From assembly GCF_015240255.1 (NCBI RefSeq), contig NZ_CP061205.1, positions 868,001-932,000 on the forward strand: a stretch of DNA of 64,000 nt, given 5' to 3'. Shown piece by piece: positions 1-64,000 of this stretch; positions within the stretch are counted from its first letter, which is position 1, and every line of letters starts with the position of its first letter. Position numbers and translations under genes: made by a program. Origin of the DNA: Kordiimonas pumila. Lineage in GTDB: Bacteria; Pseudomonadota; Alphaproteobacteria; Sphingomonadales; Kordiimonadaceae. Below the pieces are notes generated by a model that saw nothing but the letters and a program-made list of their open reading frames with translations, was not told the DNA's origin and made no database searches.

Positions 1-1
1 T

Positions 2-355
2 GACAGTTTCAGCGAGTTTTTCCCATATTATTTATCGGAACATTCGCTACCGGTGTGTCGGGCTTTGCATTATATTGGCACCAGCCTTGGAACTGTCATT
101 ATGCTTTATGCTCTTTTGAGTCAAAAATGGTGGTTGCTGCTTTTATTCCCTGTTGTGGGCTATGGTTTTGCATGGGTTGGCCATTATGTGTTTGAGAAAA
201 ACCGCCCTGCGACTTTTGATTACACATGGTGGTCGCTGCTTGGTGATTACAAAATGTTTAGCTTGTGGGTCACAGGCCGGATTGGCCCTGCGATGGAAGA
301 TGCACTTGCTAAATATGGCCGGCGTAATAGCAAAGGTGCTTCCGGCGCAGCATAA
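2..355 (+). CDS. Mpo1-like (DUF962) membrane protein, 5' end cut off
   Basis: The reading frame is open to the left edge, so the gene begins outside the window; a GTG at 53 is only an internal valine. The visible part begins DSFSEFFPYYLSEH and continues with LHYIGTSLG, two hydrophobic segments, then GHYVFEKNRPATF and a short amphipathic tail. This pattern is typical of the small DUF962/Mpo1 family. In yeast, Mpo1 is an iron-dependent dioxygenase that alpha-oxidises 2-hydroxy fatty acids; bacterial members are mostly uncharacterised. The His residues of LHYIGT and GHYVFE are the family's likely metal ligands. A weak 5-bp hairpin (416-432) follows the stop. Family call is good, bacterial function is inferred. 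Confidence 0.75.
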   Translation, partial: DSFSEFFPYYLSEHSLPVCRALHYIGTSLGTVIMLYALLSQKWWLLLLFPVVGYGFAWVGHYVFEKNRPATFDYTWWSLLGDYKMFSLWVTGRIGPAMEDALAKYGRRNSKGASGAA

Positions 356-468
356 TGACAGGGAACGTGCCGCTATTATTGCAATTTGTTTCAACATTCG
401 TTACCACTGAAAGAGAGGGGATGTCAGCCCCTGACTTTATCGGCCCCTTTTGTCTGGATCAGTCATAA

Positions 469-1410
469 ATGCCACTTTATTTACCGATCGCCGAACTCTC
501 TATGAATATATTTCTAGTGATTGGTATGGGCGCGATTGTTGGCTTCTTATCGGGCATGTTTGGGGTGGGCGGTGGCTTTTTGATGGCGCCGCTTTTAATT
601 TTTGTAGGGATTCCGCCTGCGGTTGCTGTGGCGACCCAGTCTAACCAGATCACCGCCGCTTCTGTTACGGGTGCACTTGCGCATTATAGGCGACAAGGCA
701 TCGATTTTAAGATGGGCACCGTTTTAATTGTTGGCGGTGCTGTTGGGTCATTTTTTGGAGCGCAGGTTTTTACGTATCTGAGGGGACTTGGGCAGGTCGA
801 TCTCATGATTGCCCTTGCTTATGTAATGTTCCTTGGCTTGGTTGGCGGCCTTATGTTCTGGGAAAGTGTGCGCGCAATCCTGCGGCAATATCGGGGTTAT
901 GTAGCGCCAAAAGGCCCGAGGGAGGACCGCCATAAAGCGTGGATCCATGCGCTACCCTTTAAAATGCGATTCCGGAAATCTCGGCTTTATATATCTGTTC
1001 TGTTGCCACTTGCAATTGGCACTCTTGTGGGGCTTTTGTCGGCCATTATGGGCGTTGGCGGTGGCTTTATTATGCTGCCAGCCATGATCTATCTGTTAGG
1101 AATGCCAACCAATGTGGTGATTGGTACCTCGCTGTTTCAGATTATTTTTGTAACAGCTCTAACAACTATTTTTCATTCGGTCAGTAGCCAGACAGTTGAT
1201 ATTTTTCTGGCGATCCTGCTGTTGATAGGTGGTGTTTTTGGGGCACAGATGGGCGCGCAGGTTGGCATGAAAATGAAAGGCGAGCATTTGCGCGCCTTGC
1301 TCGCGCTGCTTGTTCTCGTGGTCTGTGCTAAAATGGGCTACGGCCTGATTGTGGAACCAGATGAGCTATATAGTGTATCGCCGGTTGATGCAAACGGTGA
1401 GGCATCTTGA
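469..1410 (+). CDS. TauE/SafE family membrane exporter
   Basis: A 313-residue polytopic inner-membrane protein with the two-fold repeat typical of TauE/SafE carriers. The motif GMFGVGGGFLMAPLLIFVGIP lies near residues 29-49, and its second copy (MGVGGGFIMLPAMIYLLG) near 205. Members export sulfite, sulfoacetate or other organic anions; the substrate cannot be read here. I kept the start at 469 because related alphaproteobacterial proteins begin with a similar LPIAE segment, although no good ribosome site is visible; ATG at 502 is the alternative. The TIGR02186 gene overlaps its stop, and a TusA-like sulfur-carrier gene lies just beyond on the other strand, which loosely favours a sulfur-related job. 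Confidence 0.9.
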   Translation: MPLYLPIAELSMNIFLVIGMGAIVGFLSGMFGVGGGFLMAPLLIFVGIPPAVAVATQSNQITAASVTGALAHYRRQGIDFKMGTVLIVGGAVGSFFGAQVFTYLRGLGQVDLMIALAYVMFLGLVGGLMFWESVRAILRQYRGYVAPKGPREDRHKAWIHALPFKMRFRKSRLYISVLLPLAIGTLVGLLSAIMGVGGGFIMLPAMIYLLGMPTNVVIGTSLFQIIFVTALTTIFHSVSSQTVDIFLAILLLIGGVFGAQMGAQVGMKMKGEHLRALLALLVLVVCAKMGYGLIVEPDELYSVSPVDANGEAS

Positions 1411-2162
1411 TGGTACGGTTTCTGGCAGTACTGGCTTTACTTCTTATCGGCCTTAAGCCTGCTGCAGCCCTTGTCACTGACCTGACAAACAAGCGTATTG
1501 AAATTAGATATAGCTTTAACGGCGCGGACCTTATTCTATTTGGCGCTATTGGATCCTCTGGCGTAAACCCGATGAAAGAACCCTTTGATGTGGTGGTTGT
1601 GGTGCGCGGTCCTGAATCAAAAGCGGTGGTGCGCCGTAAAGACAAAGTTGGCATTATCTGGATTAATAACGAAGATATCATTTTCCCGGCGGCCCCCGGC
1701 TATTATGCCGTTGCGGCAACCCGGCCAATTAAAGAAATAGCCAGCAGGGCTGCTTTTGAAAGCTACGGTATCGGGTTTGATTATTTGCCACTGGTTGCAG
1801 AAACTGACCACGGCCTTGTGGTGCCACCAGCCGAATTTAGAAATGCACTTTTTAGACTGCGGGCAACTGAAAACCTGTACAGGCAGGAACTAGATACGGT
1901 TACCCACGTGGCTGAGGGCCTGTTTCGAACCGATGTGCATTTACCGGCCAAGGTGCCTGTTGGAGAATTTATTGTTGAAACTTTTCTATTTCAGCACGGT
2001 AGCCTGAAGGCCAGAAACCGTATTAAACTGAATGTCGACAAAGAAGGTTTTGAACGAGCAGCTTATACATTTGCTAACGAATACCCTTTTTGGTACGGCC
2101 TGACGGCTGTGCTTGTTGCCCTTGCTGCAGGGTGGGGTGTGGGTATGATAAGCAGAAAGTAA
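1410..2162 (+). CDS. TIGR02186 family membrane-anchored protein
   Basis: A 250-residue protein with an N-terminal signal sequence (about 1-20, ending near KPAAA) and one C-terminal transmembrane helix (about 225-247), leaving a periplasmic domain between. It fits the alphaproteobacterial TIGR02186 (Alph_Pro_TM) family, which I know as a neighbour of TauE/SafE genes. The ATG shares one base with the upstream TGA, so translation is probably coupled, and the two proteins may work together. A TTG one codon earlier is possible but less likely. No catalytic motif is visible; function is unknown. Confidence 0.8.
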   Translation: MVRFLAVLALLLIGLKPAAALVTDLTNKRIEIRYSFNGADLILFGAIGSSGVNPMKEPFDVVVVVRGPESKAVVRRKDKVGIIWINNEDIIFPAAPGYYAVAATRPIKEIASRAAFESYGIGFDYLPLVAETDHGLVVPPAEFRNALFRLRATENLYRQELDTVTHVAEGLFRTDVHLPAKVPVGEFIVETFLFQHGSLKARNRIKLNVDKEGFERAAYTFANEYPFWYGLTAVLVALAAGWGVGMISRK

Positions 2163-2167
2163 GCTGC

Positions 2168-2476
2168 TTAATGGCGCGACAGGCGCAGCGGTACAACAGG
2201 CAGGTCTTCTGCGGGTGATGTAGCGGCCTTTTCAATTTCAAAAATGTACGTTTTTTCTTCAATACGTGCCATGCGCAGTGTGTGACCTGTGATTTTGCAG
2301 AAGGCAGGCATGTCTTGTACAGATGCTGGGTCAGAAGCTTTTACAACGAGCATTTCGCCCGGTTTCATACCGTCCAGAATTCGGCGGGTGCGAAGTACAG
2401 GAATGGGGCATAGCAAACCTGTTACATCTAGTGTCGCTATTGTAGGCTCAGGTGTTGCTTCAGGTGCTGCGGTCAT
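2168..2476 (-). CDS. TusA-like sulfur carrier protein
   Basis: A 102-residue protein of the TusA/SirA/YedF fold. The signature CPIPVLRTRR follows a LDVTGLLC segment near residues 20-28; that first Cys is the sulfur-accepting residue of the family. The rest follows the usual beta-alpha-beta-alpha pattern with the LVVKASDP strand. TusA proteins relay persulfide sulfur to tRNA thiolation, molybdenum cofactor synthesis or dissimilatory sulfur pathways. About 18 residues before the core are Ala/Pro/Glu-rich and probably disordered. The gene converges on the TIGR02186 gene with 5 bases between stops. ATG at 2476 is preferred over GTG at 2479. Which relay it serves is not determined. Confidence 0.85.
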   Translation of the reverse strand: MTAAPEATPEPTIATLDVTGLLCPIPVLRTRRILDGMKPGEMLVVKASDPASVQDMPAFCKITGHTLRMARIEEKTYIFEIEKAATSPAEDLPVVPLRLSRH

Positions 2477-2599
2477 CACACTAATACCTTATACCGTGGT
2501 GGCATCATTTTCACGTAGGGTTTTATAGTAACCAGTTTTCAAGTCTAGACCTAAAACATCAATGTTGGGTTAACAAAAATACTAATTATCACCAACAGC

Positions 2600-2709
2600 A
2601 AAAAGAAACGACCCGCCCTGGGTGGGGGCGGGTCGGGTTTCCGGGAATGGGTATTTCCCGGAAATTTGGACGGAACATGGGTGCCGGGTGCTGAGTGATT
2701 CCGTCCAAA
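2600..2709 (-). ncRNA. Triple-hairpin RNA array ending in an intrinsic terminator
   Basis: Three perfect inverted repeats follow one another directly. Read on the minus strand they are: an 11-bp stem TTTGGACGGAA (2709-2699 with 2675-2665), a 10-bp stem TTTCCGGGAA (2664-2655 with 2647-2638) and a 10-bp GC-rich stem CGACCCGCCC (2635-2626 with 2618-2609). Nine bases TTTCTTTTT follow (2608-2600), so the last stem is a Rho-independent terminator for minus-strand transcripts. Stems one and two abut, and two bases separate two and three. The loops read ATACCCA and CCACCCA, and the 23-base first loop contains CACCC and CACCCA, so ACCCA recurs in all three. It begins 6 bases past the stop of the 74-residue gene, so it is either its structured 3' UTR or an sRNA released from it. 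Confidence 0.75.
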
Positions 2710-2715
2710 ACTAAA

Positions 2716-2940
2716 TTAGTGTAAAACCACCCCTTTGGGTCGGTTAGCCTTAACAGTACGGTTGGCTAGGTGCTCGTGAATGGAAAGCCACATGGAAAGG
2801 CCTTCCTCGTCGCCAAGCGCTTTCATTTTAGTTAGGGCCTGATCAGCATAGAGTAGTGCATCCTCGCCGAGGTTTTTCAGCAGGTTGCCTGCAACCAGAT
2901 CAAAATAATAGTCTGGGTCAAAAGAAAGGGGTTCTTGCAT
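2716..2940 (-). CDS. Small acidic alphaproteobacterial protein, function unknown
   Basis: A 74-residue soluble, mostly helical protein. Its centre follows the pattern G-x2-A-x3-A-x3-A-x2-K-M-x3-GD-x2-G-x3-W-x2-I, which I recognise from short uncharacterised proteins common in Alphaproteobacteria (DUF6961-like in appearance, not proven). ATG at 2940 is chosen because GGAGC lies 7 bases upstream; a longer frame to 2991 runs into the promoter. A sigma-54-type promoter lies about 47 bases upstream and a triple-hairpin RNA follows directly, so protein and RNA probably form one transcript. No catalytic residues can be named. Confidence 0.7.
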   Translation of the reverse strand: MQEPLSFDPDYYFDLVAGNLLKNLGEDALLYADQALTKMKALGDEEGLSMWLSIHEHLANRTVKANRPKGVVLH

Positions 2941-2986
2941 GGCATTGCTCCGTCTTATCAGGTTCAGGGTTACTGCCACTCTATAG

Positions 2987-3002
2987 AGCAACAGGTGTGC
3001 CA
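2987..3002 (-). promoter_or_regulatory. Sigma-54 (RpoN) type -24/-12 promoter
   Basis: The minus strand reads TGGCAC-ACCTG-TTGCT, a full match to the sigma-54 consensus TGGCAC-N5-TTGC(A/T) with correct spacing. Transcription would start near 2975, giving a leader of about 35 bases before the ATG at 2940 with GGAGC in place. Sigma-54 promoters need an ATP-using enhancer-binding protein; none is encoded in this window. Confidence 0.65.
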
Positions 3003-3124
3003 GTTTTACGGAGCGTGTGTTTTTGCTGTGTTTTTAATTGGTTGATGAAACTTGCGCCTGCACAAAGGCATAGAGGCGGCGAAAGATGCCGGGGTAAGTC
3101 TTGCCCTCTAGGTAACGCTTGCCG

Positions 3125-3805
3125 TTACTGTGGGAGACAAGCTGCTAGAAGGTCGGGGGCTTGTTTCCAGCCCTCTGTGCCCTTAATGCGCGGCACGGTT
3201 ACAACCGGAATGTCTGTCCAATTTTCAATCTGTTCTTGTGTTTTGAGGAGGTCAGGGTGGCCTGCACCGGCTGTTTCAGAAATAACAATCGCAGTGATTG
3301 GCAGCTTGCGGGTTTTCATGGCCTCGGCGGTGGCAATGATATGCGATATGGTGCCAAGATAACTGCCCGCAACCAGTACAGAAGCAAGGTTTATGTCGCT
3401 TATCCAGTCTGCCACCAGCCGGTTATGGGTAAGCGGTACAAAACTGCCGCCCACACCCTCAATAAGCGTGAAGGGGGACGCTGAAAGGCGGCCTTTACAA
3501 AGGGTGATAAGGGCGTCGTAGTCTAGTGTTTTACCTTCAAGCGCTGCCGCCATTGAAGGCGCAAGTGGTGCTTTATAGCGAAAAGGGGAAAGCTGGTCGA
3601 TTGTGGCTGCATCAAGCGGCAGACGGAGGCTTTCTGCAATAACAGCGGTATCTGTGCCGGTCATATCGGCACCGTTTATACCGCTGATAATAGGTTTGAT
3701 GGCATCAACAGGTTTGCCAGCCTCTATTAATTGGTGGCATAGGCATGCGGTGACGAATGTTTTGCCAATTTCAGTACCGGTTGATGTAATGAACAGCCCG
3801 TTCAT
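3125..3805 (-). CDS. bioD: Dethiobiotin synthase
   Basis: A 226-residue P-loop enzyme that closes the ureido ring of dethiobiotin from 7,8-diaminononanoate, CO2 and ATP. The N-terminus carries the phosphate-binding loop GTEIGKT (residues 10-16), IKPIISG follows near 41, and EGVGGSFVPL is the second substrate-binding segment near 115. Length is normal for BioD. Its ATG overlaps the bioF stop by 4 bases (ATGA), so translation is coupled to bioF. The longer frame to 3835 lies inside bioF and is not used. Confidence 0.96.
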   Translation of the reverse strand: MNGLFITSTGTEIGKTFVTACLCHQLIEAGKPVDAIKPIISGINGADMTGTDTAVIAESLRLPLDAATIDQLSPFRYKAPLAPSMAAALEGKTLDYDALITLCKGRLSASPFTLIEGVGGSFVPLTHNRLVADWISDINLASVLVAGSYLGTISHIIATAEAMKTRKLPITAIVISETAGAGHPDLLKTQEQIENWTDIPVVTVPRIKGTEGWKQAPDLLAACLPQ

Positions 3806-4977
3806 GCTGCCCCCCCCAGTGACAGCTTCCGGCAAGCTGTTATCAGCCGCTCTATATCGCTGTCTCTGTGGCTTGCAGAAAAGGTGAACCTGAGTCGAGA
3901 TGTGCCTTCTGGCACTGTTGGTGGCCGGAAGGCTGTTACCTTGAACCCTTTTTCGGCAAGCTTGGCTGATGCCGCAAGGGCATCTGTTTCGGCGCCAATA
4001 ACCAGCGGTACAATGGGCGTTTCTGGTGTTGGCAGTTGCAGGCTTTTGGCAAAATGCTGCGCGAGCTGTGTGGGCCGTGCTGTTAATGTCGGGTTGCTCT
4101 CGATCATCTCAAGTGCTTTTAAGGCCGCGCCAATCGTGCCTGGCGGCAGGCCTGTTGTGTATATAAATGACCGCGCGCGTGTTTTAATAAAATCAATCAC
4201 TGGTTTGCTGGCCGCAAGGTAGCCACCGTAAGCGCCAACTGCCTTTGAAAGAGTACCCATTTGCAGGGGCACCAAATGCTCGGCGCCGCATGCGTGGGCG
4301 GAGCCGCGTCCGCTGCCAATAGTACCAAGGGCATGAGCATCGTCGTTCATCAGCCAGGCGTCATATTTTTGTGCCAGTTCGCCGAGCGCAATAAGCGGGG
4401 CAATGTCGCCGTCCATTGAATAGACACCGTCAACAATGATCATAGCGTGAGGGTGATTATGCCGGTGCTCGGCCATCAGTTCCGCTGCATGGTCAGCATC
4501 ATTATGGCGAAAATACAAAGTTTTGGCGTTTGAAAGTGCCATACCTGCATGAATGCAGGTGTGCACCAGTTCGTCGGCAATGATGAGGTCTTTTTTGCCA
4601 ATGAATGTGGGAATAATGCCAACGTTAGCGAGATAGCCAGACCCAAAAACAGCTGCTGATTCTGTGCCTTTGATCTGCGCTATTTTTTCTTCCAGCGCAT
4701 CATATAGGGGGTGATTGCCGGTTACCAAACGGCTTGCGCCAGAACCAGCACCATATTTACGGGTGGCTTCAATGGCGGCGTTTACCACATCAGGATGGGT
4801 TGAAAGGCCTAAATAGTCATTATCTGTAAAGCTAATCAGGTGGCTGCCGTCAGCCGTTTCAATATCCATACCGTAACGACGTTCCATGGCAAAAAGGCTG
4901 CGGCGCTGGTTTTTGGCTTCCAGAGACGCCAGTTTTTGCTCGGCGAAGGCATTTAGGCTATTTTCAAAATTGCTCAT
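3802..4977 (-). CDS. bioF: 8-amino-7-oxononanoate synthase
   Basis: A 391-residue PLP enzyme of the alpha-oxoamine synthase family that condenses pimeloyl-ACP or pimeloyl-CoA with alanine, the first step of biotin ring assembly. Visible family marks are FTDNDYLGLS (50-59), GSGASRLVTGNH (78-89), the NDDAHALG cofactor segment (211-218) and the Schiff-base lysine in GTLSKAVGAYGG (K245). The start at 4977 gives the usual N-terminus; an upstream extension would reach into bioB. bioF-bioD are transcribed away from bioB-bioA across a 126-base shared promoter region. Confidence 0.97.
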   Translation of the reverse strand: MSNFENSLNAFAEQKLASLEAKNQRRSLFAMERRYGMDIETADGSHLISFTDNDYLGLSTHPDVVNAAIEATRKYGAGSGASRLVTGNHPLYDALEEKIAQIKGTESAAVFGSGYLANVGIIPTFIGKKDLIIADELVHTCIHAGMALSNAKTLYFRHNDADHAAELMAEHRHNHPHAMIIVDGVYSMDGDIAPLIALGELAQKYDAWLMNDDAHALGTIGSGRGSAHACGAEHLVPLQMGTLSKAVGAYGGYLAASKPVIDFIKTRARSFIYTTGLPPGTIGAALKALEMIESNPTLTARPTQLAQHFAKSLQLPTPETPIVPLVIGAETDALAASAKLAEKGFKVTAFRPPTVPEGTSRLRFTFSASHRDSDIERLITACRKLSLGGAA

Positions 4978-5103
4978 GCGGCGGAAATAAGCCCAATATG
5001 ACGCGGCGTCAACCTGCCTTTTTACTTGACTCTTAAGCGGTGTCCCGCAAGTGTGCGCGCTAGAAGCGCCAAAGCGCCGTGTATCTGTAAGGAGATTACA
5101 AAC

Positions 5104-6123
5104 ATGAATGCTCAAACTGCAATCCAACAGCCAGTTTCTGTTTCCAAGCCAGAGGGCGTACAGCCTGTAAGTGATGACACAGTGCGCCACGACTGGTCAA
5201 AAACCGAGATTATGGCGCTGTTTGACAAGCCCCTTATGGACCTGCTGTTTGAAGCTCAAACAGTGCACCGCATGTTTCATGACCCTAACAAGGTGCAGCT
5301 TTCGCAGCTTATTTCCATTAAAACCGGTGGCTGCGCCGAAGATTGCGGCTATTGCTCGCAGTCTGCCAAATATAAAAATGGCACGGGGCTGGATGCTACC
5401 AAATTAATGGAAGTGCAGCGTGTGGTGGATGCTGCGCAAAAGGCAAAAGAGGGTGGTGCGTCGCGCTACTGCATGGGTGCTGCATGGACCAGTCCCAAGG
5501 ACCGCGATATGGACACGCTTATTGCCATGGTTGAGGGCGTAAAGGCTGTTGGCATGGAAACCTGTATGACCCTTGGCATGCTCGATGATCACCAGACCAA
5601 GCGCCTCGCGGACGCAGGCCTTGATTATTATAATCATAACATTGATACATCTGAAGAATTTTACGGTGAGATTATTACAACCCGTACGTACCAAGACCGG
5701 CTGGACACACTTGCGCGTGTGCGTGCGGCTGGCATGAATGTATGTTCTGGTGGTATTGTCGGCATGGGCGAAAAGCGCGAAGACCGCGCCGGTATGCTGC
5801 GTACACTCGCTAACCTGCCTGAGCACCCACAATCTGTGCCTATCAACATGCTGGTGGCAGTGCCCGGCACGCCGCTTGAAAATGTGAAGCAAATGGACCC
5901 GTTTGAATTTGTGCGCACCCTTGCTGTTGCGCGCATCATGATGCCAAAATCAGAGGTGCGCTTGTCTGCGGGTCGGCAGGAAATGAGCGAAGAATTGCAG
6001 GCCATGTGCTTTATGGCGGGTGCCAGCAGTATTTTCTACGGCGAGCAATTGCTGACCACTCCAAACCCAGAAAATAATAGCGATATGGCGCTGTTTAATA
6101 AACTGGGTTTGACACCAGCATAA
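5104..6123 (+). CDS. bioB: Biotin synthase (radical SAM)
   Basis: A 339-residue radical SAM enzyme that inserts sulfur into dethiobiotin. The 4Fe-4S cysteines are in [14 protein letters not shown] (C77, C81, C84); the SAM-binding [11 protein letters not shown] and the YNHNIDTS strand follow, with later motifs [11 protein letters not shown] and RLSAGRQEM supplying second-cluster ligands. ATG at 5104 is chosen for the AAGGAG at 5089-5094. An inverted repeat TGTAA-GGAGA-TTACA (5086-5100) places the ribosome site in a small loop. The N-terminal 35 residues are a longer, polar lead than in E. coli BioB. Confidence 0.97.
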
Positions 6124-6124
6124 C

Positions 6125-7387
6125 ATGACGGGTTTTCCACACTGGTACACTGAGGGGCTGGAGCATATCTGGCTCCCCTACACACAAATGAAAACGGCCA
6201 CGCCGCCGCTGCCTGTTATCAGCGCTGACGGTGTGCGCCTTACACTTGCAGATGGCCGCCGCCTGATTGACGGTATTTCCAGCTGGTGGGCCGCAGCTCA
6301 CGGGTATAATAACCCGCATATCACGGCGGCTATGAAAGCCCAGATCGACACGATGCCGCACGTTATGTTTGGCGGCCTTGTGAACGAACCTGCGCTCACA
6401 CTTGCAACACGGCTGGCAGGCTTGCTGCCGGGTGACCTGAACCGGGTTTTTATTGCTGAATCAGGGTCTGTTTCTGTGGAAGTTGCCATGAAAATGGCGG
6501 CGCAGTATTTTATGAACCGGGGCGAAAAGCGCAGTAAATTTGTGCATTTCAGGGGCACATACCACGGCGACACACTGGGCACCATGGCAGTGTGTGACCC
6601 GGAAGAGGGCATGCACGGCATGTTCGCCGGTATGCTGGCAAAAAATATTTTGGCTGATTTACCAAAGACAGTAGCTGAGGCAGAAGCTTTCACTGTGTTC
6701 CTGAAAAAGAACGCCCACGATGTAGCAGCGGTTATAACAGAACCGCTTGTTCAGGGCGCTGGCGGCATGCGGTTTTTTGAGCCTGAAACCCTAAGGTGGC
6801 TGCGTGCAGCGTGCGACGAAGCCGGTGTGCTGTTGGTTGTTGACGAGATTTTTACCGGCTTTTACCGCACCGGCACCCGCTTTGCTATTGAGCAGGCGGG
6901 CATTGTCCCAGATATGGTAACGCTTTCAAAAGGCCTGTCAGGCGGTGTTACTCCGCTGTCGGCCTGTATTGCGCGCGAAACAGTGTTTGAGGCATTTTAT
7001 GACGATTCGCCCACGAAAGCCCTGATGCACGGCCCTACCTATATGGGGCACGCACTGGGCTGCGCGGCAGCGAATGCGTCGCTTGACCTTTACGAGCAGG
7101 CAGATTACGGCGTGCGCGTTGCGGCGATTGAAACCCAGTTAAAGGCCGAACTTGCCCCCTGTCGCACTTTGCCAAATGTGAAGGATGTGCGCGTTAAGGG
7201 TGCAATCGGCGTTGTGCAGCTCGCGGATGCCTCAGGGCTTGAGCGCTTAAAGCCACTGTTTGTGGAAAAGGGTGTGTGGATACGCCCGTTCAGGGATATT
7301 GTGTACCTTACCCCGCCCATGGTGATTGAGCCTGATGACCTGAGTGTACTGACAGCGGCGATCAACAGCGTTTTGGCTGGTGTATAG
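6125..7387 (+). CDS. bioA: Adenosylmethionine-8-amino-7-oxononanoate aminotransferase
   Basis: A 420-residue class III PLP aminotransferase that makes 7,8-diaminopelargonate using SAM as amino donor. Key marks are the substrate segment WLPYTQM (16-22), SSWWAAAHGYNNPHI (52-66), DEIFTGFYRTG with the PLP-contacting Asp (D240) and the Schiff-base lysine in TLSKGLSGG (K269). It begins 1 base after the bioB stop, so the two are one operon. With bioF and bioD this covers the four ring-assembly steps; no pimeloyl-supply gene (bioC, bioH, bioZ) is in the window. Confidence 0.97.
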   Translation: MTGFPHWYTEGLEHIWLPYTQMKTATPPLPVISADGVRLTLADGRRLIDGISSWWAAAHGYNNPHITAAMKAQIDTMPHVMFGGLVNEPALTLATRLAGLLPGDLNRVFIAESGSVSVEVAMKMAAQYFMNRGEKRSKFVHFRGTYHGDTLGTMAVCDPEEGMHGMFAGMLAKNILADLPKTVAEAEAFTVFLKKNAHDVAAVITEPLVQGAGGMRFFEPETLRWLRAACDEAGVLLVVDEIFTGFYRTGTRFAIEQAGIVPDMVTLSKGLSGGVTPLSACIARETVFEAFYDDSPTKALMHGPTYMGHALGCAAANASLDLYEQADYGVRVAAIETQLKAELAPCRTLPNVKDVRVKGAIGVVQLADASGLERLKPLFVEKGVWIRPFRDIVYLTPPMVIEPDDLSVLTAAINSVLAGV

Positions 7388-7444
7388 GTATCTGGCGTGT
7401 TGAATGGTATAACCTCTTTCACGAGATAGAAGAGGGGACAAACT

Positions 7445-8815
7445 ATGAAAAAAAACATAATGCGCCTTGCAGGCATGCTGTTTGCTGCAGGTTTTTCAGC
7501 CACCAGTTTTGCCGCCCCGGCGGATGATGCCCGGCACGGCATGGTTGCGGCGGTTTCAAAGCAGCGGATCGAGGCAGATATTACCAAGCTCGTAGGTTTT
7601 GGTACCCGGCATACCCTGTCTGATACAGTATCAGACACACGCGGTATTGGCGCTGCCCGGCGGTGGATTGAGGCTGAATTTAAGAATATTGCCAAAGGTT
7701 GCGCCGCAGATGTTGAGGTTTATACCGTTGCGGATGTTGTGTCGGGTGAGCGTATCCCGACAACAGCTGAGGTGGTGGATGTGATTGCCGTGCAGCGCGG
7801 CACACTGGACCCAAGCCGGGTTGTTATTATGTCAGGTGATATTGATAGCCGGATCTCGGACCCGATGAATGCGGTGGGCGATTCCCCCGGTGCAAATGAT
7901 AATGCCTCAGGCATGGCAGGCACCATTGAGGCGCTTAGGGTTTTGTGCCAGCACACATTTGCGGGCACCATTGTTTATGCGGGCTTGTCTGGCGAAGAAC
8001 AGGGCCTATACGGCGGTAAAATTCTGGCAGCACACGCGGTAAAGCAGGGCTGGCGCATTATGGGTGTGCTGAATAATGACATGATCGGTAATATTTCCGG
8101 GATCAACGGCGTGGTGAATAACACTACAGCACGGGTGTTTTCTGAAGGTACACGCTATGTTGAAAGCGTGGATGAAGCACGCCAGCGCCGCTATCAGGGC
8201 GGCGAAGTGGATAGCCCAAGCCGGAATATAGCGCGGCTGGTTGACCGGCTCGCCGACGATTTTATCCCAAACCTTGATGTGATGATGGTGTACCGGCTTG
8301 ATCGGTTTGGCAGGGGTGGGCACCACCGGCCGTTTAACGAGGCTGGGTATCCGGGTGTTCGCATTATGGAAACCAACGAAAATTATAACCGCCAGCATCA
8401 GGATGTACGCACCGAAAACGGTATTGCTTATGGTGATGTGCTGGCGGGTGTTGATTTTGCTTATGCTGCCAAGCTGACATCCCTCAATGTGGTGACGCTG
8501 GCAACAATGGCAGGTGCGCCGTCGTTCCCGGTTGATGTAAAGCTTGCGGGTGCGGTGGAACCCAGCGCCACTATAAGCTGGGGCTTAAAAGGGGATGAAA
8601 CCACACAGGCCAATCTGGCGGGTTTCCGTATATACTGGCGGCTAACAACAGACCCTCAGTGGCAGTGGAGCCGTCTGGTGGGTAAAGATGCCCGAGCGTT
8701 TGAACTAACCAATGTGGTGATTGATAATTATTTTTTTGGTGTCGCCGCTGTCTCAGAAGATGGCTATGAAAGCCCGGTTGTGTTTCCGGGGCCGATGGGT
8801 GCGTTTGAAAAATAA
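7445..8815 (+). CDS. Secreted M28-family zinc peptidase with C-terminal FnIII-like domain
   Basis: A 456-residue exported protein with a signal peptide (1-23, cleavage near SFA-AP). The catalytic domain shows M28 metal motifs: GANDNASG (D152), SGEEQGLYGG (E184/E185), NNDMIGN (D212) and RQHQDV late in the domain. The first ligand is normally His in HxD, but here the segment reads GDIDSR, so Asp replaces it (D132). Residues from about 360 on form a beta-rich module resembling a fibronectin type III domain (FRIYWRL, SEDGYESP). M28 enzymes are mostly aminopeptidases; activity here is inferred. It sits 57 bases after bioA and ends at a strong terminator. Confidence 0.85.
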   Translation: MKKNIMRLAGMLFAAGFSATSFAAPADDARHGMVAAVSKQRIEADITKLVGFGTRHTLSDTVSDTRGIGAARRWIEAEFKNIAKGCAADVEVYTVADVVSGERIPTTAEVVDVIAVQRGTLDPSRVVIMSGDIDSRISDPMNAVGDSPGANDNASGMAGTIEALRVLCQHTFAGTIVYAGLSGEEQGLYGGKILAAHAVKQGWRIMGVLNNDMIGNISGINGVVNNTTARVFSEGTRYVESVDEARQRRYQGGEVDSPSRNIARLVDRLADDFIPNLDVMMVYRLDRFGRGGHHRPFNEAGYPGVRIMETNENYNRQHQDVRTENGIAYGDVLAGVDFAYAAKLTSLNVVTLATMAGAPSFPVDVKLAGAVEPSATISWGLKGDETTQANLAGFRIYWRLTTDPQWQWSRLVGKDARAFELTNVVIDNYFFGVAAVSEDGYESPVVFPGPMGAFEK

Positions 8816-8840
8816 TACCCCGCGTAAAGAAAAATAGAGA

Positions 8841-8869
8841 AAAGGGCACAGAGTTCTGTGCCCTTTTTT
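8841..8869. terminator. Bidirectional Rho-independent terminator
   Basis: GGGCACAG (8844-8851) and CTGTGCCC (8856-8863) form an 8-bp stem with loop AGTT, flanked by AAA on the left and TTTTTT on the right. It lies between the convergent M28 peptidase and DUF547 genes and can serve both strands. Confidence 0.9.
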
Positions 8870-8891
8870 ATTTTTGCTGCGGCCCTGTGGT

Positions 8892-10049
8892 TTAGCCGGC
8901 GTTGCCTTCGGTTGCAGCGTCAGCGGTTTTTTCGTCCTCTGGCATCGGTTTTGGTGTTTCTGTCTCTAGCGCTGGTTTCTCGGTATATTCCTCAACCGAT
9001 ACATTCGCTTGCCGCTCGCTGTTGCGGGCTACCACACCGTCAAGCAGGCGCGAAACATGGGCGGGCACTGGGTCGTTCCCGCTGCCGATGCGCGATGTAA
9101 TACGCTGAAGGCCGTTCACCCCTGCTGGGTCACTAAGGTGGCCGTTATAAAGGTCTGCAATATGCCAGTCTTCTATATTGGCTTTCACTTTGCTGATACG
9201 GTGTAGTTCTGCGTAAAAATCTGGCTCGGCATAGTTCCTGATATGGGCCAGCACATCCGTTTCAAAATTTGGGAAAAACTTGGCCATACGGGTGTAATAT
9301 TCAGAAACCTTTAGCTGCTTTGATGTCCAGACACGGGTGCCGCGCACGCTGTGGATAAAATCAACCGCGTTTTTGCGCAGCTCGCTGTAAACAGTGGCAC
9401 CTGAAAAGGCCTTGCCCTGAATGTTCGGCGTGCCAACAGCACCCATATAAAATCCGTATATTACCAGTGGGTTATCCCAGTTTGTAATGATATGCTGTTC
9501 AATATCATCAAGCGATATCAGTTGACCTGCTAGGTTATAGCGTGCCTCACAGCGGATCGATTTTGCCGAAGGGCAGGGTTTCATAAGGTTGCTTAGGTCT
9601 GTTATCGGGTAAAGAGCGGCAATCTCATGGTAAACAATAATATTATGCAGGTTTAGCCAGTAGGCTAGTTGTTCATCTTTATTAAGCCGACTGATTTTTA
9701 CCTGATTGGGAATGTTCAGCATAACATCGCGGATTTCCGCTGAAATGCTGATAAGATCTTCTTTGTTTTGGTGAAACAGTACCCGGTTGCCTTCAAGCCG
9801 CGAAGGCATAGGGTTATCAAACAGGATGCTTGAACCGGTAATTTTGGGTGGTTTGGGTGCGGCTATATGGTCAGACCGGCCCGTTTTTAGAACAGTTTGT
9901 TTTAGCAGAAAATCCAGATCATCATATTTGATAGCTGTTTTGGATTCAGGGTTATAGTCAACCGGCAGTGTGTCTGCCATTGCTGAAAAGGTAAAAGTGA
10001 CAAGAAATGAGTGTGCCAGAACAAGGCACAGCTTGCGCAGTGATTGCAT
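8892..10049 (-). CDS. DUF547 domain protein, exported
   Basis: A 385-residue protein with an N-terminal signal peptide (about 1-25, MQSLRKLCLVLAHS to SAMA). The DUF547 core lies around residues 100-240, with the recognisable AYWLNLHNIIVYHEI and ISLDDIEQHII segments; the fold is suspected of papain-like or transglutaminase-like origin but its activity is not established. The last 60 residues are rich in Glu, Pro and Thr and look disordered. ATG at 10049 is chosen because GGAGG precedes it; ATG at 10061 is the alternative. A 12-bp inverted repeat lies about 110 bases upstream. Confidence 0.8.
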   Translation of the reverse strand: MQSLRKLCLVLAHSFLVTFTFSAMADTLPVDYNPESKTAIKYDDLDFLLKQTVLKTGRSDHIAAPKPPKITGSSILFDNPMPSRLEGNRVLFHQNKEDLISISAEIRDVMLNIPNQVKISRLNKDEQLAYWLNLHNIIVYHEIAALYPITDLSNLMKPCPSAKSIRCEARYNLAGQLISLDDIEQHIITNWDNPLVIYGFYMGAVGTPNIQGKAFSGATVYSELRKNAVDFIHSVRGTRVWTSKQLKVSEYYTRMAKFFPNFETDVLAHIRNYAEPDFYAELHRISKVKANIEDWHIADLYNGHLSDPAGVNGLQRITSRIGSGNDPVPAHVSRLLDGVVARNSERQANVSVEEYTEKPALETETPKPMPEDEKTADAATEGNAG

Positions 10050-10159
10050 TCTATCCTCCATACGAAGCCCGATGTATTTTCACCGTGTACTTCTATTTTT
10101 GCTGTCGTTTTATGCCTGATTATTCAGACTTTTTATTAACGACCCCTAAGGGGCCTTTT

Positions 10160-10200
10160 AATACCTGTATTGGTATTATCGTTACACTAATACAGGTATT
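10160..10200. repeat. Perfect 12-bp inverted repeat upstream of the DUF547 gene
   Basis: AATACCTGTATT (10160-10171) and AATACAGGTATT (10189-10200) are exact inverted copies separated by 17 bases; with a G-T wobble the stem extends to 15 bp around an 11-base loop. No U-run follows on either strand, so it is not a clear terminator. It could be an operator or a leader hairpin of the DUF547 transcript. A second palindrome CCCCTAAGGGG lies at 10143-10153. Confidence 0.6.
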
Positions 10201-10247
10201 TTATAGAAATGTGAACATATACATCCGTTTACAAGGGCAAAACCCAT

Positions 10248-10278
10248 AAAAAAAGCCCGGCGGGTTATGCCGGGCTTT
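10248..10278 (-). terminator. Rho-independent terminator of the Bax-inhibitor-1 gene
   Basis: On the minus strand AAAGCCCGGC pairs with GCCGGGCTTT (10278-10269 with 10261-10252) around a 7-base loop, and a run of T follows (A-run 10248-10254 on the plus strand). It begins 23 bases after the stop at 10302. Confidence 0.9.
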
Positions 10279-10301
10279 AAACTTATAGCTATTTCGAAGG
10301 C

Positions 10302-11015
10302 TTACTTGCGGTCACCAAGGAACTGAAGCATGTACATGAAGAGGTTCACGAAATCGAGGTACAGGCTTAGCGCACCCATAATCGCGCCTTTGGCAACGGC
10401 TTCGCCGGTTGCCATCATATAGTAGCTTTCCTTGATGCGCTGCGTGTCATACGCCGTAAGACCCGCAAAAATCAGCACGCCAGCACAGGAAATCAGGAAC
10501 TGCATCATGCTCGACCCAAGGAACCTGTTTACCACGGTTGCGATGATCAGCCCAAACACACCCATCATCAAGAATGTACCCATGCCACTAAGGCTTTTCT
10601 TTGTGGTGTAACCATAAAGGCTAAGAGCACCAAAAGCCGCCGCTGTGATAAAGAATGTGCGGGCAACACTTTCACCCGTGAAGGCAATTAGCACAACTGA
10701 AAGCGAAAGGCCCATAACAGCCGCGTATGCCCAAAACAGCATTTGCAGTGTACTAGCGCGCATCTTGTTTATGCCAAAGCTCATGACCAGCACGAAAATA
10801 AGTGGTGCAAACATCACAATGTAGGCTTGCGGGCCGCTGAAAAGCGCCTGCATCAGTGTTTCACTGCGAGCAACAAGCATAGCCACAATGCCTGTTAGTA
10901 AGACACCAGAGGCCATATAGTTATAGACCTTCAGCATATAGGCGCGAAGGCCTGCGTCAAACTCGGCAGTTTGGGCTGTAGTGCCAGCCCGGTATGCAGT
11001 ATTGTAGCGTTCCAT
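10302..11015 (-). CDS. Bax inhibitor-1/YccA family membrane protein
   Basis: A 237-residue polytopic inner-membrane protein with about seven hydrophobic helices. After a short polar N-terminus (RAGTTAQTAEFDAGLRAYM) come evenly spaced helices and the family segments GYTTKKSLSGMGTFL and AYDTQRIKESY, the latter with the conserved Asp proposed to gate a pH-sensitive calcium leak in BsYetJ. In E. coli, YccA interacts with the FtsH protease. GGGGAGC precedes the ATG. It is a single-gene transcript with its own promoter and terminator. Confidence 0.93.
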   Translation of the reverse strand: MERYNTAYRAGTTAQTAEFDAGLRAYMLKVYNYMASGVLLTGIVAMLVARSETLMQALFSGPQAYIVMFAPLIFVLVMSFGINKMRASTLQMLFWAYAAVMGLSLSVVLIAFTGESVARTFFITAAAFGALSLYGYTTKKSLSGMGTFLMMGVFGLIIATVVNRFLGSSMMQFLISCAGVLIFAGLTAYDTQRIKESYYMMATGEAVAKGAIMGALSLYLDFVNLFMYMLQFLGDRK

Positions 11016-11051
11016 TTTTGCTCCCCATGGGGTTAAACTTGAGTTAGTGCT

Positions 11052-11080
11052 AATATGGGCACTCTGGTGGTTTCTTGCAA
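11052..11080 (-). promoter_or_regulatory. Candidate sigma-70 promoter of the Bax-inhibitor-1 gene
   Basis: On the minus strand TTGCAA (11080-11075) and CATATT (11057-11052) are 17 bases apart, each matching 4 of 6 consensus positions. The ATG lies 37 bases beyond the -10 element. The same -35 hexamer is found before the SRP RNA. Confidence 0.4.
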
Positions 11081-11122
11081 CAGATACCGGATAAAATTAA
11101 TCAAATATTTGTTATCAGGGTT

Positions 11123-13657
11123 TTATTCTTCGCGCAAAACGCTGTTTGGCTTTGCTCCAAGCGCCCTAAAGCTTGATGCCAGCCCAAACAGAATGGTCAC
11201 TGTAAGGCTTACAATAAGGGTTAGAAGTATGGGTGCTGCAAGGAAGTTAAAATCAAGCTCCATAACCGTTTCTATCACCACATAACCGGTAATGCTGCCG
11301 AGCAGCAGCGCAACAAGGGCTGTCACAAAGCCAATAAGAGCATATTCAACAAGATAGGCTTTCAGCACTTGCGCCCTGACGGCCCCCAAAACTTTCAGGA
11401 TAACGCTTTCATAAACCCGCTGCCTGAACCCGGCAGCTATGGCCCCCGCGAGCACCAAAATACCTGCAATGATAGCAACAAGCGCGGTTGCCTTAACGGC
11501 GGTGCCCACTTGTCCAACAATAGCGTTCATGCTGGTTAGTACTTCTTTCATTCTGATAGCAGTTATACCTGGGAACTGGCTGGTGAGCACACGCTGCGCC
11601 TCGGCTTCTGCATCGCCGTTTGCTTTCAGGGTTGCCATAAAGGTGTGTGGGGCGGCCTTTAAGGTGTAGGGGTCAAACATAATCACGAAATTAAAGCCAA
11701 ACGTGCCCCAGTCTATTTCGCGCAGCGAGCGCACGGTGGCGGTGATTTCGCGGCCCAACACAGACAGGGTTATTGTGTCGCCGATTGTAACGCCGATGCC
11801 GTCTGCCGCTTCTTTGCCAAGGCTTATTTCAGGGCTGCCTGTATAGTCAGGTTCCCACCATGTGCCTTCCACTACACGGCTGCCGCTATTTAGGGTTTCG
11901 GCGTAGGTTATGCCCCTGTCGCCGCGCATAACCCAGCGTACATTGTCTGCCACCTGTACCTCGTCGGCGGGCACACCTTTTACCTTGGTAATACGGCCTC
12001 TGAGATTAGGGATTGTCATAACCTCGCTCACACCGCTAATCGCCTGTGCTGTTTCTGTAAAAGGTTCAAGGTCGTAAGGCTGGATATCCAGAATAAAAAA
12101 CGCCGGTGCTTCAGAGGGTACTTGGTCGCGGAGCTGTTTGTCCATATTGCCTTGAATTAAGGCGAGGCTGGCAAAAAGCGTTAGCCCAAGGCCCAGCGAC
12201 AGCACCACAGCGCCGGTGGCTGCCCCTGGTCGGTGCAGGTTGGCAAGGGCCATGCGCAGTAGTGGGCTTTTGGGGCGCGGCATGTGTGCGGCGCTGCGCT
12301 CAATACACCAGCTCAGAAGCCGCAGTAGCGCAAGCACAACAAGTGAGCCACCAAGGAAGCCAGCCGCGAGTAGTTTCTCATCGGCAAGCCCAACCGCAAG
12401 CGCAATAACAGCAAGGGCAGACAAGCCGATGGCAAACAGATATTGTCGCCGCGGCCAGCGGGTAGAGGGGGCAACCAGCGCCCGGAATAAATGCACGGCG
12501 GGCAAGTCACGCGCTTTGCCAAGCGGCCACAGCGTAAAAGCCGTGGTTATCAGTAGGCCGTAGAGTGCCGCCAGTATAAGCGGCAGGGCATAGATGCTTT
12601 CTTCTGGTTCTATGGGCAGACTATTAGGCAGGAAAGCTGCAAGCGTACCGGGCAGGAAGGCTCCAAGGATTAGCCCTGCTAATATAGCAAGGAAAGCAAT
12701 CGCCAGAATTTGAATGAAATAAACGGCAAAAACCGTGTTACCGTTAGCGCCCAGTATTTTAAGGGTAGCAATGGTACGGGTTTTACGGTCCATATAGCCA
12801 CGCACAGCATTACCAACACCCACACCACCCACCACAAGGGCAGAAATGCCAACAAGGGTCAGGAACATGCCCATCTGGTCAATGAAGCGGGTAAGGCCGG
12901 GGGCAGCATTTGTACGGTCACGCACACGCCATGTTGCATCAGGGAAATCAGCTTTTAGGGTTTCACCCATCTGCTTCAGGTCTGTGGTTTCCGGCAGTTT
13001 GGTTTTATAATGAAAATTAATCAGCGATCCCGTAGTGACAAGGCCGGTGTCTTTTAGGGCTGTATAGGCTAGAAAGGCCGATGGCCCAAGCTGAAAGCCA
13101 AGGTTTGCCTTGTCTGGCTCGCTGACAATAAAGGCGCGCACCTCTGCGCTAACGGCACCAAATTTTAAAATATCACCCAGCTTAACGCCGTATCTGTCTG
13201 CCATGTCGGGGGCAATAACAGTGCCCCATATGTCGCCGCGTTTTTCAAACAGGCTTTCGCTGTCTTTTTGCGGCGATGTTTCAAATTGGCCGTATAGAGG
13301 GTAAAGCCCATCAACCGCGCGCAGCTCAACAAGGCTGCTTTCGCCTGATTTTTCAATGTGAGCCATGGTTCTAAAGCGGGCTGACTGCGACACGGTACCG
13401 CGTGCTGCAAGCCAGTTTGTTGCCTCAGGGCTGGCTTCGGTTTGAAAGGTGCTCACCTCAAAATCAGCGCCTAAAATGGTTTGTCCCTCGCGGTCCATGC
13501 CGTCTTCAATGGCGCGGGTGAGTGAGCCAATCGCCGCAATTGCGGTAACGCCGAGCACAAGGCAGGCGATGAAAATTTTAAAACCGTTCAAGCCGCCGCG
13601 CAGTTCGCGCAGGGCAATTCGCAGGGCAACAGGCAGTGCCATTTGCCGCGTGATCAT
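11123..13657 (-). CDS. FtsX-like ABC exporter permease (YbbP type)
   Basis: An 844-residue permease with the ten-helix layout of the YbbP/MacB superfamily: one N-terminal helix (about 25-45), a periplasmic domain, a first FtsX core (about 255-400), central helices, a second periplasmic domain and a C-terminal FtsX core (about 715-840). The start overlaps the ATPase stop by 4 bases (ATGA), so the two subunits are co-translated. YbbAP-type systems are mechanotransmission machines linked to lipid or lysophospholipid handling; the substrate is unknown. TesA-like esterase lies divergently, as tesA does with ybbAP in E. coli. Confidence 0.9.
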   Translation of the reverse strand: MITRQMALPVALRIALRELRGGLNGFKIFIACLVLGVTAIAAIGSLTRAIEDGMDREGQTILGADFEVSTFQTEASPEATNWLAARGTVSQSARFRTMAHIEKSGESSLVELRAVDGLYPLYGQFETSPQKDSESLFEKRGDIWGTVIAPDMADRYGVKLGDILKFGAVSAEVRAFIVSEPDKANLGFQLGPSAFLAYTALKDTGLVTTGSLINFHYKTKLPETTDLKQMGETLKADFPDATWRVRDRTNAAPGLTRFIDQMGMFLTLVGISALVVGGVGVGNAVRGYMDRKTRTIATLKILGANGNTVFAVYFIQILAIAFLAILAGLILGAFLPGTLAAFLPNSLPIEPEESIYALPLILAALYGLLITTAFTLWPLGKARDLPAVHLFRALVAPSTRWPRRQYLFAIGLSALAVIALAVGLADEKLLAAGFLGGSLVVLALLRLLSWCIERSAAHMPRPKSPLLRMALANLHRPGAATGAVVLSLGLGLTLFASLALIQGNMDKQLRDQVPSEAPAFFILDIQPYDLEPFTETAQAISGVSEVMTIPNLRGRITKVKGVPADEVQVADNVRWVMRGDRGITYAETLNSGSRVVEGTWWEPDYTGSPEISLGKEAADGIGVTIGDTITLSVLGREITATVRSLREIDWGTFGFNFVIMFDPYTLKAAPHTFMATLKANGDAEAEAQRVLTSQFPGITAIRMKEVLTSMNAIVGQVGTAVKATALVAIIAGILVLAGAIAAGFRQRVYESVILKVLGAVRAQVLKAYLVEYALIGFVTALVALLLGSITGYVVIETVMELDFNFLAAPILLTLIVSLTVTILFGLASSFRALGAKPNSVLREE

Positions 13658-14394
13658 TTTTTGGCCCCTGCCGGTATAGAAGATTTTTCGCCTGTTACTG
13701 AGCGGGTATTGCCGGTGTCATCGATAATATGGCCGTCCGCCATCGAGATAACGCGGTCGCATTTATCAGCAAGCGCTGGGTCGTGGGTTACCAAAATAAG
13801 GGTGGATTTCCGTTTTTGTGCCAGATCAAAGATCAGGTCAATGACAGTGCGGCCGGTTTTGCCGTCAAGGTTGCCGGTTGGCTCGTCGCCGAACAGAATT
13901 TTAGGGCGCGGTGCAAGGGCACGAGCAAGGGCAACGCGCTGTTGTTCGCCGCCTGACATTTGTGCCGGGTAATGGTCCATCCGGTGGGCAAGGCCCACCA
14001 GCTCCAGTTCTTTTGCGGCGCGCTCAAAGGCGTCATTAACACCTTGCAGCTCAAGTGGTACTGCCACATTTTCAAGCGCAGACATAGTGGGTATCAGGTG
14101 AAATGCCTGCATCACTATGCCGATGCGGCCAAGGCGGTGGCGGGCAAGGCTGTCTTCATCCATGCCAGTGAAAGAAAGGCCATCAACCGTTACAGTGCCG
14201 CTTGTAACCTGCTCCAGCCCTGTCATGAGGCTCATCAGCGATGATTTACCGGAACCCGAAGGACCGATAATGCCCACTGTTTCGCCTTCTGTAATGGCAA
14301 GATTAACGTCTTTCAGGATATTTACCGGGCCTGCGCTACTATCAAGTGTGAGGCATGCGCCCGTAAGGCTGATGATATTTTTGTGATCAGTCAT
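13654..14394 (-). CDS. ABC transporter ATPase (YbbA/LolD type)
   Basis: A 246-residue MacB/LolD-class ATPase. Walker A is GPSGSGKS near residues 42-49, the Q-loop lies in VMQAFHLIPTMSALEN, the signature is MSGGEQQR, and Walker B is ILFGDEPTGNLD, the form typical of this class. It pairs with the permease that overlaps its stop. The intergenic region with the esterase gene is only about 60 bases, so both promoters are crowded there. Confidence 0.93.
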   Translation of the reverse strand: MTDHKNIISLTGACLTLDSSAGPVNILKDVNLAITEGETVGIIGPSGSGKSSLMSLMTGLEQVTSGTVTVDGLSFTGMDEDSLARHRLGRIGIVMQAFHLIPTMSALENVAVPLELQGVNDAFERAAKELELVGLAHRMDHYPAQMSGGEQQRVALARALAPRPKILFGDEPTGNLDGKTGRTVIDLIFDLAQKRKSTLILVTHDPALADKCDRVISMADGHIIDDTGNTRSVTGEKSSIPAGAKK

Positions 14395-14457
14395 TGAATT
14401 TTATCTTTCTCGCTGTCAGGTATTATAGACTTGTACGCTGACCCATGGGAGCAGGCC

Positions 14458-15129
14458 TTGCGCTTTATTTATACGGTTAAGATATGTATTTTATCTGCAA
14501 TTACTATCCTTTTCACCGGATTGTTATCTATTGCACCCTTGAAAGCTGTGGATGAGCCAGAGCCGCTTGCTGTACTGGCGTTTGGTGACAGTCTAACAGC
14601 AGGCTACGGTTTGCCTGCTGGCGAGGGCTTTACCGAGCAGTTAGAAAAATGGCTCACGATGCACATGGGTGTGCATGTACGAGTTATAAATGGCGGCGTT
14701 TCTGGTGATACATCATCGGGTGGGCGATCACGGCTTGAATGGGTGTTATCGCCGATTAAAGGCGGCCAGCCTGATCTGGTGATTGTTGAACTGGGTGCAA
14801 ATGATGCCTTGCGCGGTGTGTCACCCGCTATTACCCGCGCTAATATGGAGGCAATCCTTAAAACGCTAACGGATAAAAATATCCCGGTTTTGCTAGCAGG
14901 TATGATGGCAACACCCAGTTGGGGACAGGAATACGGCAGGGCCTTTAATAGCATTTATCCAGAACTTGCACAGCAGTACGGCGTGCCGCTGTATCCGTTT
15001 TTTCTCGAGGGCGTTGCCGCCGATCCGGCCCTTAATCAGGCGGATGGTATGCACCCAACAAAAGAGGGTGTAGCGATCATCATAGAAAAAATTGGCCCTC
15101 AAGTGGCAGAATTACTTTTACAGAAATAA
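14458..15129 (+). CDS. TesA-like SGNH hydrolase (arylesterase/lysophospholipase)
   Basis: A GDSL/SGNH esterase of about 223 residues. Block I is LAFGDSLTAGYGLP with the nucleophilic Ser, block II contains GVSGDTSSGG, block III is VELGANDALRG and block V is DGMHPTKEG with the catalytic Asp and His. An N-terminal hydrophobic stretch (RFIYTVKICILSAITILFTG) is a signal peptide, so it is periplasmic or secreted. I chose TTG at 14458 because GGGAG stands 6-7 bases upstream; TTG at 14431 lacks a ribosome site. It is divergent from the YbbA/YbbP exporter, a conserved arrangement. Confidence 0.88.
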   Translation: MRFIYTVKICILSAITILFTGLLSIAPLKAVDEPEPLAVLAFGDSLTAGYGLPAGEGFTEQLEKWLTMHMGVHVRVINGGVSGDTSSGGRSRLEWVLSPIKGGQPDLVIVELGANDALRGVSPAITRANMEAILKTLTDKNIPVLLAGMMATPSWGQEYGRAFNSIYPELAQQYGVPLYPFFLEGVAADPALNQADGMHPTKEGVAIIIEKIGPQVAELLLQK

Positions 15130-15174
15130 AAATTCAGGTACGATTCGTTATACCAACCTTTTCAGGAGGCGAAT

Positions 15175-15765
15175 ATGACGCGTCTTTTTGTTGGCATTGA
15201 ACTTTCCCCCTTAATACAGGAATCCCTTACTCTCGCGCGCGGCGGCGTTGAAGGTGCTTACTGGCAGCGGGATGATCAATTGCACTTAACCCTTGCTTTT
15301 ATTGGTGAAGTATCAAAACGCGATATGCGTGACATTGGCTATGAATTGTCGAGGATTCATTTTGATCCCTTTGAGATGTCTCTCTCTGGTGTCGGTGTGT
15401 TTGGTAAACCCGGACAGCCAAAGGCTTTGTGGGCAGGTGTGGATAACGAAGCCCCCTTCAAGCATTTGCATGAAAAGGTTTTAACCGCGGTTGAGCGGGT
15501 TGTGGTGGAAACAGACAGGCGGCGCTACAAGCCGCATGTAACACTAGCCCGGTTTCCGCGCTGGTCACATGCCCGCATAGGGGACTGGCTTACGGTAAAC
15601 GGCGCCCTTAGAACACCGCCGCAGCTTGTGGAGCATTTTACGCTTTTCTCCAGTAGCCAAACGGCAGAAGGCTCCGCCTATAGAGCCGAGGAATATTTTG
15701 GTTCTGGCTTTATGGAAGAAGTGTGTTACACGGACGAATGGGGCACGTTAGAAGCTTTTGCCTGA
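15175..15765 (+). CDS. thpR: RNA 2',3'-cyclic phosphodiesterase
   Basis: A 196-residue 2H phosphoesterase. The two catalytic HxTx motifs are HLTLAFIGE (near residues 39-47) and HVTLARFPR (near 119-127), at the spacing of ThpR/LigT, which opens 2',3'-cyclic phosphates on RNA ends. AGGAGG stands directly before the ATG, one of the best ribosome sites in the window. It follows the TesA-like gene by 45 bases and may be co-transcribed. Confidence 0.93.
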   Translation: MTRLFVGIELSPLIQESLTLARGGVEGAYWQRDDQLHLTLAFIGEVSKRDMRDIGYELSRIHFDPFEMSLSGVGVFGKPGQPKALWAGVDNEAPFKHLHEKVLTAVERVVVETDRRRYKPHVTLARFPRWSHARIGDWLTVNGALRTPPQLVEHFTLFSSSQTAEGSAYRAEEYFGSGFMEEVCYTDEWGTLEAFA

Positions 15766-15771
15766 ATAGGG

Positions 15772-16647
15772 TCACTGAATGCCCGCCGCATCCAGAATGG
15801 CTTTTACATCGGCGGCATACGTGCCGCCAAAAAGCCTGACATGTACCAGTAGCGGCCATAACTGATAGAGGGGTAGGCGCTGTTCGTACCCTGCTTCTAA
15901 CGGATAGAGTGTGTTATAGGCAGCCATAAAGGCTGTATCCAGCCCGCCCATAAGCTGTATGAAAGCAATATCCATTTCGCGGTGACCGTACGATACGGCG
16001 GGATCAATAAAGGCCGCAACGTGTGCGCCGTCTATCAGCATATTACCGGCCCACAAGTCACCGTGTAGCAGGCTGCTATCTGGTGTTGCTGGCAGAAAGT
16101 CTGGCAGTTTTGCCGCGAGTTTTTCAAGCCGTTTCATAAGCTTGCTATCAATCCGGTGCGTGTTCAAACACGACTGCGCCATGGCCAGCAACCGGTTTTC
16201 TGCAAAAAACGTGCACCAGTTTTGCTGCGGCGTGTTGATTTGCGGGAGAGGGCCAATAAAGGTATCTTGTGTGAAGCCATAATAGGGTCGGTTGCCTTTT
16301 GGCCGTACCGTATGCAGAGCAGCGACATGCCCTGCCACACTTTTGGCAGCGTCTATGCGGCTTTCCACACCTTTGTAGGGAATATAATCCAGTATTAACA
16401 GGTTCGCTGTTTGATAGAGCACAGTAGGTACTGGAAAGGCAGATTTTTTTGCCAGGTATTTTAGGCTCATCGCTTCAACGGCGGTTGTGTCGGGCTGGTC
16501 TACCCTTGGTCGTTTAGCAACAACAGCAGTACCATTTTCAAGGGTTAATAGCGATACATCTGCAATATCGCCGCCTGGCAAGGCGCGTGATTTAACTATG
16601 CGCGAGCCAAGTGCTTTTTCAAGCTTATTGAGAATAGGGCTACCCAT
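15772..16647 (-). CDS. Fructosamine kinase family protein
   Basis: A 291-residue protein of the FN3K/YniA branch of the aminoglycoside-phosphotransferase fold. It shows the nucleotide-binding lysine region (AVVAKRP), the catalytic loop LLHGDLWAGNML (His-Gly-Asp) and the metal-binding FIDPAVSYGHREMDIAF. Bacterial members phosphorylate ribulosamine or erythrulosamine adducts on proteins so that they fall off. It begins 5 bases after the LMW phosphatase stop, so the two form an operon; a human LMW-PTP has been shown to act as a ribulosamine-5-phosphatase, which fits a joint deglycation role. ATG at 16647 is used, since the longer frame lies inside the phosphatase gene. Confidence 0.9.
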   Translation of the reverse strand: MGSPILNKLEKALGSRIVKSRALPGGDIADVSLLTLENGTAVVAKRPRVDQPDTTAVEAMSLKYLAKKSAFPVPTVLYQTANLLILDYIPYKGVESRIDAAKSVAGHVAALHTVRPKGNRPYYGFTQDTFIGPLPQINTPQQNWCTFFAENRLLAMAQSCLNTHRIDSKLMKRLEKLAAKLPDFLPATPDSSLLHGDLWAGNMLIDGAHVAAFIDPAVSYGHREMDIAFIQLMGGLDTAFMAAYNTLYPLEAGYEQRLPLYQLWPLLVHVRLFGGTYAADVKAILDAAGIQ

Positions 16648-16652
16648 GTTGG

Positions 16653-17123
16653 TTACAAATCTTTTTGAAGTGCCGCAAGCAGCCCGTCTGCGGCATCTAC
16701 TGCAGCACTGTAACATGTCTCAAAGTTTTTTGTGTGGCCGTAATAGGGGTCTGGCATTTCTGTAATAGGCAAGTGCGGCGCATAGGATAAAAACATCTTT
16801 ATTTTATGCTGATACTGCGCTGGGCACAGGGCCATCAGGTCCTCATGGTTTTCATTGTCCATAGCCAAAATATAATCAAAGGTTTCGAAGTCTGTTTGTG
16901 TTACCTGCCGGGCTTTTTGTGATGAGATGTCGGCACCGTTTTTTAAGGCGGTTGCCTGTGCGCGGCTATCGGGTGCTGAACCGGCATGATAGCCAATAGT
17001 ACCTGCACTGTCGATTTTCAGAGTATCTATAATACCAGCTTTGGTCGCGGCGGCCCTAAAAGCGCCTTCAGCCATAGGTGAGCGACAAATATTCCCCATG
17101 CAGACAAAAAGAACTGCCACCAT
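16653..17123 (-). CDS. Low-molecular-weight protein-tyrosine-phosphatase family protein
   Basis: A 156-residue phosphatase with the P-loop VCMGNICRSPMAEG (C8, R14: the C-x5-R motif) at the N-terminus and the general-acid loop EMPDPYYG near the C-terminus. Length and layout are standard. GGGAG precedes the ATG. The downstream fructosamine-kinase gene suggests it may act on sugar phosphates on proteins rather than only on phosphotyrosine; the sequence alone cannot separate these roles. Confidence 0.93.
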   Translation of the reverse strand: MVAVLFVCMGNICRSPMAEGAFRAAATKAGIIDTLKIDSAGTIGYHAGSAPDSRAQATALKNGADISSQKARQVTQTDFETFDYILAMDNENHEDLMALCPAQYQHKIKMFLSYAPHLPITEMPDPYYGHTKNFETCYSAAVDAADGLLAALQKDL

Positions 17124-17195
17124 TTTTTATCTCCCACTTGTACTTTTATGAATTACAGGTAGCCTATCGTGCGGGGTAGCAAAAGAGGTAGTTTG

Positions 17196-17924
17196 GTGTT
17201 TGAGTGGAAAACTACGTTTAAAAACGTTGTTGTGTTAACAGGAGCGGGTATTTCAGCGGAATCAGGTGTAGCAACTTTCAGAGATAATGGCGGCCTTTGG
17301 GCCGAGCATAGAATTGAAGATGTGGCAACGCCTGATGCTTTTGCAATGAACCCCGTACTGGTGCAGGATTTTTATAATAAACGCAGAGCACAACTTAAAG
17401 AAGTTGAGCCCAATGCAGGGCATCGGGCCCTTACGCGGCTGCAACAGGAACTGGATGGTAACGTGACAATTATCACCCAGAATGTGGATGATCTCCATGA
17501 ACGCAGTGGCTCACATGATATTATTCATATGCACGGCGAGCTTAGAAAGGTGCGCTGCAGGGCCTGTGCGACCGTGCACCAATGGCAGGAAGATTGTTTT
17601 CAGGAAACCGCATGCCCCACGTGTGGCAGACAGGTCGTTTTAAGGCCGCATATTGTCTGGTTTGGCGAAATGCCCTTTTATATGGACCTAATCACACAGA
17701 AACTACAGGTGTGTGACCTGTTTATATCTGTTGGCACCAGTGGTAATGTGTATCCGGCGGCAGGTTTTGTAACCCATGTCCAGCAAGTGGGCCATGCTCA
17801 TACTATTGAGATTAACTTGGAGTCAAGCGAAGGTGTGAGCTATTTTGCTGAAGCCCGACATGGCCGTGCGGGTGACCTGTTACCAGCTTTGATCGATGAA
17901 ATATTAAGTGTAAAGGTAGCTTGA
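17196..17924 (+). CDS. cobB: NAD-dependent protein deacylase (sirtuin)
   Basis: A sirtuin of about 242 residues. The NAD-binding [20 protein letters not shown] is close to the N-terminus, [12 protein letters not shown] and HMHGEL hold the catalytic residues (His of HMHGEL), and CRAC...CPTC supplies four zinc ligands. The ADFR-type loop reads RRAQLKE rather than the Tyr/Arg pair of desuccinylases only in part, so acyl preference is open. GTG at 17196 is chosen for the AGAGG 7 bases upstream; TTG at 17193 and GTG at 17169 are possible. The next gene overlaps its stop. Confidence 0.92.
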
Positions 17925-18223
17925 TGATGCCGCGACCCATAAAACTTGAAGAGGCGGAAATTACCGCTGAGCTTAAAAAGCTTGAGGGCTGGACTTACGC
18001 TTCTGATGCAGGGGCGATTAAGCGGTCTTTCAAGTTTCGCGATTTTTCTGCTGCGTGGGCGTTCATGAGCCGTGTGGCTCTGTTGGCAGAGAAAATGGAC
18101 CACCACCCTGAATGGTTTAATGTTTACAGCCGGGTTGATGTTACTTTATCGACACACGATGCCGGGGGTGTAACCAAACTTGATATTGATATGGCGGCAG
18201 CCATGGATGGGTTTTTCCCATAA
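17924..18223 (+). CDS. phhB: 4a-hydroxytetrahydrobiopterin dehydratase
   Basis: A 99-residue pterin-4a-carbinolamine dehydratase/DCoH homologue. The active-site block [13 protein letters not shown] (near residues 57-69) is complete, followed by [14 protein letters not shown]. It recycles the pterin cofactor of phenylalanine hydroxylase, but is widespread in bacteria that lack that enzyme. The ATG shares a base with the cobB TGA, so the pair is translationally coupled; ATG at 17927 is equally good. Confidence 0.92.
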
Positions 18224-18250
18224 AAAAAGGCCAGTAAAAAAACTGGCCTT
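18222..18250 (-). terminator. Rho-independent terminator of the cold-shock gene
   Basis: On the minus strand AAGGCCAGT and ACTGGCCTT (18250-18242 with 18235-18227) enclose a T-rich loop and are followed by a T-run (A-run 18222-18228 on the plus strand). It also backs onto the pterin dehydratase stop and may stop both directions. Confidence 0.85.
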
Positions 18251-18272
18251 CCTAAATCAGATCACTTGCCGA

Positions 18273-18482
18273 TTAGTCAATCAGGCTAAGGTTCCCTGCA
18301 GAGTTACGACCGTTACGGTCAGAAACCATTTCGTAGGAAACTTTTTGATCGTCGTTCAAGCCACGGAGGCCAGCAGCTTCAACTGCTGAAATGTGAACGA
18401 ACACATCGTTGCCACCATCTTCAGGCTGAATAAAACCAAAACCTTTAGTGGCGTTAAACCATTTAACTGTACCTTTAGCCAT
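18273..18482 (-). CDS. CspA-family cold-shock protein
   Basis: A 69-residue single OB-fold nucleic-acid-binding protein. RNP1 is KGFGFIQP (near residues 13-20) and RNP2 is VFVHISAV (27-34); the N-terminus MAKGTVKWFN is canonical. It acts as an RNA chaperone. About 160 bases separate it from nudC upstream, leaving room for the long folded leader usual for csp genes; an AT-rich promoter-like stretch lies near 18605-18635 on the minus strand. A terminator follows at 18222-18250. Confidence 0.95.
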   Translation of the reverse strand: MAKGTVKWFNATKGFGFIQPEDGGNDVFVHISAVEAAGLRGLNDDQKVSYEMVSDRNGRNSAGNLSLID

Positions 18483-18646
18483 TATCTTAATATCCTCTTA
18501 CGCGTATTGAAAAAAGCCGGAGAAGTTAGCGTAAGAAGGTATCTAATCAGGCATCGTTAATAACGCAGCATCGCCACGTTCGCTTTCTCTTTACCCCTAT
18601 TTTATGAATAAGTATATAATATAAATACATTAATATGTAATTGTGA

Positions 18647-19561
18647 TTATTGGTCCCGTTCTACCCAGTTGCTGATCAGATTATAGGCTATGGCAAAGGG
18701 TGGCGGCATCAGGCGCACACTTGAACCTTCTTGCATACTGTTTATAACATCCTGTTTGCTAACCCATATGGCATCTTCAAGCTCGGTCTTATCGACCGTA
18801 ATATCATCGCAGTCCACCCATGCTTCAGCCCCTATCATTAGGCTTGAAGGCCACGGCCACGGCTGGCTTGCGACATATTGCACCTTAGTTACTGTTAGGT
18901 TTACTTCCTCTTTTACTTCGCGGGCAACCGCCTCTTCGAAGCTTTCCCCGGGTTCGACATAACCAGCCAGTGCTGAGTAGCGGCCTTCGGGCCAACCGTG
19001 GCCCCTGCCGAGCAGCGCTTTTTCACCGTAGTAGACCATCATGATCACAACAGGGTCTGTGCGCGGGAAGTGGCTAGTGTTGCATTTAGGGCACTTTCGT
19101 TCATATCCGGCGCGTGCAAGCGCCGATTCGGCACCGCACTTTGCACAGTAACGATGGCTTTCGTGCCATAAGAGCATGCTTTTCGCTTGGGCAATAATGG
19201 CGAGCGACGGGTGCCGCCCGTGCAGTTTGCTTGCAGCCATGCGCCCATCTATAAATATACCACTTGGAAAAAGATCGGCGAAATCAGCTTCAGAACCACT
19301 TAAGTGGGCTGCATAACAGGGTATATTGTTGTCAAAGCCTAGAAAAATGGTTGTGCTTACGGGTAAAAACCGCAGTCCGCTTGTGGGTTGCCATAAAATA
19401 TCCCCCGTATGGTCAGATAGGATCTTGTCATCCGCCATAAGTGCGACTCGGGCATCGCTGCGGCGCATAAGCTCGCCGAATACTTCAGGATCACTGCGTA
19501 AATGGTCTGCCCTGTCTAGGGGGTTGCCTGAAAATACGGTTTCTATTGCGGCAAGGGGCAT
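18647..19561 (-). CDS. nudC: NAD(+) diphosphatase
   Basis: A 304-residue Nudix hydrolase. It has an N-terminal domain, a zinc ribbon (CAKCGAE...CPKCNTSHFPR), the Nudix box GYVEPGESFEEAVAREVKEEVN and the NudC-specific SQPWPWPSSLM motif that marks NADH pyrophosphatases. NudC also removes NAD caps from RNA. The start at 19561 gives a full-length protein; the shorter E. coli enzyme lacks part of the N-terminal region. The cold-shock gene lies downstream on the same strand but has its own spacing and probably its own promoter. Confidence 0.95.
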   Translation of the reverse strand: MPLAAIETVFSGNPLDRADHLRSDPEVFGELMRRSDARVALMADDKILSDHTGDILWQPTSGLRFLPVSTTIFLGFDNNIPCYAAHLSGSEADFADLFPSGIFIDGRMAASKLHGRHPSLAIIAQAKSMLLWHESHRYCAKCGAESALARAGYERKCPKCNTSHFPRTDPVVIMMVYYGEKALLGRGHGWPEGRYSALAGYVEPGESFEEAVAREVKEEVNLTVTKVQYVASQPWPWPSSLMIGAEAWVDCDDITVDKTELEDAIWVSKQDVINSMQEGSSVRLMPPPFAIAYNLISNWVERDQ

Positions 19562-19611
19562 GAAATTCTCCGTTTTTACCTAGCATATGAACTAGTGCGA
19601 AAGGAAAGGTC

Positions 19612-19640
19612 TTGCAAGTGCGGCCTAAAATAGCCATATA
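19612..19640 (+). promoter_or_regulatory. Candidate promoter of the SRP RNA gene
   Basis: TTGCAA (19612-19617) and CATATA (19635-19640) are 17 bases apart and would start transcription close to the 5' end of the SRP RNA. The match is moderate, 4 and 3 of 6 positions. Confidence 0.45.
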
Positions 19641-19645
19641 GGCGG

Positions 19646-19741
19646 CGGGAGTGCCGGCGGACATTCCGCTCGCCAACCCGGTCAGGTCCGAAAGGAAGCA
19701 GCCGTAACGAGTTGTGCATGGGTCGTTTTGGCCCTCCCACC
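19646..19741 (+). ncRNA. ffs: Signal recognition particle 4.5S RNA
   Basis: The conserved apical block GGTCAGGTCCGAAAGGAAGCA and the following GCCGTAACG (19680-19709) are the Ffh-binding hallmark of bacterial small SRP RNA, with its GGAA-type tetraloop region. Outer arms GGGAG near 19648 and CTCCC near 19734 pair to close a single long hairpin of about 96 bases. The ends are estimated from pairing. The RNA binds Ffh to target membrane proteins. It stands directly before dnaX, an order common in Alphaproteobacteria. Confidence 0.93.
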
Positions 19742-19874
19742 CTTTACCTTGTGTCAGGTAATTTCTTTCCCGGTATTCAGTATGTGAAAAAATCACCCTT
19801 GGGGTGGTAAAGGCCTTTTCCCGCCCGGCTGTTCCTGCTAGTCATGATGGGGCGCTGTAAGGAGATAAAAGCAC

Positions 19875-21683
19875 ATGGCTAACACAGGTGAAAATCAGGA
19901 ATACAGGGTTCTGGCGCGCAAGTACCGCCCGGCAGACTTTGACACCCTGATTGGACAAGAAGCGATGGTGCGCACTTTGTCGAACGCGATTGACAGTGGC
20001 CGCCTTGCCCATGCTTTTATTATGACCGGCGTTAGGGGGGTTGGTAAAACCACCACGGCGCGAATCATCGCCAAAGCGTTGAACTGTACGGCGCATGACG
20101 GTCCCACCATCAACCCGTGCGGTGTGTGCAATAACTGCCGTTCTATTGCCGAATCGCGCCATGTTGACGTGCTGGAGATGGATGCGGCATCGCGCACCGG
20201 GGTGGATGATATCCGCGAGATTATCGAAAGTGTCAGGTATGCGCCTGTTTCTGCGCGCTACAAGATTTATATTATCGATGAAGTGCACATGCTCTCGAAA
20301 AATGCCTTCAATGCGCTTCTCAAAACGCTGGAAGAGCCACCAGAGCATGTGAAATTTATTTTTGCGACTACCGAGATCAGGAAATTGCCTGTTACGGTGC
20401 TATCGCGCTGTCAGCGGTTTGACCTGAAACGGGTGGATGCCAGTGTGCTTGTGACACACCTTGCAACACTGGTTGAAAAAGAAGGTAGTAAGGCGGAAGA
20501 CGGCGCCCTGAAATTAATCGCTCGTGCGGCGGAAGGGTCTGTTCGTGACAGTCTTTCCCTTCTGGACCAAGCGATTGCCCACGGCGCGGGGGATGTAACC
20601 GAAGCTCAGGTGCGAGATATGCTTGGCCTTGCCGACCGCGCACAAGTGCTGGATCTGTTCGAGCTGCTCATGAAGGGTGATATTGCCCCGGCGCTTGATA
20701 CCCTTCGGGCACAGTATGATAGCGGCGCAGACCCGGCTGTTATATTGAGTGACCTGCTGGAGGTGTCGCACTGGCTAACACGCTTGAAGGTAACGCCAGA
20801 TAGCGGTGCGGATACACTGGTGTCTGAGGCCGAGAAAACCCTTGGCAGCAAGATGGCAGAAACCCTTTCCATGGCGCATCTGACGCGGGCATGGCAAATG
20901 CTTCTTAAAGGATTGGGTGAGGTTAAAAACGCCCCAAGCCCGATCGCCGCTGCTGAAATGGTGCTTATCCGGCTTGCCTATGCAGCAAACCTGCCATCCC
21001 CTGCTGACCTTGTTAAACAGCTGCAGGATAATGGCGGCGCTGGTGCGCCGGCGGGCGGTGGTACGCCGCGTGGTGGTGCGGGTGGCGGCGGCACTGTAAC
21101 AGCCATTGGCCGTACAGCACCCGGTATGCAGGGCGCGCCGTCTGGCGCATCCGCCGTGCAGCGTTCTGCCGATGTAATCGCATTAAGGCAGGATAGCAAT
21201 ATCAGTGATCACGCCGCGCAGCCCATGCCGGTAAGCTTTGAAAAGCTGGTAGACCTGTTTCATGCCATGAAAGAACCAACCCTTGCGGTTGCCTTGAAAG
21301 ACCATGTGCGGCTGGTAAACTACCGCCCCGGCTTTCTGGAGATAAACACCACGCGCCAGATGCGGCCAGACTTTATCATGCAGGTTAAAAACTGCCTGAA
21401 ACTGTGGACCGGGGCCGAATGGCAAATCACTATCAGCCGGTCTGAGGGTGAGGAAACAATACGCAGTCAGGAAGTGGCGCGAGATCAAAAGCGCAAGGAT
21501 GAAGCACTGGCGGAACCGATTGTGAAAGCATTTCTGAGCTATTTCCCCGATGCTGAAATGCTGGCAGTACGCGATAGTCGCAGTGACGACCCTGATATGG
21601 TGGAGATTCCAGCGGGTGCAGAAGATGCTGACCTTGATTACAGCGATGATGCACCGAGCGAAATGGGCGATTTTGATTTTTAG
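19875..21683 (+). CDS. dnaX: DNA polymerase III subunit gamma/tau
   Basis: A 602-residue clamp-loader ATPase. The AAA+ part begins with VLARKYRPADFDTLIGQE, followed by Walker A GVRGVGKTT, a four-Cys zinc module (C...CGVCNNC), Walker B IYIIDEVHML and the sensor/arginine-finger region KLPVTVLSRCQRFD. A Gly/Ala/Pro linker (about 395-430) leads to the tau-specific C-terminal domain. I saw no E. coli-like slippery heptamer for a gamma product. It is followed by ybaB with 26 bases between. Confidence 0.97.
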   Translation: MANTGENQEYRVLARKYRPADFDTLIGQEAMVRTLSNAIDSGRLAHAFIMTGVRGVGKTTTARIIAKALNCTAHDGPTINPCGVCNNCRSIAESRHVDVLEMDAASRTGVDDIREIIESVRYAPVSARYKIYIIDEVHMLSKNAFNALLKTLEEPPEHVKFIFATTEIRKLPVTVLSRCQRFDLKRVDASVLVTHLATLVEKEGSKAEDGALKLIARAAEGSVRDSLSLLDQAIAHGAGDVTEAQVRDMLGLADRAQVLDLFELLMKGDIAPALDTLRAQYDSGADPAVILSDLLEVSHWLTRLKVTPDSGADTLVSEAEKTLGSKMAETLSMAHLTRAWQMLLKGLGEVKNAPSPIAAAEMVLIRLAYAANLPSPADLVKQLQDNGGAGAPAGGGTPRGGAGGGGTVTAIGRTAPGMQGAPSGASAVQRSADVIALRQDSNISDHAAQPMPVSFEKLVDLFHAMKEPTLAVALKDHVRLVNYRPGFLEINTTRQMRPDFIMQVKNCLKLWTGAEWQITISRSEGEETIRSQEVARDQKRKDEALAEPIVKAFLSYFPDAEMLAVRDSRSDDPDMVEIPAGAEDADLDYSDDAPSEMGDFDF

Positions 21684-21709
21684 AATATGTGGATACGGAG
21701 TAAAGCGGC

Positions 21710-22033
21710 ATGAAAAACCTAACCGAAATGCTGAAAAAAGCGCAGGAAATGCAGGCCAAAATGGGCGATATGCAGGCAGAACTTGCAGGCTTTGAAATAG
21801 AAGGCGTTGCAGGCGCGGGCCTTGTGAAGGTGGTGTTAACCGGGCAGGGCGACCTGAAAAGCGTGTCGATTGACCCCAGCCTTTTCAGTGCGGAAGAAAA
21901 AGACGTGGTTGAAGACCTGATTGTGGCCGCCCACGCGCAGGCAAAAGCCAAAGTGGCAGACGCCGCCGCTGAGCATATGAAAAGCCTGACCGGCGGCATG
22001 GAATTGCCACCCGGCTTTAAAATGCCGTTTTAA
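21710..22033 (+). CDS. ybaB: YbaB/EbfC nucleoid-associated protein
   Basis: A 107-residue DNA-binding dimer of the YbaB/EbfC family. The N-terminal KNLTEMLKKAQEMQAKMGDMQ helix, the central GxGLVKVVLTGQGDLKSVSIDP sheet and the C-terminal helix plus GMELPPGFKMPF tail are all present. It normally sits between dnaX and recR; here two extra genes separate it from recR. Confidence 0.95.
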   Translation: MKNLTEMLKKAQEMQAKMGDMQAELAGFEIEGVAGAGLVKVVLTGQGDLKSVSIDPSLFSAEEKDVVEDLIVAAHAQAKAKVADAAAEHMKSLTGGMELPPGFKMPF

Positions 22034-22059
22034 ATATAGCAAATAGACTGGGGGATTGA

Positions 22060-22557
22060 ATGATTGGGGAATTCACAAAGGCTCATGGGCCAGAAGTAGG
22101 GTTTATTAAGCGTTCTATGATAGTCTATATAGGTGTTTATACCCTTGCCACGGTAGTATTCATAGCGGCACAGATAATCTTTGACTTCAATATGAAGTAT
22201 GTGGACGGAATTGTCACATTATACACTGCAGGCTTTTTGTCAGGGTCTTTTGCAGTAAAACGTGTTCAGAGAATGCTGCTAAAAGAAGAGCGTACACAAT
22301 TAATTATTGGATGTTTGTCCCTATCATGCTTACTACAATTATTAGTCACGTATATTGTATTGAATTTTCATATAGTTGGTGATGGTAAGGATATCATTAG
22401 CATGCTTGGTTCATTACCTGTATTGCTACTAGTGGCCGTTTTATCATTTTTATTTTTAATTTATTTTTTAATCATTTCGCGTGCAATTGCCTTAGGAGCT
22501 AAAGCGCAGTTTGCGAATATTGAGAAAAGAAATAGTTCTGAAAAAGCAGACGTATAA
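22060..22557 (+). CDS. Four-helix membrane protein (ABZJ_00895-like)
   Basis: A 165-residue hydrophobic protein with four predicted membrane segments (about 20-42, 50-70, 85-108, 120-148) and a polar tail. Layout and size resemble the ABZJ_00895 family, but I recognise this only loosely. The DNA is clearly more AT-rich than dnaX, ybaB and recR around it, which suggests later arrival. It begins 26 bases after ybaB and overlaps the following GIY-YIG gene. Confidence 0.6.
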   Translation: MIGEFTKAHGPEVGFIKRSMIVYIGVYTLATVVFIAAQIIFDFNMKYVDGIVTLYTAGFLSGSFAVKRVQRMLLKEERTQLIIGCLSLSCLLQLLVTYIVLNFHIVGDGKDIISMLGSLPVLLLVAVLSFLFLIYFLIISRAIALGAKAQFANIEKRNSSEKADV

Positions 22558-22840
22558 TTACCCCTGCTTTGTTTACGTGCTGGCGTCAGTGGGGGCTGAA
22601 AAGCCGACGACGTATGTTGGCTGGACGGTGGATTTAAACAAGCGTCTTTTGGCACACAATGCCGGCACAGGTGCCAAATCAACACGTGGGCGGCAGTGGG
22701 CTATTATTCACAGCGAAGCGTTTAAAACCCGGTGCGAGGCCATGAGCCGTGAATGGCACTTGAAACGCGACCGAAAATTGCGCAAAAGTCTTTTGGAAAC
22801 ATATTTGAAAGCTCAAGGGCTAAAAAACAGTTTGTTATGA
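22520..22840 (+). CDS. GIY-YIG nuclease family protein
   Basis: A single-domain GIY-YIG protein of about 106 residues, of the UPF0213/YhbQ kind. The GIY-like strand is CFVYVLAS and the YIG strand is TYVGWT; then come the catalytic Arg region DLNKRLLAHNAG, TGAKSTRGRQW, the metal-binding Glu in RCEAMSREWHLK, and a basic tail. The start must be upstream of the FVYVL strand, so a non-ATG codon inside the previous gene is needed: TTG at 22520 is my choice, with TTG 22511 and CTG 22538 as alternatives. Function in this small class is not settled. Confidence 0.75.
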   Translation: MRKEIVLKKQTYNYPCFVYVLASVGAEKPTTYVGWTVDLNKRLLAHNAGTGAKSTRGRQWAIIHSEAFKTRCEAMSREWHLKRDRKLRKSLLETYLKAQGLKNSLL

Positions 22841-22892
22841 TGTCACTCTGTCGCTTGACCTATGGATACAGGGGTCAAGTCCCGGTATGACA
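22841..22892. repeat. REP-like intergenic palindrome
   Basis: Nested inverted repeats fill the gap between the GIY-YIG gene and recR: an outer TGTCA (22841-22845) / TGACA (22888-22892) and an inner CTTGACC (22854-22860) / GGTCAAG (22873-22879). The bottom strand reads like the dispersed alphaproteobacterial palindromes that contain TCAT-CCGG-ACTTGA blocks. Only this copy was seen in the window. Confidence 0.55.
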
Positions 22893-22907
22893 ATGAAAAG
22901 GTAGCGT

Positions 22908-23513
22908 ATGCCCCGTTCGCACGGCAGTGAAATTGATACACTTATCCAGCTTCTCGCCAAACTGCCGGGACTTGGGCCGCGCTCTGCCAGGCGGTCTGCC
23001 TTACAGCTTCTGAAAAAACGCGACAGCGTTATGGTGCCGCTTGCAAACGCGCTGATTGGTGTGGCGGATAAAATTCAGATATGCGACGTGTGCAGCAACA
23101 TAGATACCCATAACCCTTGCCATGTGTGCGAAGACTTGCGCCGTGACCGCAAAACAGTGTGTGTGGTGGAAGATGTAGCAGACCTATGGGCGCTTGACCG
23201 CAGCGAGACATACCGGGGGCTTTACCATATTCTGGGCGGCACCCTTTCTGCGCTTGACGGTATCGGCCCTGATGATTTGAACATCACGTCCTTGCTTACG
23301 CGGGTTGAAAGCGACGGGGTTGAGGAAGTGATCCTTGCCCTTAATGCCACCGTTGACGGCCAGACAACCAGCCACTATCTCGCTGAACGGCTGGCAGTGC
23401 TGGGGGTTAAAATAACCGCGCTTGCTCACGGCCTGCCTGTAGGCGGCGAGCTGGATTATCTGGATGATGGTACTTTGGCAGCGGCCCTCAGGGCGCGGGG
23501 TGCGGTTAGCTAG
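22908..23513 (+). CDS. recR: Recombination mediator protein RecR
   Basis: A 201-residue RecR with an N-terminal helix-hairpin-helix ([17 protein letters not shown]), a four-Cys zinc finger (CDVCSNI...CHVCED), the Toprim domain beginning [12 protein letters not shown], and the C-terminal Walker-like [18 protein letters not shown] region (read as [14 protein letters not shown]). It loads RecA at gaps with RecO. The AAGGTAG before the ATG serves as ribosome site. Confidence 0.97.
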
Positions 23514-23569
23514 GTTTCTGATATTTAAAAGGGTACCACCGTTTGGTGATGTTTTCGGGAGTGTTTTTC

Positions 23570-23926
23570 ATGCCGTTACCGCTTCAGTTATGCCTGCCTG
23601 TTATTTTACTGTTTCTCTCAAATATTTTCATGACTTATGCATGGTATGGGCATTTGAAAACACCTGAAAAGGCCTTGCCGCTTGTCATCCTTGCATCATG
23701 GGGCATTGCCTTCATTGAATACTGCTTTGTGGTGCCTGCGAACCGTATGGGGTACGGGCTTTATTCAGCGGTGGAATTGAAAACCATTCAAGAAGTGCTA
23801 ACCCTGATTGTCTTTAGTGGGTTTGCTGTTTTTTATCTGGGCGAGAAAATAACCTATCACCATATTATTGGGTTTGCCTTCATTGCCCTTGGTGCCTATT
23901 TTATTTTCAATGCTCCGAAGAGCTGA
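23570..23926 (+). CDS. DMT-like small membrane protein (DUF486)
   Basis: A 118-residue protein with four hydrophobic helices and the DUF486 features NIFMTYAWYGHLK, IEYCFVVPANRMGY and the C-terminal GEKITYHHIIGFAFIALGAYFIF. The family resembles half-size drug/metabolite transporters and probably works as a dimer; substrate unknown. ATG at 23570 is chosen for the CGGGAG 8 bases upstream rather than the TTG at 23543. Confidence 0.85.
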   Translation: MPLPLQLCLPVILLFLSNIFMTYAWYGHLKTPEKALPLVILASWGIAFIEYCFVVPANRMGYGLYSAVELKTIQEVLTLIVFSGFAVFYLGEKITYHHIIGFAFIALGAYFIFNAPKS

Positions 23927-23952
23927 AATTGTATTGAGTGACAGGACTGACC

Positions 23953-24342
23953 ATGCAGAAAGAACAGAAAAAAGTTACCCATAAAGGTGGGTGCCACTGC
24001 GGCGCTGTGCGGTTTGAGGTGGCAGCACCAGCAGAGATAGAGGTGCTCGCCTGCAATTGCAGCATATGTAATAAAGTCGGCTTTTTGCATCTGATAGCAA
24101 CGGCGGATGATTTTAAGATCACGAAAGGCGAGGATAAGCTGACAGAATACCGGTTTAACACAGGTACAGCGCGGCACCTGTTTTGTTCTGTGTGCGGGGT
24201 AAAATCTTTTTATATACCACGCAGCCACCCTGACGGATGGTCAGTGAATGCGCGCTGCCTTGATATGGATACGGTGGAAAAAACAACAATCACAGATTAT
24301 GACGGTGCCAACTGGGAAGCCAGTATCCACAAAATTACATAG
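23953..24342 (+). CDS. GFA-family zinc protein
   Basis: A 129-residue protein of the glutathione-dependent formaldehyde-activating (Gfa) fold. Zinc ligands are seen in GGCHCGAVRFE, CNCSICNKVG and FCSVCGVKSFY. Most members have unknown substrates and the formaldehyde role is doubted even for the founding enzyme. ATG at 23953 fits the family N-terminus (KGGCHCG soon after the start). Its end overlaps the convergent gene by 8 bases. Confidence 0.88.
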   Translation: MQKEQKKVTHKGGCHCGAVRFEVAAPAEIEVLACNCSICNKVGFLHLIATADDFKITKGEDKLTEYRFNTGTARHLFCSVCGVKSFYIPRSHPDGWSVNARCLDMDTVEKTTITDYDGANWEASIHKIT

Positions 24343-24721
24343 CGTGTGAAAGCGCAAAACCGGTTGGAACTGTCCTTGCATCAAGCTCCTGCCGTGGTCT
24401 GGCAGGGGTTACTGTGCTTTCGGTGATAGCACCCAGCGACCCAAAAACAACAATCTGGGTCTCTTCATCAAAGTTAATAAAGCTGAAATCACCTGTATAG
24501 GATGTGTCAAAGGTTTTAAATTCAAGCTCAGCTTTTTCCTGAAACTGGGCTGAAAACTTCAGAAAGACAGATTCCTGCACATTGGTATTGAAGATTTTAC
24601 CAGCCGCCACCAGCAATCCTTCGTTATAGCGGTTAAACGAAACGTCAGATTTACTCATGCGCCCGATATATTGTCTATCAGACCCATCTTTTAGCAGATA
24701 AATATCAACAACTTTTGTCAT
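24335..24721 (-). CDS. Uncharacterised 128-residue soluble protein
   Basis: I do not recognise this protein. It has no signal peptide or membrane helix. The first 95 residues look like a mixed beta-rich domain (VVDIYLLKDGSDRQYIGRM near the start, FSFINFDEETQIVVFGS late), the last 30 are Pro/Arg-rich. ATG at 24721 is chosen because GGGAG lies upstream and the longer frame to 24802 has no support. It is convergent with the Gfa gene and lies downstream of dapE on the same strand, across a 158-base gap containing a TATCTTAC / GTAAGATA hairpin (24843-24873). Confidence 0.6.
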   Translation of the reverse strand: MTKVVDIYLLKDGSDRQYIGRMSKSDVSFNRYNEGLLVAAGKIFNTNVQESVFLKFSAQFQEKAELEFKTFDTSYTGDFSFINFDEETQIVVFGSLGAITESTVTPARPRQELDARTVPTGFALSHAM

Positions 24722-24879
24722 GATGCATAATCTCCCGTAAGCAGAGCAACGCGTACTTTCATTAAACTCTATACTGAACAAGATATATGTGATGACGCGC
24801 ACGTTCTGCCATGTGCGGCTTCATATGCAACTATAAGGGCAGTATCTTACTTTCTGGTTAACGCTGTAAGATAATATCT

Positions 24880-26034
24880 TTAGGCTAGGATTGTTTCAAT
24901 CACACTCTGGTAAATTGCAGTTAAAGTTGTGATATCCTCAACAGCGACATGCTCGTCTGTTTTGTGCATGGTGGCTCCCACAAGGCCAAACTCAACCACA
25001 GGGCACATATCCTTGATAAAGCGGGCATCAGAGGTGCCACCAGTTGTGGACAGTTCTGGCGTACGGCCTGTGTGTTTGTGGATCGCTTTTGTAATAGCGT
25101 CAGACAGTAGGCCTTTTTCAGTGAGGAAACTATCGCCAGATACCCACCAGTTAATATCGTAAGGCACACCAGCCCGGTCCATGCGGCGTATGAGTTCGGC
25201 CTGCAGGCTTGTCGGGCTGTATTCATTATTAAAGCGCACGTTAAAGCGGGCGTGGGCTTCGGCGGGAATTATATTGTCACTTTCATTACCAACCTGAAGG
25301 TTTACGACTTCAAGGTTTGAGGGCTGGAAGCGATCGTTCCCGGCATCAAGCGGCTCTTTATTAAGTTCGGTTAGAATCTTAACTAAATCGGGAATGGGGT
25401 TATGGGCCCTGTCAGGATAGGCAACATGGCCCTGTATGCCCTGAACCGCAATCATGCCGTGCAGGCTGCCGCGCCGGCCTACTTTTACCATCTGGCCAAT
25501 CTCGGCAGGGTTTGTGGGTTCGCCCACCAGACAGTGGTCGATGCTTTCGCCGTTTTGCTGCATCCATTCCAGCACTTTTCGCGTACCGTTAATTGCCGGG
25601 CCTTCTTCGTCACCTGTTATCAGGAAGGATAGCGACCCTTTTTGAGGCATGCCTTTTTCAGTTAAAAAGCCAGAAACAGCACAGACAAAAGCTGCAATCG
25701 CTGATTTCATGTCAGAGGCGCCGCGCCCCCATAACTGACCGTCTTTTATGGTGCCCGCGAAGGGGTCGACCGACCAGCCTTTTGTAGACCCAACCGGGAC
25801 TACATCTGTGTGGCCAGCAAAACAAAAATTGGGTGCCGTGTTTCCAAGGCGTGCATACAGGTTTGGGACAGGTGCTGTGCCCGGTTCTTCAAATATAAGT
25901 TTATGGCAGGTGAAGCCAAACCCCGTGAGTGTTTCTGCAAGCAGATCAAGCGCATCACCCTTGTCGGGTGTTACGCTTTCGTGGCGGATAAGAGCTTGTG
26001 ACAGCTCAACGGGGTCCAGTGCGGCCAAAATCAA
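24880..26034 (-). CDS. dapE: Succinyl-diaminopimelate desuccinylase
   Basis: A 384-residue M20 metallohydrolase that frees LL-diaminopimelate in the lysine/peptidoglycan pathway. Metal motifs are FAGHTDVVP (His), [10 protein letters not shown] (bridging Asp), TGDEEGPA (catalytic and ligand Glu), and the late HKTDEH histidine; [10 protein letters not shown] is the DapE-specific oxyanion segment. The start appears to be TTG at 26034, overlapping the dapD TGA; no ATG fits. Coupled translation with dapD is likely. Confidence 0.96.
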
Positions 26035-26876
26035 TCTCTCAGCAGTTCGTTGATGGAAGTTTTAGAGCGGGTGCGTTCATCAACACGTTTTACAATAACG
26101 GCGCAGTAAAGGCTTGGGCCAGGTGTGCCGTCAGGCAGTGGTTTGCCGGGTAGGTTGCCTGATACCACAACGCTGTAGGCTGGTACCCTGCCCACAAAAA
26201 CTTCACCAGTGGCGCGGTCAATAATTTTGGTAGAAGCGCCGAGATAAACCCCCATTGAAAGCACGGAGCCTTCTTCGACAACAACGCCTTCTGCTACTTC
26301 GGCACGGGCGCCGATAAAGCAGTTATCTTCAATAATAACCGGGCCGGCCTGAAGGGGTTCGAGTACGCCGCCGATACCAACACCGCCTGAAAGGTGTACG
26401 TTTGCACCAATCTGGGCACAGCTGCCCACTGTTGTCCATGTGTCCACCATTGTGCCTTCGCCGACATAAGCGCCTAAGTTTACAAAAGAGGGCATCAGGA
26501 CAGCGCCTTTTGCAATGTGGGCTGATTTCCTAACAATAGAGCCGGGTACGGCACGGAAACCGGCGGTCGCAAAATCGCTTGCGCTCCAGCCGGTAAATTT
26601 GCTTGGCACTTTGTCCCACCAGCTTGTGTTTTCGCCCGGTCCGCCCGCGATCATTTCCATGTCGTTTAATCTGAACGAGAGCAGAACAGCCATTTTAAGC
26701 CACTGATGTACAGTCCAGTTGCCATTTTCCTTACTGGCGACGCGCAGTTTACCGCTGTCGAGCAGGTTAAGGGCTTCATTAACCGCTTCACGTATTTCAC
26801 CTGTTGTTGCCGCACTAATGGTATCGCGGTTTTCAAAGGCTTTGGTGATAATGGTTTCTAGGTCTGTATAACTCAT
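26031..26876 (-). CDS. dapD: Tetrahydrodipicolinate N-succinyltransferase
   Basis: A 281-residue left-handed beta-helix acyltransferase, the step before the aminotransferase and DapE. The N-terminal helical domain (about 1-100) is followed by hexapeptide turns from [28 protein letters not shown] repeats, with [23 protein letters not shown] as the substrate-binding stretch. The pair dapD-dapE is a normal operon. About 237 bases lie upstream before modC; I see no gene in them. Confidence 0.97.
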
Positions 26877-27085
26877 GGAACATCTCTGCTTTATTAGGGT
26901 TCAGCAAAATTTTGTGCACCATAGCGCCCCATACGTGCAAGTCAATTCGTGTGGGGTATAAAACCATTACTTTTTTCACGCAAAATGACGGATACTATTT
27001 ATCATAACGCCGATAATATCTGCTAATTGTATTATCATCATGTATGGAATGTGGCGGCAGTATGGCATACAGTATGGCCAGCTCC

Positions 27086-27115
27086 AAGCAGAATGCGGCC
27101 TGTAATATTCTGCTT
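27086..27115 (-). terminator. Hairpin overlapping the modC stop, possible terminator
   Basis: On the minus strand AAGCAGAAT and ATTCTGCTT (27115-27107 with 27094-27086) form a 9-bp stem across a 12-base loop, beginning in the modC stop codon. Only TTGG follows rather than a T-run, so intrinsic termination is uncertain; it may protect the transcript end. Confidence 0.4.
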
Positions 27116-28223
27116 AATCAAGAGTTGCGCCGCCAAAAGACATGCTTTTTACCAGCGCAAAAATCTGTTTGCCGGTTTCAAGAGCAAGGTCGTGGTAAGC
27201 GTCGTTTGTTATCTGTGATCTTATATGGCTGCCGTCTATATCAATTAACAATTCAACCAGCGCAGAATTTGCCTCGCTGTTAATGTCGATGATTGTGCCG
27301 GCAAGAATGTTACGGATACTGATACCCACAGGTTTTTGGGTGGCTACGGCAACATCGCGCGCTCGAATACGCAGCATAACGTCGCTGCCGACCGGGGCAT
27401 CAATTAGGGGAGTACAGACCATCTGATTACCCATTTTCATGTGGGAAAGCTTTGATGGTATAGTGTGGCTAACGATAGTGGCTTTTACCATCACGCTGGT
27501 TTCAAATCTGCCAGCAGGGGGTTCAAAATCAAGGCGTTCAAAAACCTCTCTGGCGGGACCTTCTGCCTGTTTTTGACCACCAGATATGAGCACCATATGA
27601 TCTGCCAAACGGCTGACCTCGGCAAAATCATGGCTAACATATAGAATGGGAATGGAAAGTTCTTTGTGCAGGGTTTCAAAATAGGAAAGCACTTCTTCCC
27701 GACTTTTTTGATCGAGCGCAGAAAGTGGTTCATCCATAAGCAGAAGGCTTGGGTTGCTGAGCAGTGCGCGCCCCACGGCAACGCGCTGGCGCTCGCCGCC
27801 CGAAAGGGTGAGGGGGGAACGATCAAGCAGTTTGCCAATACGGAGCAGGCCTGTAATATCTTCGAGCTTTAAGGCGGTTTTGGAATGTGTTTTGTGTGTG
27901 CGCTTAGCACCGTACAAAAGGTTTTGTCTTACTGACAAATGCGGGAAAAGGCTGGCTTCCTGAAACACATAGCCGATAGGGCGTTTGTGAGCAGGCAGAA
28001 AAATATTTTGGGCACTATCCTGCCAAAAATCCCCTTCAACGCACAAGCTGCCTTCCAGTTTATGCAGGCCAGCAACCGCGCGCAGAATTGTGGTTTTACC
28101 GCTACCTGAGGCCCCAAACAGGGCTGTAATGCCAGTGGTGGGCATGTCGAAGGCGATATCAATGCTAAACCCACCTATGGTGCCATTGAAAGCAGCTTTG
28201 ATGGTGGTTTCTTTATTTGTCAT
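27114..28223 (-). CDS. modC: Molybdate ABC transporter ATPase
   Basis: A 369-residue ATPase of the ModC class. Walker A is GASGSGKTT, the signature [15 protein letters not shown], Walker [13 protein letters not shown], and the H-loop SHDFAEV. The C-terminal 100 residues ([11 protein letters not shown] to [10 protein letters not shown]) form the molybdate-binding TOBE domain found in ModC. ATG at 28223 overlaps the end of modB by 11 bases; the TTG at 28235 is less likely. Confidence 0.95.
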
Positions 28224-28899
28224 GTTTGTACCCAAGGCGCTTTTCCAGCGTCATAACGGCGAAAATAACAAGGAATGAGAACACCAGCATGCCACCAGCC
28301 AGCATATGGGCTGGTGCCCACTGCAAGGTTTCTACATAATCATATATAGCTACGGATAGAACCTTGGTTTCCCCCAGAATGTTGCCGCCAATCATTAGAA
28401 CGACGCCGAACTCGCCTACTGTATGCGTGAACCCAAGCACTGCTCCTGTTAAAAAGCCTGACCGTGCAAGCGGTACCGCAACTGTCCAGAAGGTGTCCCA
28501 GGGGCTGGCGCGCAGTGTGGCGGCTACTTCAAAAGGCCTGTTTCCTATGGCCTCAAACGCGTTTCTAATAGGCTGTACTACAAAGGGCATTGAATAAAAT
28601 ACGGATCCAACCACCAGCCCTTCAAAGGTAAAGGCAAGGGACCGGCTGCCATAAAGGCCAGCCAGCCAGCCACCGGGGCCATTGGGGCCTAGTGCCATTA
28701 GGAGATAAAACCCCAGAACGGTTGGAGGCAGAACAAGCGGCAGGGCCACAACGGCGGCGATAGCCTCTTTCCACTTAGCGTTTGAGCGTGCCAGCCACCA
28801 AGCGATTGGAGTACCAACTACAAGCAGGATAAGGGTGGTAAGCGAGGCCAGCTTAAGGGTGAGCAGGATAGGCGACCATATGTCAAAAGTATCAGCCAG
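28213..28899 (-). CDS. modB: Molybdate ABC transporter permease, non-ATG start
   Basis: A permease of about 228 residues. The frame is open from the modA TAG (28912) to 28213, and the part before the first standard start (GTG 28749) clearly belongs to Mod[16 protein letters not shown], then TPIAWWLAR, then [17 protein letters not shown]. No ATG, GTG or TTG exists in that part. CTG at 28899, preceded by GGGGG, is the best start candidate, giving normal ModB length. The EAA loop with [12 protein letters not shown] contacts ModC. Either translation begins at CTG, or it restarts from modA, or a base is wrong in the assembly. Confidence 0.88.
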
Positions 28900-28911
28900 A
28901 AGCCTAACCCC

Positions 28912-29682
28912 CTAGTTGCTAGCGGAACCGTAGCCATACTTTTCTTTTACAGCAAGGGCGCTTGGGCCTTTGAGAAAAGAAAGGAAGGCTTTGGCCGCCT
29001 CGTTATTTTTGCCACGCTTTAATAAAACAGCGTTTTGGACAATAACAGAATAGAGGTTTTCTGGTACAATCCAGCGCGAGCCATTACGGTGCCCGGCAAT
29101 TTGAGAGAGGGCAACAAAGCCAATATCAGCATTTTCCGTGTGCACAAACTGGTATGTTTGGGCAATGTTAGTGCCTTGCACGATCTTGCTTTCAACCTTG
29201 TCGAAAATGCCGAGTGCTTTCATGGTTTCCACGGCTGCGGCACCGTAGGGTGCTGTCAGAGGGTTACCAATGGCAATTTTATGAATATCAGGATTGGTTA
29301 AGCTGTTTGCAGTTAAGGTTTGATCAGGCTTCATGCTGAACAGTGCAATTTTACCAGTGGCATATGTGAACAGGCTGGCACTATCTGCCAAACCGGCATC
29401 AACGGCTTTTTGTGGGCGGGCGGCGTCGGCCGCTAAAAATACATCAAAAGGAGCTTCCTGAGTGATCTGGGTATAAAGCTGCCCGGTGGAACCAAAACTG
29501 AAGAGCACCTTGTGCCCGGTCTCCCTTTCAAAAGCTGCCCCAATTTCTTTTGCTGCTGCTGTAAAGTTAGCAGCAACGGCTACCCGTGTTTCTGCGGCAT
29601 GTACGGGGTTTATACCCATGGCAAAAAAGCCGGTACATGTAAGCATCGTGTAAAAAATTTGGCGAAACTTATGAAATGTCAA
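28912..29682 (-). CDS. modA: Molybdate-binding periplasmic protein
   Basis: A 256-residue periplasmic binding protein with a signal peptide (about 1-29, ending VHA-AE). The oxyanion-binding segments SFGSTGQLYTQI, FLAADAARPQKAVDAG, GNPLTAPYGAAA and VQGTNIAQTYQFV follow the ModA order. TTG at 29682 gives a proper signal peptide (MTFHKFRQIFYT lead); ATG at 29646 would lack the positive N-terminus. A ModE-type box lies 12-35 bases upstream of this start. Confidence 0.94.
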   Translation of the reverse strand: MTFHKFRQIFYTMLTCTGFFAMGINPVHAAETRVAVAANFTAAAKEIGAAFERETGHKVLFSFGSTGQLYTQITQEAPFDVFLAADAARPQKAVDAGLADSASLFTYATGKIALFSMKPDQTLTANSLTNPDIHKIAIGNPLTAPYGAAAVETMKALGIFDKVESKIVQGTNIAQTYQFVHTENADIGFVALSQIAGHRNGSRWIVPENLYSVIVQNAVLLKRGKNNEAAKAFLSFLKGPSALAVKEKYGYGSASN

Positions 29683-29693
29683 CGCGGCACATC

Positions 29694-29717
29694 CGATATA
29701 TTTTATAAAACATATCG
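29694..29717 (-). promoter_or_regulatory. ModE box upstream of modA
   Basis: The palindrome CGATATAT-N8-ACATATCG occupies 29694-29717. It agrees closely with the operator before E. coli modA as I remember it (CGTTATAT-N8-ACATAACG), differing at two symmetric positions. It lies between modE and modA. A consensus -35 TTGACA is found on the minus strand at 29749-29744, with only a weak -10 near 29726-29721, so bound ModE would cover the transcription start. Repression by molybdate-loaded or apo ModE is inferred. Confidence 0.7.
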
Positions 29718-29751
29718 AAATAGGTATTATGTATAACGCAGGCTGTCAATT

Positions 29752-30123
29752 CTATTTGTGGGCGGGTTGCTTGCTAGCAAGGCCGGGAAATGCATTGGCT
29801 TTTTCTGCCACGGCCTGTGCTGCTGAATGTTGCATATCTCTAAAGTAGTTGAGAACAGTTTCACCAAGCGCTGTAACGGTTGCGCCGCCTTTGGTTGCAC
29901 CGCCTTTTTGTTTTTCTACAAGCGGTGAGGTAAAGCAATTATTCATCGTTTCCACAAGTAGCCAGGCACGTTTATAGCTCATGCCCATTGCGCGGCCAGC
30001 AGCAGCAATAGAACCGGTTTTCTGGATTTGTGAGAGCAGTTCAGCCTTGCCGGGGCCAAAGGCAATGTCATCCCCCGCCATAATGCGTAATTTGAGGGAA
30101 TAGTGTTTGTTGGCGGTGCTCAT
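29752..30123 (-). CDS. modE: ModE-type winged-helix regulator, DNA-binding domain only
   Basis: A 123-residue protein matching the N-terminal domain of ModE: LKLRIMAGDDIAFGPGKAELLSQIQKTGSI, the helix-turn-helix AAAGRAMGMSYKRAWLLVETMN, and the wing with GGATKGGATVTALG. The C-terminal molybdate-binding (Mop/TOBE) domains of E. coli ModE are absent, so effector sensing must occur differently. Similar short ModE proteins are common in Alphaproteobacteria. It is followed by modA after the box and preceded by the nucleotidase gene, 10 bases away. Confidence 0.9.
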   Translation of the reverse strand: MSTANKHYSLKLRIMAGDDIAFGPGKAELLSQIQKTGSIAAAGRAMGMSYKRAWLLVETMNNCFTSPLVEKQKGGATKGGATVTALGETVLNYFRDMQHSAAQAVAEKANAFPGLASKQPAHK

Positions 30124-30133
30124 GACATGGTCT

Positions 30134-30835
30134 TTATCTTATTACAAAATCAGTTAGCCAGTCAGAAAGGCTTGTGGTTTCTGCGTGAATAATAGCAGGG
30201 TCATGACCAATTTTACCCCATTTACTGCCCGTATCAATCCATACTGTTGCCATGCCCATTTCATGCGCGGGTTTCAGGTTTCTTGCCATATCTTCAAACA
30301 TTACGGCTTCTTCGGGTTTTACACCGTGATCGCGAATGAACTTTTCATACACTTCGGGCATTGGCTTTGGGTTCAGGTCTGCGGCAATAATATCAAAAAT
30401 ACCATCAAACAGGTCTTCAATGCCAAGCTGCTTTATTACCTTTTCACTGTAAAGTTTATCAGCATTGGTAAAGATCAGTTTTTTGCCGTCCAGTTTTTGA
30501 ATCGCAGCCCTAAGTTTTGGATTAGGCTGAATAGGCGAAAAATCTATATCATGAACCCGCTCAAGATAATCTACCGGGTTAACCTTATAGTTTGCCATCA
30601 ATCCCTTTAGCGTGGTGCCGTGATCAACCAGATACTGTTTTTGCACCTTGCGGGCGGCCACAGGGTCTAGCCCTAGAAAGCTTTCTACATAGCTGCCAAT
30701 GTTGCGGTCGATTTGGCTGAATAGGTCACATTCTGCCGCATACAAGGTGTTGTCGAGGTCGAATACCCATGTTGCACGGTGTGATTCGAAGACAGGGTGA
30801 TAGGGAGATTGTATATTTTTCTGCATAATGGCCAT
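30134..30835 (-). CDS. Pyrimidine 5'-nucleotidase (HAD, SDT1-like)
   Basis: A 233-residue HAD-superfamily phosphatase. Motif I is WVFDLDNTLYAAE (nucleophile and acid Asp), motif II LIFTNAD, motif III Lys in the NPKPMPEVYEKF segment, and motif IV MFEDMARNL. The early GSYVESFLGL and later SKWGKIGHDPAII fit the SDT1/phosphoglycolate-like pyrimidine nucleotidases. In Alphaproteobacteria I know this gene as a neighbour of argB and dapD. ATG at 30826 is an alternative start. Confidence 0.88.
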   Translation of the reverse strand: MAIMQKNIQSPYHPVFESHRATWVFDLDNTLYAAECDLFSQIDRNIGSYVESFLGLDPVAARKVQKQYLVDHGTTLKGLMANYKVNPVDYLERVHDIDFSPIQPNPKLRAAIQKLDGKKLIFTNADKLYSEKVIKQLGIEDLFDGIFDIIAADLNPKPMPEVYEKFIRDHGVKPEEAVMFEDMARNLKPAHEMGMATVWIDTGSKWGKIGHDPAIIHAETTSLSDWLTDFVIR

Positions 30836-30912
30836 ACTAATAAAGCCGAACCTTTATTAAATCTACTTTAATAAACCATGACGTAGACTTATGGTCAGGG
30901 CTTACTAGGGGT

Positions 30913-32571
30913 GTGCTGTATATTATGAACTTAAATCCGCTTAAAAAGATACTACGTAAGCCGGTGGCGCTGATGGAAGCGGATACACCCGTTATTGCAG
31001 TTGATGGATCAGATACTGTTACGGATCAAAGCCGAAAAGCTACAGAGCTTGCCGCGCTTTGGGAGGCAGGCAATTCGGATCTTAAAAGTTTGGTGAAAAA
31101 GGTACGCCTTTCCGGTGTGCCTGCAGAAGCCCGTATTCAGGGTAACGGCGGTGTTCGGTTATGGGTGGTCGCTGTTGTAGAAGCTGGCGTAGTCTTGGTC
31201 CTTGCACATGACACTACGATGCCAGACCAGATGCTCGAAGCGCTTATTGAAAGCCGTAGTTTGCTGAAAAGCCTGCTTGATTCAGCAGCGGATTTTTCTT
31301 TCGAGGTTGATGGGCGCGAACGGTTTAGGTTTGTATCACCAAAGGATGCATTTGGTCAGGATGCAGAAAAATGGGCAGGGCAATATGCGGGTGATATTTT
31401 CTGGCCAAATGGTAACCCGCCTGCAAGAAACCCGTTTGCTTGTTACAAAGCGCAAGTTCTGGAATCTGTCCCGGTAGACATTGCAGGCCAGAAGAAAAGC
31501 CTGCAATTTTCTGTCAGCCCGGTGCTGGATAGTAAGGGCAATTTTATGGGTGTGCGCGGAAGCTGCCGAGATGTAACAGAGACAGTTATTGCAGCCCGCC
31601 AAACCCGACAGGATAATCTGCGATTAACCGTGCAGCAAAAAATAATGCATATCCTGAATGCGACTGAAAACGCACAAGAACTGCTTGATCGGGCATCACA
31701 GGAACTGGTTGATTTCCTGCGTGCTGACCTTGTTTGGTTTGTGATGCAGTATAATGACAGGCTCATGCCTGCCGCTATTTGCGGCGAGGGGGAGTATATC
31801 CCTGATGTAGATAGCATATGGAAACATCTGTCTGATGCAGGTGCGGGCGTCCATGAAATTGAGGCCGAGGACCGTACACATATAGCGCTGCGGCTTGATC
31901 AGGGTCTCAATAGTGTTGGTATGGTTATAATTAGCCGCGATACGGGTGTGAGCCCGTGGTCTGGCTTGGAAATCCAGCTTTTGGAAGCGGTGGGCGATAT
32001 TCTGGCTGTCGCATTTGGCAAAGCGCAGTTAATCGAGCGGCTATACCGGCTTTCCGGCAAAGATGAGTTAACCGATATTTTAAACCGTAGGGCATTAGCT
32101 GAAGTTGTTGAACGACGACTGTCACACCATGCCCGTATGGGTAGCAGTGGCTGCCTTTTGTTCATTGACCTTGATAATTTCAAAGAAGTGAACGACACAT
32201 TGGGCCATAGCGCAGGGGACGAAGCTATTAGGCTTGTGGCGAAGCGGCTGGAGGAGATTATACGGTCTAGTGATGTGGCAGGCAGGTTTGGAGGCGACGA
32301 ATTTGTTGTCTGGCTTGAAGGCGCAGATGCAGATATTGCGCAGAGGAAAGCAACTCTTATTCTTGAGGCCATGCCTGCTATTCGGGAAAAACTTGGAAAA
32401 GCTGATTTGCAGCTCGCTGCGTCTATAGGCATATGCCAGTCTATGCCGGGGGTGGATTTAAAATTCACAGACCTGACAAAAAGAGCTGATGAAGCCCTTT
32501 ACGAAGTGAAGAAAGCAGGCAAGAATAATATTGCGTTTGCGCCTTTGCCAAACAGTATTTCAGGGGATTAG
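30913..32571 (+). CDS. Diguanylate cyclase with PAS and GAF-like domains
   Basis: A 552-residue cytoplasmic signalling protein. Residues 1-110 are unassigned, about 115-225 look like a PAS domain (FSFEVDGRERFRFVSP to GVRGSCRDVTE), 240-372 like a GAF domain, and 375-540 are a GGDEF domain. The active site GGDEF (460-464) is intact and the inhibitory RxxD site is RSSD (451-454), exactly five residues before it, so product inhibition by c-di-GMP is expected. GTG 30913 or ATG 30925 may be the start. The DUF2336 gene follows after 6 bases, so the two are one operon. Confidence 0.92.
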   Translation: MLYIMNLNPLKKILRKPVALMEADTPVIAVDGSDTVTDQSRKATELAALWEAGNSDLKSLVKKVRLSGVPAEARIQGNGGVRLWVVAVVEAGVVLVLAHDTTMPDQMLEALIESRSLLKSLLDSAADFSFEVDGRERFRFVSPKDAFGQDAEKWAGQYAGDIFWPNGNPPARNPFACYKAQVLESVPVDIAGQKKSLQFSVSPVLDSKGNFMGVRGSCRDVTETVIAARQTRQDNLRLTVQQKIMHILNATENAQELLDRASQELVDFLRADLVWFVMQYNDRLMPAAICGEGEYIPDVDSIWKHLSDAGAGVHEIEAEDRTHIALRLDQGLNSVGMVIISRDTGVSPWSGLEIQLLEAVGDILAVAFGKAQLIERLYRLSGKDELTDILNRRALAEVVERRLSHHARMGSSGCLLFIDLDNFKEVNDTLGHSAGDEAIRLVAKRLEEIIRSSDVAGRFGGDEFVVWLEGADADIAQRKATLILEAMPAIREKLGKADLQLAASIGICQSMPGVDLKFTDLTKRADEALYEVKKAGKNNIAFAPLPNSISGD

Positions 32572-32577
32572 GGTTTG

Positions 32578-33843
32578 ATGCTGGAAAAATTGAAAGCGAT
32601 GATGGGGGGCAATAAGGCACTTCCTGAGGTGCTCAGCAAAGATGACGAGCAACTTATCCTTAAAAAAGGATCGGAAAAACAGAAAGAACAGCTGGCCGGG
32701 CGCCGCGATGCAAGGCCTGAGGTACTTTATTTTCTGGCTGAAGATAAATCAGATGCTGTTCGTAAAGCGATTGCTCAAAACCCTTCCACACCGCCGCAGG
32801 CTGATGCCTTGTTGAAGGATGATAATAATGTCGAGGTACGCGCCGAACTTGCTCGTAAAATTGGGCGATTGGTACCGGGCCTGCCAGAAGATGAACGGAA
32901 AGCCCTACGCGAGAAAGCAATCAGCGTTATGGAAGCCTTGGCACAAGATCAACTTCCTAAAATTAGGGCCATTATTGCAGAAGAGATTAAAAGCTCCGCG
33001 ACTGTTCCAAAACATATTATTGATAAACTTGCCCGTGATGTTGAGGACATTGTTTGTGGGCCAATTTTAGAATATTCCCCGCTTTTGAACGATGATGATC
33101 TGCGCGAAATAATAGCTGCAGGTGTATCGAGCGGCGCTCTTGCTGCTATTGCTAGCAGAAAGGCGGTTTCGGCTGAGGTTTCTGATGATATTGCGGCCAG
33201 CCTTGAGGTGCCTGCTATTGCGGCACTACTAACAAATAAAAATGCCCAGATACGGGAAGATACACTCGACCAGATAATAACACAGGCCGAATCTGTCGAA
33301 AGCCTTCACAAACCGCTCGCTTTACGGCCAGAGTTATCGATCAGGGCGATGAAAAGGATTGCAGGCTTTGTGGCCTCTGCACTTGTTCATGCCATGATGG
33401 ACCAGGCAGACCTTGAGGAAGATCAGGCAGAAGAACTTTTAGACCGAGTGCGGGAGCGCTTGCAGGGTGAGAAGGTTGCCGATGAGGAAGAGGCCAAACT
33501 CGCCCAGACGGCGATGGATTATTTCAGGCGCGGGATGCTGGATGATGCTTTTATCAAGGAACAGATTGATAAAAACAGACGTGAGCTTTTAATACAGTGC
33601 CTTGCTGTGCTGGCTGACCTGACCGCAGATACAGTGCGGCAGATTATTCATTCCAAAAGTGGCCGAGCGGTTACGGCCCTTGCATGGAAAGCGAACCTTA
33701 AAATGCGAACGGCCTATGATATTCAAACGCGGCTTGCCCTTGTGCCGACTGCACAGTTGCTGAGTGCAAAAGACGGCACTAAATATCCGATCAGTGATAA
33801 CGAACTGGAATGGCACCTCAGCTATTTTGTGGACCAAAGTTAA
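32578..33843 (+). CDS. DUF2336 alpha-helical repeat protein
   Basis: A 421-residue soluble, fully helical protein of the alphaproteobacterial DUF2336 family. The N-terminal half contains HEAT-like helical pairs (RRDARPEVLYFLAEDKSDAVRKAIAQNPSTP, then VEVRAELARKIGRLV), a typical scaffold for protein contacts; an acidic helix DQADLEEDQAEELLDRVRERL lies near 275-300. No enzyme motif is visible. It shares an operon with a diguanylate cyclase, so it may be the cyclase's partner or a c-di-GMP-linked adaptor. ATG at 32578 is preferred to the TTG just before it. Confidence 0.85.
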   Translation: MLEKLKAMMGGNKALPEVLSKDDEQLILKKGSEKQKEQLAGRRDARPEVLYFLAEDKSDAVRKAIAQNPSTPPQADALLKDDNNVEVRAELARKIGRLVPGLPEDERKALREKAISVMEALAQDQLPKIRAIIAEEIKSSATVPKHIIDKLARDVEDIVCGPILEYSPLLNDDDLREIIAAGVSSGALAAIASRKAVSAEVSDDIAASLEVPAIAALLTNKNAQIREDTLDQIITQAESVESLHKPLALRPELSIRAMKRIAGFVASALVHAMMDQADLEEDQAEELLDRVRERLQGEKVADEEEAKLAQTAMDYFRRGMLDDAFIKEQIDKNRRELLIQCLAVLADLTADTVRQIIHSKSGRAVTALAWKANLKMRTAYDIQTRLALVPTAQLLSAKDGTKYPISDNELEWHLSYFVDQS

Positions 33844-33918
33844 TTTGGGACCTCATAATATTTCTGTATTAGCTCGCCTATAAAGCACTGGTAAAAAGGA
33901 CATTATAACAACTTTGCA

Positions 33919-33957
33919 TTTTAAAGGCGTAGCAAACCAATTGCCATGCCTTTAAGA
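33919..33957. repeat. Long interrupted hairpin between DUF2336 and argB genes
   Basis: TTAAAGGC (33921-33928) pairs with GCCTTTAA (33948-33955), and inside it GCAA (33932-33935) pairs with TTGC (33941-33944). It lies downstream of both convergent genes. No T-run follows immediately on either strand, so it is either a weak bidirectional terminator or an RNA-end stabiliser. The rest of the 130-base gap shows nothing further. Confidence 0.5.
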
Positions 33958-33973
33958 GTAGTTTTATGTGAAA

Positions 33974-34876
33974 TTAGGCGCGGATCAGGGTTCCTACGCC
34001 GCGCTCGGTGAAGATCTCCAGCAGAATGGCATGGGTCACACGGCCATCAAGAATAACTGCGCCTTTAACGCCTTCTTCAGCCGCCATCAGGCAGGTATCC
34101 ACCTTCGGGATCATGCCGCCTGAAATTGTACCATCTGCTTTAAGAGCGGCAATTTCATTTGCGTCCAGCTCTGTTAACAGATCTTTGTCTTTGTTCATAA
34201 CACCCGGCACATCTGTTAGCAGGAAAAAACGACGGGCCTGAAGGGCACCCGCAATAGCCCCTGCCATTGTATCGGCGTTGATATTATAAGTGCCGCCGTC
34301 AATGCCGGGGGCAATAGGCGCAATAACTGGAATAACACCAGACTTGATGCACTGTTGTATAATTTTTATATCGATAGTGGCTGGTTCGCCGACAAAGCCT
34401 AAATCGATAACCTGTTCTATGTTGGAATCCGGGTCGGCTTTGGTGCGTTCAACTTTGCGGGCGCTTACCATGCCGCTATCTTTGCCGGAAAGGCCAATAG
34501 CCCGGCCACCAGCCGCCTGAATGTCTGCGACAATGGATTTGTTGATGGAGCCACATAACACCATCTCCGCAACTTCAACCGTTGCCTTAGAGGTGACACG
34601 AAGCCCGTCAATAAATTCAGAATCAATATTTAAGCGTTTAAGCATGGCACCAATTTGCGGGCCACCACCATGAACGATAACCGGGTTAATGCCAACTTGC
34701 TGTAACAGGGTAATGTCTTCTGCAAACTGGTGAGCAAGGGCCTCATCACCCATTGCATGACCACCATACTTAACAACAAAAATCTCACCAGCGTATTTTT
34801 TTAGGTATGGCAGGGCTTCCACAAGGGTTGAAGCTTTTCTCTGCAATACCGAATGATCTTGTTCCACGATAATCAT
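33974..34876 (-). CDS. argB: Acetylglutamate kinase
   Basis: A 300-residue amino-acid kinase, second step of arginine synthesis. [28 protein letters not shown] (glycine-rich ATP/substrate loop), [22 protein letters not shown] and [17 protein letters not shown] are the ArgB blocks in order. The N-terminal helix (about 1-25) is that of hexameric, arginine-inhibited ArgB enzymes, so feedback control is likely. It is monocistronic here, ending near a hairpin. Confidence 0.97.
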
Positions 34877-34929
34877 GCCTTGGTTACTTTCAATGAAGAA
34901 TCTACCCTCTTTATGGCTGAAGGTAGGCT

Positions 34930-35652
34930 TTAGTCAAATCGATATCCGCCAAAATGTGTTCGTCGCTCGTCGGTTAGCATTACACCAACTGTCATAAACA
35001 GCTGGGCAAAATAGTATGTCCCCCATACAAAATACCCCAGATAGTCAGGTAATGACATAAATTGACGGGCACCGAGCAAGCTGTCGGATACTAAAAATAA
35101 AATAGCTCCTAGTGCCACGAGGCGTATGGGATATTTACTGAAAATAGCTGTCGTAGCCATGAGTGTTAAGACGGCAGAATAGACATAAACCGGTAGCATC
35201 ATGTCGCCCAAGTGTGGATATAAAAAATATGCTGCAATAGCCGCAAGTGCCCACAAGACGGCAGCTATTCTTATGCGTATCATGCTTATATCTGCAACAC
35301 GCAAGCGGTTTTTCAGATACAGAATGATAAAAAAGACGTGCGCCACCAGAAAAGAAAGTAGCCCATGCATAAAAGCCTGCTCATGAAAGAGCGATAAAAA
35401 AACATCGCCGGTAACGGACGCAACAAGCGCTAAAAACAGCAAGAAGTGATTAAAAGACTGCATGCTTATTAACACAAAAAGAGCGAGGAAACCTACTGCG
35501 CATGCTTTGACAAGAACCGGAATGAAAGGGGATATGTTTGCAGGGTACCAACTGCCACCATACATAATGGCGGCGACAAAAGACAATAACAGCAAGAATT
35601 GTCCCAACGCTTCCAGAACGGGTTTTCGACGTTTAACAAATAGTCTTGTCAC
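34930..35652 (-). CDS. YhhN/TMEM86-family membrane protein (lysoplasmalogenase-like)
   Basis: A 240-residue polytopic protein with about eight helices. The family residues are visible in [23 protein letters not shown] and VSDSLLG with the conserved Asp. TMEM86 proteins hydrolyse the vinyl ether of lysoplasmalogens; bacterial activity is shown for a few homologues only. GTG at 35652 is preceded by a GGGGAA ribosome site. It lies 53 bases upstream of argB on the same strand. Confidence 0.82.
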
Positions 35653-35897
35653 TTTGTTTCCCCTCTACCCAAGACACTATAGGCAGAGCTATGGTTTGCA
35701 CTCAAGTATTTGATTCAAATGTAGCTATTTCTTATTTATCAAGCTGTTACTTATCAAATTGGCATTTTTATGTCGCTTAGTTTAAAAACCAGGTAACATA
35801 CTTGCAATATTCTCCCATTACGAGTATTGCCCAACGTGGTTTGTGTCTGAATTCCTTCTTATCACCTTTGGCTATTATTTTCTAAAGGACAACAAAA

Positions 35898-36191
35898 ATG
35901 TATGGATTGATTGGAAAAATAACCGCAACCAGTGGGCAAAGAGATGCGCTAATTGCCATTTTAGTTGCAGGTTCTGATGCCTTGCCTGGCTGTTATAGCT
36001 ATATTGTGGCCGCTGACGCTGTCGATCAGGATATCATTTGGGTTACGGAGGTATGGGATAGTGAAACCAGCCATAAAGCTTCATTGCTTATAGCATCTGT
36101 AAAGCAGGCAATTATGAAGGGCCGCCCCCTTATTGCAGGTATGGAGCGGGTCGCGACAACAGCGCCGCTTATTAGCCATACAAAATACTAG
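35898..36191 (+). CDS. Antibiotic-biosynthesis-monooxygenase (ABM) fold protein
   Basis: A 97-residue single-domain dimeric alpha-beta barrel. YGLIGKITATSGQRDALIAIL, LPGCYSYIVAADAVDQDIIWVTEVWDSETSHKASL are the family strands and helices, with WVTEVWDS as signature. Members include YgiN-like quinol monooxygenases; most are of unknown substrate. AAGGA precedes the ATG. The 245-base region upstream to the YhhN gene is AT-rich and holds the two divergent promoters; I see no other element there. Confidence 0.82.
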   Translation: MYGLIGKITATSGQRDALIAILVAGSDALPGCYSYIVAADAVDQDIIWVTEVWDSETSHKASLLIASVKQAIMKGRPLIAGMERVATTAPLISHTKY

Positions 36192-36200
36192 AACACTGCC

Positions 36201-37499
36201 CTACTGTTTTGAGGCAGTCTTTAGGTCTGAGGACAAGCGGTTTGTTATGGTAATCATGGCGATATTGCCCACTGCGATAAGCAGGAATATAAAAGATGTG
36301 CTGGCACCAAAGCTTACAAGCAGGGCAGCAATAATAGCCCCGCCTGCCATAAACCCACTATTACAGATGTTGGTTGCGGCTATGATCCGCGATCTTTCAG
36401 ACCTGTCGGTTTTATCTTGAAGAACAGCATAGAGAGGTACAATCACAATGCCGGCACAAATCGCGGTTGTAAGCAGAAGTGCCATAATCAAGTCATTCAG
36501 GGGTAATTGAATAAAAGCTAACGCTGATAGGGCGCCAATGTTTGAGGCTTCAGCGGGAACGAGCACATAAAGCAAAACTCCAAGGCAGAGCATAACAATG
36601 AATGTTGGGCTTGCGAGGCGTGATGATATAAGCCCTTTAAGGAGCCGGTTGCAGAGGAATGACCCAATAGCGATGCCAAGTGCGAAACAGGCCATAGAGA
36701 GGGTCACCACAGATTCGTCGCCGCCGAGGTGAGATTTGATTATCACGGGCATCTGGCTGATATAAAGCGATCCATACATCCAGATCCAGCTTATACCAAT
36801 AATAGATCGTCTGCTAATATTACAGGCCCATGCTTTTTGCATTTGCGCTTTTGTTGAGGCAAATATGTTTGCTGTAATTTTAATGTCAGGCGCGGCTTGC
36901 CCGGTTTTGGGCACCATTCTGCCCGAGAGCGTGCCCAGTACGGCAATACTGATGGTGACAGCGGCGATAGCGCTATGTCCGTTCTCAGTTGCCATGACAA
37001 AGCCACCAACGAGTGTGCCAAGAAGAATGGCCAAAAATGTACCGGCCTCGATCATGGCATTGGCAAACAAGAGATCCTTTTTAGCAAGGAGGTCTGGCAG
37101 GATGCTATATTTAATAGGGCCAAAGAAGGTGGATTGCAGCCCAAGCCCTGTTAGGACAACAATAAGAACCGGCAGACTTGAGAGGTAAAAACCAATGGCA
37201 CCCGCTATCATCAGACCAATTTCCCAAACCTTGATCCAGAATATCTGACCTGTTTTTTCGTATTTATCTGCCAGCTGACCTGCAAGCGCCGAAAAAAGGA
37301 AAAAAGGTAAAATGAACAGGCCAACAGCAAGGTTGTTCATAACCCCAACCGATGTTGAGAATGTTTCCGCCATGCCAAACGTAATCAGGATAAGAATGGC
37401 CTGCCGAAAAAGGTTGTCATTAAAGGCGCCAAAAAATTGAGTAATAAAAAGCGGTAAAAAACGACGGCTCACTAAAATGCTTATAGGGTTTTCGCTCAC
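36201..37499 (-). CDS. MFS transporter (LplT-like)
   Basis: A 432-residue carrier with twelve hydrophobic helices. FITQFFGAFNDNLFRQA in helix 1 and LAGQLADKYEKTGQIFWIKVWE between helices 2 and 3 are marks of the LplT lysophospholipid-transporter branch, as is TFFGPIKYSILPDLL. In E. coli LplT returns lysophospholipid to Aas; in many bacteria the two are fused. No acyltransferase is adjacent here. GTG at 37499 is the start. It shares its strand with the CDF gene upstream, 21 bases away. Confidence 0.85.
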   Translation of the reverse strand: MSENPISILVSRRFLPLFITQFFGAFNDNLFRQAILILITFGMAETFSTSVGVMNNLAVGLFILPFFLFSALAGQLADKYEKTGQIFWIKVWEIGLMIAGAIGFYLSSLPVLIVVLTGLGLQSTFFGPIKYSILPDLLAKKDLLFANAMIEAGTFLAILLGTLVGGFVMATENGHSAIAAVTISIAVLGTLSGRMVPKTGQAAPDIKITANIFASTKAQMQKAWACNISRRSIIGISWIWMYGSLYISQMPVIIKSHLGGDESVVTLSMACFALGIAIGSFLCNRLLKGLISSRLASPTFIVMLCLGVLLYVLVPAEASNIGALSALAFIQLPLNDLIMALLLTTAICAGIVIVPLYAVLQDKTDRSERSRIIAATNICNSGFMAGGAIIAALLVSFGASTSFIFLLIAVGNIAMITITNRLSSDLKTASKQ

Positions 37500-37520
37500 C
37501 AGTGTTCTTTCTCTTACAGG

Positions 37521-38147
37521 TTATTCTGCTGGTGCGTGATGTGCCAGCAGTTCGCCGCGTGCTTGTTTTATGATAGTGAGAGACCCCGAAATAAAGAGGC
37601 TTGCCATAAGGCCTGCTACAACTATGTCAGGCCAACCTGTACCTGATAGCCAAACACCCGAGGCGGCAATCATCACCATTATGTTGCCAATGGCATCATT
37701 ACGGCTACATATCCAGACAGATCTTACATTGGCATCACCGTCTTTGAAGCGCATCAGCAACAGAACGCTGATGATATTTGCAGATAAGGCCGCGAACCCA
37801 ACTGAGCCCATAATAAAAGCTGTGGGCGCATGTAGGTAAAAAACAGTGTAGAGTGTAGAAGCCAAAACCCAGCCCCCCATTAAGAGGAGGCTGATGCCTT
37901 TTATCATAGCAGCTTTAGCGCGCAAACTATGGCTCTTGCCAATAACGGCGAGAGACAAGGCGTAGGTTGCAGTATCCCCCAGAAAATCAAGCGCGTCTGC
38001 CTTTAAGGCCTGAGAATCGCCCACAAAACCCATCGGCATTTCAACCAAAAACATTACGGCATTAATGATTATCACCAGTATCAAGGCGCGTTTGTATGCA
38101 GGATCCATCCCTTCAAATTTAACATCATTACAGCAATGTGCACCCAT
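37521..38147 (-). CDS. Cation diffusion facilitator-like transporter, membrane domain only
   Basis: A 208-residue protein with six helices. Helix 2 carries DSQALKADALDFLGD and helix 5 SRNDAIGN, the two acidic metal-site motifs of CDF exporters. The C-terminal cytoplasmic domain found in most CDF proteins is absent. The N-terminus HCCND could bind metal. Substrate (Zn, Co, Fe or other) is not readable. GAGGAAG precedes the ATG. Confidence 0.82.
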   Translation of the reverse strand: MGAHCCNDVKFEGMDPAYKRALILVIIINAVMFLVEMPMGFVGDSQALKADALDFLGDTATYALSLAVIGKSHSLRAKAAMIKGISLLLMGGWVLASTLYTVFYLHAPTAFIMGSVGFAALSANIISVLLLMRFKDGDANVRSVWICSRNDAIGNIMVMIAASGVWLSGTGWPDIVVAGLMASLFISGSLTIIKQARGELLAHHAPAE

Positions 38148-38257
38148 TAGGCTTCCTCATGTGGCCTTGGTTTTAACTATATGTGTGTGATACATTTACA
38201 GAATTACCACATGCTGGATATATTATTCTAACATATCCCGTAGAGTGACAGTATAAG

Positions 38258-39361
38258 ATGCTGGATAAATATCAAGTACTGGAAAGAGTTACTGTGTTAC
38301 GCCTTATTGTTTATAGTGCCTTTTTTCTCTGGTTTGCAGTATCTGCTGAGGGTGCTGCTGAGACAGCGAAAAATGTGCCAGTCCACGGGGGTGTTCCAGT
38401 TATTGAGAAGCTAGCGCTGGAAGACTTTCCAGTTGGTCGACACCATAGATATTTGTTAGCGGGCACGACCAAAACCGGTCAGCCAGAATATGTGCCGATT
38501 ATGGTTTTAAAAGGATCACGGCCCGGTAAAAAGCTTATGCTGACGGCATCGGTGCACGGCGACGAGCTAAACGGTATCAGGGTTATTCACCGCTTATTTG
38601 ATGTCCTTGAGAAGCAGGAAATTGTCGGGACCATTGTTGGTGTCCCGGGTGTAAACCAATCAGGCATGAATATTGGCAGCCGGTATTTTTCCCTGAACGG
38701 CGCTGGCGAGCATAGTGACTTAAATCGCCTGTTTCCTGGGGTGCAAACAGGTGGTGGTGTGGCGGCCATGTTTGCAGGCAAACTATGGCAAAGTCTTTTT
38801 GAAGACAACGCTGATCTTGTGGTGGACTTGCATACACAGACGCAAGGGGCATCGTATCCGGTTTTTGTTTTTGCAGATTTTGGCAATGCTCGTTCTATGC
38901 GTATGGCGTATGACTTGAATCCAGATATTATTAAAAACGATGCAGGACAAGAAGGTACACTAGAAACTGCTTATATGCAGGAAGGGGTCCCAGCTGTTAC
39001 CTTTGAGCTTGGACAGTCAGATTCTATTGATGCCACTATTGTGGAAAGGGCTGTTGCCGGTATTTTGAATCTCATGAACCAAGAAGACATGATTAGTGCA
39101 GCTGCTGTGCCTGTTACCGAACCGATCAAACCTTACGTTGGTTCAGATTATAGCGATGTAATCGTAGAAGAGGGCGGCTTTGCTATTATCAAGGTAGGTC
39201 TTTTGGATATAGTTCATAAAGGTGACCATATCGCAACTGTTTACGACCCATTTGGCAATGAAAAGCGCAGATATTTTGCTCCGCATGCGGGCTGTGTGCT
39301 TGCGATCTCTACAGCACCGCTGATGGAACCCGGTTCAATGCTTGTACGCATTATACGGTAA
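38258..39361 (+). CDS. Exported succinylglutamate desuccinylase/aspartoacylase-like hydrolase
   Basis: A 367-residue M14-related zinc hydrolase. After a hydrophobic leader (about 14-33, ending AEGAAE) come ASVHGDELNGIR (His and Glu zinc ligands), GVPGVNQSGMN, the SDLNRLFPG substrate segment and VVDLHTQTQG (third ligand His). The catalytic Glu is likely in VPAVTFELGQ. The last 80 residues form a beta-rich, barrel-sandwich-like tail (EEGGFAIIKVGLLDIVHKGD). Unlike AstE it is predicted to be exported, so its substrate is probably an extracytoplasmic acyl amino acid. Confidence 0.82.
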   Translation: MLDKYQVLERVTVLRLIVYSAFFLWFAVSAEGAAETAKNVPVHGGVPVIEKLALEDFPVGRHHRYLLAGTTKTGQPEYVPIMVLKGSRPGKKLMLTASVHGDELNGIRVIHRLFDVLEKQEIVGTIVGVPGVNQSGMNIGSRYFSLNGAGEHSDLNRLFPGVQTGGGVAAMFAGKLWQSLFEDNADLVVDLHTQTQGASYPVFVFADFGNARSMRMAYDLNPDIIKNDAGQEGTLETAYMQEGVPAVTFELGQSDSIDATIVERAVAGILNLMNQEDMISAAAVPVTEPIKPYVGSDYSDVIVEEGGFAIIKVGLLDIVHKGDHIATVYDPFGNEKRRYFAPHAGCVLAISTAPLMEPGSMLVRIIR

Positions 39362-39384
39362 GCTCAAAATTCCTTTACAGTATT

Positions 39385-39675
39385 TCAGGCTGCGGGATAG
39401 TTACTGCGCGCTATGGATAAAAGTTTATCCTCTGATTTGTTGTTATGGTGCCTCTGGATAAGGGCTCCAACACGTTCATCTCTATCATGCAAGCACATCA
39501 TAGGGCCAAGGGGGCAGGGGCCGCAGTCTGCCAGTTCACACCAGCCTTGTGTGCTGGCTTGTAGTCTTAGAAGAGCGCCAGCAAGATCAACCATATCTGC
39601 GTCGAATGCTCTTTCAATTGATTGTTTGATATCTTTTAGAAGGTCACCGCGTTGTAACGTTTCACTGTTTTTCAT
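39385..39675 (-). CDS. Small cysteine-cluster protein, function unknown
   Basis: A 96-residue protein I do not recognise. Its centre holds four cysteines in CELADCGPCPLGPMMC (spacing C-x4-C-x2-C-x6-C), followed by HDRDER and, later, RHHNN, so a metal site is possible. No signal peptide or membrane segment. It converges on the AstE/AspA-like gene with 23 bases between stops and faces away from hemH. Coding status is supported by the conserved-looking cysteine block and position, not by a known family. Confidence 0.55.
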   Translation of the reverse strand: MKNSETLQRGDLLKDIKQSIERAFDADMVDLAGALLRLQASTQGWCELADCGPCPLGPMMCLHDRDERVGALIQRHHNNKSEDKLLSIARSNYPAA

Positions 39676-39809
39676 AATATGTACACCATTTACTCGAAAA
39701 TCATACCCAATGTGCTAAGTCTAGCTGGTGAAGCTTTATAAATAATGAAACAATATAGTTAATCGCCCTTAACCACGCTGGGGCTATTACGAATAGAGGT
39801 GAAGCCAGT

Positions 39810-40844
39810 ATGCGCGAGAAGAATTTGTCAGAGTTTCAGCCGGATGGGCACCCTTCTGTACAGTACGGCAAAACCGGTGTTCTTCTTATCAGCCTTGGAA
39901 CACCAGAAGCCCCTACCTATAAGTCTGTACGAAAGTATCTGGCGGAGTTTTTGTCTGACCAGCGTGTTATAGAAACACCGCGCTTATTGTGGCTACCTAT
40001 TCTATATGGCCCTATATTAACATTCCGGCCGCTTAAATCTGCAAAGGCGTATGCAAAGGTGTGGGATTATGAGAATGGGGAATCGCCGCTTCGCGGTTTT
40101 GCGCGTGCGCAGGCAGAAAAAATGCAAACCCGACTTGGTGAAAGTGCCTCGGTTGCATGGGCGTTTCGATATGGCAGCCCGTCTGTAGCTGATGGTTTGG
40201 CGGAATTACGGGAAAAAGGCTGTGACCGTATTGTCGCTTTTGCGCTTTACCCGCAGTATAGCGCAACCTCAATGGCAACCGCATATGATAAGGTTTTTGA
40301 TGTGTTGAAAACCATGCGCTGGCAGCCTGCAGTGCGTACAGCACCGCCCTATTATGATAAGCCTATTTTTATTGAAAAGCTGGTAAACTCTGTCAAAGAG
40401 TCACTTTCTACAATTGATTGGCAGCCTGAAAAGCTTCTGGCATCTTACCATTCCATTCCAAAATCATATTATGATGCAGGGGATCCGTACCCATGCCAGT
40501 GCCTGAAAACCAGCAGACTGCTGCGCACCCATTTGAACATGCCGGAAGAAACATTTGTAACCAGCTTTCAGTCACGTGTTGGCCCAACTGAGTGGGTTAG
40601 CCCCTATACGGATAAAACGGTAGAAAAGCTGGCGGCAGAAGGCGTGAAAAAGCTGGCTGTCATTGCCCCGGCTTTTAGTGCGGATTGTTTGGAGACACTT
40701 GAAGAAATTAATATGGAACTGCGTGAAACCTTCTTGCATGCGGGCGGCACCCATTTCCATTATATCCCGTGTCTGAACGACACACCGGACGGCATGGATG
40801 TTTTGGAAGACGTTGTGAGGACAGAAGGCGCTGGCTGGCTTTAA
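39810..40844 (+). CDS. hemH: Ferrochelatase
   Basis: A 344-residue enzyme that inserts iron into protoporphyrin IX. GVLLISLGTPEAPTYKSVRKYLAEFLSDQRVIE opens the domain, ALYPQYSATSMAT follows, SYHSIPKSYYDAGDPYPCQC carries the metal-binding His, and PAFSADCLETLEEI the catalytic Glu. CQC in the middle is a position where some ferrochelatases bind a 2Fe-2S cluster, but I do not see the full ligand set. GAGGTG precedes the ATG. Confidence 0.96.
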   Translation: MREKNLSEFQPDGHPSVQYGKTGVLLISLGTPEAPTYKSVRKYLAEFLSDQRVIETPRLLWLPILYGPILTFRPLKSAKAYAKVWDYENGESPLRGFARAQAEKMQTRLGESASVAWAFRYGSPSVADGLAELREKGCDRIVAFALYPQYSATSMATAYDKVFDVLKTMRWQPAVRTAPPYYDKPIFIEKLVNSVKESLSTIDWQPEKLLASYHSIPKSYYDAGDPYPCQCLKTSRLLRTHLNMPEETFVTSFQSRVGPTEWVSPYTDKTVEKLAAEGVKKLAVIAPAFSADCLETLEEINMELRETFLHAGGTHFHYIPCLNDTPDGMDVLEDVVRTEGAGWL

Positions 40845-40854
40845 AGGGTGAGGC

Positions 40855-41304
40855 TTATTCCAGCCCACCCATGCCGGTTACAGTGACAATAGTTTCAATA
40901 TTACCCGCTTTTTTAAAATGAAGCGTTACTGGGAAAGTGCTGCCTTCTTCCAGTGGGTGAGAAAGGTTCATCAACATGATGTGGTAGCCACCGGGGGCAA
41001 GTGTAAAAACTTCACCTGGCGCAACCGGTAGCTCGTCAACATGGTCCATGCGCATCATGCCATCTTTTTCATAGGAGCGATGCAAGCTGACTGTTTCTGC
41101 TACGGGAGATGAAATGCCTGTCAGTGTATCCATAACATGGCCGTCATTATGGAGTTCCAAATAAACGGCGGCGGATACAGTGCGGCTGGTTTTTCTGGCC
41201 CATGCCTGTTCCACAGTCACCTCTGTAGCGGTATGATCATCATGGGCATATGGGGCCGTGGTAAACAGACCGGTGATTAAAAGCGCAAGCCACCATTTTT
41301 TCAT
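40855..41304 (-). CDS. PCu(A)C periplasmic copper chaperone
   Basis: A 149-residue exported protein with signal peptide (about 1-20, cleaved near YAHDD). The copper site H-x(n)-M...H-x-M is present as LHRSYEKDGMMRMDHV and GGYHIMLMNL. PCu(A)C proteins deliver Cu(I) to the CuA centre of cytochrome oxidase. A partner SCO gene is not in the window. It converges on hemH with 10 bases between, giving a small heme/copper cluster. Confidence 0.92.
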   Translation of the reverse strand: MKKWWLALLITGLFTTAPYAHDDHTATEVTVEQAWARKTSRTVSAAVYLELHNDGHVMDTLTGISSPVAETVSLHRSYEKDGMMRMDHVDELPVAPGEVFTLAPGGYHIMLMNLSHPLEEGSTFPVTLHFKKAGNIETIVTVTGMGGLE

Positions 41305-41396
41305 CTCAATTATCCTTCAGTGAATACGAGGCGTGCCTTGTAGCGACTTTACGGCGTGGCGCACAGCGGACATAAAGTCGCGGGGGTTATTATATA

Positions 41397-42419
41397 TTAT
41401 ACAGCGTCTGTCGCACATATCAGTTCGTGCTGTATAGCTGGCTCAAAAGCGGAATGGCCTGCAACCGGTACAATAATAAGCTTGGCCCACGGCATAGCCT
41501 GTGCCAAATCCCACGCTGATACAGGAGGGCATATAGAATCGTAACGACCCTGAATAATGGTTGTTGGGATGTCAGCGAGCTTGTAGGCATCACGCAGTAT
41601 CTGGTTATCTTCTTCCAGAAAGCCTTTATGCTTGAAATAATGAGCTTCAATGCGTGCAAAAGCGGTGGCAAAAATGGGGTCGACAGAATAGGCACGTTGT
41701 TCGTCGTCGGGTACCAGCGTTACAGTACTGCCTTCCCACAGGCTCCACTCTCGGGCAAAATGCAGGCGCTCACGCTCAAAGGCAGGGTCGGTAAGCCTTT
41801 TATAATAAGCATCGATTAAATTGTCCTGCTCACTTTCCGGGATAGCACCTGAAAACCGCGCCCATGATTCAGGGAAAATGGCACGGGTGCCAACTTTATA
41901 AAACCAGTCAACTTCTGCTTGGCGCATAAGGAAAATGCCGCGCAGTATTAAGCTGCTGACGTGGCTGGGATATTTTTCTGCATACAAAAGCGACAGTGTA
42001 CTGCCCCATGAGCCACCAAAAACTGCCCATGTATCAATTTTCAGATGTTTTCTGATCGCTTCCATATCGGCGACCAGATCCCATGTCGTGTTGTTATCAA
42101 GGCTAGCGTGGGGCCTGCTACGGCCGCAACCGCGCTGGTCAAACAAAATAATACGGAATTTTGCCGGATCAAAGAAGCGTCGCTGAATGGCACTACTGCC
42201 ACCCCCTGGCCCGCCGTGTACAAAAAGGATAGGAATGCCTGATGGGTTTCCTGCCTGCTCAACATATATTTGGTGGCCGCCATCAACCAGAATCCGCTCC
42301 GATATATAAGGTTCAATCGAAGGATACAGGGTTCTGAATATGGCTTTGCTGTCTGCGCGCAATGGTTCCGTCCGTATTGTGTTTTTTGTCACGTTACGGG
42401 TGTTTCCATTGATTGACAA
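41397..42419 (-). CDS. pip: Prolyl aminopeptidase
   Basis: A 340-residue alpha/beta-hydrolase (S33). FVHGGPGGGSS is the oxyanion segment, DQRGCGRSRPH follows, VFGGSWGSTLSL contains the nucleophilic Ser, GRYDSICPP the acid and VPVAGHSAFEP the catalytic His. It cleaves N-terminal proline from peptides. About the first 25 residues are polar and poorly conserved; the start could be a little downstream of 42419. Confidence 0.94.
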   Translation of the reverse strand: MSINGNTRNVTKNTIRTEPLRADSKAIFRTLYPSIEPYISERILVDGGHQIYVEQAGNPSGIPILFVHGGPGGGSSAIQRRFFDPAKFRIILFDQRGCGRSRPHASLDNNTTWDLVADMEAIRKHLKIDTWAVFGGSWGSTLSLLYAEKYPSHVSSLILRGIFLMRQAEVDWFYKVGTRAIFPESWARFSGAIPESEQDNLIDAYYKRLTDPAFERERLHFAREWSLWEGSTVTLVPDDEQRAYSVDPIFATAFARIEAHYFKHKGFLEEDNQILRDAYKLADIPTTIIQGRYDSICPPVSAWDLAQAMPWAKLIIVPVAGHSAFEPAIQHELICATDAV

Positions 42420-42449
42420 GAAAAACGGTTAGTTAAGTCGTTTAGTGTT

Positions 42450-43265
42450 TCAGACTTCGCGTTCTTTCAGGCGTGCCTCAATAAAGTCGAACGATATTTG
42501 ATCGTCGGCATCAATTGGGGCGTCCGCAAATGGCATTTTAATGCCGCGAGCCTTGATTTTAAGGGCCCTGCTAGCCTGCTTTGACATGCCTTTAAAAGTG
42601 AGAAGGCCATAGCGGTACAGGAAAAAGGACCATAGGCCCACAACGGGGATCAAAGCTTTGCGTTTTTCCTTGCGCCCAAACTGGCCGCCCTGACGGAATA
42701 GCTCTGCTGTTTTTAGGGCTGCGGCGCTTGTGATAGCATACATGTTACAGTTGCTGTAAATACCATCGATCAGCTTATGCTGCCCTGTAATTTTGCCGGT
42801 GCCTGGGTATGTTTCTTGTACCAGTGTATCGGGTGTCATGGCGAAGGCAGCTTCCGCGCCAGTTTCCCGTACCTGATTAAGAAAATAATCTATAATTTCT
42901 GGCGTGTGCAAGCAGTTGTCGGCGGTGGTTACAAAAAATGGCATATGCTCTATACCAACCTGCTCTATGGCTCCAACAATACTGTCAGCCAGCGTCAGTT
43001 CGCTTTTGACAAACGCAATGGCCCCGTCGTCAAAAAGCCGTTTAATTTCTGGAATGCTGAGCGCAATATTAGCGTCTTCTATCGAGATCACAATTTTGGA
43101 GACATTACTCGCCGCCATGGTGTTTTTGACAATACGCTGAAGCATAGCTATGCCATTGATTTCAATCAGGCATTTATGGCTTTTACTGTATGCTTTTGCA
43201 AGTGGGTTTACAATGCCGGGTCGTTGTGCGGCAAGGATTATAGCTGTGTAGTGACCGTTAGTCAT
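42450..43265 (-). CDS. MobA-like nucleotidyltransferase
   Basis: A 271-residue GT-A fold NTP transferase. The usual LAGGxGxRM loop is replaced by IILAAQRPGIVNPLAK followed by SHKCLIEINGIAML, and the metal-binding Asp is in FFVTTADNCLH. The C-terminal third is basic (RKEKRKALIPVVG, KQASRALKIKARGIK). Similar proteins occur near lipid-headgroup or sugar pathways, but the substrate is unknown. ATG at 43265 is used rather than 43301. It is divergent from an ATP-grasp ligase with 150 bases between. Confidence 0.75.
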   Translation of the reverse strand: MTNGHYTAIILAAQRPGIVNPLAKAYSKSHKCLIEINGIAMLQRIVKNTMAASNVSKIVISIEDANIALSIPEIKRLFDDGAIAFVKSELTLADSIVGAIEQVGIEHMPFFVTTADNCLHTPEIIDYFLNQVRETGAEAAFAMTPDTLVQETYPGTGKITGQHKLIDGIYSNCNMYAITSAAALKTAELFRQGGQFGRKEKRKALIPVVGLWSFFLYRYGLLTFKGMSKQASRALKIKARGIKMPFADAPIDADDQISFDFIEARLKEREV

Positions 43266-43415
43266 ATTATGTCCACATTTTGCGATATTGTCAGCTGCCA
43301 ACAGTTCCTAGTGCTTGACAGGCGAGTGTGCAAGCATTATCCCGCCGACATTTCTATGACGGGTGAAGTAGGTGTTAAAGCGTTTGTGTTCAAGTCTTAA
43401 TTTGAGGAATTATTT

Positions 43416-44474
43416 TTGTCCGGTATTTCAATTGATTACACTGTATTCGAGCATGGAGCACCACTTAAGCTCGCTGAAAAAGACAAAGAACGACTGAATG
43501 TTCTTTTTCTAGCGAAGCACGCCCTTTCTGGGGGTGCTTTTGACAAAAATGATGGGTCCCATGCTTTGTATCATACTGAAATTCGACAGTGTTTGGAAGC
43601 ATTAGATGTGGATATGACGGTTTCAAATACGTATGAGACCTTATTTTCCCGTATTCCGCATAATTTTATTTTTACACTTTTTAATCGCGGCGGGTTTAGA
43701 AATAGTGAAATTTTGGCATCATGCCTTAGCGAATATCACTCCATTCCTTATCTTGGTGCGCCGCCTTCCATGCGCGGCTTTGCCGACGATAAACACCTCA
43801 CAAAAATACTGTATGAAAAGCTCGGTATTCCTACACCGAAGTGGCAAATATACCGCACCTGTGACATGTCTGTGCTCAAACCGGCCTTTGAAGCAGAGCG
43901 TTATGTGATAAAGCCCAATAATAGTTCAGCATCGTGGGGTATTAATCACGGTACAGACTGGAAAGAATTACAGCCAATTGTGCGGGAGCTGTTGCATGAT
44001 AACCATGATGTTATTGTGGAAGAATATGTGCCGGGTGTTGATGTAACGGTACCGTCTATCGGTACGGGGAAGCCTTGGATTTTATACCCAATGCGTAACC
44101 CTGCTGCGGATGATCTTAACATTGTTACATACGAGCAAAAACGTGGTTTTAAAAATGGGTCTAGTATCGAGCTGTTTGCAGAGTATCCTGACTTTCCAGA
44201 GCTTGTAGAGTATACATCAAAAACTAATGATTATATCTGGCCTTATGATTATGGCCGGTTTGATTACCGTGTCGAGCCAAACGGCAAAGTATGGGCGCTT
44301 GAGTTTAATCTTAGCTGTAATCTGGGCTCGACAAGGGCAATCTGTCAATCAGCTAATCTTCTTGGCTACAGCCAGCAGGATATTGTTGAAACCGTGCTGG
44401 CAAACAGCCTTGAACGCCAGCGGGTTATGTTTGAAGCAACCTGTAGGGGCGAGCAAATACGGTATAAGATGTAA
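43416..44474 (+). CDS. D-Ala-D-Ala-ligase-like ATP-grasp enzyme
   Basis: A 352-residue ATP-grasp ligase. Pre-ATP domain: FTLFNRGGFRNSEILASCLSEY and PYLGAPPSMRGFADDKHLTKILYEKLGIPTP; ATP-binding lysine VIKPNNSSASWGIN; VIVEEYVPGVDVTVP; and the metal-binding FDYRVEPNGKVWALEFNLSCNLGS. The N-terminal Ddl substrate motifs are not clear and no cell-wall gene is near, so it probably ligates another amino acid or peptide. TTG at 43416 has GAGGA 7 bases upstream. It converges on the MmgE/PrpD gene with one base between. Confidence 0.82.
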   Translation: MSGISIDYTVFEHGAPLKLAEKDKERLNVLFLAKHALSGGAFDKNDGSHALYHTEIRQCLEALDVDMTVSNTYETLFSRIPHNFIFTLFNRGGFRNSEILASCLSEYHSIPYLGAPPSMRGFADDKHLTKILYEKLGIPTPKWQIYRTCDMSVLKPAFEAERYVIKPNNSSASWGINHGTDWKELQPIVRELLHDNHDVIVEEYVPGVDVTVPSIGTGKPWILYPMRNPAADDLNIVTYEQKRGFKNGSSIELFAEYPDFPELVEYTSKTNDYIWPYDYGRFDYRVEPNGKVWALEFNLSCNLGSTRAICQSANLLGYSQQDIVETVLANSLERQRVMFEATCRGEQIRYKM

Positions 44475-44475
44475 G

Positions 44476-45882
44476 CTATATCAGCAGGGTCATCAGCTCT
44501 TGGACAGAAATACTTTCGGGTTTTTCTGTTTTCAAGAGAGCGGTTACTTTCTTGTGTTGGGTTTGGCTTAAAAAGGGTTTGGTGCAGGTATCAAACTTTT
44601 GCCAAAGCTGTTTCGCAGTAAAAGGCTGTGCACTGGAGCCAACCGGCATGTCGACTTCTGTGCTGATCGTTTCGCCTGATGCAAGTGTTACATGAATTTG
44701 GGTTGGAAAATCAGATTCCAGTTTATCAATATATTCTTTATGGATAAGGGGCATAAGCGCCCATATCTCAGGGCGTTTAATTGCGTCCATTTCATAGTCA
44801 GCAACACCTACGGTACCGCTATATAGCCCGACAGCCAGACTGTATTCGAGCGAGAAACGGGCCTCGGTTGGGGAGGCGGGTTTATCGTACATCAGGTTCC
44901 TGAGGTGGGCCGCCGGTGCACGAATGAAAACCTTTTTAACCACCGTGCTGTCAAAGCCGTATTTTTCGCGCAGTTCCAGCAGGCCGTCTAACGCCCGGTG
45001 GATACTACCACAGTTTGGAAAACGCTTTGGCTTTAGGCCGTACTTCTCAATATGCAGGGGGCTACCGATATCTGATGTGCGGAAGGTTACCTTCTGGCCG
45101 TATTCGTCTTTATCGGCCATCAGGGCGCGGAGGTCTGCAACATCAGGCCCCACCATTAGTGTGCCCATGCCTTGTGGTCCGTGCAGTGTTTCGCTGCCGG
45201 CTGTAATGCCAGCTTCAGCAAACTGGGTTGCCTGAACAGCGCCTGCCGCCGCAAGGCCTGCGTGTAGTGGCTTGGTCATGGTGCCAAACTGGCTCATAAA
45301 GCCGCCAGCGAGGCTGGTAGAAAGCGAAATGGCGTGGGCTGCTTGCTCAGGCTTCAGTTTCATAAGTCTGGCACACCCGGCGGCTGCGCCGACTGTGCCT
45401 ATGGTGGCTGTTGCGTGCCAGCCACGGCTGCGGTGAAAAGGGTTCACGCCTTGCCCTGTAAGTCCCATGATTTGCAAGCCAACAATATAGGCATCCAGCA
45501 TTTGTGCGTAAGTTGCGTTATTCTCTTCCCCAACAGCCAGTAGGGCTGGAATTATAACAGCAGATGCGTGGGCTTTTGCCGGGTCAAAATTATCATCGAA
45601 ATCTAGTGCATGGGCACTTGTGCCATTTACAAGTGCCGCCATAGGTGCAGAAAAGCCAGCTTTAAAACCAACGGCATGGCATGCCCCTTGACCCCATTTA
45701 GCAGCGAGTCCTGCAACAGTTTTGCTCACGTCTTCAAGCGCGCCGGGTACCATAACTGCCAGCGTATCTATAAAAGCATCATGGGCGCGGTCTGTTGCAA
45801 CTTTACTCCAGCTATTGGGCGTTGCGGCACACCACTGTGCAAAGGCGGTTAGCGGGTTTTTGGTCTCTGTCATGGCATTCAT
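44476..45882 (-). CDS. MmgE/PrpD family protein
   Basis: A 468-residue member of the MmgE/PrpD dehydratase family, which includes 2-methylcitrate dehydratase, cis-aconitate decarboxylase and epimerases. GTSAHALDFDDNFDPAKAHASAVIIPALLAVGEE is the active-site block, then GWHATATIGTVGAAAGCARL and KRFPNCGSIHRALDGLLELRE. No prpB or prpC is nearby, so a methylcitrate role is not supported by context. ATG 45873 or 45882 are both possible; no ribosome site decides. Confidence 0.9.
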   Translation of the reverse strand: MNAMTETKNPLTAFAQWCAATPNSWSKVATDRAHDAFIDTLAVMVPGALEDVSKTVAGLAAKWGQGACHAVGFKAGFSAPMAALVNGTSAHALDFDDNFDPAKAHASAVIIPALLAVGEENNATYAQMLDAYIVGLQIMGLTGQGVNPFHRSRGWHATATIGTVGAAAGCARLMKLKPEQAAHAISLSTSLAGGFMSQFGTMTKPLHAGLAAAGAVQATQFAEAGITAGSETLHGPQGMGTLMVGPDVADLRALMADKDEYGQKVTFRTSDIGSPLHIEKYGLKPKRFPNCGSIHRALDGLLELREKYGFDSTVVKKVFIRAPAAHLRNLMYDKPASPTEARFSLEYSLAVGLYSGTVGVADYEMDAIKRPEIWALMPLIHKEYIDKLESDFPTQIHVTLASGETISTEVDMPVGSSAQPFTAKQLWQKFDTCTKPFLSQTQHKKVTALLKTEKPESISVQELMTLLI

Positions 45883-46042
45883 TTCTGTTGGATAACTGTT
45901 TGCCAAAATTATTATGGCTTGTATTTCTGTGTGTTACGGGCAAGGTTACATAGCGCAAAGGTGATCAGGCAAAACCCCTTTTGGTTAGATAGTCCTTTTC
46001 ACAGGTTTATATATATAATTACACTCAGGGGCCAGACAACAA

Positions 46043-47185
46043 ATGGCTAGCATAGGCTATGAAAGCGATTTTTTTTGTGTCGAAAGTGGCACACCAAGTG
46101 CGCTTGTCCGGCTCATTGGCGTCTGGACCATAGAAAATGCTGAAATAATAGAAAAGTCATTGAACCGTGTTCTGCAGGCTGCGGGTAAAAGCGGCGCTGT
46201 TATTGACTGTACACAGATTACTGCGCTCGATACCACGGGTGCAGTGCTCATCCGCCACTTGGCCTTTGAAATAGAGGCTGCAGGTGCAGCTGTCCTAACG
46301 GGTGTATCAGCCAGTCATAAAAACCTGTTAGATGTTATTCACTGTAAGCCGCCGCAAGTGGCAACCGAGCCTGATACACTGGTATGGTATATTAAAATGC
46401 TGGAGGAAGCCGGGCGCGGCTTTTTAAAGGCCGCAGCTTCCTTGATGCGGCTTATAGGTTTTCTCGGCTTGGTACTGGTTCGGTTGTTTGGAACCTTGCT
46501 GGCGCCGGGCCGGATTCGTCTTGTTCCGCTTATGTACCAGATGGAAGTAGTTGGCCTTAATGCCATGGGTATTGTTGGCCTTATTGCTTTTCTGATCGGC
46601 GCAGTTCTTGTTAATCAGGGTGCTATTCAGCTGGCAAAATTTGGCGCGGATGTTTTTGTTATTGATATGCTTGGTATTGTGCACTTACGCGAAATGGGTG
46701 TGCTACTGACAGCTATTATTATTGCGGGGCGCTCAGGCAGTGCCTTTACCGCGCAGATTGGCTCGATGAAGCTGAATGAAGAAGTGGACGCTATGCGCAC
46801 AATTGGCATGAACCCAATTGATGTGCTGGTTTTGCCGCGTTTGATGGCCTTGATGGTATGTTTACCGCTGCTTACATTTTATGCCGATATTGTCGGTATT
46901 ATGGGCGGCGTGACAATGGCATGGTGGCAGCTTGATATATCACCCGCAAATTTTTTGGTATATTTCCGCGACGTGATATCGGTGGATCATTATGTTGTTG
47001 GGCTTATAAAGGCGCCTTTCTTTGCGGCTGTTATTGCATCGTGTGGCTGTTATCAGGGCTTACGAGTAGAGGGTAGTGCCGATTCGTTAGGGGAACGAAC
47101 CACACGCAGTGTTGTACAGGCGATCTTTTTGGTCATTGTTCTTGATGCCATGTTTGCGGTGTTTTTTACAGCGGTGGATATTTAA
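46043..47185 (+). CDS. MlaE-type lipid ABC permease with N-terminal STAS domain
   Basis: A 380-residue fusion. Residues about 5-115 are a STAS domain with SGAVIDCTQITALDTTGAVLI, equal to the separate MlaB subunit in E. coli. Residues 130-380 are the MlaE permease with five to six helices, GAVLVNQGAIQLAKFGADVFVID, the coupling helix LREMGVLLTAIIIAGRSGSAFTAQIGSMKLNEEVDAM and RTIGMNPIDVLVLPRLMA. It heads a four-gene operon for phospholipid traffic between the two membranes. A TATAAT lies at 46014-46019, 24 bases before the ATG. Confidence 0.93.
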   Translation: MASIGYESDFFCVESGTPSALVRLIGVWTIENAEIIEKSLNRVLQAAGKSGAVIDCTQITALDTTGAVLIRHLAFEIEAAGAAVLTGVSASHKNLLDVIHCKPPQVATEPDTLVWYIKMLEEAGRGFLKAAASLMRLIGFLGLVLVRLFGTLLAPGRIRLVPLMYQMEVVGLNAMGIVGLIAFLIGAVLVNQGAIQLAKFGADVFVIDMLGIVHLREMGVLLTAIIIAGRSGSAFTAQIGSMKLNEEVDAMRTIGMNPIDVLVLPRLMALMVCLPLLTFYADIVGIMGGVTMAWWQLDISPANFLVYFRDVISVDHYVVGLIKAPFFAAVIASCGCYQGLRVEGSADSLGERTTRSVVQAIFLVIVLDAMFAVFFTAVDI

Positions 47186-47189
47186 AAAT

Positions 47190-47966
47190 ATGGCAGATAT
47201 AAACCCGGAAAATATAATCATTTCGGTACGCGGCCTGGTGAATGCCTTTGACGAGCATGTAGTGCATGAAGGGCTTGATCTGGATGTACGGCGCGGCGAA
47301 ATTCTGGGTATTGTTGGGGGGTCAGGCTCTGGTAAGTCTGTCTTGCTGCGGTCGATTGTGGGGCTGCGGGCACCGCAGGCTGGCACGGTAACCATCAATG
47401 GGCGGGACCAAAGCACCCTCTCTGGTGCAGAGGCGGAAGCCGCCCGAAGGGACTGGGGGGTGCTGTTTCAGGACGGTGCGCTGTTTACATCGCTTACTGT
47501 TGCTCAGAATATAAAGGTACCTCTTAGAGAGCATTTTCACCTGTCCCATGATTTGATGAATGATCTGGCACGCAGCAAGGTTGCGATGGTGGGTTTGCCG
47601 TATGAAGCTGCAAAACTTTTTCCAGCGGATTTATCTGGCGGTATGCGTAAACGCGCGGCCCTCGCACGGGCCCTTGCGCTTGATCCAAAGGTACTGTTTC
47701 TGGATGAACCTACAGCGGGGCTTGACCCAATTGGGGCCAGCGCTTTTGACGCGCTTATCTTGCAACTGCGTGAATCTCTGGGTTTAACAGTATTTCTGGT
47801 AACGCATGATCTAGACACACTGGTGCGTTCATGCGACCGCATTGCTGTACTCGGTGATAAAAAAATACTTATAAACGCACCATTAGAAGAAGTCCGGGCA
47901 CATGATAACCCGTGGGTTCAGGAATATTTTAACGGGCCGCGTGCAAGAGCTGCTGGAATAAAGTAG
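47190..47966 (+). CDS. MlaF-type lipid ABC transporter ATPase
   Basis: A 258-residue ATPase. Walker A GGSGSGKSV, Q-loop VLFQDGALFTSLTVAQNI, signature DLSGGMRKRAALARAL and Walker B VLFLDEPTAGLDPIG match MlaF, including the GMRKR signature variant. ATG at 47190 starts 4 bases after the permease stop; the longer frame to 47109 lies within that gene. Confidence 0.95.
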   Translation: MADINPENIIISVRGLVNAFDEHVVHEGLDLDVRRGEILGIVGGSGSGKSVLLRSIVGLRAPQAGTVTINGRDQSTLSGAEAEAARRDWGVLFQDGALFTSLTVAQNIKVPLREHFHLSHDLMNDLARSKVAMVGLPYEAAKLFPADLSGGMRKRAALARALALDPKVLFLDEPTAGLDPIGASAFDALILQLRESLGLTVFLVTHDLDTLVRSCDRIAVLGDKKILINAPLEEVRAHDNPWVQEYFNGPRARAAGIK

Positions 47967-47991
47967 ACTATAAGCGAACAAGGAAACAGGC

Positions 47992-48963
47992 ATGGAAACG
48001 CGGGCGTCATATATTCTGGTAGGTAGCTTTGTACTGGCATTTCTAGCCGGGCTAATTGCTTTTGCTATCTGGATAGCCAAAGTTGATCTGGACGCAGAAT
48101 ATACGGAATATGATATCTTTTTTGATGGGTCTGTTTCAGGCCTTTATAAACGCAGCATTGTTTATTATTCAGGCATCCCTGTTGGGGATGTGCGCGATAT
48201 TACACTTGCCCCTAAAAACCCGCAAAAAGTTAGAGTCATAGTGCGCCTTAGGGCTGAGGTGCCGGTGAATCAAAGCACAAGAGCCCGCCTTGAATTTCAG
48301 GGATTAACGGGTGTTGCCTATATTGAACTGAAAAGTGGCCCTGATGGCGGCGAGCAGGTGAAGCCTAAACCGGGTCGTGAGCGGGCATCTATCGCTTCAG
48401 AGGAATCGGCTTTTCAAGCAGTATATGCTAATGCGCCTAACCTTATAAACGAAGCGATTAATGCAATTTTGCAGGCGCAAAAACTGCTCAGTGATGAGAA
48501 TATTCTTGCGGTTTCCACATCGCTTAAAAATACAGAGAAGTTTACTGGAAATCTGGCAAAAGGCAGTGAAGATATTACCGCTATAGTTGCCGAGGTTCGG
48601 GCCTTGCTGGTTGAGGTGACTGAGGCGACACAGAAAATATCTGCTCTTGCAGATACGGGTAATACGCTGCTTGAGGGGGACGGTGCAGTTCTGCTGAAAG
48701 AGGCGGTAACCACGCTTCAAAGCGCGCAGGCACTTATCAACCATTTGGATGGTTTTGTTACCGCAAATGAAGATAATGTAACCCAGTTTGTGGGCAACAG
48801 CCTGCCAGAGGTTTCCAGAATGATTATTGACCTGAGAACCACGGCGCAGAGCCTGTCACGCTTGATGACGCGGATTGAAAGAAACCCGTCAGAGGCCTTA
48901 TTTGGCGGTAAGGAAACGCATTATGACCTAAAAAGCCGTGATACCAAGGGAGATAAAAAATGA
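47992..48963 (+). CDS. MlaD/MCE-domain lipid transport protein
   Basis: A 323-residue inner-membrane-anchored periplasmic protein: ASYILVGSFVLAFLAGLIAFAIWIA is the single N-terminal helix (6-30), an MCE domain follows (about 40-120, FFDGSVSGLYKRSIVYYSGIPVGDVRDI) and the remainder is a long helical region, as in PqiB/Mce-like or long MlaD proteins. E. coli MlaD is much shorter. The helical tail may form a bridge across the periplasm. AAGGAAACAGG precedes the ATG. Confidence 0.93.
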   Translation: METRASYILVGSFVLAFLAGLIAFAIWIAKVDLDAEYTEYDIFFDGSVSGLYKRSIVYYSGIPVGDVRDITLAPKNPQKVRVIVRLRAEVPVNQSTRARLEFQGLTGVAYIELKSGPDGGEQVKPKPGRERASIASEESAFQAVYANAPNLINEAINAILQAQKLLSDENILAVSTSLKNTEKFTGNLAKGSEDITAIVAEVRALLVEVTEATQKISALADTGNTLLEGDGAVLLKEAVTTLQSAQALINHLDGFVTANEDNVTQFVGNSLPEVSRMIIDLRTTAQSLSRLMTRIERNPSEALFGGKETHYDLKSRDTKGDKK

Positions 48964-49604
48964 TAACTAAAGCAACCTTGGGGCTTAGGTTTAGTGCCAT
49001 AGTGGCATGCCTTGCAATAAGCAGTTGTGGGCCGCTGATCTCTTTTGGGGATGAAGGCCCGATTGCTAGCCTTTACACACTGCAATACCCCCATGCTATG
49101 CCGATCACAGAAACGGAAGGCCCCCTCGTTTATGTGGCCTCGCCTGAAATGGCAGGCAGGCTAGACAGCGAGAATATAGTGGTTGTTTTGCCGGATAAGG
49201 AAATAACCTCTCTTGAGGGCGCCAAGTGGTCTGACCATTTGTCAGATTTGTTGCGTGACTATATTACCCAATCGCTTGCCGTTCAGGCACCGGCAACCCT
49301 TTTAGGGCAGAGCACGCTTGATGTAAAAGCAGACTGTCGTTTAGGTGTTAAAGTATGGTCTATGGAACTGGCTCCGGGCTCCACTGCACAGGACGACCAT
49401 GTGCAGGTTTCCATACAGTTATTGTTACTGCGCCTCGCCGATAATCGCCTGATTGGGCAAAAGCTTTTCAACAGCTCAAAAGAGCTAAAGAACAATGGTA
49501 ATACCAGTGTAATGGAGGCCTTCAATGATGCCATGTTTGATATCTCAAACGATTACGGCGTCTGGTTCAAGGAAAAATTACCGGCCTGTAATAGCCAGCG
49601 GTAG
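48960..49604 (+). CDS. ABC-type transport auxiliary lipoprotein (PqiC-like)
   Basis: A 214-residue lipoprotein with signal peptide and lipobox LAISSC (Cys about residue 23). The rest fits the ABC transport auxiliary (DUF330/PqiC/LetC-like) domain: LYTLQYP, VYVASPEMAGRLDSENIVVVLPDKEI, AKWSDHLSDLLRDYI. It overlaps the MCE gene by 4 bases (ATGA). It probably stands in the outer membrane as partner of the MCE protein. No mlaC or mlaA is in the window. Confidence 0.88.
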   Translation: MITKATLGLRFSAIVACLAISSCGPLISFGDEGPIASLYTLQYPHAMPITETEGPLVYVASPEMAGRLDSENIVVVLPDKEITSLEGAKWSDHLSDLLRDYITQSLAVQAPATLLGQSTLDVKADCRLGVKVWSMELAPGSTAQDDHVQVSIQLLLLRLADNRLIGQKLFNSSKELKNNGNTSVMEAFNDAMFDISNDYGVWFKEKLPACNSQR

Positions 49605-49656
49605 GAAAGATATGCTGGCTGTGCACCAAAAAGGGTGAACAGTCGCAGGGAAATAT

Positions 49657-50409
49657 ATGCATCCGGATGTACTAACAATTTACCGGTTTTATCAATCTGC
49701 GTTTGGCCAGCAGGTCGCGCAGTTGATTGCTGGGAGAATTTTGCAATTTCTACCTGTTCGACCTGATGCGGTTACTGTCGGACTTGGGTATTGTTTGCCG
49801 TATCTTGATAGGCTTGCGGCGCGAACTCTTGCTGCGAGCGGCGGCAGGTTTGTTGCTTTTATGCCAGCTCGCCAAGGGGTTTGTCATTGGCCGGGACATA
49901 CAGATAACCGAACGTGTTTGGTAGAGCCACTAGACTTGCCTCTGGCAGATTCAAGCGTGGATCACATGATTTTGGTCCATGCCCTAGAGCATGCTGCCCG
50001 CCCCTCTGCATTACTGCGGGAAATTTGGCGTGTTTTGGCACCAAACGGGCATGTTGTAATAGTTGTGCCTAACAGGCTTAGGGCTTGGTCTGCTGCTGAG
50101 GCAACGCCTTTTGGCCATGGTCGGCCCTATAGTAAGGGCCAATTGTTTTCTGTTATGTCTGATCAAATGTTGGCGCCCGATAACTGGGACACAGCCCTCG
50201 CCATGCCTCCATTTTTTATTCACAAAATGCCGCGCCTTATGCGCTTTGGCGACAAGGTCGGGGCTATGCTAAGCCGTAATCTTGGTGGCGCTTTGGTGGT
50301 GCATGCCCAGAAGCAGGTTTATGGGGCGCTCCCTAAAGGCTCAGCAAAGGCGCAAGGGGTGCCAGTTTTAACGCAGTCGTCTGGATCATATTTTAAAACA
50401 GACACATAG
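49657..50409 (+). CDS. Class I SAM-dependent methyltransferase-like protein
   Basis: A 250-residue protein with a type-11 methyltransferase fold. Motif I is degenerate (TVGLGYCLPYLDRL), the acidic motif II loop is weak, but VEPLDLPLADSSVDHMILVHALEHAARPSALLREIWRVLAPNGHVVIVVPNR is typical. I know such proteins from many Alphaproteobacteria near the glyoxalase gene gloB; no gloB is seen here. Methylation substrate unknown. AGGGA precedes the ATG. The 265 bases that follow contain only a dubious 68-codon frame. Confidence 0.75.
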   Translation: MHPDVLTIYRFYQSAFGQQVAQLIAGRILQFLPVRPDAVTVGLGYCLPYLDRLAARTLAASGGRFVAFMPARQGVCHWPGHTDNRTCLVEPLDLPLADSSVDHMILVHALEHAARPSALLREIWRVLAPNGHVVIVVPNRLRAWSAAEATPFGHGRPYSKGQLFSVMSDQMLAPDNWDTALAMPPFFIHKMPRLMRFGDKVGAMLSRNLGGALVVHAQKQVYGALPKGSAKAQGVPVLTQSSGSYFKTDT

Positions 50410-50674
50410 CGGCAGTCATACGTAGATGCGGCAAGGTAAAATACGTTATTTTGTTGCTATCTTATCGGTTATATGGTTATTGAGCGTGAAATGCCGTGCG
50501 AAGAGAACGATTGTTCGTTGGCGGCACTTGTTACAGGCAAGGTCTTTCCTTGTTGTCATACAAGAGTGCGAATGGCACGTGATCCCGGCAGCTGATCTGC
50601 GCAAGCTCCCTACAAAAAAAAGCGACGTATAATATCGGTAGTACCGGTGTGCGTTGACTTGAGAAAGTTTAGTA

Positions 50675-52057
50675 TTGAAAAATTTTAATGACCTTGGCCT
50701 TGCCGAGGCAATTCTTCGTGCTGTATCAGCTGAAGGTTACACTGATCCAACCCCGATACAATCAAGCGTCATTCCTGCATTGCTTGATAACAGCGATGTT
50801 ATTGGCATTGCTCAAACAGGGACTGGGAAAACTGCGTCTTTTGTGCTGCCTTCGCTGCATAAAATACTGGTGGATAAAAAGCCTGTTGCTCCTAAAACCT
50901 GCCGTGTGCTTATTTTGGTGCCGACACGGGAACTTGCGGCCCAGATAGGCGATAGTATTAAGGCGTATGGCAAGTTTATGAAATATACGTCAGCGGTTAT
51001 TGTTGGCGGTGTAAAAATGGGACCTCAGGTTGCGGCACTCACACGCGGTGTTGATATTCTTGTTGCCACCCCTGGTCGCCTTGAAGACCATATGGGCTCC
51101 GGTAATCTGCGGCTTGATAAGATAGAAACCATCATTCTGGATGAAGCGGATCAAATGCTTGATCTGGGTTTTGTGCCTGCTATTCGGCGGGTTATGGCAA
51201 AATCGCCTAAAGACAGGCAAACGGTTTTACTGTCGGCAACAATGCCAAAGCAGATAAGGTCACTTGCTCAGGATTTTCTTAGAAACCCTCAAGAAATTTC
51301 TGTGGCACAAGTCTCTAAACCAATCGACCGGATTGAGCAGAAGCTTATTCATGTTGCAAAAGAGAACAAACGCCGTTTGCTGGCTGAAACGCTTTCTGAC
51401 AAAGACGTGAAATGTGCTATTGTGTTTACGCGTACCAAACACGGCGCTAACAAGGTGGTAGAGTACCTTGAAAAGTCAGGTATTGCATCGGCGGCTATTC
51501 ACGGTAACAAAAGTCAGGCACACCGCCAGCGCACCCTTGCGGGTTTTCGGTCAGGTGCCATTAAAACCCTTGTTGCGACAGACATTGCCGCACGCGGCAT
51601 TGATGTGGACGGTGTTACCCATGTTATTAATTTTGAGCTACCAAACGTGCCAGAAGTTTATGTGCACCGTATTGGCCGCACGGCACGTGCTGGCTCCACA
51701 GGAGTGGCGATTGCCTTTTGTGATGGTAGCGAGCAGGGCTTTTTGAAAGATATTGAAAAGCTGATTGGGTATAAAATCAGTGCGTCAGGAACACCGCTTG
51801 CGCCAGAAGCTCAGCCAAAGCAAAATACACAAGGACGCCGCGGCGGTGGTGGTGGCCAAAAGCAACCGGGTAATCAGAGTGCTCGACCAAAACAGCGCAG
51901 GCCACGCCGTAAAGGTGCCGCAGCTTCAGCAAATGGGCCTGCACGCTTAGGGCATGAGCGGGGCACTGATACAGCGACAGCTGGATTGTCTCGTATGTTG
52001 AATAGCGACAAGAGAGGCAGAAACGGCGCTAAAAAGGCTGTTGCTACGTCACGGTAA
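50675..52057 (+). CDS. DEAD-box ATP-dependent RNA helicase (RhlE-like)
   Basis: A 460-residue helicase. The Q motif GYTDPTPIQ (21-29), Walker A AQTGTGKT (46-53), PTRELAAQ, TPGRL, DEAD (156-159), SAT, ARGIDVDGVTHVINFELP and HRIGRTARAG are complete. A basic tail (about 380-460; RRGGGGG, RPKQRRPRRKGAAA) should bind RNA. The start is TTG at 50675, giving the Q-motif Phe at the expected distance; no ATG is available upstream of the motif. Probable roles are ribosome assembly or cold adaptation. Confidence 0.93.
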   Translation: MKNFNDLGLAEAILRAVSAEGYTDPTPIQSSVIPALLDNSDVIGIAQTGTGKTASFVLPSLHKILVDKKPVAPKTCRVLILVPTRELAAQIGDSIKAYGKFMKYTSAVIVGGVKMGPQVAALTRGVDILVATPGRLEDHMGSGNLRLDKIETIILDEADQMLDLGFVPAIRRVMAKSPKDRQTVLLSATMPKQIRSLAQDFLRNPQEISVAQVSKPIDRIEQKLIHVAKENKRRLLAETLSDKDVKCAIVFTRTKHGANKVVEYLEKSGIASAAIHGNKSQAHRQRTLAGFRSGAIKTLVATDIAARGIDVDGVTHVINFELPNVPEVYVHRIGRTARAGSTGVAIAFCDGSEQGFLKDIEKLIGYKISASGTPLAPEAQPKQNTQGRRGGGGGQKQPGNQSARPKQRRPRRKGAAASANGPARLGHERGTDTATAGLSRMLNSDKRGRNGAKKAVATSR

Positions 52058-52142
52058 CCTTCTTTCACCCTACGAAGGATAACTGCTGCATAGCGAATTC
52101 ATCTGTATGGCATTATTCAAACCTTTATAAGGAAGCGATACA

Positions 52143-52817
52143 ATGAAGAGATGGCTCACTAGTATTTTGCGAGTGATTATAGCGGTGTGTTTTTGGGGCA
52201 CACCGTTTATTCCTGCAGCGGCAGTTGGTTTTGCAGATGATGTGCCGGTAAATGCCCACGCTAAAAAATATGCTGATGGCTGGGAATGTGACCGTGGATT
52301 TACGCAGAACGGCAAGCAGTGTCTAAAAATTACTATTCCTGCTAATGCTTATGCGACGAACCAGTCTTATGGTCGCGCATGGGAATGTAGCTGGGGTTAT
52401 GTTTTGGTGCGCGAGAGCTGTGAAGCTATTAAACTCCCTGAAAATGCACATATAAAAGCAACAGGGGATAGCTGGCAGTGTAACCGGGGATACAGGCTGT
52501 TTAGGGAGGCATGTGTCGCTGTTATTGTGCCTGAAAATGGTTATCTTTCTGATAAGTCTTATGGCTCTGGATGGGAATGTAACCGGGGTTATAGGGCGGA
52601 TAGTACAAAATGTGCGGCGATCTCGGTTCCGCCAAATGGCTATCTTGTAGATTCTGAGTATGGCCCTGGATGGGACTGCGATCGCGGGTACCAGAAAAAC
52701 GACGATACATGTGTTGTTACGATAATTCCACAAAACGCACATTTGGATTATTCTGGCCACGATTGGGAATGTAACCGGCCTTATAAAAAGGCAAATGCGC
52801 GCTGTGAAAACCCGTAA
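52143..52817 (+). CDS. Secreted protein of six Cys/Trp repeats, function unknown
   Basis: A 224-residue exported protein. A signal peptide (about 1-30) is followed by six tandem repeats of 30-33 residues with consensus P-x-NA-(H/Y)-x...G-x-(G)-W-(E/Q/D)-C-(N/D/S)-RG-(Y/F)-x5-7-C-x3-(I/V). Each has one Trp and two Cys, 12 Cys in all, so one disulfide per repeat is likely. Repeats with NAH lack the YG-x-GW insertion that NAY/NGY repeats have. The last repeat ends with NRPYKK. I have seen single copies of such units in other bacterial proteins but know no function. AAGGAAG precedes the ATG. Confidence 0.8.
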   Translation: MKRWLTSILRVIIAVCFWGTPFIPAAAVGFADDVPVNAHAKKYADGWECDRGFTQNGKQCLKITIPANAYATNQSYGRAWECSWGYVLVRESCEAIKLPENAHIKATGDSWQCNRGYRLFREACVAVIVPENGYLSDKSYGSGWECNRGYRADSTKCAAISVPPNGYLVDSEYGPGWDCDRGYQKNDDTCVVTIIPQNAHLDYSGHDWECNRPYKKANARCENP

Positions 52818-53038
52818 GCTGCACAGGCTGTGTCTCTGAATTACAAAAATTTTATTCTAAGCGGTATTTTCTTAAGACAAGGCCTGTATCTGTGCTAGAA
52901 AAGTATATGATTCTGACCAAGATAGTCACAGTGTGATGATCTGGGTTGTAGGGATCACAGAAAAATTATTGTATTAATATTGCTGAAACATTAAAATTTC
53001 AGTTATAAAATTACCAAAATCAGACGGAGATGATCATT

Positions 53039-53248
53039 ATGAGCGATACGGCAGACAAACCATCTATGGAAGAAGGTCAAGAGATGGCCATTCGTCAAGT
53101 TGCAAACGCCCTGCACAGATTGAATGATGCTGTTATTGCTGCGGTCAGCAAAGGCGTGACAGTAGAATTGATGCGCGCTTCACGGTACCACAATGAAGAA
53201 GGTGCTTGGGGCGATATGCTGGTGCCTATCATCCACAAGCAGGACTAA
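53039..53248 (+). CDS. Small hypothetical protein before the RraA-like gene
   Basis: A 69-residue soluble protein with a central helix (AIRQVANALHRLNDAVIAAVSKG) and a C-terminal VELMRASRYHNEEGAWGDMLVPII segment. I do not recognise the family. ATG at 53039 is chosen as it stands 9 bases after CGGAG; ATG at 53030 is too close. It precedes the RraA-like gene by 16 bases and probably shares its transcript. The 221-base region before it is AT-rich and contains a small CTGAAA/TTTCAG hairpin (52983-53002). Confidence 0.6.
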   Translation: MSDTADKPSMEEGQEMAIRQVANALHRLNDAVIAAVSKGVTVELMRASRYHNEEGAWGDMLVPIIHKQD

Positions 53249-53264
53249 TTTAAGAGCCGGACCC

Positions 53265-53777
53265 ATGCCTAGAAAAATTGCTACACCAAAACTTGCAACA
53301 GCGGATGTCTGCGATGCCATGGGCAAGGCAGTGAAAGTGCTGCCTGTCAAGTTTCAGGACTTTGGCGGCAATATTGATTTTGCAGGTCCGGCTGTTACTG
53401 TTCGGACATTAGACGATAACAGCAAGGTAAAAGCTTTGCTTGCCACCAAAGGCGAAGGCAGGGTGCTGGTTGTTGACGGTGATGGCAGTGAACGTACGGC
53501 TCTTATGGGTGGTAACCTTGCGGTGCTTGCGGCCCAGAATGGCTGGGCCGGGGCTGTTATTTATGGCTGCGTGCGCGATAGCCATGAACTATGCCGTGAA
53601 GACGTGGGTATTAAAGCCCTTGGCACATGCCCGCGCAAAACCGAAAAGTTAGACCGGGGCGAAATTGACTGCGAAATTGCGATCGCAGGGGTTACGGTTC
53701 ACCCTGGTAATTGGATTGTGGCGGACGCTGACGGCGTTGTTGTCACAAAAGAGTTGCCATCCCTCGATGGGCAATAG
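53265..53777 (+). CDS. RraA-like protein (HMG aldolase/RNase E regulator family)
   Basis: A 170-residue protein of the RraA fold. TADVCDAMGKAVKVLPVKFQDFGG, AGPAVTVRTLDDN, VLVVDGDGSERTALMGGNLAVLAAQNGWAGAVIYGCVRDSHEL and GNWIVADADGVVV are the family blocks; the GGNLA and CVRD residues form the aldolase active site and metal site. RraA of E. coli lacks the aldolase activity and inhibits RNase E. The sequence cannot decide which role applies. ATG at 53265 matches the family N-terminus. Confidence 0.88.
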   Translation: MPRKIATPKLATADVCDAMGKAVKVLPVKFQDFGGNIDFAGPAVTVRTLDDNSKVKALLATKGEGRVLVVDGDGSERTALMGGNLAVLAAQNGWAGAVIYGCVRDSHELCREDVGIKALGTCPRKTEKLDRGEIDCEIAIAGVTVHPGNWIVADADGVVVTKELPSLDGQ

Positions 53778-53866
53778 ACCATAAGCTATTCTCTTTTAAG
53801 AACCTCAGTGAAAAAACGCGCCCCGAAGTGGGTGTTGGGTTGTTTTCGTAGTCCCGTAGTAAAGCT

Positions 53867-55054
53867 TTATCTAAATAGCGATAGAACTGTTGATGGTGCC
53901 TGATTGGCGATAGACAGGGCCTGAAGGCCAAGCTGCTGTTTGGTCTGTATAGCTTGCAGGGTTGCGCTTTCTTTGGCTAGGTCTGCGTCTACAAGGTTGC
54001 CGATGCCAACTTCAATGCCGTCGGAAAGTTGCCCAGCGAACTGCTTCTGGATGTCGAGTCTGTTTGCTGTGGCACCCAGGGTTGAGAGAGTGGTGTTCAC
54101 TGAATCAATGGCAGCGTCAATTGCTGTCACGGCCTGCTCCGATGCGGCGGAGGAATCTGCAGAGCCGCCACCAGCCGGGTTTCCGAGGGTCAGATAGGAA
54201 GACGCGCCATCCCGAACGAGGTACAGGCTGGTGCTTCCACTAAATGTTACGTCGTAAGCATAGCCGTCGACCCTTCCCGAAGAATAATCGGCTCCGGTTA
54301 ATCCCAGATACGTTTTAAGGCCCTCCTCGAATTCGACGGTAGGAGTGCCGCCCACATTGTTTGTGGTGACACCAGTGCTGCCGTCGATGGTCTCGCCGCC
54401 GAAGTTACCGCCGTTGTCGGTTTGCGCATTGACAAGCGCGGCGCGAAATTCTGAGTCTGACGAGGCGGCGATTGTTGTACCTGCAAGCGAAACAGGTGTG
54501 CCGCTTGGAAGTGCCGCGCCGTATGTGATCAGGTTGGAATCTTCTAGGCTGAGCGTGCTGAGTGTCAGGTCGCTTGCGGCAATGCTGATGGTGCTGGTGC
54601 CGTTATCATCTGTGATGGCAGAAATTGCGTTGGTGCCGTCAGCAACGTTGCGCCCATTAAAGGTTGCGTTGTTCACGATGGATTCGATCTGGTCGCGGAG
54701 CTGAGTATATTTCTCGCTCATGGCCGTGCGGCTGTCTGCATCAAGGCCCGCGTCGGAACCGGCTACAGCAAGTTCGCGCATCTCGATGAGGAGGTCGGAC
54801 GTTGCTTCGGCTGCGGCGAGCGCAACATCAACCACGGATCGGGCGCGATCAAGTGAGTTGTTTACAGCATTCAGACCAGCCACGTTACCACGCAGGGTTT
54901 GGGCGATAGAATAAACGGCAGCATTATCTTTTACGGAAGAAACCTTGAGGCCCGTGTTAATACGGGTTTGTGTCACGTCCAGCGATGTGGACGTTTTATT
55001 CAGGTTTTGAAGGGCGGCAAGCGCACCTGCATTGGTGTTCACACTGAACGACAT
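53867..55054 (-). CDS. Flagellin
   Basis: A 395-residue flagellin with conserved D0/D1 ends: MSFSVNTNAGALAALQNLNKTS at the N-terminus and QKQFAGQLSDGIEVGIGNLVDADLAKESA to ALSIANQAPSTVLSLFR at the C-terminus. The middle (about 160-300) is Ser/Thr/Gly-rich and variable, the exposed D2/D3 part. No flaF, flbT, hook or motor gene is in the window. Upstream on the minus strand, TAAA-N15-GCGGACTC (55177-55151) is a weak sigma-28-like match and TGCTATTAT (55149-55141) an extended -10 type match. No strong terminator is seen after the stop. Confidence 0.96.
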   Translation of the reverse strand: MSFSVNTNAGALAALQNLNKTSTSLDVTQTRINTGLKVSSVKDNAAVYSIAQTLRGNVAGLNAVNNSLDRARSVVDVALAAAEATSDLLIEMRELAVAGSDAGLDADSRTAMSEKYTQLRDQIESIVNNATFNGRNVADGTNAISAITDDNGTSTISIAASDLTLSTLSLEDSNLITYGAALPSGTPVSLAGTTIAASSDSEFRAALVNAQTDNGGNFGGETIDGSTGVTTNNVGGTPTVEFEEGLKTYLGLTGADYSSGRVDGYAYDVTFSGSTSLYLVRDGASSYLTLGNPAGGGSADSSAASEQAVTAIDAAIDSVNTTLSTLGATANRLDIQKQFAGQLSDGIEVGIGNLVDADLAKESATLQAIQTKQQLGLQALSIANQAPSTVLSLFR

Positions 55055-55213
55055 CTTCTATGCCTCTTTGCGTTTCTACGCAGTGAATCGGGTCAACAAT
55101 TCCATGGCTCCTTTTGAACCAGCTAGAACTATATAATGAAATAATAGCAAGAGTCCGCTCAATGCGTCTCAATTTTAAGATGTGCGGTGTTTTTTAGTAG
55201 CTAACAGAGTCAC

Positions 55214-55627
55214 TTAACGGGCAAGACTTGCCTGTTTGGTGGCACGTGGGGACATGCCGTATTGCTGCTTGTAAACACGGCGAAAGGTAGACTCTGCATT
55301 GAAGCCTAGGTCATAGGCGAGGTCCGTTATGGAGTAGTTTTTATGATCGCCGCTTGTGAGAATAGCATGTGCGAGCGCAAGGCGGCGATCTGTGATGAAA
55401 CGTTGTACGCCGCCAAAAGGGGCCGTGGCCCGGTAAAGGGAAGCTCTTGACATTCCTAGCTTTTTTGCAATTTTGGTGGGGCTTAAATTGGCATCTCGCA
55501 AGCTTTCATCTACCACTTTTATCAAGGAAGCAGGGGCATATTGGGTGCCGCATGGGCTGGTATGGTCAGGCAGAAATTCATATGCATTATCATCAGAACT
55601 TTTTAAAATATCCAATGCAATAAACAT
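55214..55627 (-). CDS. AraC-type DNA-binding protein lacking a sensor domain
   Basis: A 137-residue protein whose C-terminal 100 residues are an AraC double helix-turn-helix: SLRDANLSPTKIAKKLGMSRASLYRATAPFGGVQRFITDRRLALA and YSITDLAYDLGFNAESTFRRVYKQQYGMSPRA. AraC regulators usually carry 150-200 more residues for sensing. An in-frame TGA stands three codons before the ATG, so this is not a missed start. It may be a short regulator or the surviving end of a longer one. It lies between flagellin and metW. Confidence 0.82.
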   Translation of the reverse strand: MFIALDILKSSDDNAYEFLPDHTSPCGTQYAPASLIKVVDESLRDANLSPTKIAKKLGMSRASLYRATAPFGGVQRFITDRRLALAHAILTSGDHKNYSITDLAYDLGFNAESTFRRVYKQQYGMSPRATKQASLAR

Positions 55628-55703
55628 AGCCTCTCTTCACTTTCTACCATATTGAAAACATGGAATGAGTTAAGCAAAGAGTGGGCCAATTTAGGAGTGC
55701 GTA

Positions 55704-56309
55704 TTACTTCTCTAGCAGAAATAGGGCCTGATCAGCCAACAGGTTCGCCCGCGCGCGGCCCATATGCAGCCGAGTGCCATCTGCTTTGAAGGGAACAAAA
55801 TCCCGCACGGTAATGCTTTCCTGCTCTACAAGATCAAACAGGTCTAAAATGGTGCAGAAATGGATATTACTGGTGTTATACCATGTTTTATCAAGCGATT
55901 TGGTAACAGGCATTCTGCCCCGTCGCATCAGGCTTAGACGCACTCTCCACTGGCCAAAGTTTGGAATAGTGATAATAGCTTGTTTGCCAATGCGCAGAAG
56001 GTTGAGCAACACTTCGCGGGGCTGGTACATGGCTTGCAGTGTTTTTGACAGAACCACATAATCAAAGCTGTTATCAGGATATTCTGCCAGATCATGGTCA
56101 GCATCGCCTTGAATAACAAACAGGCCTTTTGCGACACACTGGTTCACACCTTCTTGGCGTAAGTCCATGCCCCTGCCATCCACCTCTTTTTTATCAACAA
56201 GATAAGCCAAAAGGGTGCCGTCATCACAGCCAATATCCAAGACGCGACTACCGGGCGTAATGAGGTCTGCAATCAGTTTCAGGTCGGGCCGTTGGTCAAT
56301 AGTTGCCAT
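55704..56309 (-). CDS. metW: Methionine biosynthesis protein MetW
   Basis: A 201-residue SAM-methyltransferase-like protein. RVLDIGCDDGTLLAYLVDKKEVDGRGMDL is motif I region, SFDYVVLSKTLQAMYQPREVLLNLLRIGKQAIITIPNFG the conserved core of MetW. It works with MetX in homoserine acylation, as a regulatory or activating partner. Its ATG overlaps the metX stop by one base (TAATG), so they are translated together. Confidence 0.95.
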   Translation of the reverse strand: MATIDQRPDLKLIADLITPGSRVLDIGCDDGTLLAYLVDKKEVDGRGMDLRQEGVNQCVAKGLFVIQGDADHDLAEYPDNSFDYVVLSKTLQAMYQPREVLLNLLRIGKQAIITIPNFGQWRVRLSLMRRGRMPVTKSLDKTWYNTSNIHFCTILDLFDLVEQESITVRDFVPFKADGTRLHMGRARANLLADQALFLLEK

Positions 56310-57442
56310 TATTTTAACCCTCGTGTTTTCGCGGCAGTACTTAAAAAGCCTGTTAGCATATGGTCCATCTGTGGCACATCGAGCAAAAAGGCATCATGGC
56401 CGTAGGGCGAATCAATTTCCGCAAAACTAACAGGCACGCCTGCAGCATTCAGGGCATGGGCAACGGCTTTATTCTCACTAGTCGGGTATAGCCAGTCTGT
56501 TGAAAAACTGATCACACAGCATCTTACATGAGCCGCCTTTTTAAAGGCATCAGATAGGCGACCACCGTGACGGTCTGCAATATCCAGATAATCCATAGCC
56601 CGTGTTATATAAAGGTAACTATTGGCATCAAACCGGTCAACAAATGTAGACCCCTGATGCCGCAAGTAGCTTTCAACCTGAAAGTCTGCTTCAAAGCCAA
56701 AACTGATCGCTTCACGTGATTGCAGGTTGCGGCCAAACTTTTCTGTTAGGGCGTTTTCTGACAGGTAGGTGATGTGTGCTGTCATGCGGGCAACGGCAAG
56801 GCCTTTGTCGGGCTTTGCTGCTTTGTCATAATAGCGGCCTTCGTGCCAGTTTGGGTCAGCCATTACGGCTTGCCTACCAACCTCATGGAAGGCAATATTT
56901 TGCGCTGTATGGCGGGCTGCTGCTGCCAGTATAACGGCGCTGTGCACGCGTTCAGGGAATGTACAAAGCCATTCCAAAATCTGCATTCCCCCCATGGAGC
57001 CACCAACAGCCATGAGCAAGGTTTCGACACCCAGATGGTCCAGCAGGGCCGCTTGTACCCGCACCATATCGCGGATCGTTATAACCGGGAAATCAATGCC
57101 CCATGGCTTACCTGTCGCGGGATTTTCTTCCCACGGGCCTGTTGTGCCAAGGCAGCTGCCAAGAACATTGCTGCAAATGATAAAATATTTGTCTGTATCA
57201 TACAGCTTGCCGGGGCCAACAAGGCGTGACCACCAACCTTCCTTACCGGTAATAGGATGCGTACTTGCAACATACTGGTCGCCCGTCAGGGCATGGCAAA
57301 TAATAATCGCATTGGACCTGTCTGCATTAAGGCTACCGTATGTTTCATATCCCACATTGACAGGGGAAAGGGTGGCACCGCTATCAAGCTTGAGCGGGTC
57401 CTTTCTAAACAGGGTTGCTGTATGTCCTTCGCGGCCTTGCAC
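56309..57442 (-). CDS. metX: Homoserine O-acyltransferase (acetyl/succinyl)
   Basis: A 377-residue alpha/beta-hydrolase-fold acyltransferase. [24 protein letters not shown], the nucleophile elbow [24 protein letters not shown] with the Asp and SPYGHDAFL with the His are complete. Such MetX enzymes with MetW are often succinyltransferases, so the acyl donor is left open. GTG at 57442 has AGGAG 7 bases upstream. The upstream region shared with hisC contains a TTGACA but no clear SAM riboswitch core. Confidence 0.96.
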
Positions 57443-57583
57443 TCGTGTCTCCTAACCATAACGGTGGCACAGAAAAGCCCCACTTGGTGATATTGTCAAC
57501 GTTCTTGCAACTTTCCTTTGCGTTTATTGTGCCGTGCGTCTAGTTCTATGGCCTATTTTACTACTGTTTGTGCGGAGAATATA

Positions 57584-58666
57584 ATGGCAGCCCCTAAGGC
57601 ACACGACTGGGTTTTGGAAATGGCACCGTATGTGCCCGGCCAGTCAAAAGTTGAAGGTATCGACAACCCGGTAAAGCTATCATCTAACGAATCAGCGTTT
57701 GGGCCAAGCCCTCATGCGCTTACAGCTTTCCAGGCCACGACAGAGCAACTGCTGCGCTACCCCGATGCTAACTCGGTTGATCTGCGTGCGGCTATTGCCC
57801 GTGTTCACAGTATTGACGCTGAAAAAATTATCTGTGGCACCGGATCAGATGAAATTCTGACATTATTGATCCACACCTTTGCTGGCCCGGGTGATGAAGT
57901 TATTTTCAGTGATTACGGTTTCTCTGTGTACCCCATTCAAACGCGGGCGGCCGGGGCAACTGGTGTATCTGTTCCCAATAAGAACTGGGCAGCAGATGTT
58001 GACGGTATTCTGGCCGCGGTAACCCCAAAAACCAAACTTGTTTTTATTGATAACCCAAATAACCCAACGGGGGCTTATGTTCCGTGGGGCGAGATTGAGC
58101 GCTTGCATGCAGGCCTGCCAGAAAATGTGTTGCTGGTACTTGATGCAGCGTACGGTGAATGCGCAACCGCAGACGATTACAGTGCTGGGGAAACGCTGGT
58201 TGAAAAGCATGAAAATGTGATCATGACACGCACGTTCTCGAAAATGTATGCGCTTGCAGGCTTGCGTATCGGTTGGGCTTATGGCCCTGACGCGGTTATT
58301 GATGTGCTGAACCGCATTCGAATGCCGTTTAATGTGTGTGTGCCCGGTCATCCTGCAGCGATAGCTGCTGTAGAAGATCAGGCGCATTTGGCGGCATCTG
58401 TTGCCTTCAATGCCAAATGGCGTGACTGGCTGACAGCAGAATTGAAGGCGCTTGGCCTTGGTGTGGTGGAAAGTCAGACGAACTTTGTGCTGGTTGAGTT
58501 TCCATCTGGCAATCTTTGTGCTGAGGCATGTAATGCGTTTTTGCTGGAAAATGGTTACATCGTGCGGGCATTATCTTTTCTGCCTGATCATCTGCGCATT
58601 TCCATTGGCACAGAAGAACAGACAAAAGGTGTGTTAGCACTGATTAAAGAGTTTCTGGGAAAGTAG
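57584..58666 (+). CDS. hisC: Histidinol-phosphate aminotransferase
   Basis: A 360-residue class I/II PLP aminotransferase. KLSSNESAFGPSP, CGTGSDEILTLLIHTF, DNPNNPTGAYVPWGE, VLDAAYGECA and the Schiff-base TRTFSKMYALAGLRIGW are in order. Next to tyrC, the alphaproteobacterial HisC also serves as aromatic aminotransferase in tyrosine and phenylalanine synthesis. ATG at 57584 is chosen for GGAG 6 bases upstream; the frame from 57518 has no ribosome site. Confidence 0.95.
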   Translation: MAAPKAHDWVLEMAPYVPGQSKVEGIDNPVKLSSNESAFGPSPHALTAFQATTEQLLRYPDANSVDLRAAIARVHSIDAEKIICGTGSDEILTLLIHTFAGPGDEVIFSDYGFSVYPIQTRAAGATGVSVPNKNWAADVDGILAAVTPKTKLVFIDNPNNPTGAYVPWGEIERLHAGLPENVLLVLDAAYGECATADDYSAGETLVEKHENVIMTRTFSKMYALAGLRIGWAYGPDAVIDVLNRIRMPFNVCVPGHPAAIAAVEDQAHLAASVAFNAKWRDWLTAELKALGLGVVESQTNFVLVEFPSGNLCAEACNAFLLENGYIVRALSFLPDHLRISIGTEEQTKGVLALIKEFLGK

Positions 58667-58670
58667 ATAC

Positions 58671-59588
58671 ATGTCGGTTCAGTTTGGTCAGATCACTATC
58701 ATAGGTGCAGGACTTATTGGTTCGTCTGTTGCGCGCGCTATTCAACGCTGTGCAGCAACCGCGACACTTGTGCTTTGTGATAAGGATAAAGATGTACTTG
58801 CCGAGGCTAAAGCCCTGAGGCTTGCAGATATTTACCAGATTGATCTGGTAAAAGCGGTCACAAATAGCGATTTGGTTATACTGGCAGTGCCGGTTGGGGC
58901 AATGGCAGCTATCGGCGAGATGATGGCGCCAGCGCTAAAGACGGGTGCGATTGTAACTGATGTTGGCTCTGTTAAGGCTAGTGTTTTCAAGGCGCTTAAA
59001 CCCTTTATGCCAGAGGGCGTGCATTTGATACCGGGTCATCCGGTTGCGGGCACAGAACAGTCGGGGCCATCTGCAGGTTTTGCAAGCCTGTTTGAGGACC
59101 GCTGGTGCATTTTAACGCCCCCTGAAGACTGCGATAAAGTCGCCCTAAAAGCGTTAACGGCCCTGTGGGAAAAGTTTGGTAGCAAGATCGAGATTATGGA
59201 AGCAGAGCACCATGATCTGGTGTTGGCTATTACCTCTCATGTGCCGCACCTTATTGCTTATAACATTGTGGGTACAGCTTCTGACCTTGAAGAGGTAACA
59301 AGCTCTGAGGTTATTAAATACTCGGCAGGCGGTTTCCGTGATTTTACAAGGATTGCAGCGTCTGACCCTACAATGTGGCGCGATGTTTTCCTGAACAACA
59401 AAGACGCTGTTCTGGAAATGCTGGGCCGCTTTAGTGAAGACTTAACGGCGCTTCAGCGCGCCATACGCTGGGAAGACGGTGATGCCCTCTATAAGCTTTT
59501 CACCCGTACCCGCGAGATTCGCCGCAAAATTATTGATGCGGGGCAAGATGATGCAAAAGCTGACTTTGGCCGGCCGCACAAGGATTGA
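58671..59588 (+). CDS. tyrC: Prephenate/arogenate dehydrogenase
   Basis: A 305-residue oxidoreductase of tyrosine synthesis. ITIIGAGLIGSSVARAI is the NAD(P) fold (7-23), VILAVPVGAMAAIGEM and IVTDVGSVKASV follow, LIPGHPVAGTEQSGPSAG binds substrate, and ITSHVPHLIAY is the family's helical-domain mark. It starts 4 bases after hisC, so they form an operon. The last 20 residues are charged. Confidence 0.94.
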   Translation: MSVQFGQITIIGAGLIGSSVARAIQRCAATATLVLCDKDKDVLAEAKALRLADIYQIDLVKAVTNSDLVILAVPVGAMAAIGEMMAPALKTGAIVTDVGSVKASVFKALKPFMPEGVHLIPGHPVAGTEQSGPSAGFASLFEDRWCILTPPEDCDKVALKALTALWEKFGSKIEIMEAEHHDLVLAITSHVPHLIAYNIVGTASDLEEVTSSEVIKYSAGGFRDFTRIAASDPTMWRDVFLNNKDAVLEMLGRFSEDLTALQRAIRWEDGDALYKLFTRTREIRRKIIDAGQDDAKADFGRPHKD

Positions 59589-59607
59589 TGGCACCGTTAG
59601 TTTAGCG

Positions 59608-60582
59608 TTATTGAATGACGGGTTTCAAGGTTGCAACAACAGTTGTGTCTGCAATCAGTTCACCGTTCTGGGCCATTAGGCTTAGCTCGCTGTTTGCCGG
59701 GGCGCCCTCAAGAGGGGTAATGCCAAGCGCAGCCAGGGTGCTGTTCAGGTTTTCTGTGTTTGTAATTTTTACGCTGGCGCTGCCTAGGGGCTTGAAATTG
59801 CTATCCAGTGTCAAGCTTGCATTACCTGTTACTCTTGCGCCTGCTGCGGTATATTCAAAACGGCTGATCTCCATAAGGCCACCTTCAGAGGCCCATGCGG
59901 TCAGCTGATCCTTCGACCAATCATCAAGGGCTGGCCCGTTAACGCCAGCTTCTATCATGAGGGCGGCATCCCCTCTTTTTTCCAGTGTGTCTTCAGTTAT
60001 TTGCCATTCTGCACCGGCCTTAAAGTCCAGTATACGGGCACCGTAAAGGCCACCATCATCATCAGTATTTTGAGCCTCAGTACTAAAACGTAAAAACAGA
60101 GACCAGTCTTTTACCGTTTTTATTTCTCTGCCAAGAAACTGGTTTACGATCAGGCCACTTGCTGCCGTACTGTCAAACGCCACAACCGCCTTACCGTCGT
60201 TATGCAGGCGGTAACTAGCCAGCAGTGTATCTGCTGTAATATCAAAATTATCCTGTGCGGCGCGCACTTTTAAACCAACTGTTTCTGCAAGCCAGTGATT
60301 GGGAGTCCACAGGTGGCTTATTAACTCTATGCTTGATGCAGATACAGTAAGCCCTTTGGTTCTTGTTGCAATGGTGGGGCTATCAACTGTTACCGTTATC
60401 CGGTAGGGGAAGCCACCATGTTTGACGCTGCCATGCTGAATGAAAATACCTTGGTCACGCCATGTTGCGAGCATGCGTGTTACATCTTTTTCGGCCTGAA
60501 AGGCAGCTGTATACCAAAGCCCGCAGTATACGAGAACTGCAACCACCAAAACACCAATGATCAGACGAAATTGATTTAGCAC
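59608..60582 (-). CDS. DUF2125 family membrane-anchored protein
   Basis: A 324-residue protein with one N-terminal helix (about 8-25) and a large periplasmic beta-rich domain, as in the alphaproteobacterial DUF2125 family. IFIQHGSVKHGGFPYRITVTVDSPTI and HLWTPNHWLAE are recognisable; the fold looks related to AsmA/TamB-like bridge proteins by character, which is only an impression. GTG at 60582 has AGGAGCG upstream. It converges on tyrC. Confidence 0.82.
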   Translation of the reverse strand: MLNQFRLIIGVLVVAVLVYCGLWYTAAFQAEKDVTRMLATWRDQGIFIQHGSVKHGGFPYRITVTVDSPTIATRTKGLTVSASSIELISHLWTPNHWLAETVGLKVRAAQDNFDITADTLLASYRLHNDGKAVVAFDSTAASGLIVNQFLGREIKTVKDWSLFLRFSTEAQNTDDDGGLYGARILDFKAGAEWQITEDTLEKRGDAALMIEAGVNGPALDDWSKDQLTAWASEGGLMEISRFEYTAAGARVTGNASLTLDSNFKPLGSASVKITNTENLNSTLAALGITPLEGAPANSELSLMAQNGELIADTTVVATLKPVIQ

Positions 60583-60599
60583 GAGTCGCTCCTGTTCTT

Positions 60600-61166
60600 T
60601 TAAAATCCGACTATTTCGGTCATAAGTGTTATCAGATATTTTGTGTATTCTTTGGCAATGCCGAGCGGTGATGTTTTTGTTTTAACCGGAAAGGCGACCA
60701 TATCCATTTCCGGCATTGCCCGACGAAACACAGACATGCTTCTGGGCATATGATAATCAGAGGTGACGATCACAAGCTTTTTATAGTCGTTTTGCCGCGC
60801 CCACACAGCGGCTTCACGGGCATTATTAAAGGTGCTGTCAGCAATGTAATCAAGGTCTACGCAGCAGGCAAAAATATCAGGGCTAACACCAGAAATAGCA
60901 GGCAGTTCATTCAAGGTTACATCAGGGTGTACACCGCTTATCAGCATTCGTTTTGCAGCACGCTTTTCCATAAGACGGGCTCCGGTTTCCAGCCTACCAG
61001 CACCACCCGTTAAAACAACAATAGCATCTGCCGATAAACCATCTTCAGGTACTATGTCAGGTAACTGTGTCATAAAAAAGCCAAAGCCTAATACCCATGC
61101 AATCAGCAGGTAAAGGCCAATTTGTGAGGTTATGCGCAGTATTGGTTTTTTTATTTTTTTTGCCAC
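60600..61166 (-). CDS. YdcF family (DUF218) membrane-anchored protein
   Basis: A 188-residue protein with one N-terminal helix and a DUF218 domain: AIVVLTGGAGRLETGARLM, KRMLISGVHP, DSTFNNAREAAVWARQNDYKKLVIVTSDYHMPRSM. The fold occurs in SanA and ElyC, which affect envelope polysaccharide balance. GTG at 61166 is chosen for AGAGG just upstream; the longer frame to 61265 would overlap ftsX. It follows ftsX by 8 bases and is probably the third gene of the ftsE-ftsX operon. Confidence 0.85.
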   Translation of the reverse strand: MAKKIKKPILRITSQIGLYLLIAWVLGFGFFMTQLPDIVPEDGLSADAIVVLTGGAGRLETGARLMEKRAAKRMLISGVHPDVTLNELPAISGVSPDIFACCVDLDYIADSTFNNAREAAVWARQNDYKKLVIVTSDYHMPRSMSVFRRAMPEMDMVAFPVKTKTSPLGIAKEYTKYLITLMTEIVGF

Positions 61167-61174
61167 GGGTGCCT

Positions 61175-62053
61175 CTACATCATGTCCAGAAGCGCACGGC
61201 GAACAGTAAGCCGCGCTGTCATCATGGTGAGGCATGAAGCACCTAGCGGTAATATAATCAGCCATAGCAGGCTGGTAATTTCTGGCATGCTGGCAGTGAT
61301 CAGGCCTTGGCCCATTTTTTCAGCCATCGCAGACAATAGCCACAGTGACCCCGCAGCAAGCAGCACCCCAACGAAGCCACCTTTAAGGCCGTGTGCCATA
61401 TATCGTATATCAAAGGCGCGTGCGATCATCTTGTCTTCCGCGCCTAGAAAATGCATTATTTCTATTATATCACGGTGCGTTGCAAGGCCGGCCCTACAGC
61501 CAAAAATAACGATCGCTACAGTTGAAAGAAGCACCATGATAACCACACCAGAAAGCAAAAGCTGGATAACAGAGGCCAGATCGAGAATTTGTGACATCCA
61601 TTCCTGATGGTCATCAAGTTGGGCACCGGGGGCTGTTGCCTTCAGGCGCTCTGCAAGGGCAGCGGTGTTAACATTGGCGTTTTCAGCAAGGCGTATTTCG
61701 ATAAGAGTTGGTACAGGCAAGCCACTATCAATGGGCATGTCCCCAAGCCACGGTGACAAGAGCGCCATGACTTCGGCATTTGCCATGACTTCGGCTGATT
61801 CGATGCCCGGTGTTGCCCGTATTAGCGTGAGAGCAGAATCAGTCTGAGCATTCCGCTCTTTTGTATCTTCCACAACTATTTGAACAGTTAGGCTGGATGT
61901 CAGGCTTTTGCTCCATTCTTCAAGGCCATTACCAATGGCAAGAGCGCCCGCGAGCGATAGGGTGCAAAGAAACAACATAACGCCAATAACCCAAGGTAAA
62001 AGGCCTTCCCGCAGGTTTTGTTCGGGTAAAAACTGTAAGGTGCGATTCCACAT
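61175..62053 (-). CDS. ftsX: Cell division permease FtsX
   Basis: A 292-residue permease with FtsX topology: cytoplasmic lead, helix 1 (about 20-42), a periplasmic domain (about 45-165, [17 protein letters not shown] onward) and three C-terminal helices (about 168-285). [35 protein letters not shown] is the typical cytoplasmic loop between helices. With FtsE it regulates periplasmic murein hydrolases at the septum. It begins 2 bases after ftsE. Confidence 0.93.
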
Positions 62054-62055
62054 AA

Positions 62056-62742
62056 TCAGGCCCCGGGGTCAACAGGCTTGCCGCCCGGTTCATGCGTAAG
62101 GGTGCCCTTGTCGAGTCGAAGCACGGGGGCGCCAACCGCTCGCACCAAACCTTCGTCGTGGGTCGCAACAATTGTTGTTGTACCTTCTTTGTTCAGCGCT
62201 ACAAACAGGTGCATTAATCGTCGTGACATTTCAGAATCAACATTACCCGTTGGCTCATCTGCGACTAGAAGGTCAGGCTTGTTAATAATGGCACGGGCGA
62301 TGGCAACCCTTTGTTTTTCGCCGCCTGATAGTGTAGCAGGGCGAGCATGCATGCGGCCTTCCAGGCCTACCCAGCATAAAAGCTCTTCAACATGATCAGC
62401 AATTTGGGCGCGTTTGGCACCCTGAATGCGTAGTGGCAAGGCAACATTTTCAAAGGCGGTCATATGGTCAAGGAGTCTGTAATCCTGAAACACAACACCA
62501 ATCCGGCGCCTAATGCGGGGCAGCGCGCCGCGTTCTAATGAGACGAGATCTTTACCAAAAAAGTTTACCAAACCACGTGAAGGGCGGTGTGTTAAATATA
62601 GCAATTTCAGGAGTGTAGTTTTGCCTGCTCCGGACGGTCCTACCAAAAAATGGAAGGATCCCCGGTCAAGGGAAAAGTTAACATCCGTCAGCACTTCATT
62701 GCCCATTCCATAGCGCATGCCGACATTCTCAAAACTAATCAT
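62056..62742 (-). CDS. ftsE: Cell division ATPase FtsE
   Basis: A 228-residue ATPase. [12 protein letters not shown] opens the protein, Walker [11 protein letters not shown]-loop [23 protein letters not shown], signature [15 protein letters not shown] and Walker [13 protein letters not shown] are the FtsE forms. ATG at 62742 has AGGAGC 7 bases upstream; the frame continues to 63006 but that extension lies in the divergent gene's promoter and start. Confidence 0.95.
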
Positions 62743-62917
62743 GGAAGCTCCTGACTTGTTGTGCCCACAATTGCATACGGCAGATAAATCGTCTAGTCCC
62801 AGCTTCATATGAAGCTCATGCTTGTATTTTTTAGTAGGAATCATATAGACTTGCATAAGATGAAAAATGAAGTTCTTCCAGAGTGTTGGGGGAACCACTG
62901 ACAGTTTAGGCGAATTT

Positions 62918-63985
62918 ATGATCCTTGCTTGTCCGGCATGTGACGCAAAATTTAAAATTCCTACCGGTGCATTACCTCCGGGTGGGCGCAAGGTTCGCTG
63001 TGCCAAATGTTCACATAGCTGGCACGCAGACCCCGTTGTCGTTGCAAAACAACAGGTAGCGGTTGCCGCGGCTATTGTAAAAACTACACCGCCCCCAAAA
63101 CCAAAGCCTGCGCCAGTTCAAAACTTTGATGGCACTTTAGATGCAAAAACTGCTGAAGAAACCGCAGCACTGCGCCGTACAGTGAAGGGGGTTGTAGACA
63201 AACCTGCCATAAGCGCACCGCCAGTAGAGGATGACATTTTTGACGAGGACGGCAGTTCCTCTGGCCCGCCACTAAGCTCTGATGATGACTTTGGTGTGAG
63301 TGCTGCTGTGCGCGCGCACATGGGCGATGATTTTGCTCGAGATATGGATGAGCCAAGTGATGACCCGGAAGTTGATGAGGATGATGAAGATTACGGTGAT
63401 GACTTTTTGGCCAAGCGCCGTGCGGATCAGCGTCGACAAAATGCCAGAGAATCAGCGGATCGTCAGCATAAATTGATTATGGGTGGCTGGATTGCCCTTT
63501 TGCTGTTCTGGCTTATTACATTCTATGTTCTGGTTTTTGAAAAAGAGCGCATGCTCTATAAGTTCCCTGGGATTGAGCCGCTCTACACGTTTTTTGGTAG
63601 CATGGATGAAAAAGATTTATACATGCCGGAAGAGGGTGAGAAGGTAACACCGCCCCTGACGGAGGCTGAGGTATATATCTCAGCCAAACTTGATAATACC
63701 CGCACGAAAATTGAGCTTGTTGACGGTGAAGAAAAGCTGATGGTGCAGGGCTATGTAGAAAATCTGGGCATTACTGGGGCTAATGTTCCACAGGTGCTTG
63801 TTCAGATTGTGGATAATGACGGCGCTGTTCTGGATGAATGGGTGGTGGACCCTGTGGGGCTTATCATTCGCAGTAAAGGCAGGGCTTATTTTACCAGTAT
63901 GCGGGATGTTCCCGTTGGCATTGCCAATGTTGCTGTTTCCGTAATTGATGGATCACGTTCAGGCACAAGTGGTGAGTACCCTTAA
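62918..63985 (+). CDS. Zinc-ribbon (MJ0042) membrane protein with DUF3426-like C-terminus
   Basis: A 355-residue protein. The N-terminal MILACPACDAKFKIPTGALP with CAKCSHSW is the MJ0042 zinc ribbon (four Cys, residues 5-33). A Pro-rich and then strongly acidic region follows (about 50-180), then a basic stretch, one transmembrane helix (about 190-208, GGWIALLLFWLITFYVLVF), and a periplasmic beta-domain of the DUF3426 kind. It faces ftsE, a layout I know from Alphaproteobacteria, suggesting a role in envelope or division control. ATG at 62918 starts right at the zinc ribbon. Confidence 0.88.
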   Translation: MILACPACDAKFKIPTGALPPGGRKVRCAKCSHSWHADPVVVAKQQVAVAAAIVKTTPPPKPKPAPVQNFDGTLDAKTAEETAALRRTVKGVVDKPAISAPPVEDDIFDEDGSSSGPPLSSDDDFGVSAAVRAHMGDDFARDMDEPSDDPEVDEDDEDYGDDFLAKRRADQRRQNARESADRQHKLIMGGWIALLLFWLITFYVLVFEKERMLYKFPGIEPLYTFFGSMDEKDLYMPEEGEKVTPPLTEAEVYISAKLDNTRTKIELVDGEEKLMVQGYVENLGITGANVPQVLVQIVDNDGAVLDEWVVDPVGLIIRSKGRAYFTSMRDVPVGIANVAVSVIDGSRSGTSGEYP

Positions 63986-64000
63986 TATGGATCATTTTTT

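Follow-up and report, generated by a model that had tools for sequence, protein, structure and literature searches.

The window, the whole stretch of DNA analysed here, comprises 64 kb of the 4.04-Mb genome of Kordiimonas pumila (assembly GCF_015240255.1, NZ_CP061205.1, positions 868001–932000). On its minus strand are, in this order, bioF and bioD (both named from their appearance and from synteny with bioB), a gene for a 74-amino-acid protein (P0001; 2716..2940), three hairpins (2709–2609), a U tract and tusA (2168..2479, identified by a Pfam match), which is the next gene and lies outside the unit described below. The hairpins form a structured 3′-UTR RNA of ~105–110 nt (2600..2709), recognized by its folding z-score, its occurrence as one copy per genome in the family and the double changes in its stems. 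Three stems with ACCCA in the loops and a trailing U tract had been proposed here in the initial annotation, and all are present, with ACCCA in each of the three loops. The RNA is assigned to the minus strand because the 74-aa gene stands in front of the hairpins and the U tract behind them.

Hairpin 1 (2665..2709) has a 12-pair stem (11 Watson–Crick pairs and one G–U) closed by a 21-nt loop, CACTCAGCACCCGGCACCCAT, that contains CUCAGCACCC and a second CACCC. Abutting it with no intervening nucleotide is hairpin 2 (2638..2664), a 10-pair stem with the loop AUACCCA (ATACCCA in the DNA). Separated from this by 2 nt is hairpin 3 (2609..2635), again of 10 pairs, with the loop CCACCCA; it serves as the stem of a terminator-like element, and the U tract TTTCTTTTTG (2599..2608) follows directly.

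For the minus strand (146 nt) the folding energy is −60.3 kcal/mol (z = −6.7), with none of 200 shuffles as stable, and the plus strand (181 nt) also folds (z = −5.0), as expected of palindromes. A trio of near-abutting hairpins, each with at least 8 bp, is found at one place in the window and once in total over eight dinucleotide shuffles. This geometry is thus expected by chance at ~0.1 per 64 kb and is by itself suggestive only; we therefore relied on relatives, whose conservation of the array is decisive for the reality of the RNA. When 464 kb of the genome (the window and 20 further stretches, ~11% of the genome) were scanned for at least three hairpins with CCC loops, the RNA locus was the single place found. 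A control scan of the same 464 kb for GGG loops gave two places, the complement of the RNA itself and window positions 26049–26162. The region at 26048–26162 holds further hairpins, whose loops carry GGG on the plus strand or ACCC on the minus strand.

Relatives were searched with a covariance model built from 10 of 26 loci, picked for having their hairpins nearly in register. One copy of the RNA per genome was detected in 28 of 29 genomes of the family (Kordiimonas, Eilatimonas and Pseudokordiimonas, K. pumila included) at E ≤ 0.1, 27 of them at E ≤ 0.001. Outside the family the RNA was not convincingly found: in the 30 further genomes of the order the one match was in G044 (E = 0.051), and among 385 genomes of the class (K. 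pumila included; strict filters, 10 candidates scored per genome) the matches were K. pumila itself and G272 (E = 0.0096). We take the G044 and G272 matches as chance.

When the 28 copies are aligned, both partners have changed in 27 of 29 base pairs and 96.1% of cells are paired, values reached by none of 500 shuffles. The covariation score of 0.602 compares with 0.215 for shuffles, and slid versions do not exceed 0.148. As this alignment was fitted to the covariance model and is favoured by it, we give alongside it the 10-sequence alignment that preceded the model, in which 14 of 29 pairs show double changes (0 of 500 shuffles); four of its five measures exceed all shuffles, and the fifth, the number of further pair types, does not (26 versus 26.9). 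The initial annotation had named such a search as its own check, and the compensatory changes and loop conservation found in relatives leave its RNA standing.

Loop conservation was counted in 26 of 30 fetched loci, those with a readable hairpin region (L016 and L022 were read by eye; the rows for L017, L027 and L029, with no motif, and for L028, which reaches a contig end and whose RNA is L044, were omitted beforehand). The 5′ arm of hairpin 1 takes 23 different forms among these loci. ACCC, by comparison, is present in loop 1 of 25 loci, in loop 2 of 25 (absent in L016) and in loop 3, the least conserved, of 20, and the loop motifs CUCAGCACCC, AUACCCA and ACCC are mostly retained across relatives, with variable spacing (for example, CACCCGGCACCC, CACCCACACCC and CATCCAACACCC). 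Several relatives (for example, L002, L003 and L007) have a weaker U-rich tail. A design of this kind says that the stems are scaffolds and the loops the working part.

The RNA keeps close company with the 74-aa gene. Of 25 named loci, 21 have the core of loop 1 at 16–44 nt past the stop codon, and the other four (L222, L224, L225 and L226), without the core, are assigned to other families; in G008, gene and RNA are split across two contigs. The distance from the 74-aa gene to tusA ranges from 223 to 2,119 nt in 17 measured loci (of 20 named loci with a TusA match) and the RNA remains with the 74-aa gene throughout, so that it belongs to this gene and not to tusA. A 5′ leader element of tusA, either attenuator or riboswitch, would be suggested by tusA being next on the strand and by its lying 0.2–0.4 kb from the 74-aa gene in 12 of the 17 loci; in the other five it is 1.1–2.1 kb off with the RNA still beside the 74-aa gene, and we regard this reading as scarcely credible.

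Position and stem strength would also suit a compound terminator and 3′-end protector of the 74-aa gene mRNA with no trans role, as the array begins directly past the stop codon, its stems are strong and a U tract follows in the window. A protector, however, needs its stems, and it is the stems that are replaced here and the loops that are conserved. Further against it, no ACCC-loop hairpin array was seen by eye in the tail of the gene in 15 genomes of other families (single ACCC words occur; the inspection also took in the family genomes G022 and G025). We consider this alternative improbable. Either the RNA was added later to an older gene or it has been lost in the other families.

Located 46 nt upstream of the start codon of the 74-aa gene is a sigma-54 promoter, TGGCACACCTGTTGCT (2987..3002, minus strand), with the sequence (TGGCAC-N5-TTGCW), fixed spacing, upstream position and conservation of an RpoN promoter. 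It is the one perfect match to TGGCACN5TTGCW on either strand of the whole window; across the genome there are 12 such matches, of which one precedes a flagellin gene and several fall within reading frames, against 2 for the reversed control pattern. Counted without the duplicates L074–L076, the promoter is perfect in 23 of 29 family loci and has one mismatch in five and two in one, ~33–89 nt before the start codon; in the other families it has at most one mismatch in 10 of 15 loci. This promoter, absent from the initial annotation, shifts the likely biology away from stress, the setting of the cuckoo RNAs, and towards flagella.

Above the promoter, also on the minus strand, are an activator-like box, CGGCAAGCGTTACC (3111..3124), similar to a box upstream of flagellin promoters, and a second box, CCCGGCA (3087..3093). 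Boxes such as CGGCAAGCTTTGCC and CCCGGCAGCTTT precede the promoter of the 74-aa gene, and many flagellin promoters have CGGCAGAAGTTGCA-like boxes near −130. The pattern GGCA[AG]N2-3TTNC, chosen after both promoter sets had been seen, occurs within 160 bp upstream in 23 of 30 loci of the 74-aa gene (28 family, 2 other), 10 of 16 flagellin loci and 0 of 16 porin sigma-54 promoters (background 4.5%). Seven of the 30 74-aa gene promoters are without it, five of them in RNA-bearing genomes (L008, L015, L016, L018 and L028). CCCGGCA alone precedes 22 of 31 promoters of the 74-aa gene (one row being a duplicate) and 5 of 17 flagellin promoters (background 3.7%), and was found at none of 16 porin promoters. 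No sigma-54 promoter was found in 13 of 30 flagellin loci.

Being like those of flagellin promoters and unlike the porin sigma-54 promoters, the boxes point to the flagellar activator FlbD, which is likely to activate the 74-aa gene promoter. FlbD itself was not located; one GAFTGA-type activator is encoded in L137, and none was found in L121–L124. FlbD is described as working on flagellar genes via ftr sites (PMC3930126). Elsewhere in the window, on the minus strand at 55673–55688, is a sigma-54-like site, TGGCCCACTCTTTGCT, without flagellar-type boxes, 45 nt upstream of a gene that by eye resembles a helix-turn-helix regulator.

Of 59 genomes of the order that were searched (K. pumila included), 44 have a match to the 74-aa protein, which indicates that the gene is real. 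No Pfam or NCBIfam model matches it above cut-off; a Pfam scan extended to E = 1 brought up nothing beyond DUF6961 (E = 0.03) and NagJ_C (E = 0.15), neither of which passes the cut-off. Its predicted fold is a three-helix bundle (mean pLDDT of 86.4) with no match in the PDB at E ≤ 0.001. In Caulobacter, FliX is described as the partner of FlbD, a sigma-54 activator (PMC3096577). Of the 59 genomes, 47 encode FliX; 41 have both the gene and FliX, 3 the gene only, 6 FliX only and 9 neither. Outside the family the association has p = 0.02, the profile counts being uncorrected for descent. The sole family genome without an RNA match, G022 (L017, L074), has CTGC for TTGC in the promoter and no upstream box; it keeps flagellins and FliX, so flagella as such do not require the RNA.

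The locus, on balance, probably encodes a sigma-54/FlbD-driven, 3′-UTR-derived, trans-acting multivalent regulatory RNA whose loops pair with mRNAs. What the sequence itself shows is the structure with its covariation, the conserved loops, the tie to the 74-aa gene, the terminator-like end in the window and the sigma-54 consensus. Beyond this, we infer that the sigma-54 promoter, most likely activated by FlbD, would produce a single RNA that spans the 74-aa gene with its 3′ UTR and ends at hairpin 3; from it the stable trio of hairpins is probably cut free. Its rigid, freely changing stems would display about four copies of ACCC in the loops, allowing multivalent action in trans, and the loops would most likely pair with a few mRNAs at sites containing GGGU. 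Such pairing would couple the flagellar stage to post-transcriptional control.

Target searches, which were partial, gave no support to the UGGGU-type target sites put forward in the initial annotation. At 403 start sites of the K. pumila genome within the 464 kb, TGGGT and GGGTG are not enriched (19 versus 26.9 and 21 versus 25.2 expected from 20 rounds of 25-base block shuffles); some longer words are slightly over expectation (TGGGTGC, 4 versus 1.3; GGTGCTG, 4 versus 1.7) at counts too few to weigh. Among 48 ortholog groups near the flagellar cluster (up to seven genomes each) no site was present in at least 60% of members, nor was any control word, which leaves this comparison little power, and TGGGT is not conserved in flagellin leaders. 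For GGGTGCTGAG, the complement of the loop-1 core, there are seven exact sites in the genome, one being the complement of the RNA itself and the other six having no clear start-site position; those in L147 and L146 lie at 59 and 134 nt inside called reading frames of uncertain start. GGTGCTGAG has 40 and 65 sites in two genomes. Duplex ranking over the 464 kb yielded no target. A candidate from this ranking, L134 12630–13842, was set aside, having no close ortholog and only partial matches of 24–37% identity in 18 genomes of the genus.

The same results bear on whether the ACCC loops might instead bind and titrate an RNA-binding protein, with no mRNA pairing. CsrB and CrcZ titrate proteins in this manner through other motifs. 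About four short copies of one motif, held in loops and conserved yet tolerant of changes in spacing, would fit such a decoy, as would the lack of conserved complementary sites in these partial searches; the long conserved core of loop 1, CUCAGCACCC, however, exceeds the needs of a short protein motif, and we know of no protein that would be a fitting partner. We regard a protein decoy as possible but rather unlikely and give mRNA pairing more weight than titration.

The 464 kb contain ACCC hairpin pairs at several other places, and one of these lies inside a second multi-hairpin 3′-UTR array (L127 13680–13880, equivalent to G000:C1:1873680–1873880, minus strand). This array follows a putative porin gene of the TorF family (TIGR02001) that has a perfect sigma-54 promoter, and its loops carry UUCCC and CUCCCC as well as CACCCA. 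Among 16 porin loci with an exact TGGC[AC][CT]N5TTGC[AT] promoter, the 300-nt tails of eight (L228, L230, L231, L236, L238, L239, L240 and L242) contain CUUCCC/CUCCCC-type words at a level that no more than 8 of 500 shuffles of two-base blocks attain; five others are weaker and three (L233, L241 and L247) have none. None of 14 porin loci lacking the promoter has more than one such word.

The CUCCCC/CUUCCC loops look anti-Shine–Dalgarno-like, and by its loops the porin array looks nearer to cuckoo and ar14 RNAs than the ACCC-loop RNA does. We propose, tentatively and with some doubt, that the Kordiimonadaceae have a class of sigma-54-driven 3′-UTR hairpin arrays with C-rich loops, one flagellar (FlbD, ACCC) and one porin-linked (under another sigma-54 signal), each programme releasing a multi-seed RNA with a loop code specific to it. 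If so, loop code and enhancer protein would be matched for each sigma-54 programme.

In its architecture of a small-protein gene, repeated C-rich loops and a terminator-like last hairpin, the RNA of the 74-aa gene is similar to the cuckoo and ar14 RNAs, and the likeness noted initially, with another loop motif and another protein, is borne out. The loops of cuckoo RNAs carry CCUCCUCCC. No Rfam family reaches its cut-off at the RNA locus, and a scan of the whole window at gathering level gave only the signal recognition particle RNA. The latter is a small one, at window positions 19646–19742 on the plus strand. That the RNA is a diverged ar14/cuckoo member with an altered loop motif is very unlikely in our judgement. 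It has three hairpins, divergent stems and one repeated, conserved C-rich loop motif, as do ar14 RNAs, and the ar14 model (RF02344) aligns over its full length on the minus strand (25.6 bits, E = 0.0029). This score is, however, far below the curated cut-off of 58.8 bits, and RNAI (26.3) and 6C (25.8) score similarly on the same stretch; moreover, none of the loops contains CCUCCUCCC, and the gene in front does not encode the DUF1127 protein of cuckoo/CIN1 loci.

As described in two reports, the ar14/NfeR1 RNAs of Rhizobiales (SmelA075; RF02344) have the same motif in each of three loops on highly divergent stems, the motif being the anti-Shine–Dalgarno CCUCCUCCC (PMC10746234, PMC3927594), and NfeR1 is transcribed from a sigma-70 promoter of its own, which carries LsrB and NtrC sites (PMC10746234). 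The Kordiimonas RNA differs in its ACCC motifs, sigma-54 promoter and 3′-UTR position. The CcsR1–4 (cuckoo) RNAs of Rhodobacter are described as sharing one transcript with the small-protein gene CcaF1 and ending in a terminator, at a locus that combines an RpoHI/RpoHII promoter with a DUF1127 RNA-binding protein and four RNAs (PMC10253847); the Kordiimonas locus has another protein, sigma-54 and one RNA.

FlmE (CJnc230) of Campylobacter jejuni is described as an sRNA cut from the 3′ end of the RpoN-dependent flgE mRNA, with flgM and Cj1387c as demonstrated targets (PMC11187230). It is likened to the Kordiimonas RNA by description only, as an RpoN-linked 3′-end sRNA, and differs in belonging to another bacterial class and to a hook gene. 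The sigma-28-dependent UTR sRNAs of E. coli (PMC10578931) and the glnA 3′ UTR sRNA (PMC9731577), likewise compared by description only, are also UTR-derived and linked to an alternative sigma factor. An open-access literature search for Kordiimonas small RNAs gave one paper, on coral bacteria to judge by its title, and in the open-access searches we noticed no alphaproteobacterial flagellum-linked sRNA tied to FlbD. If control by FlbD is correct, the RNA would be a flagellum-linked sRNA of Alphaproteobacteria, and the covariation model and loop motifs permit direct tests. Here the multi-hairpin, repeated-loop design is combined with another loop motif, another partner gene and, judging from the promoter, another sigma factor, and the ar14/cuckoo type of design may be a general platform.
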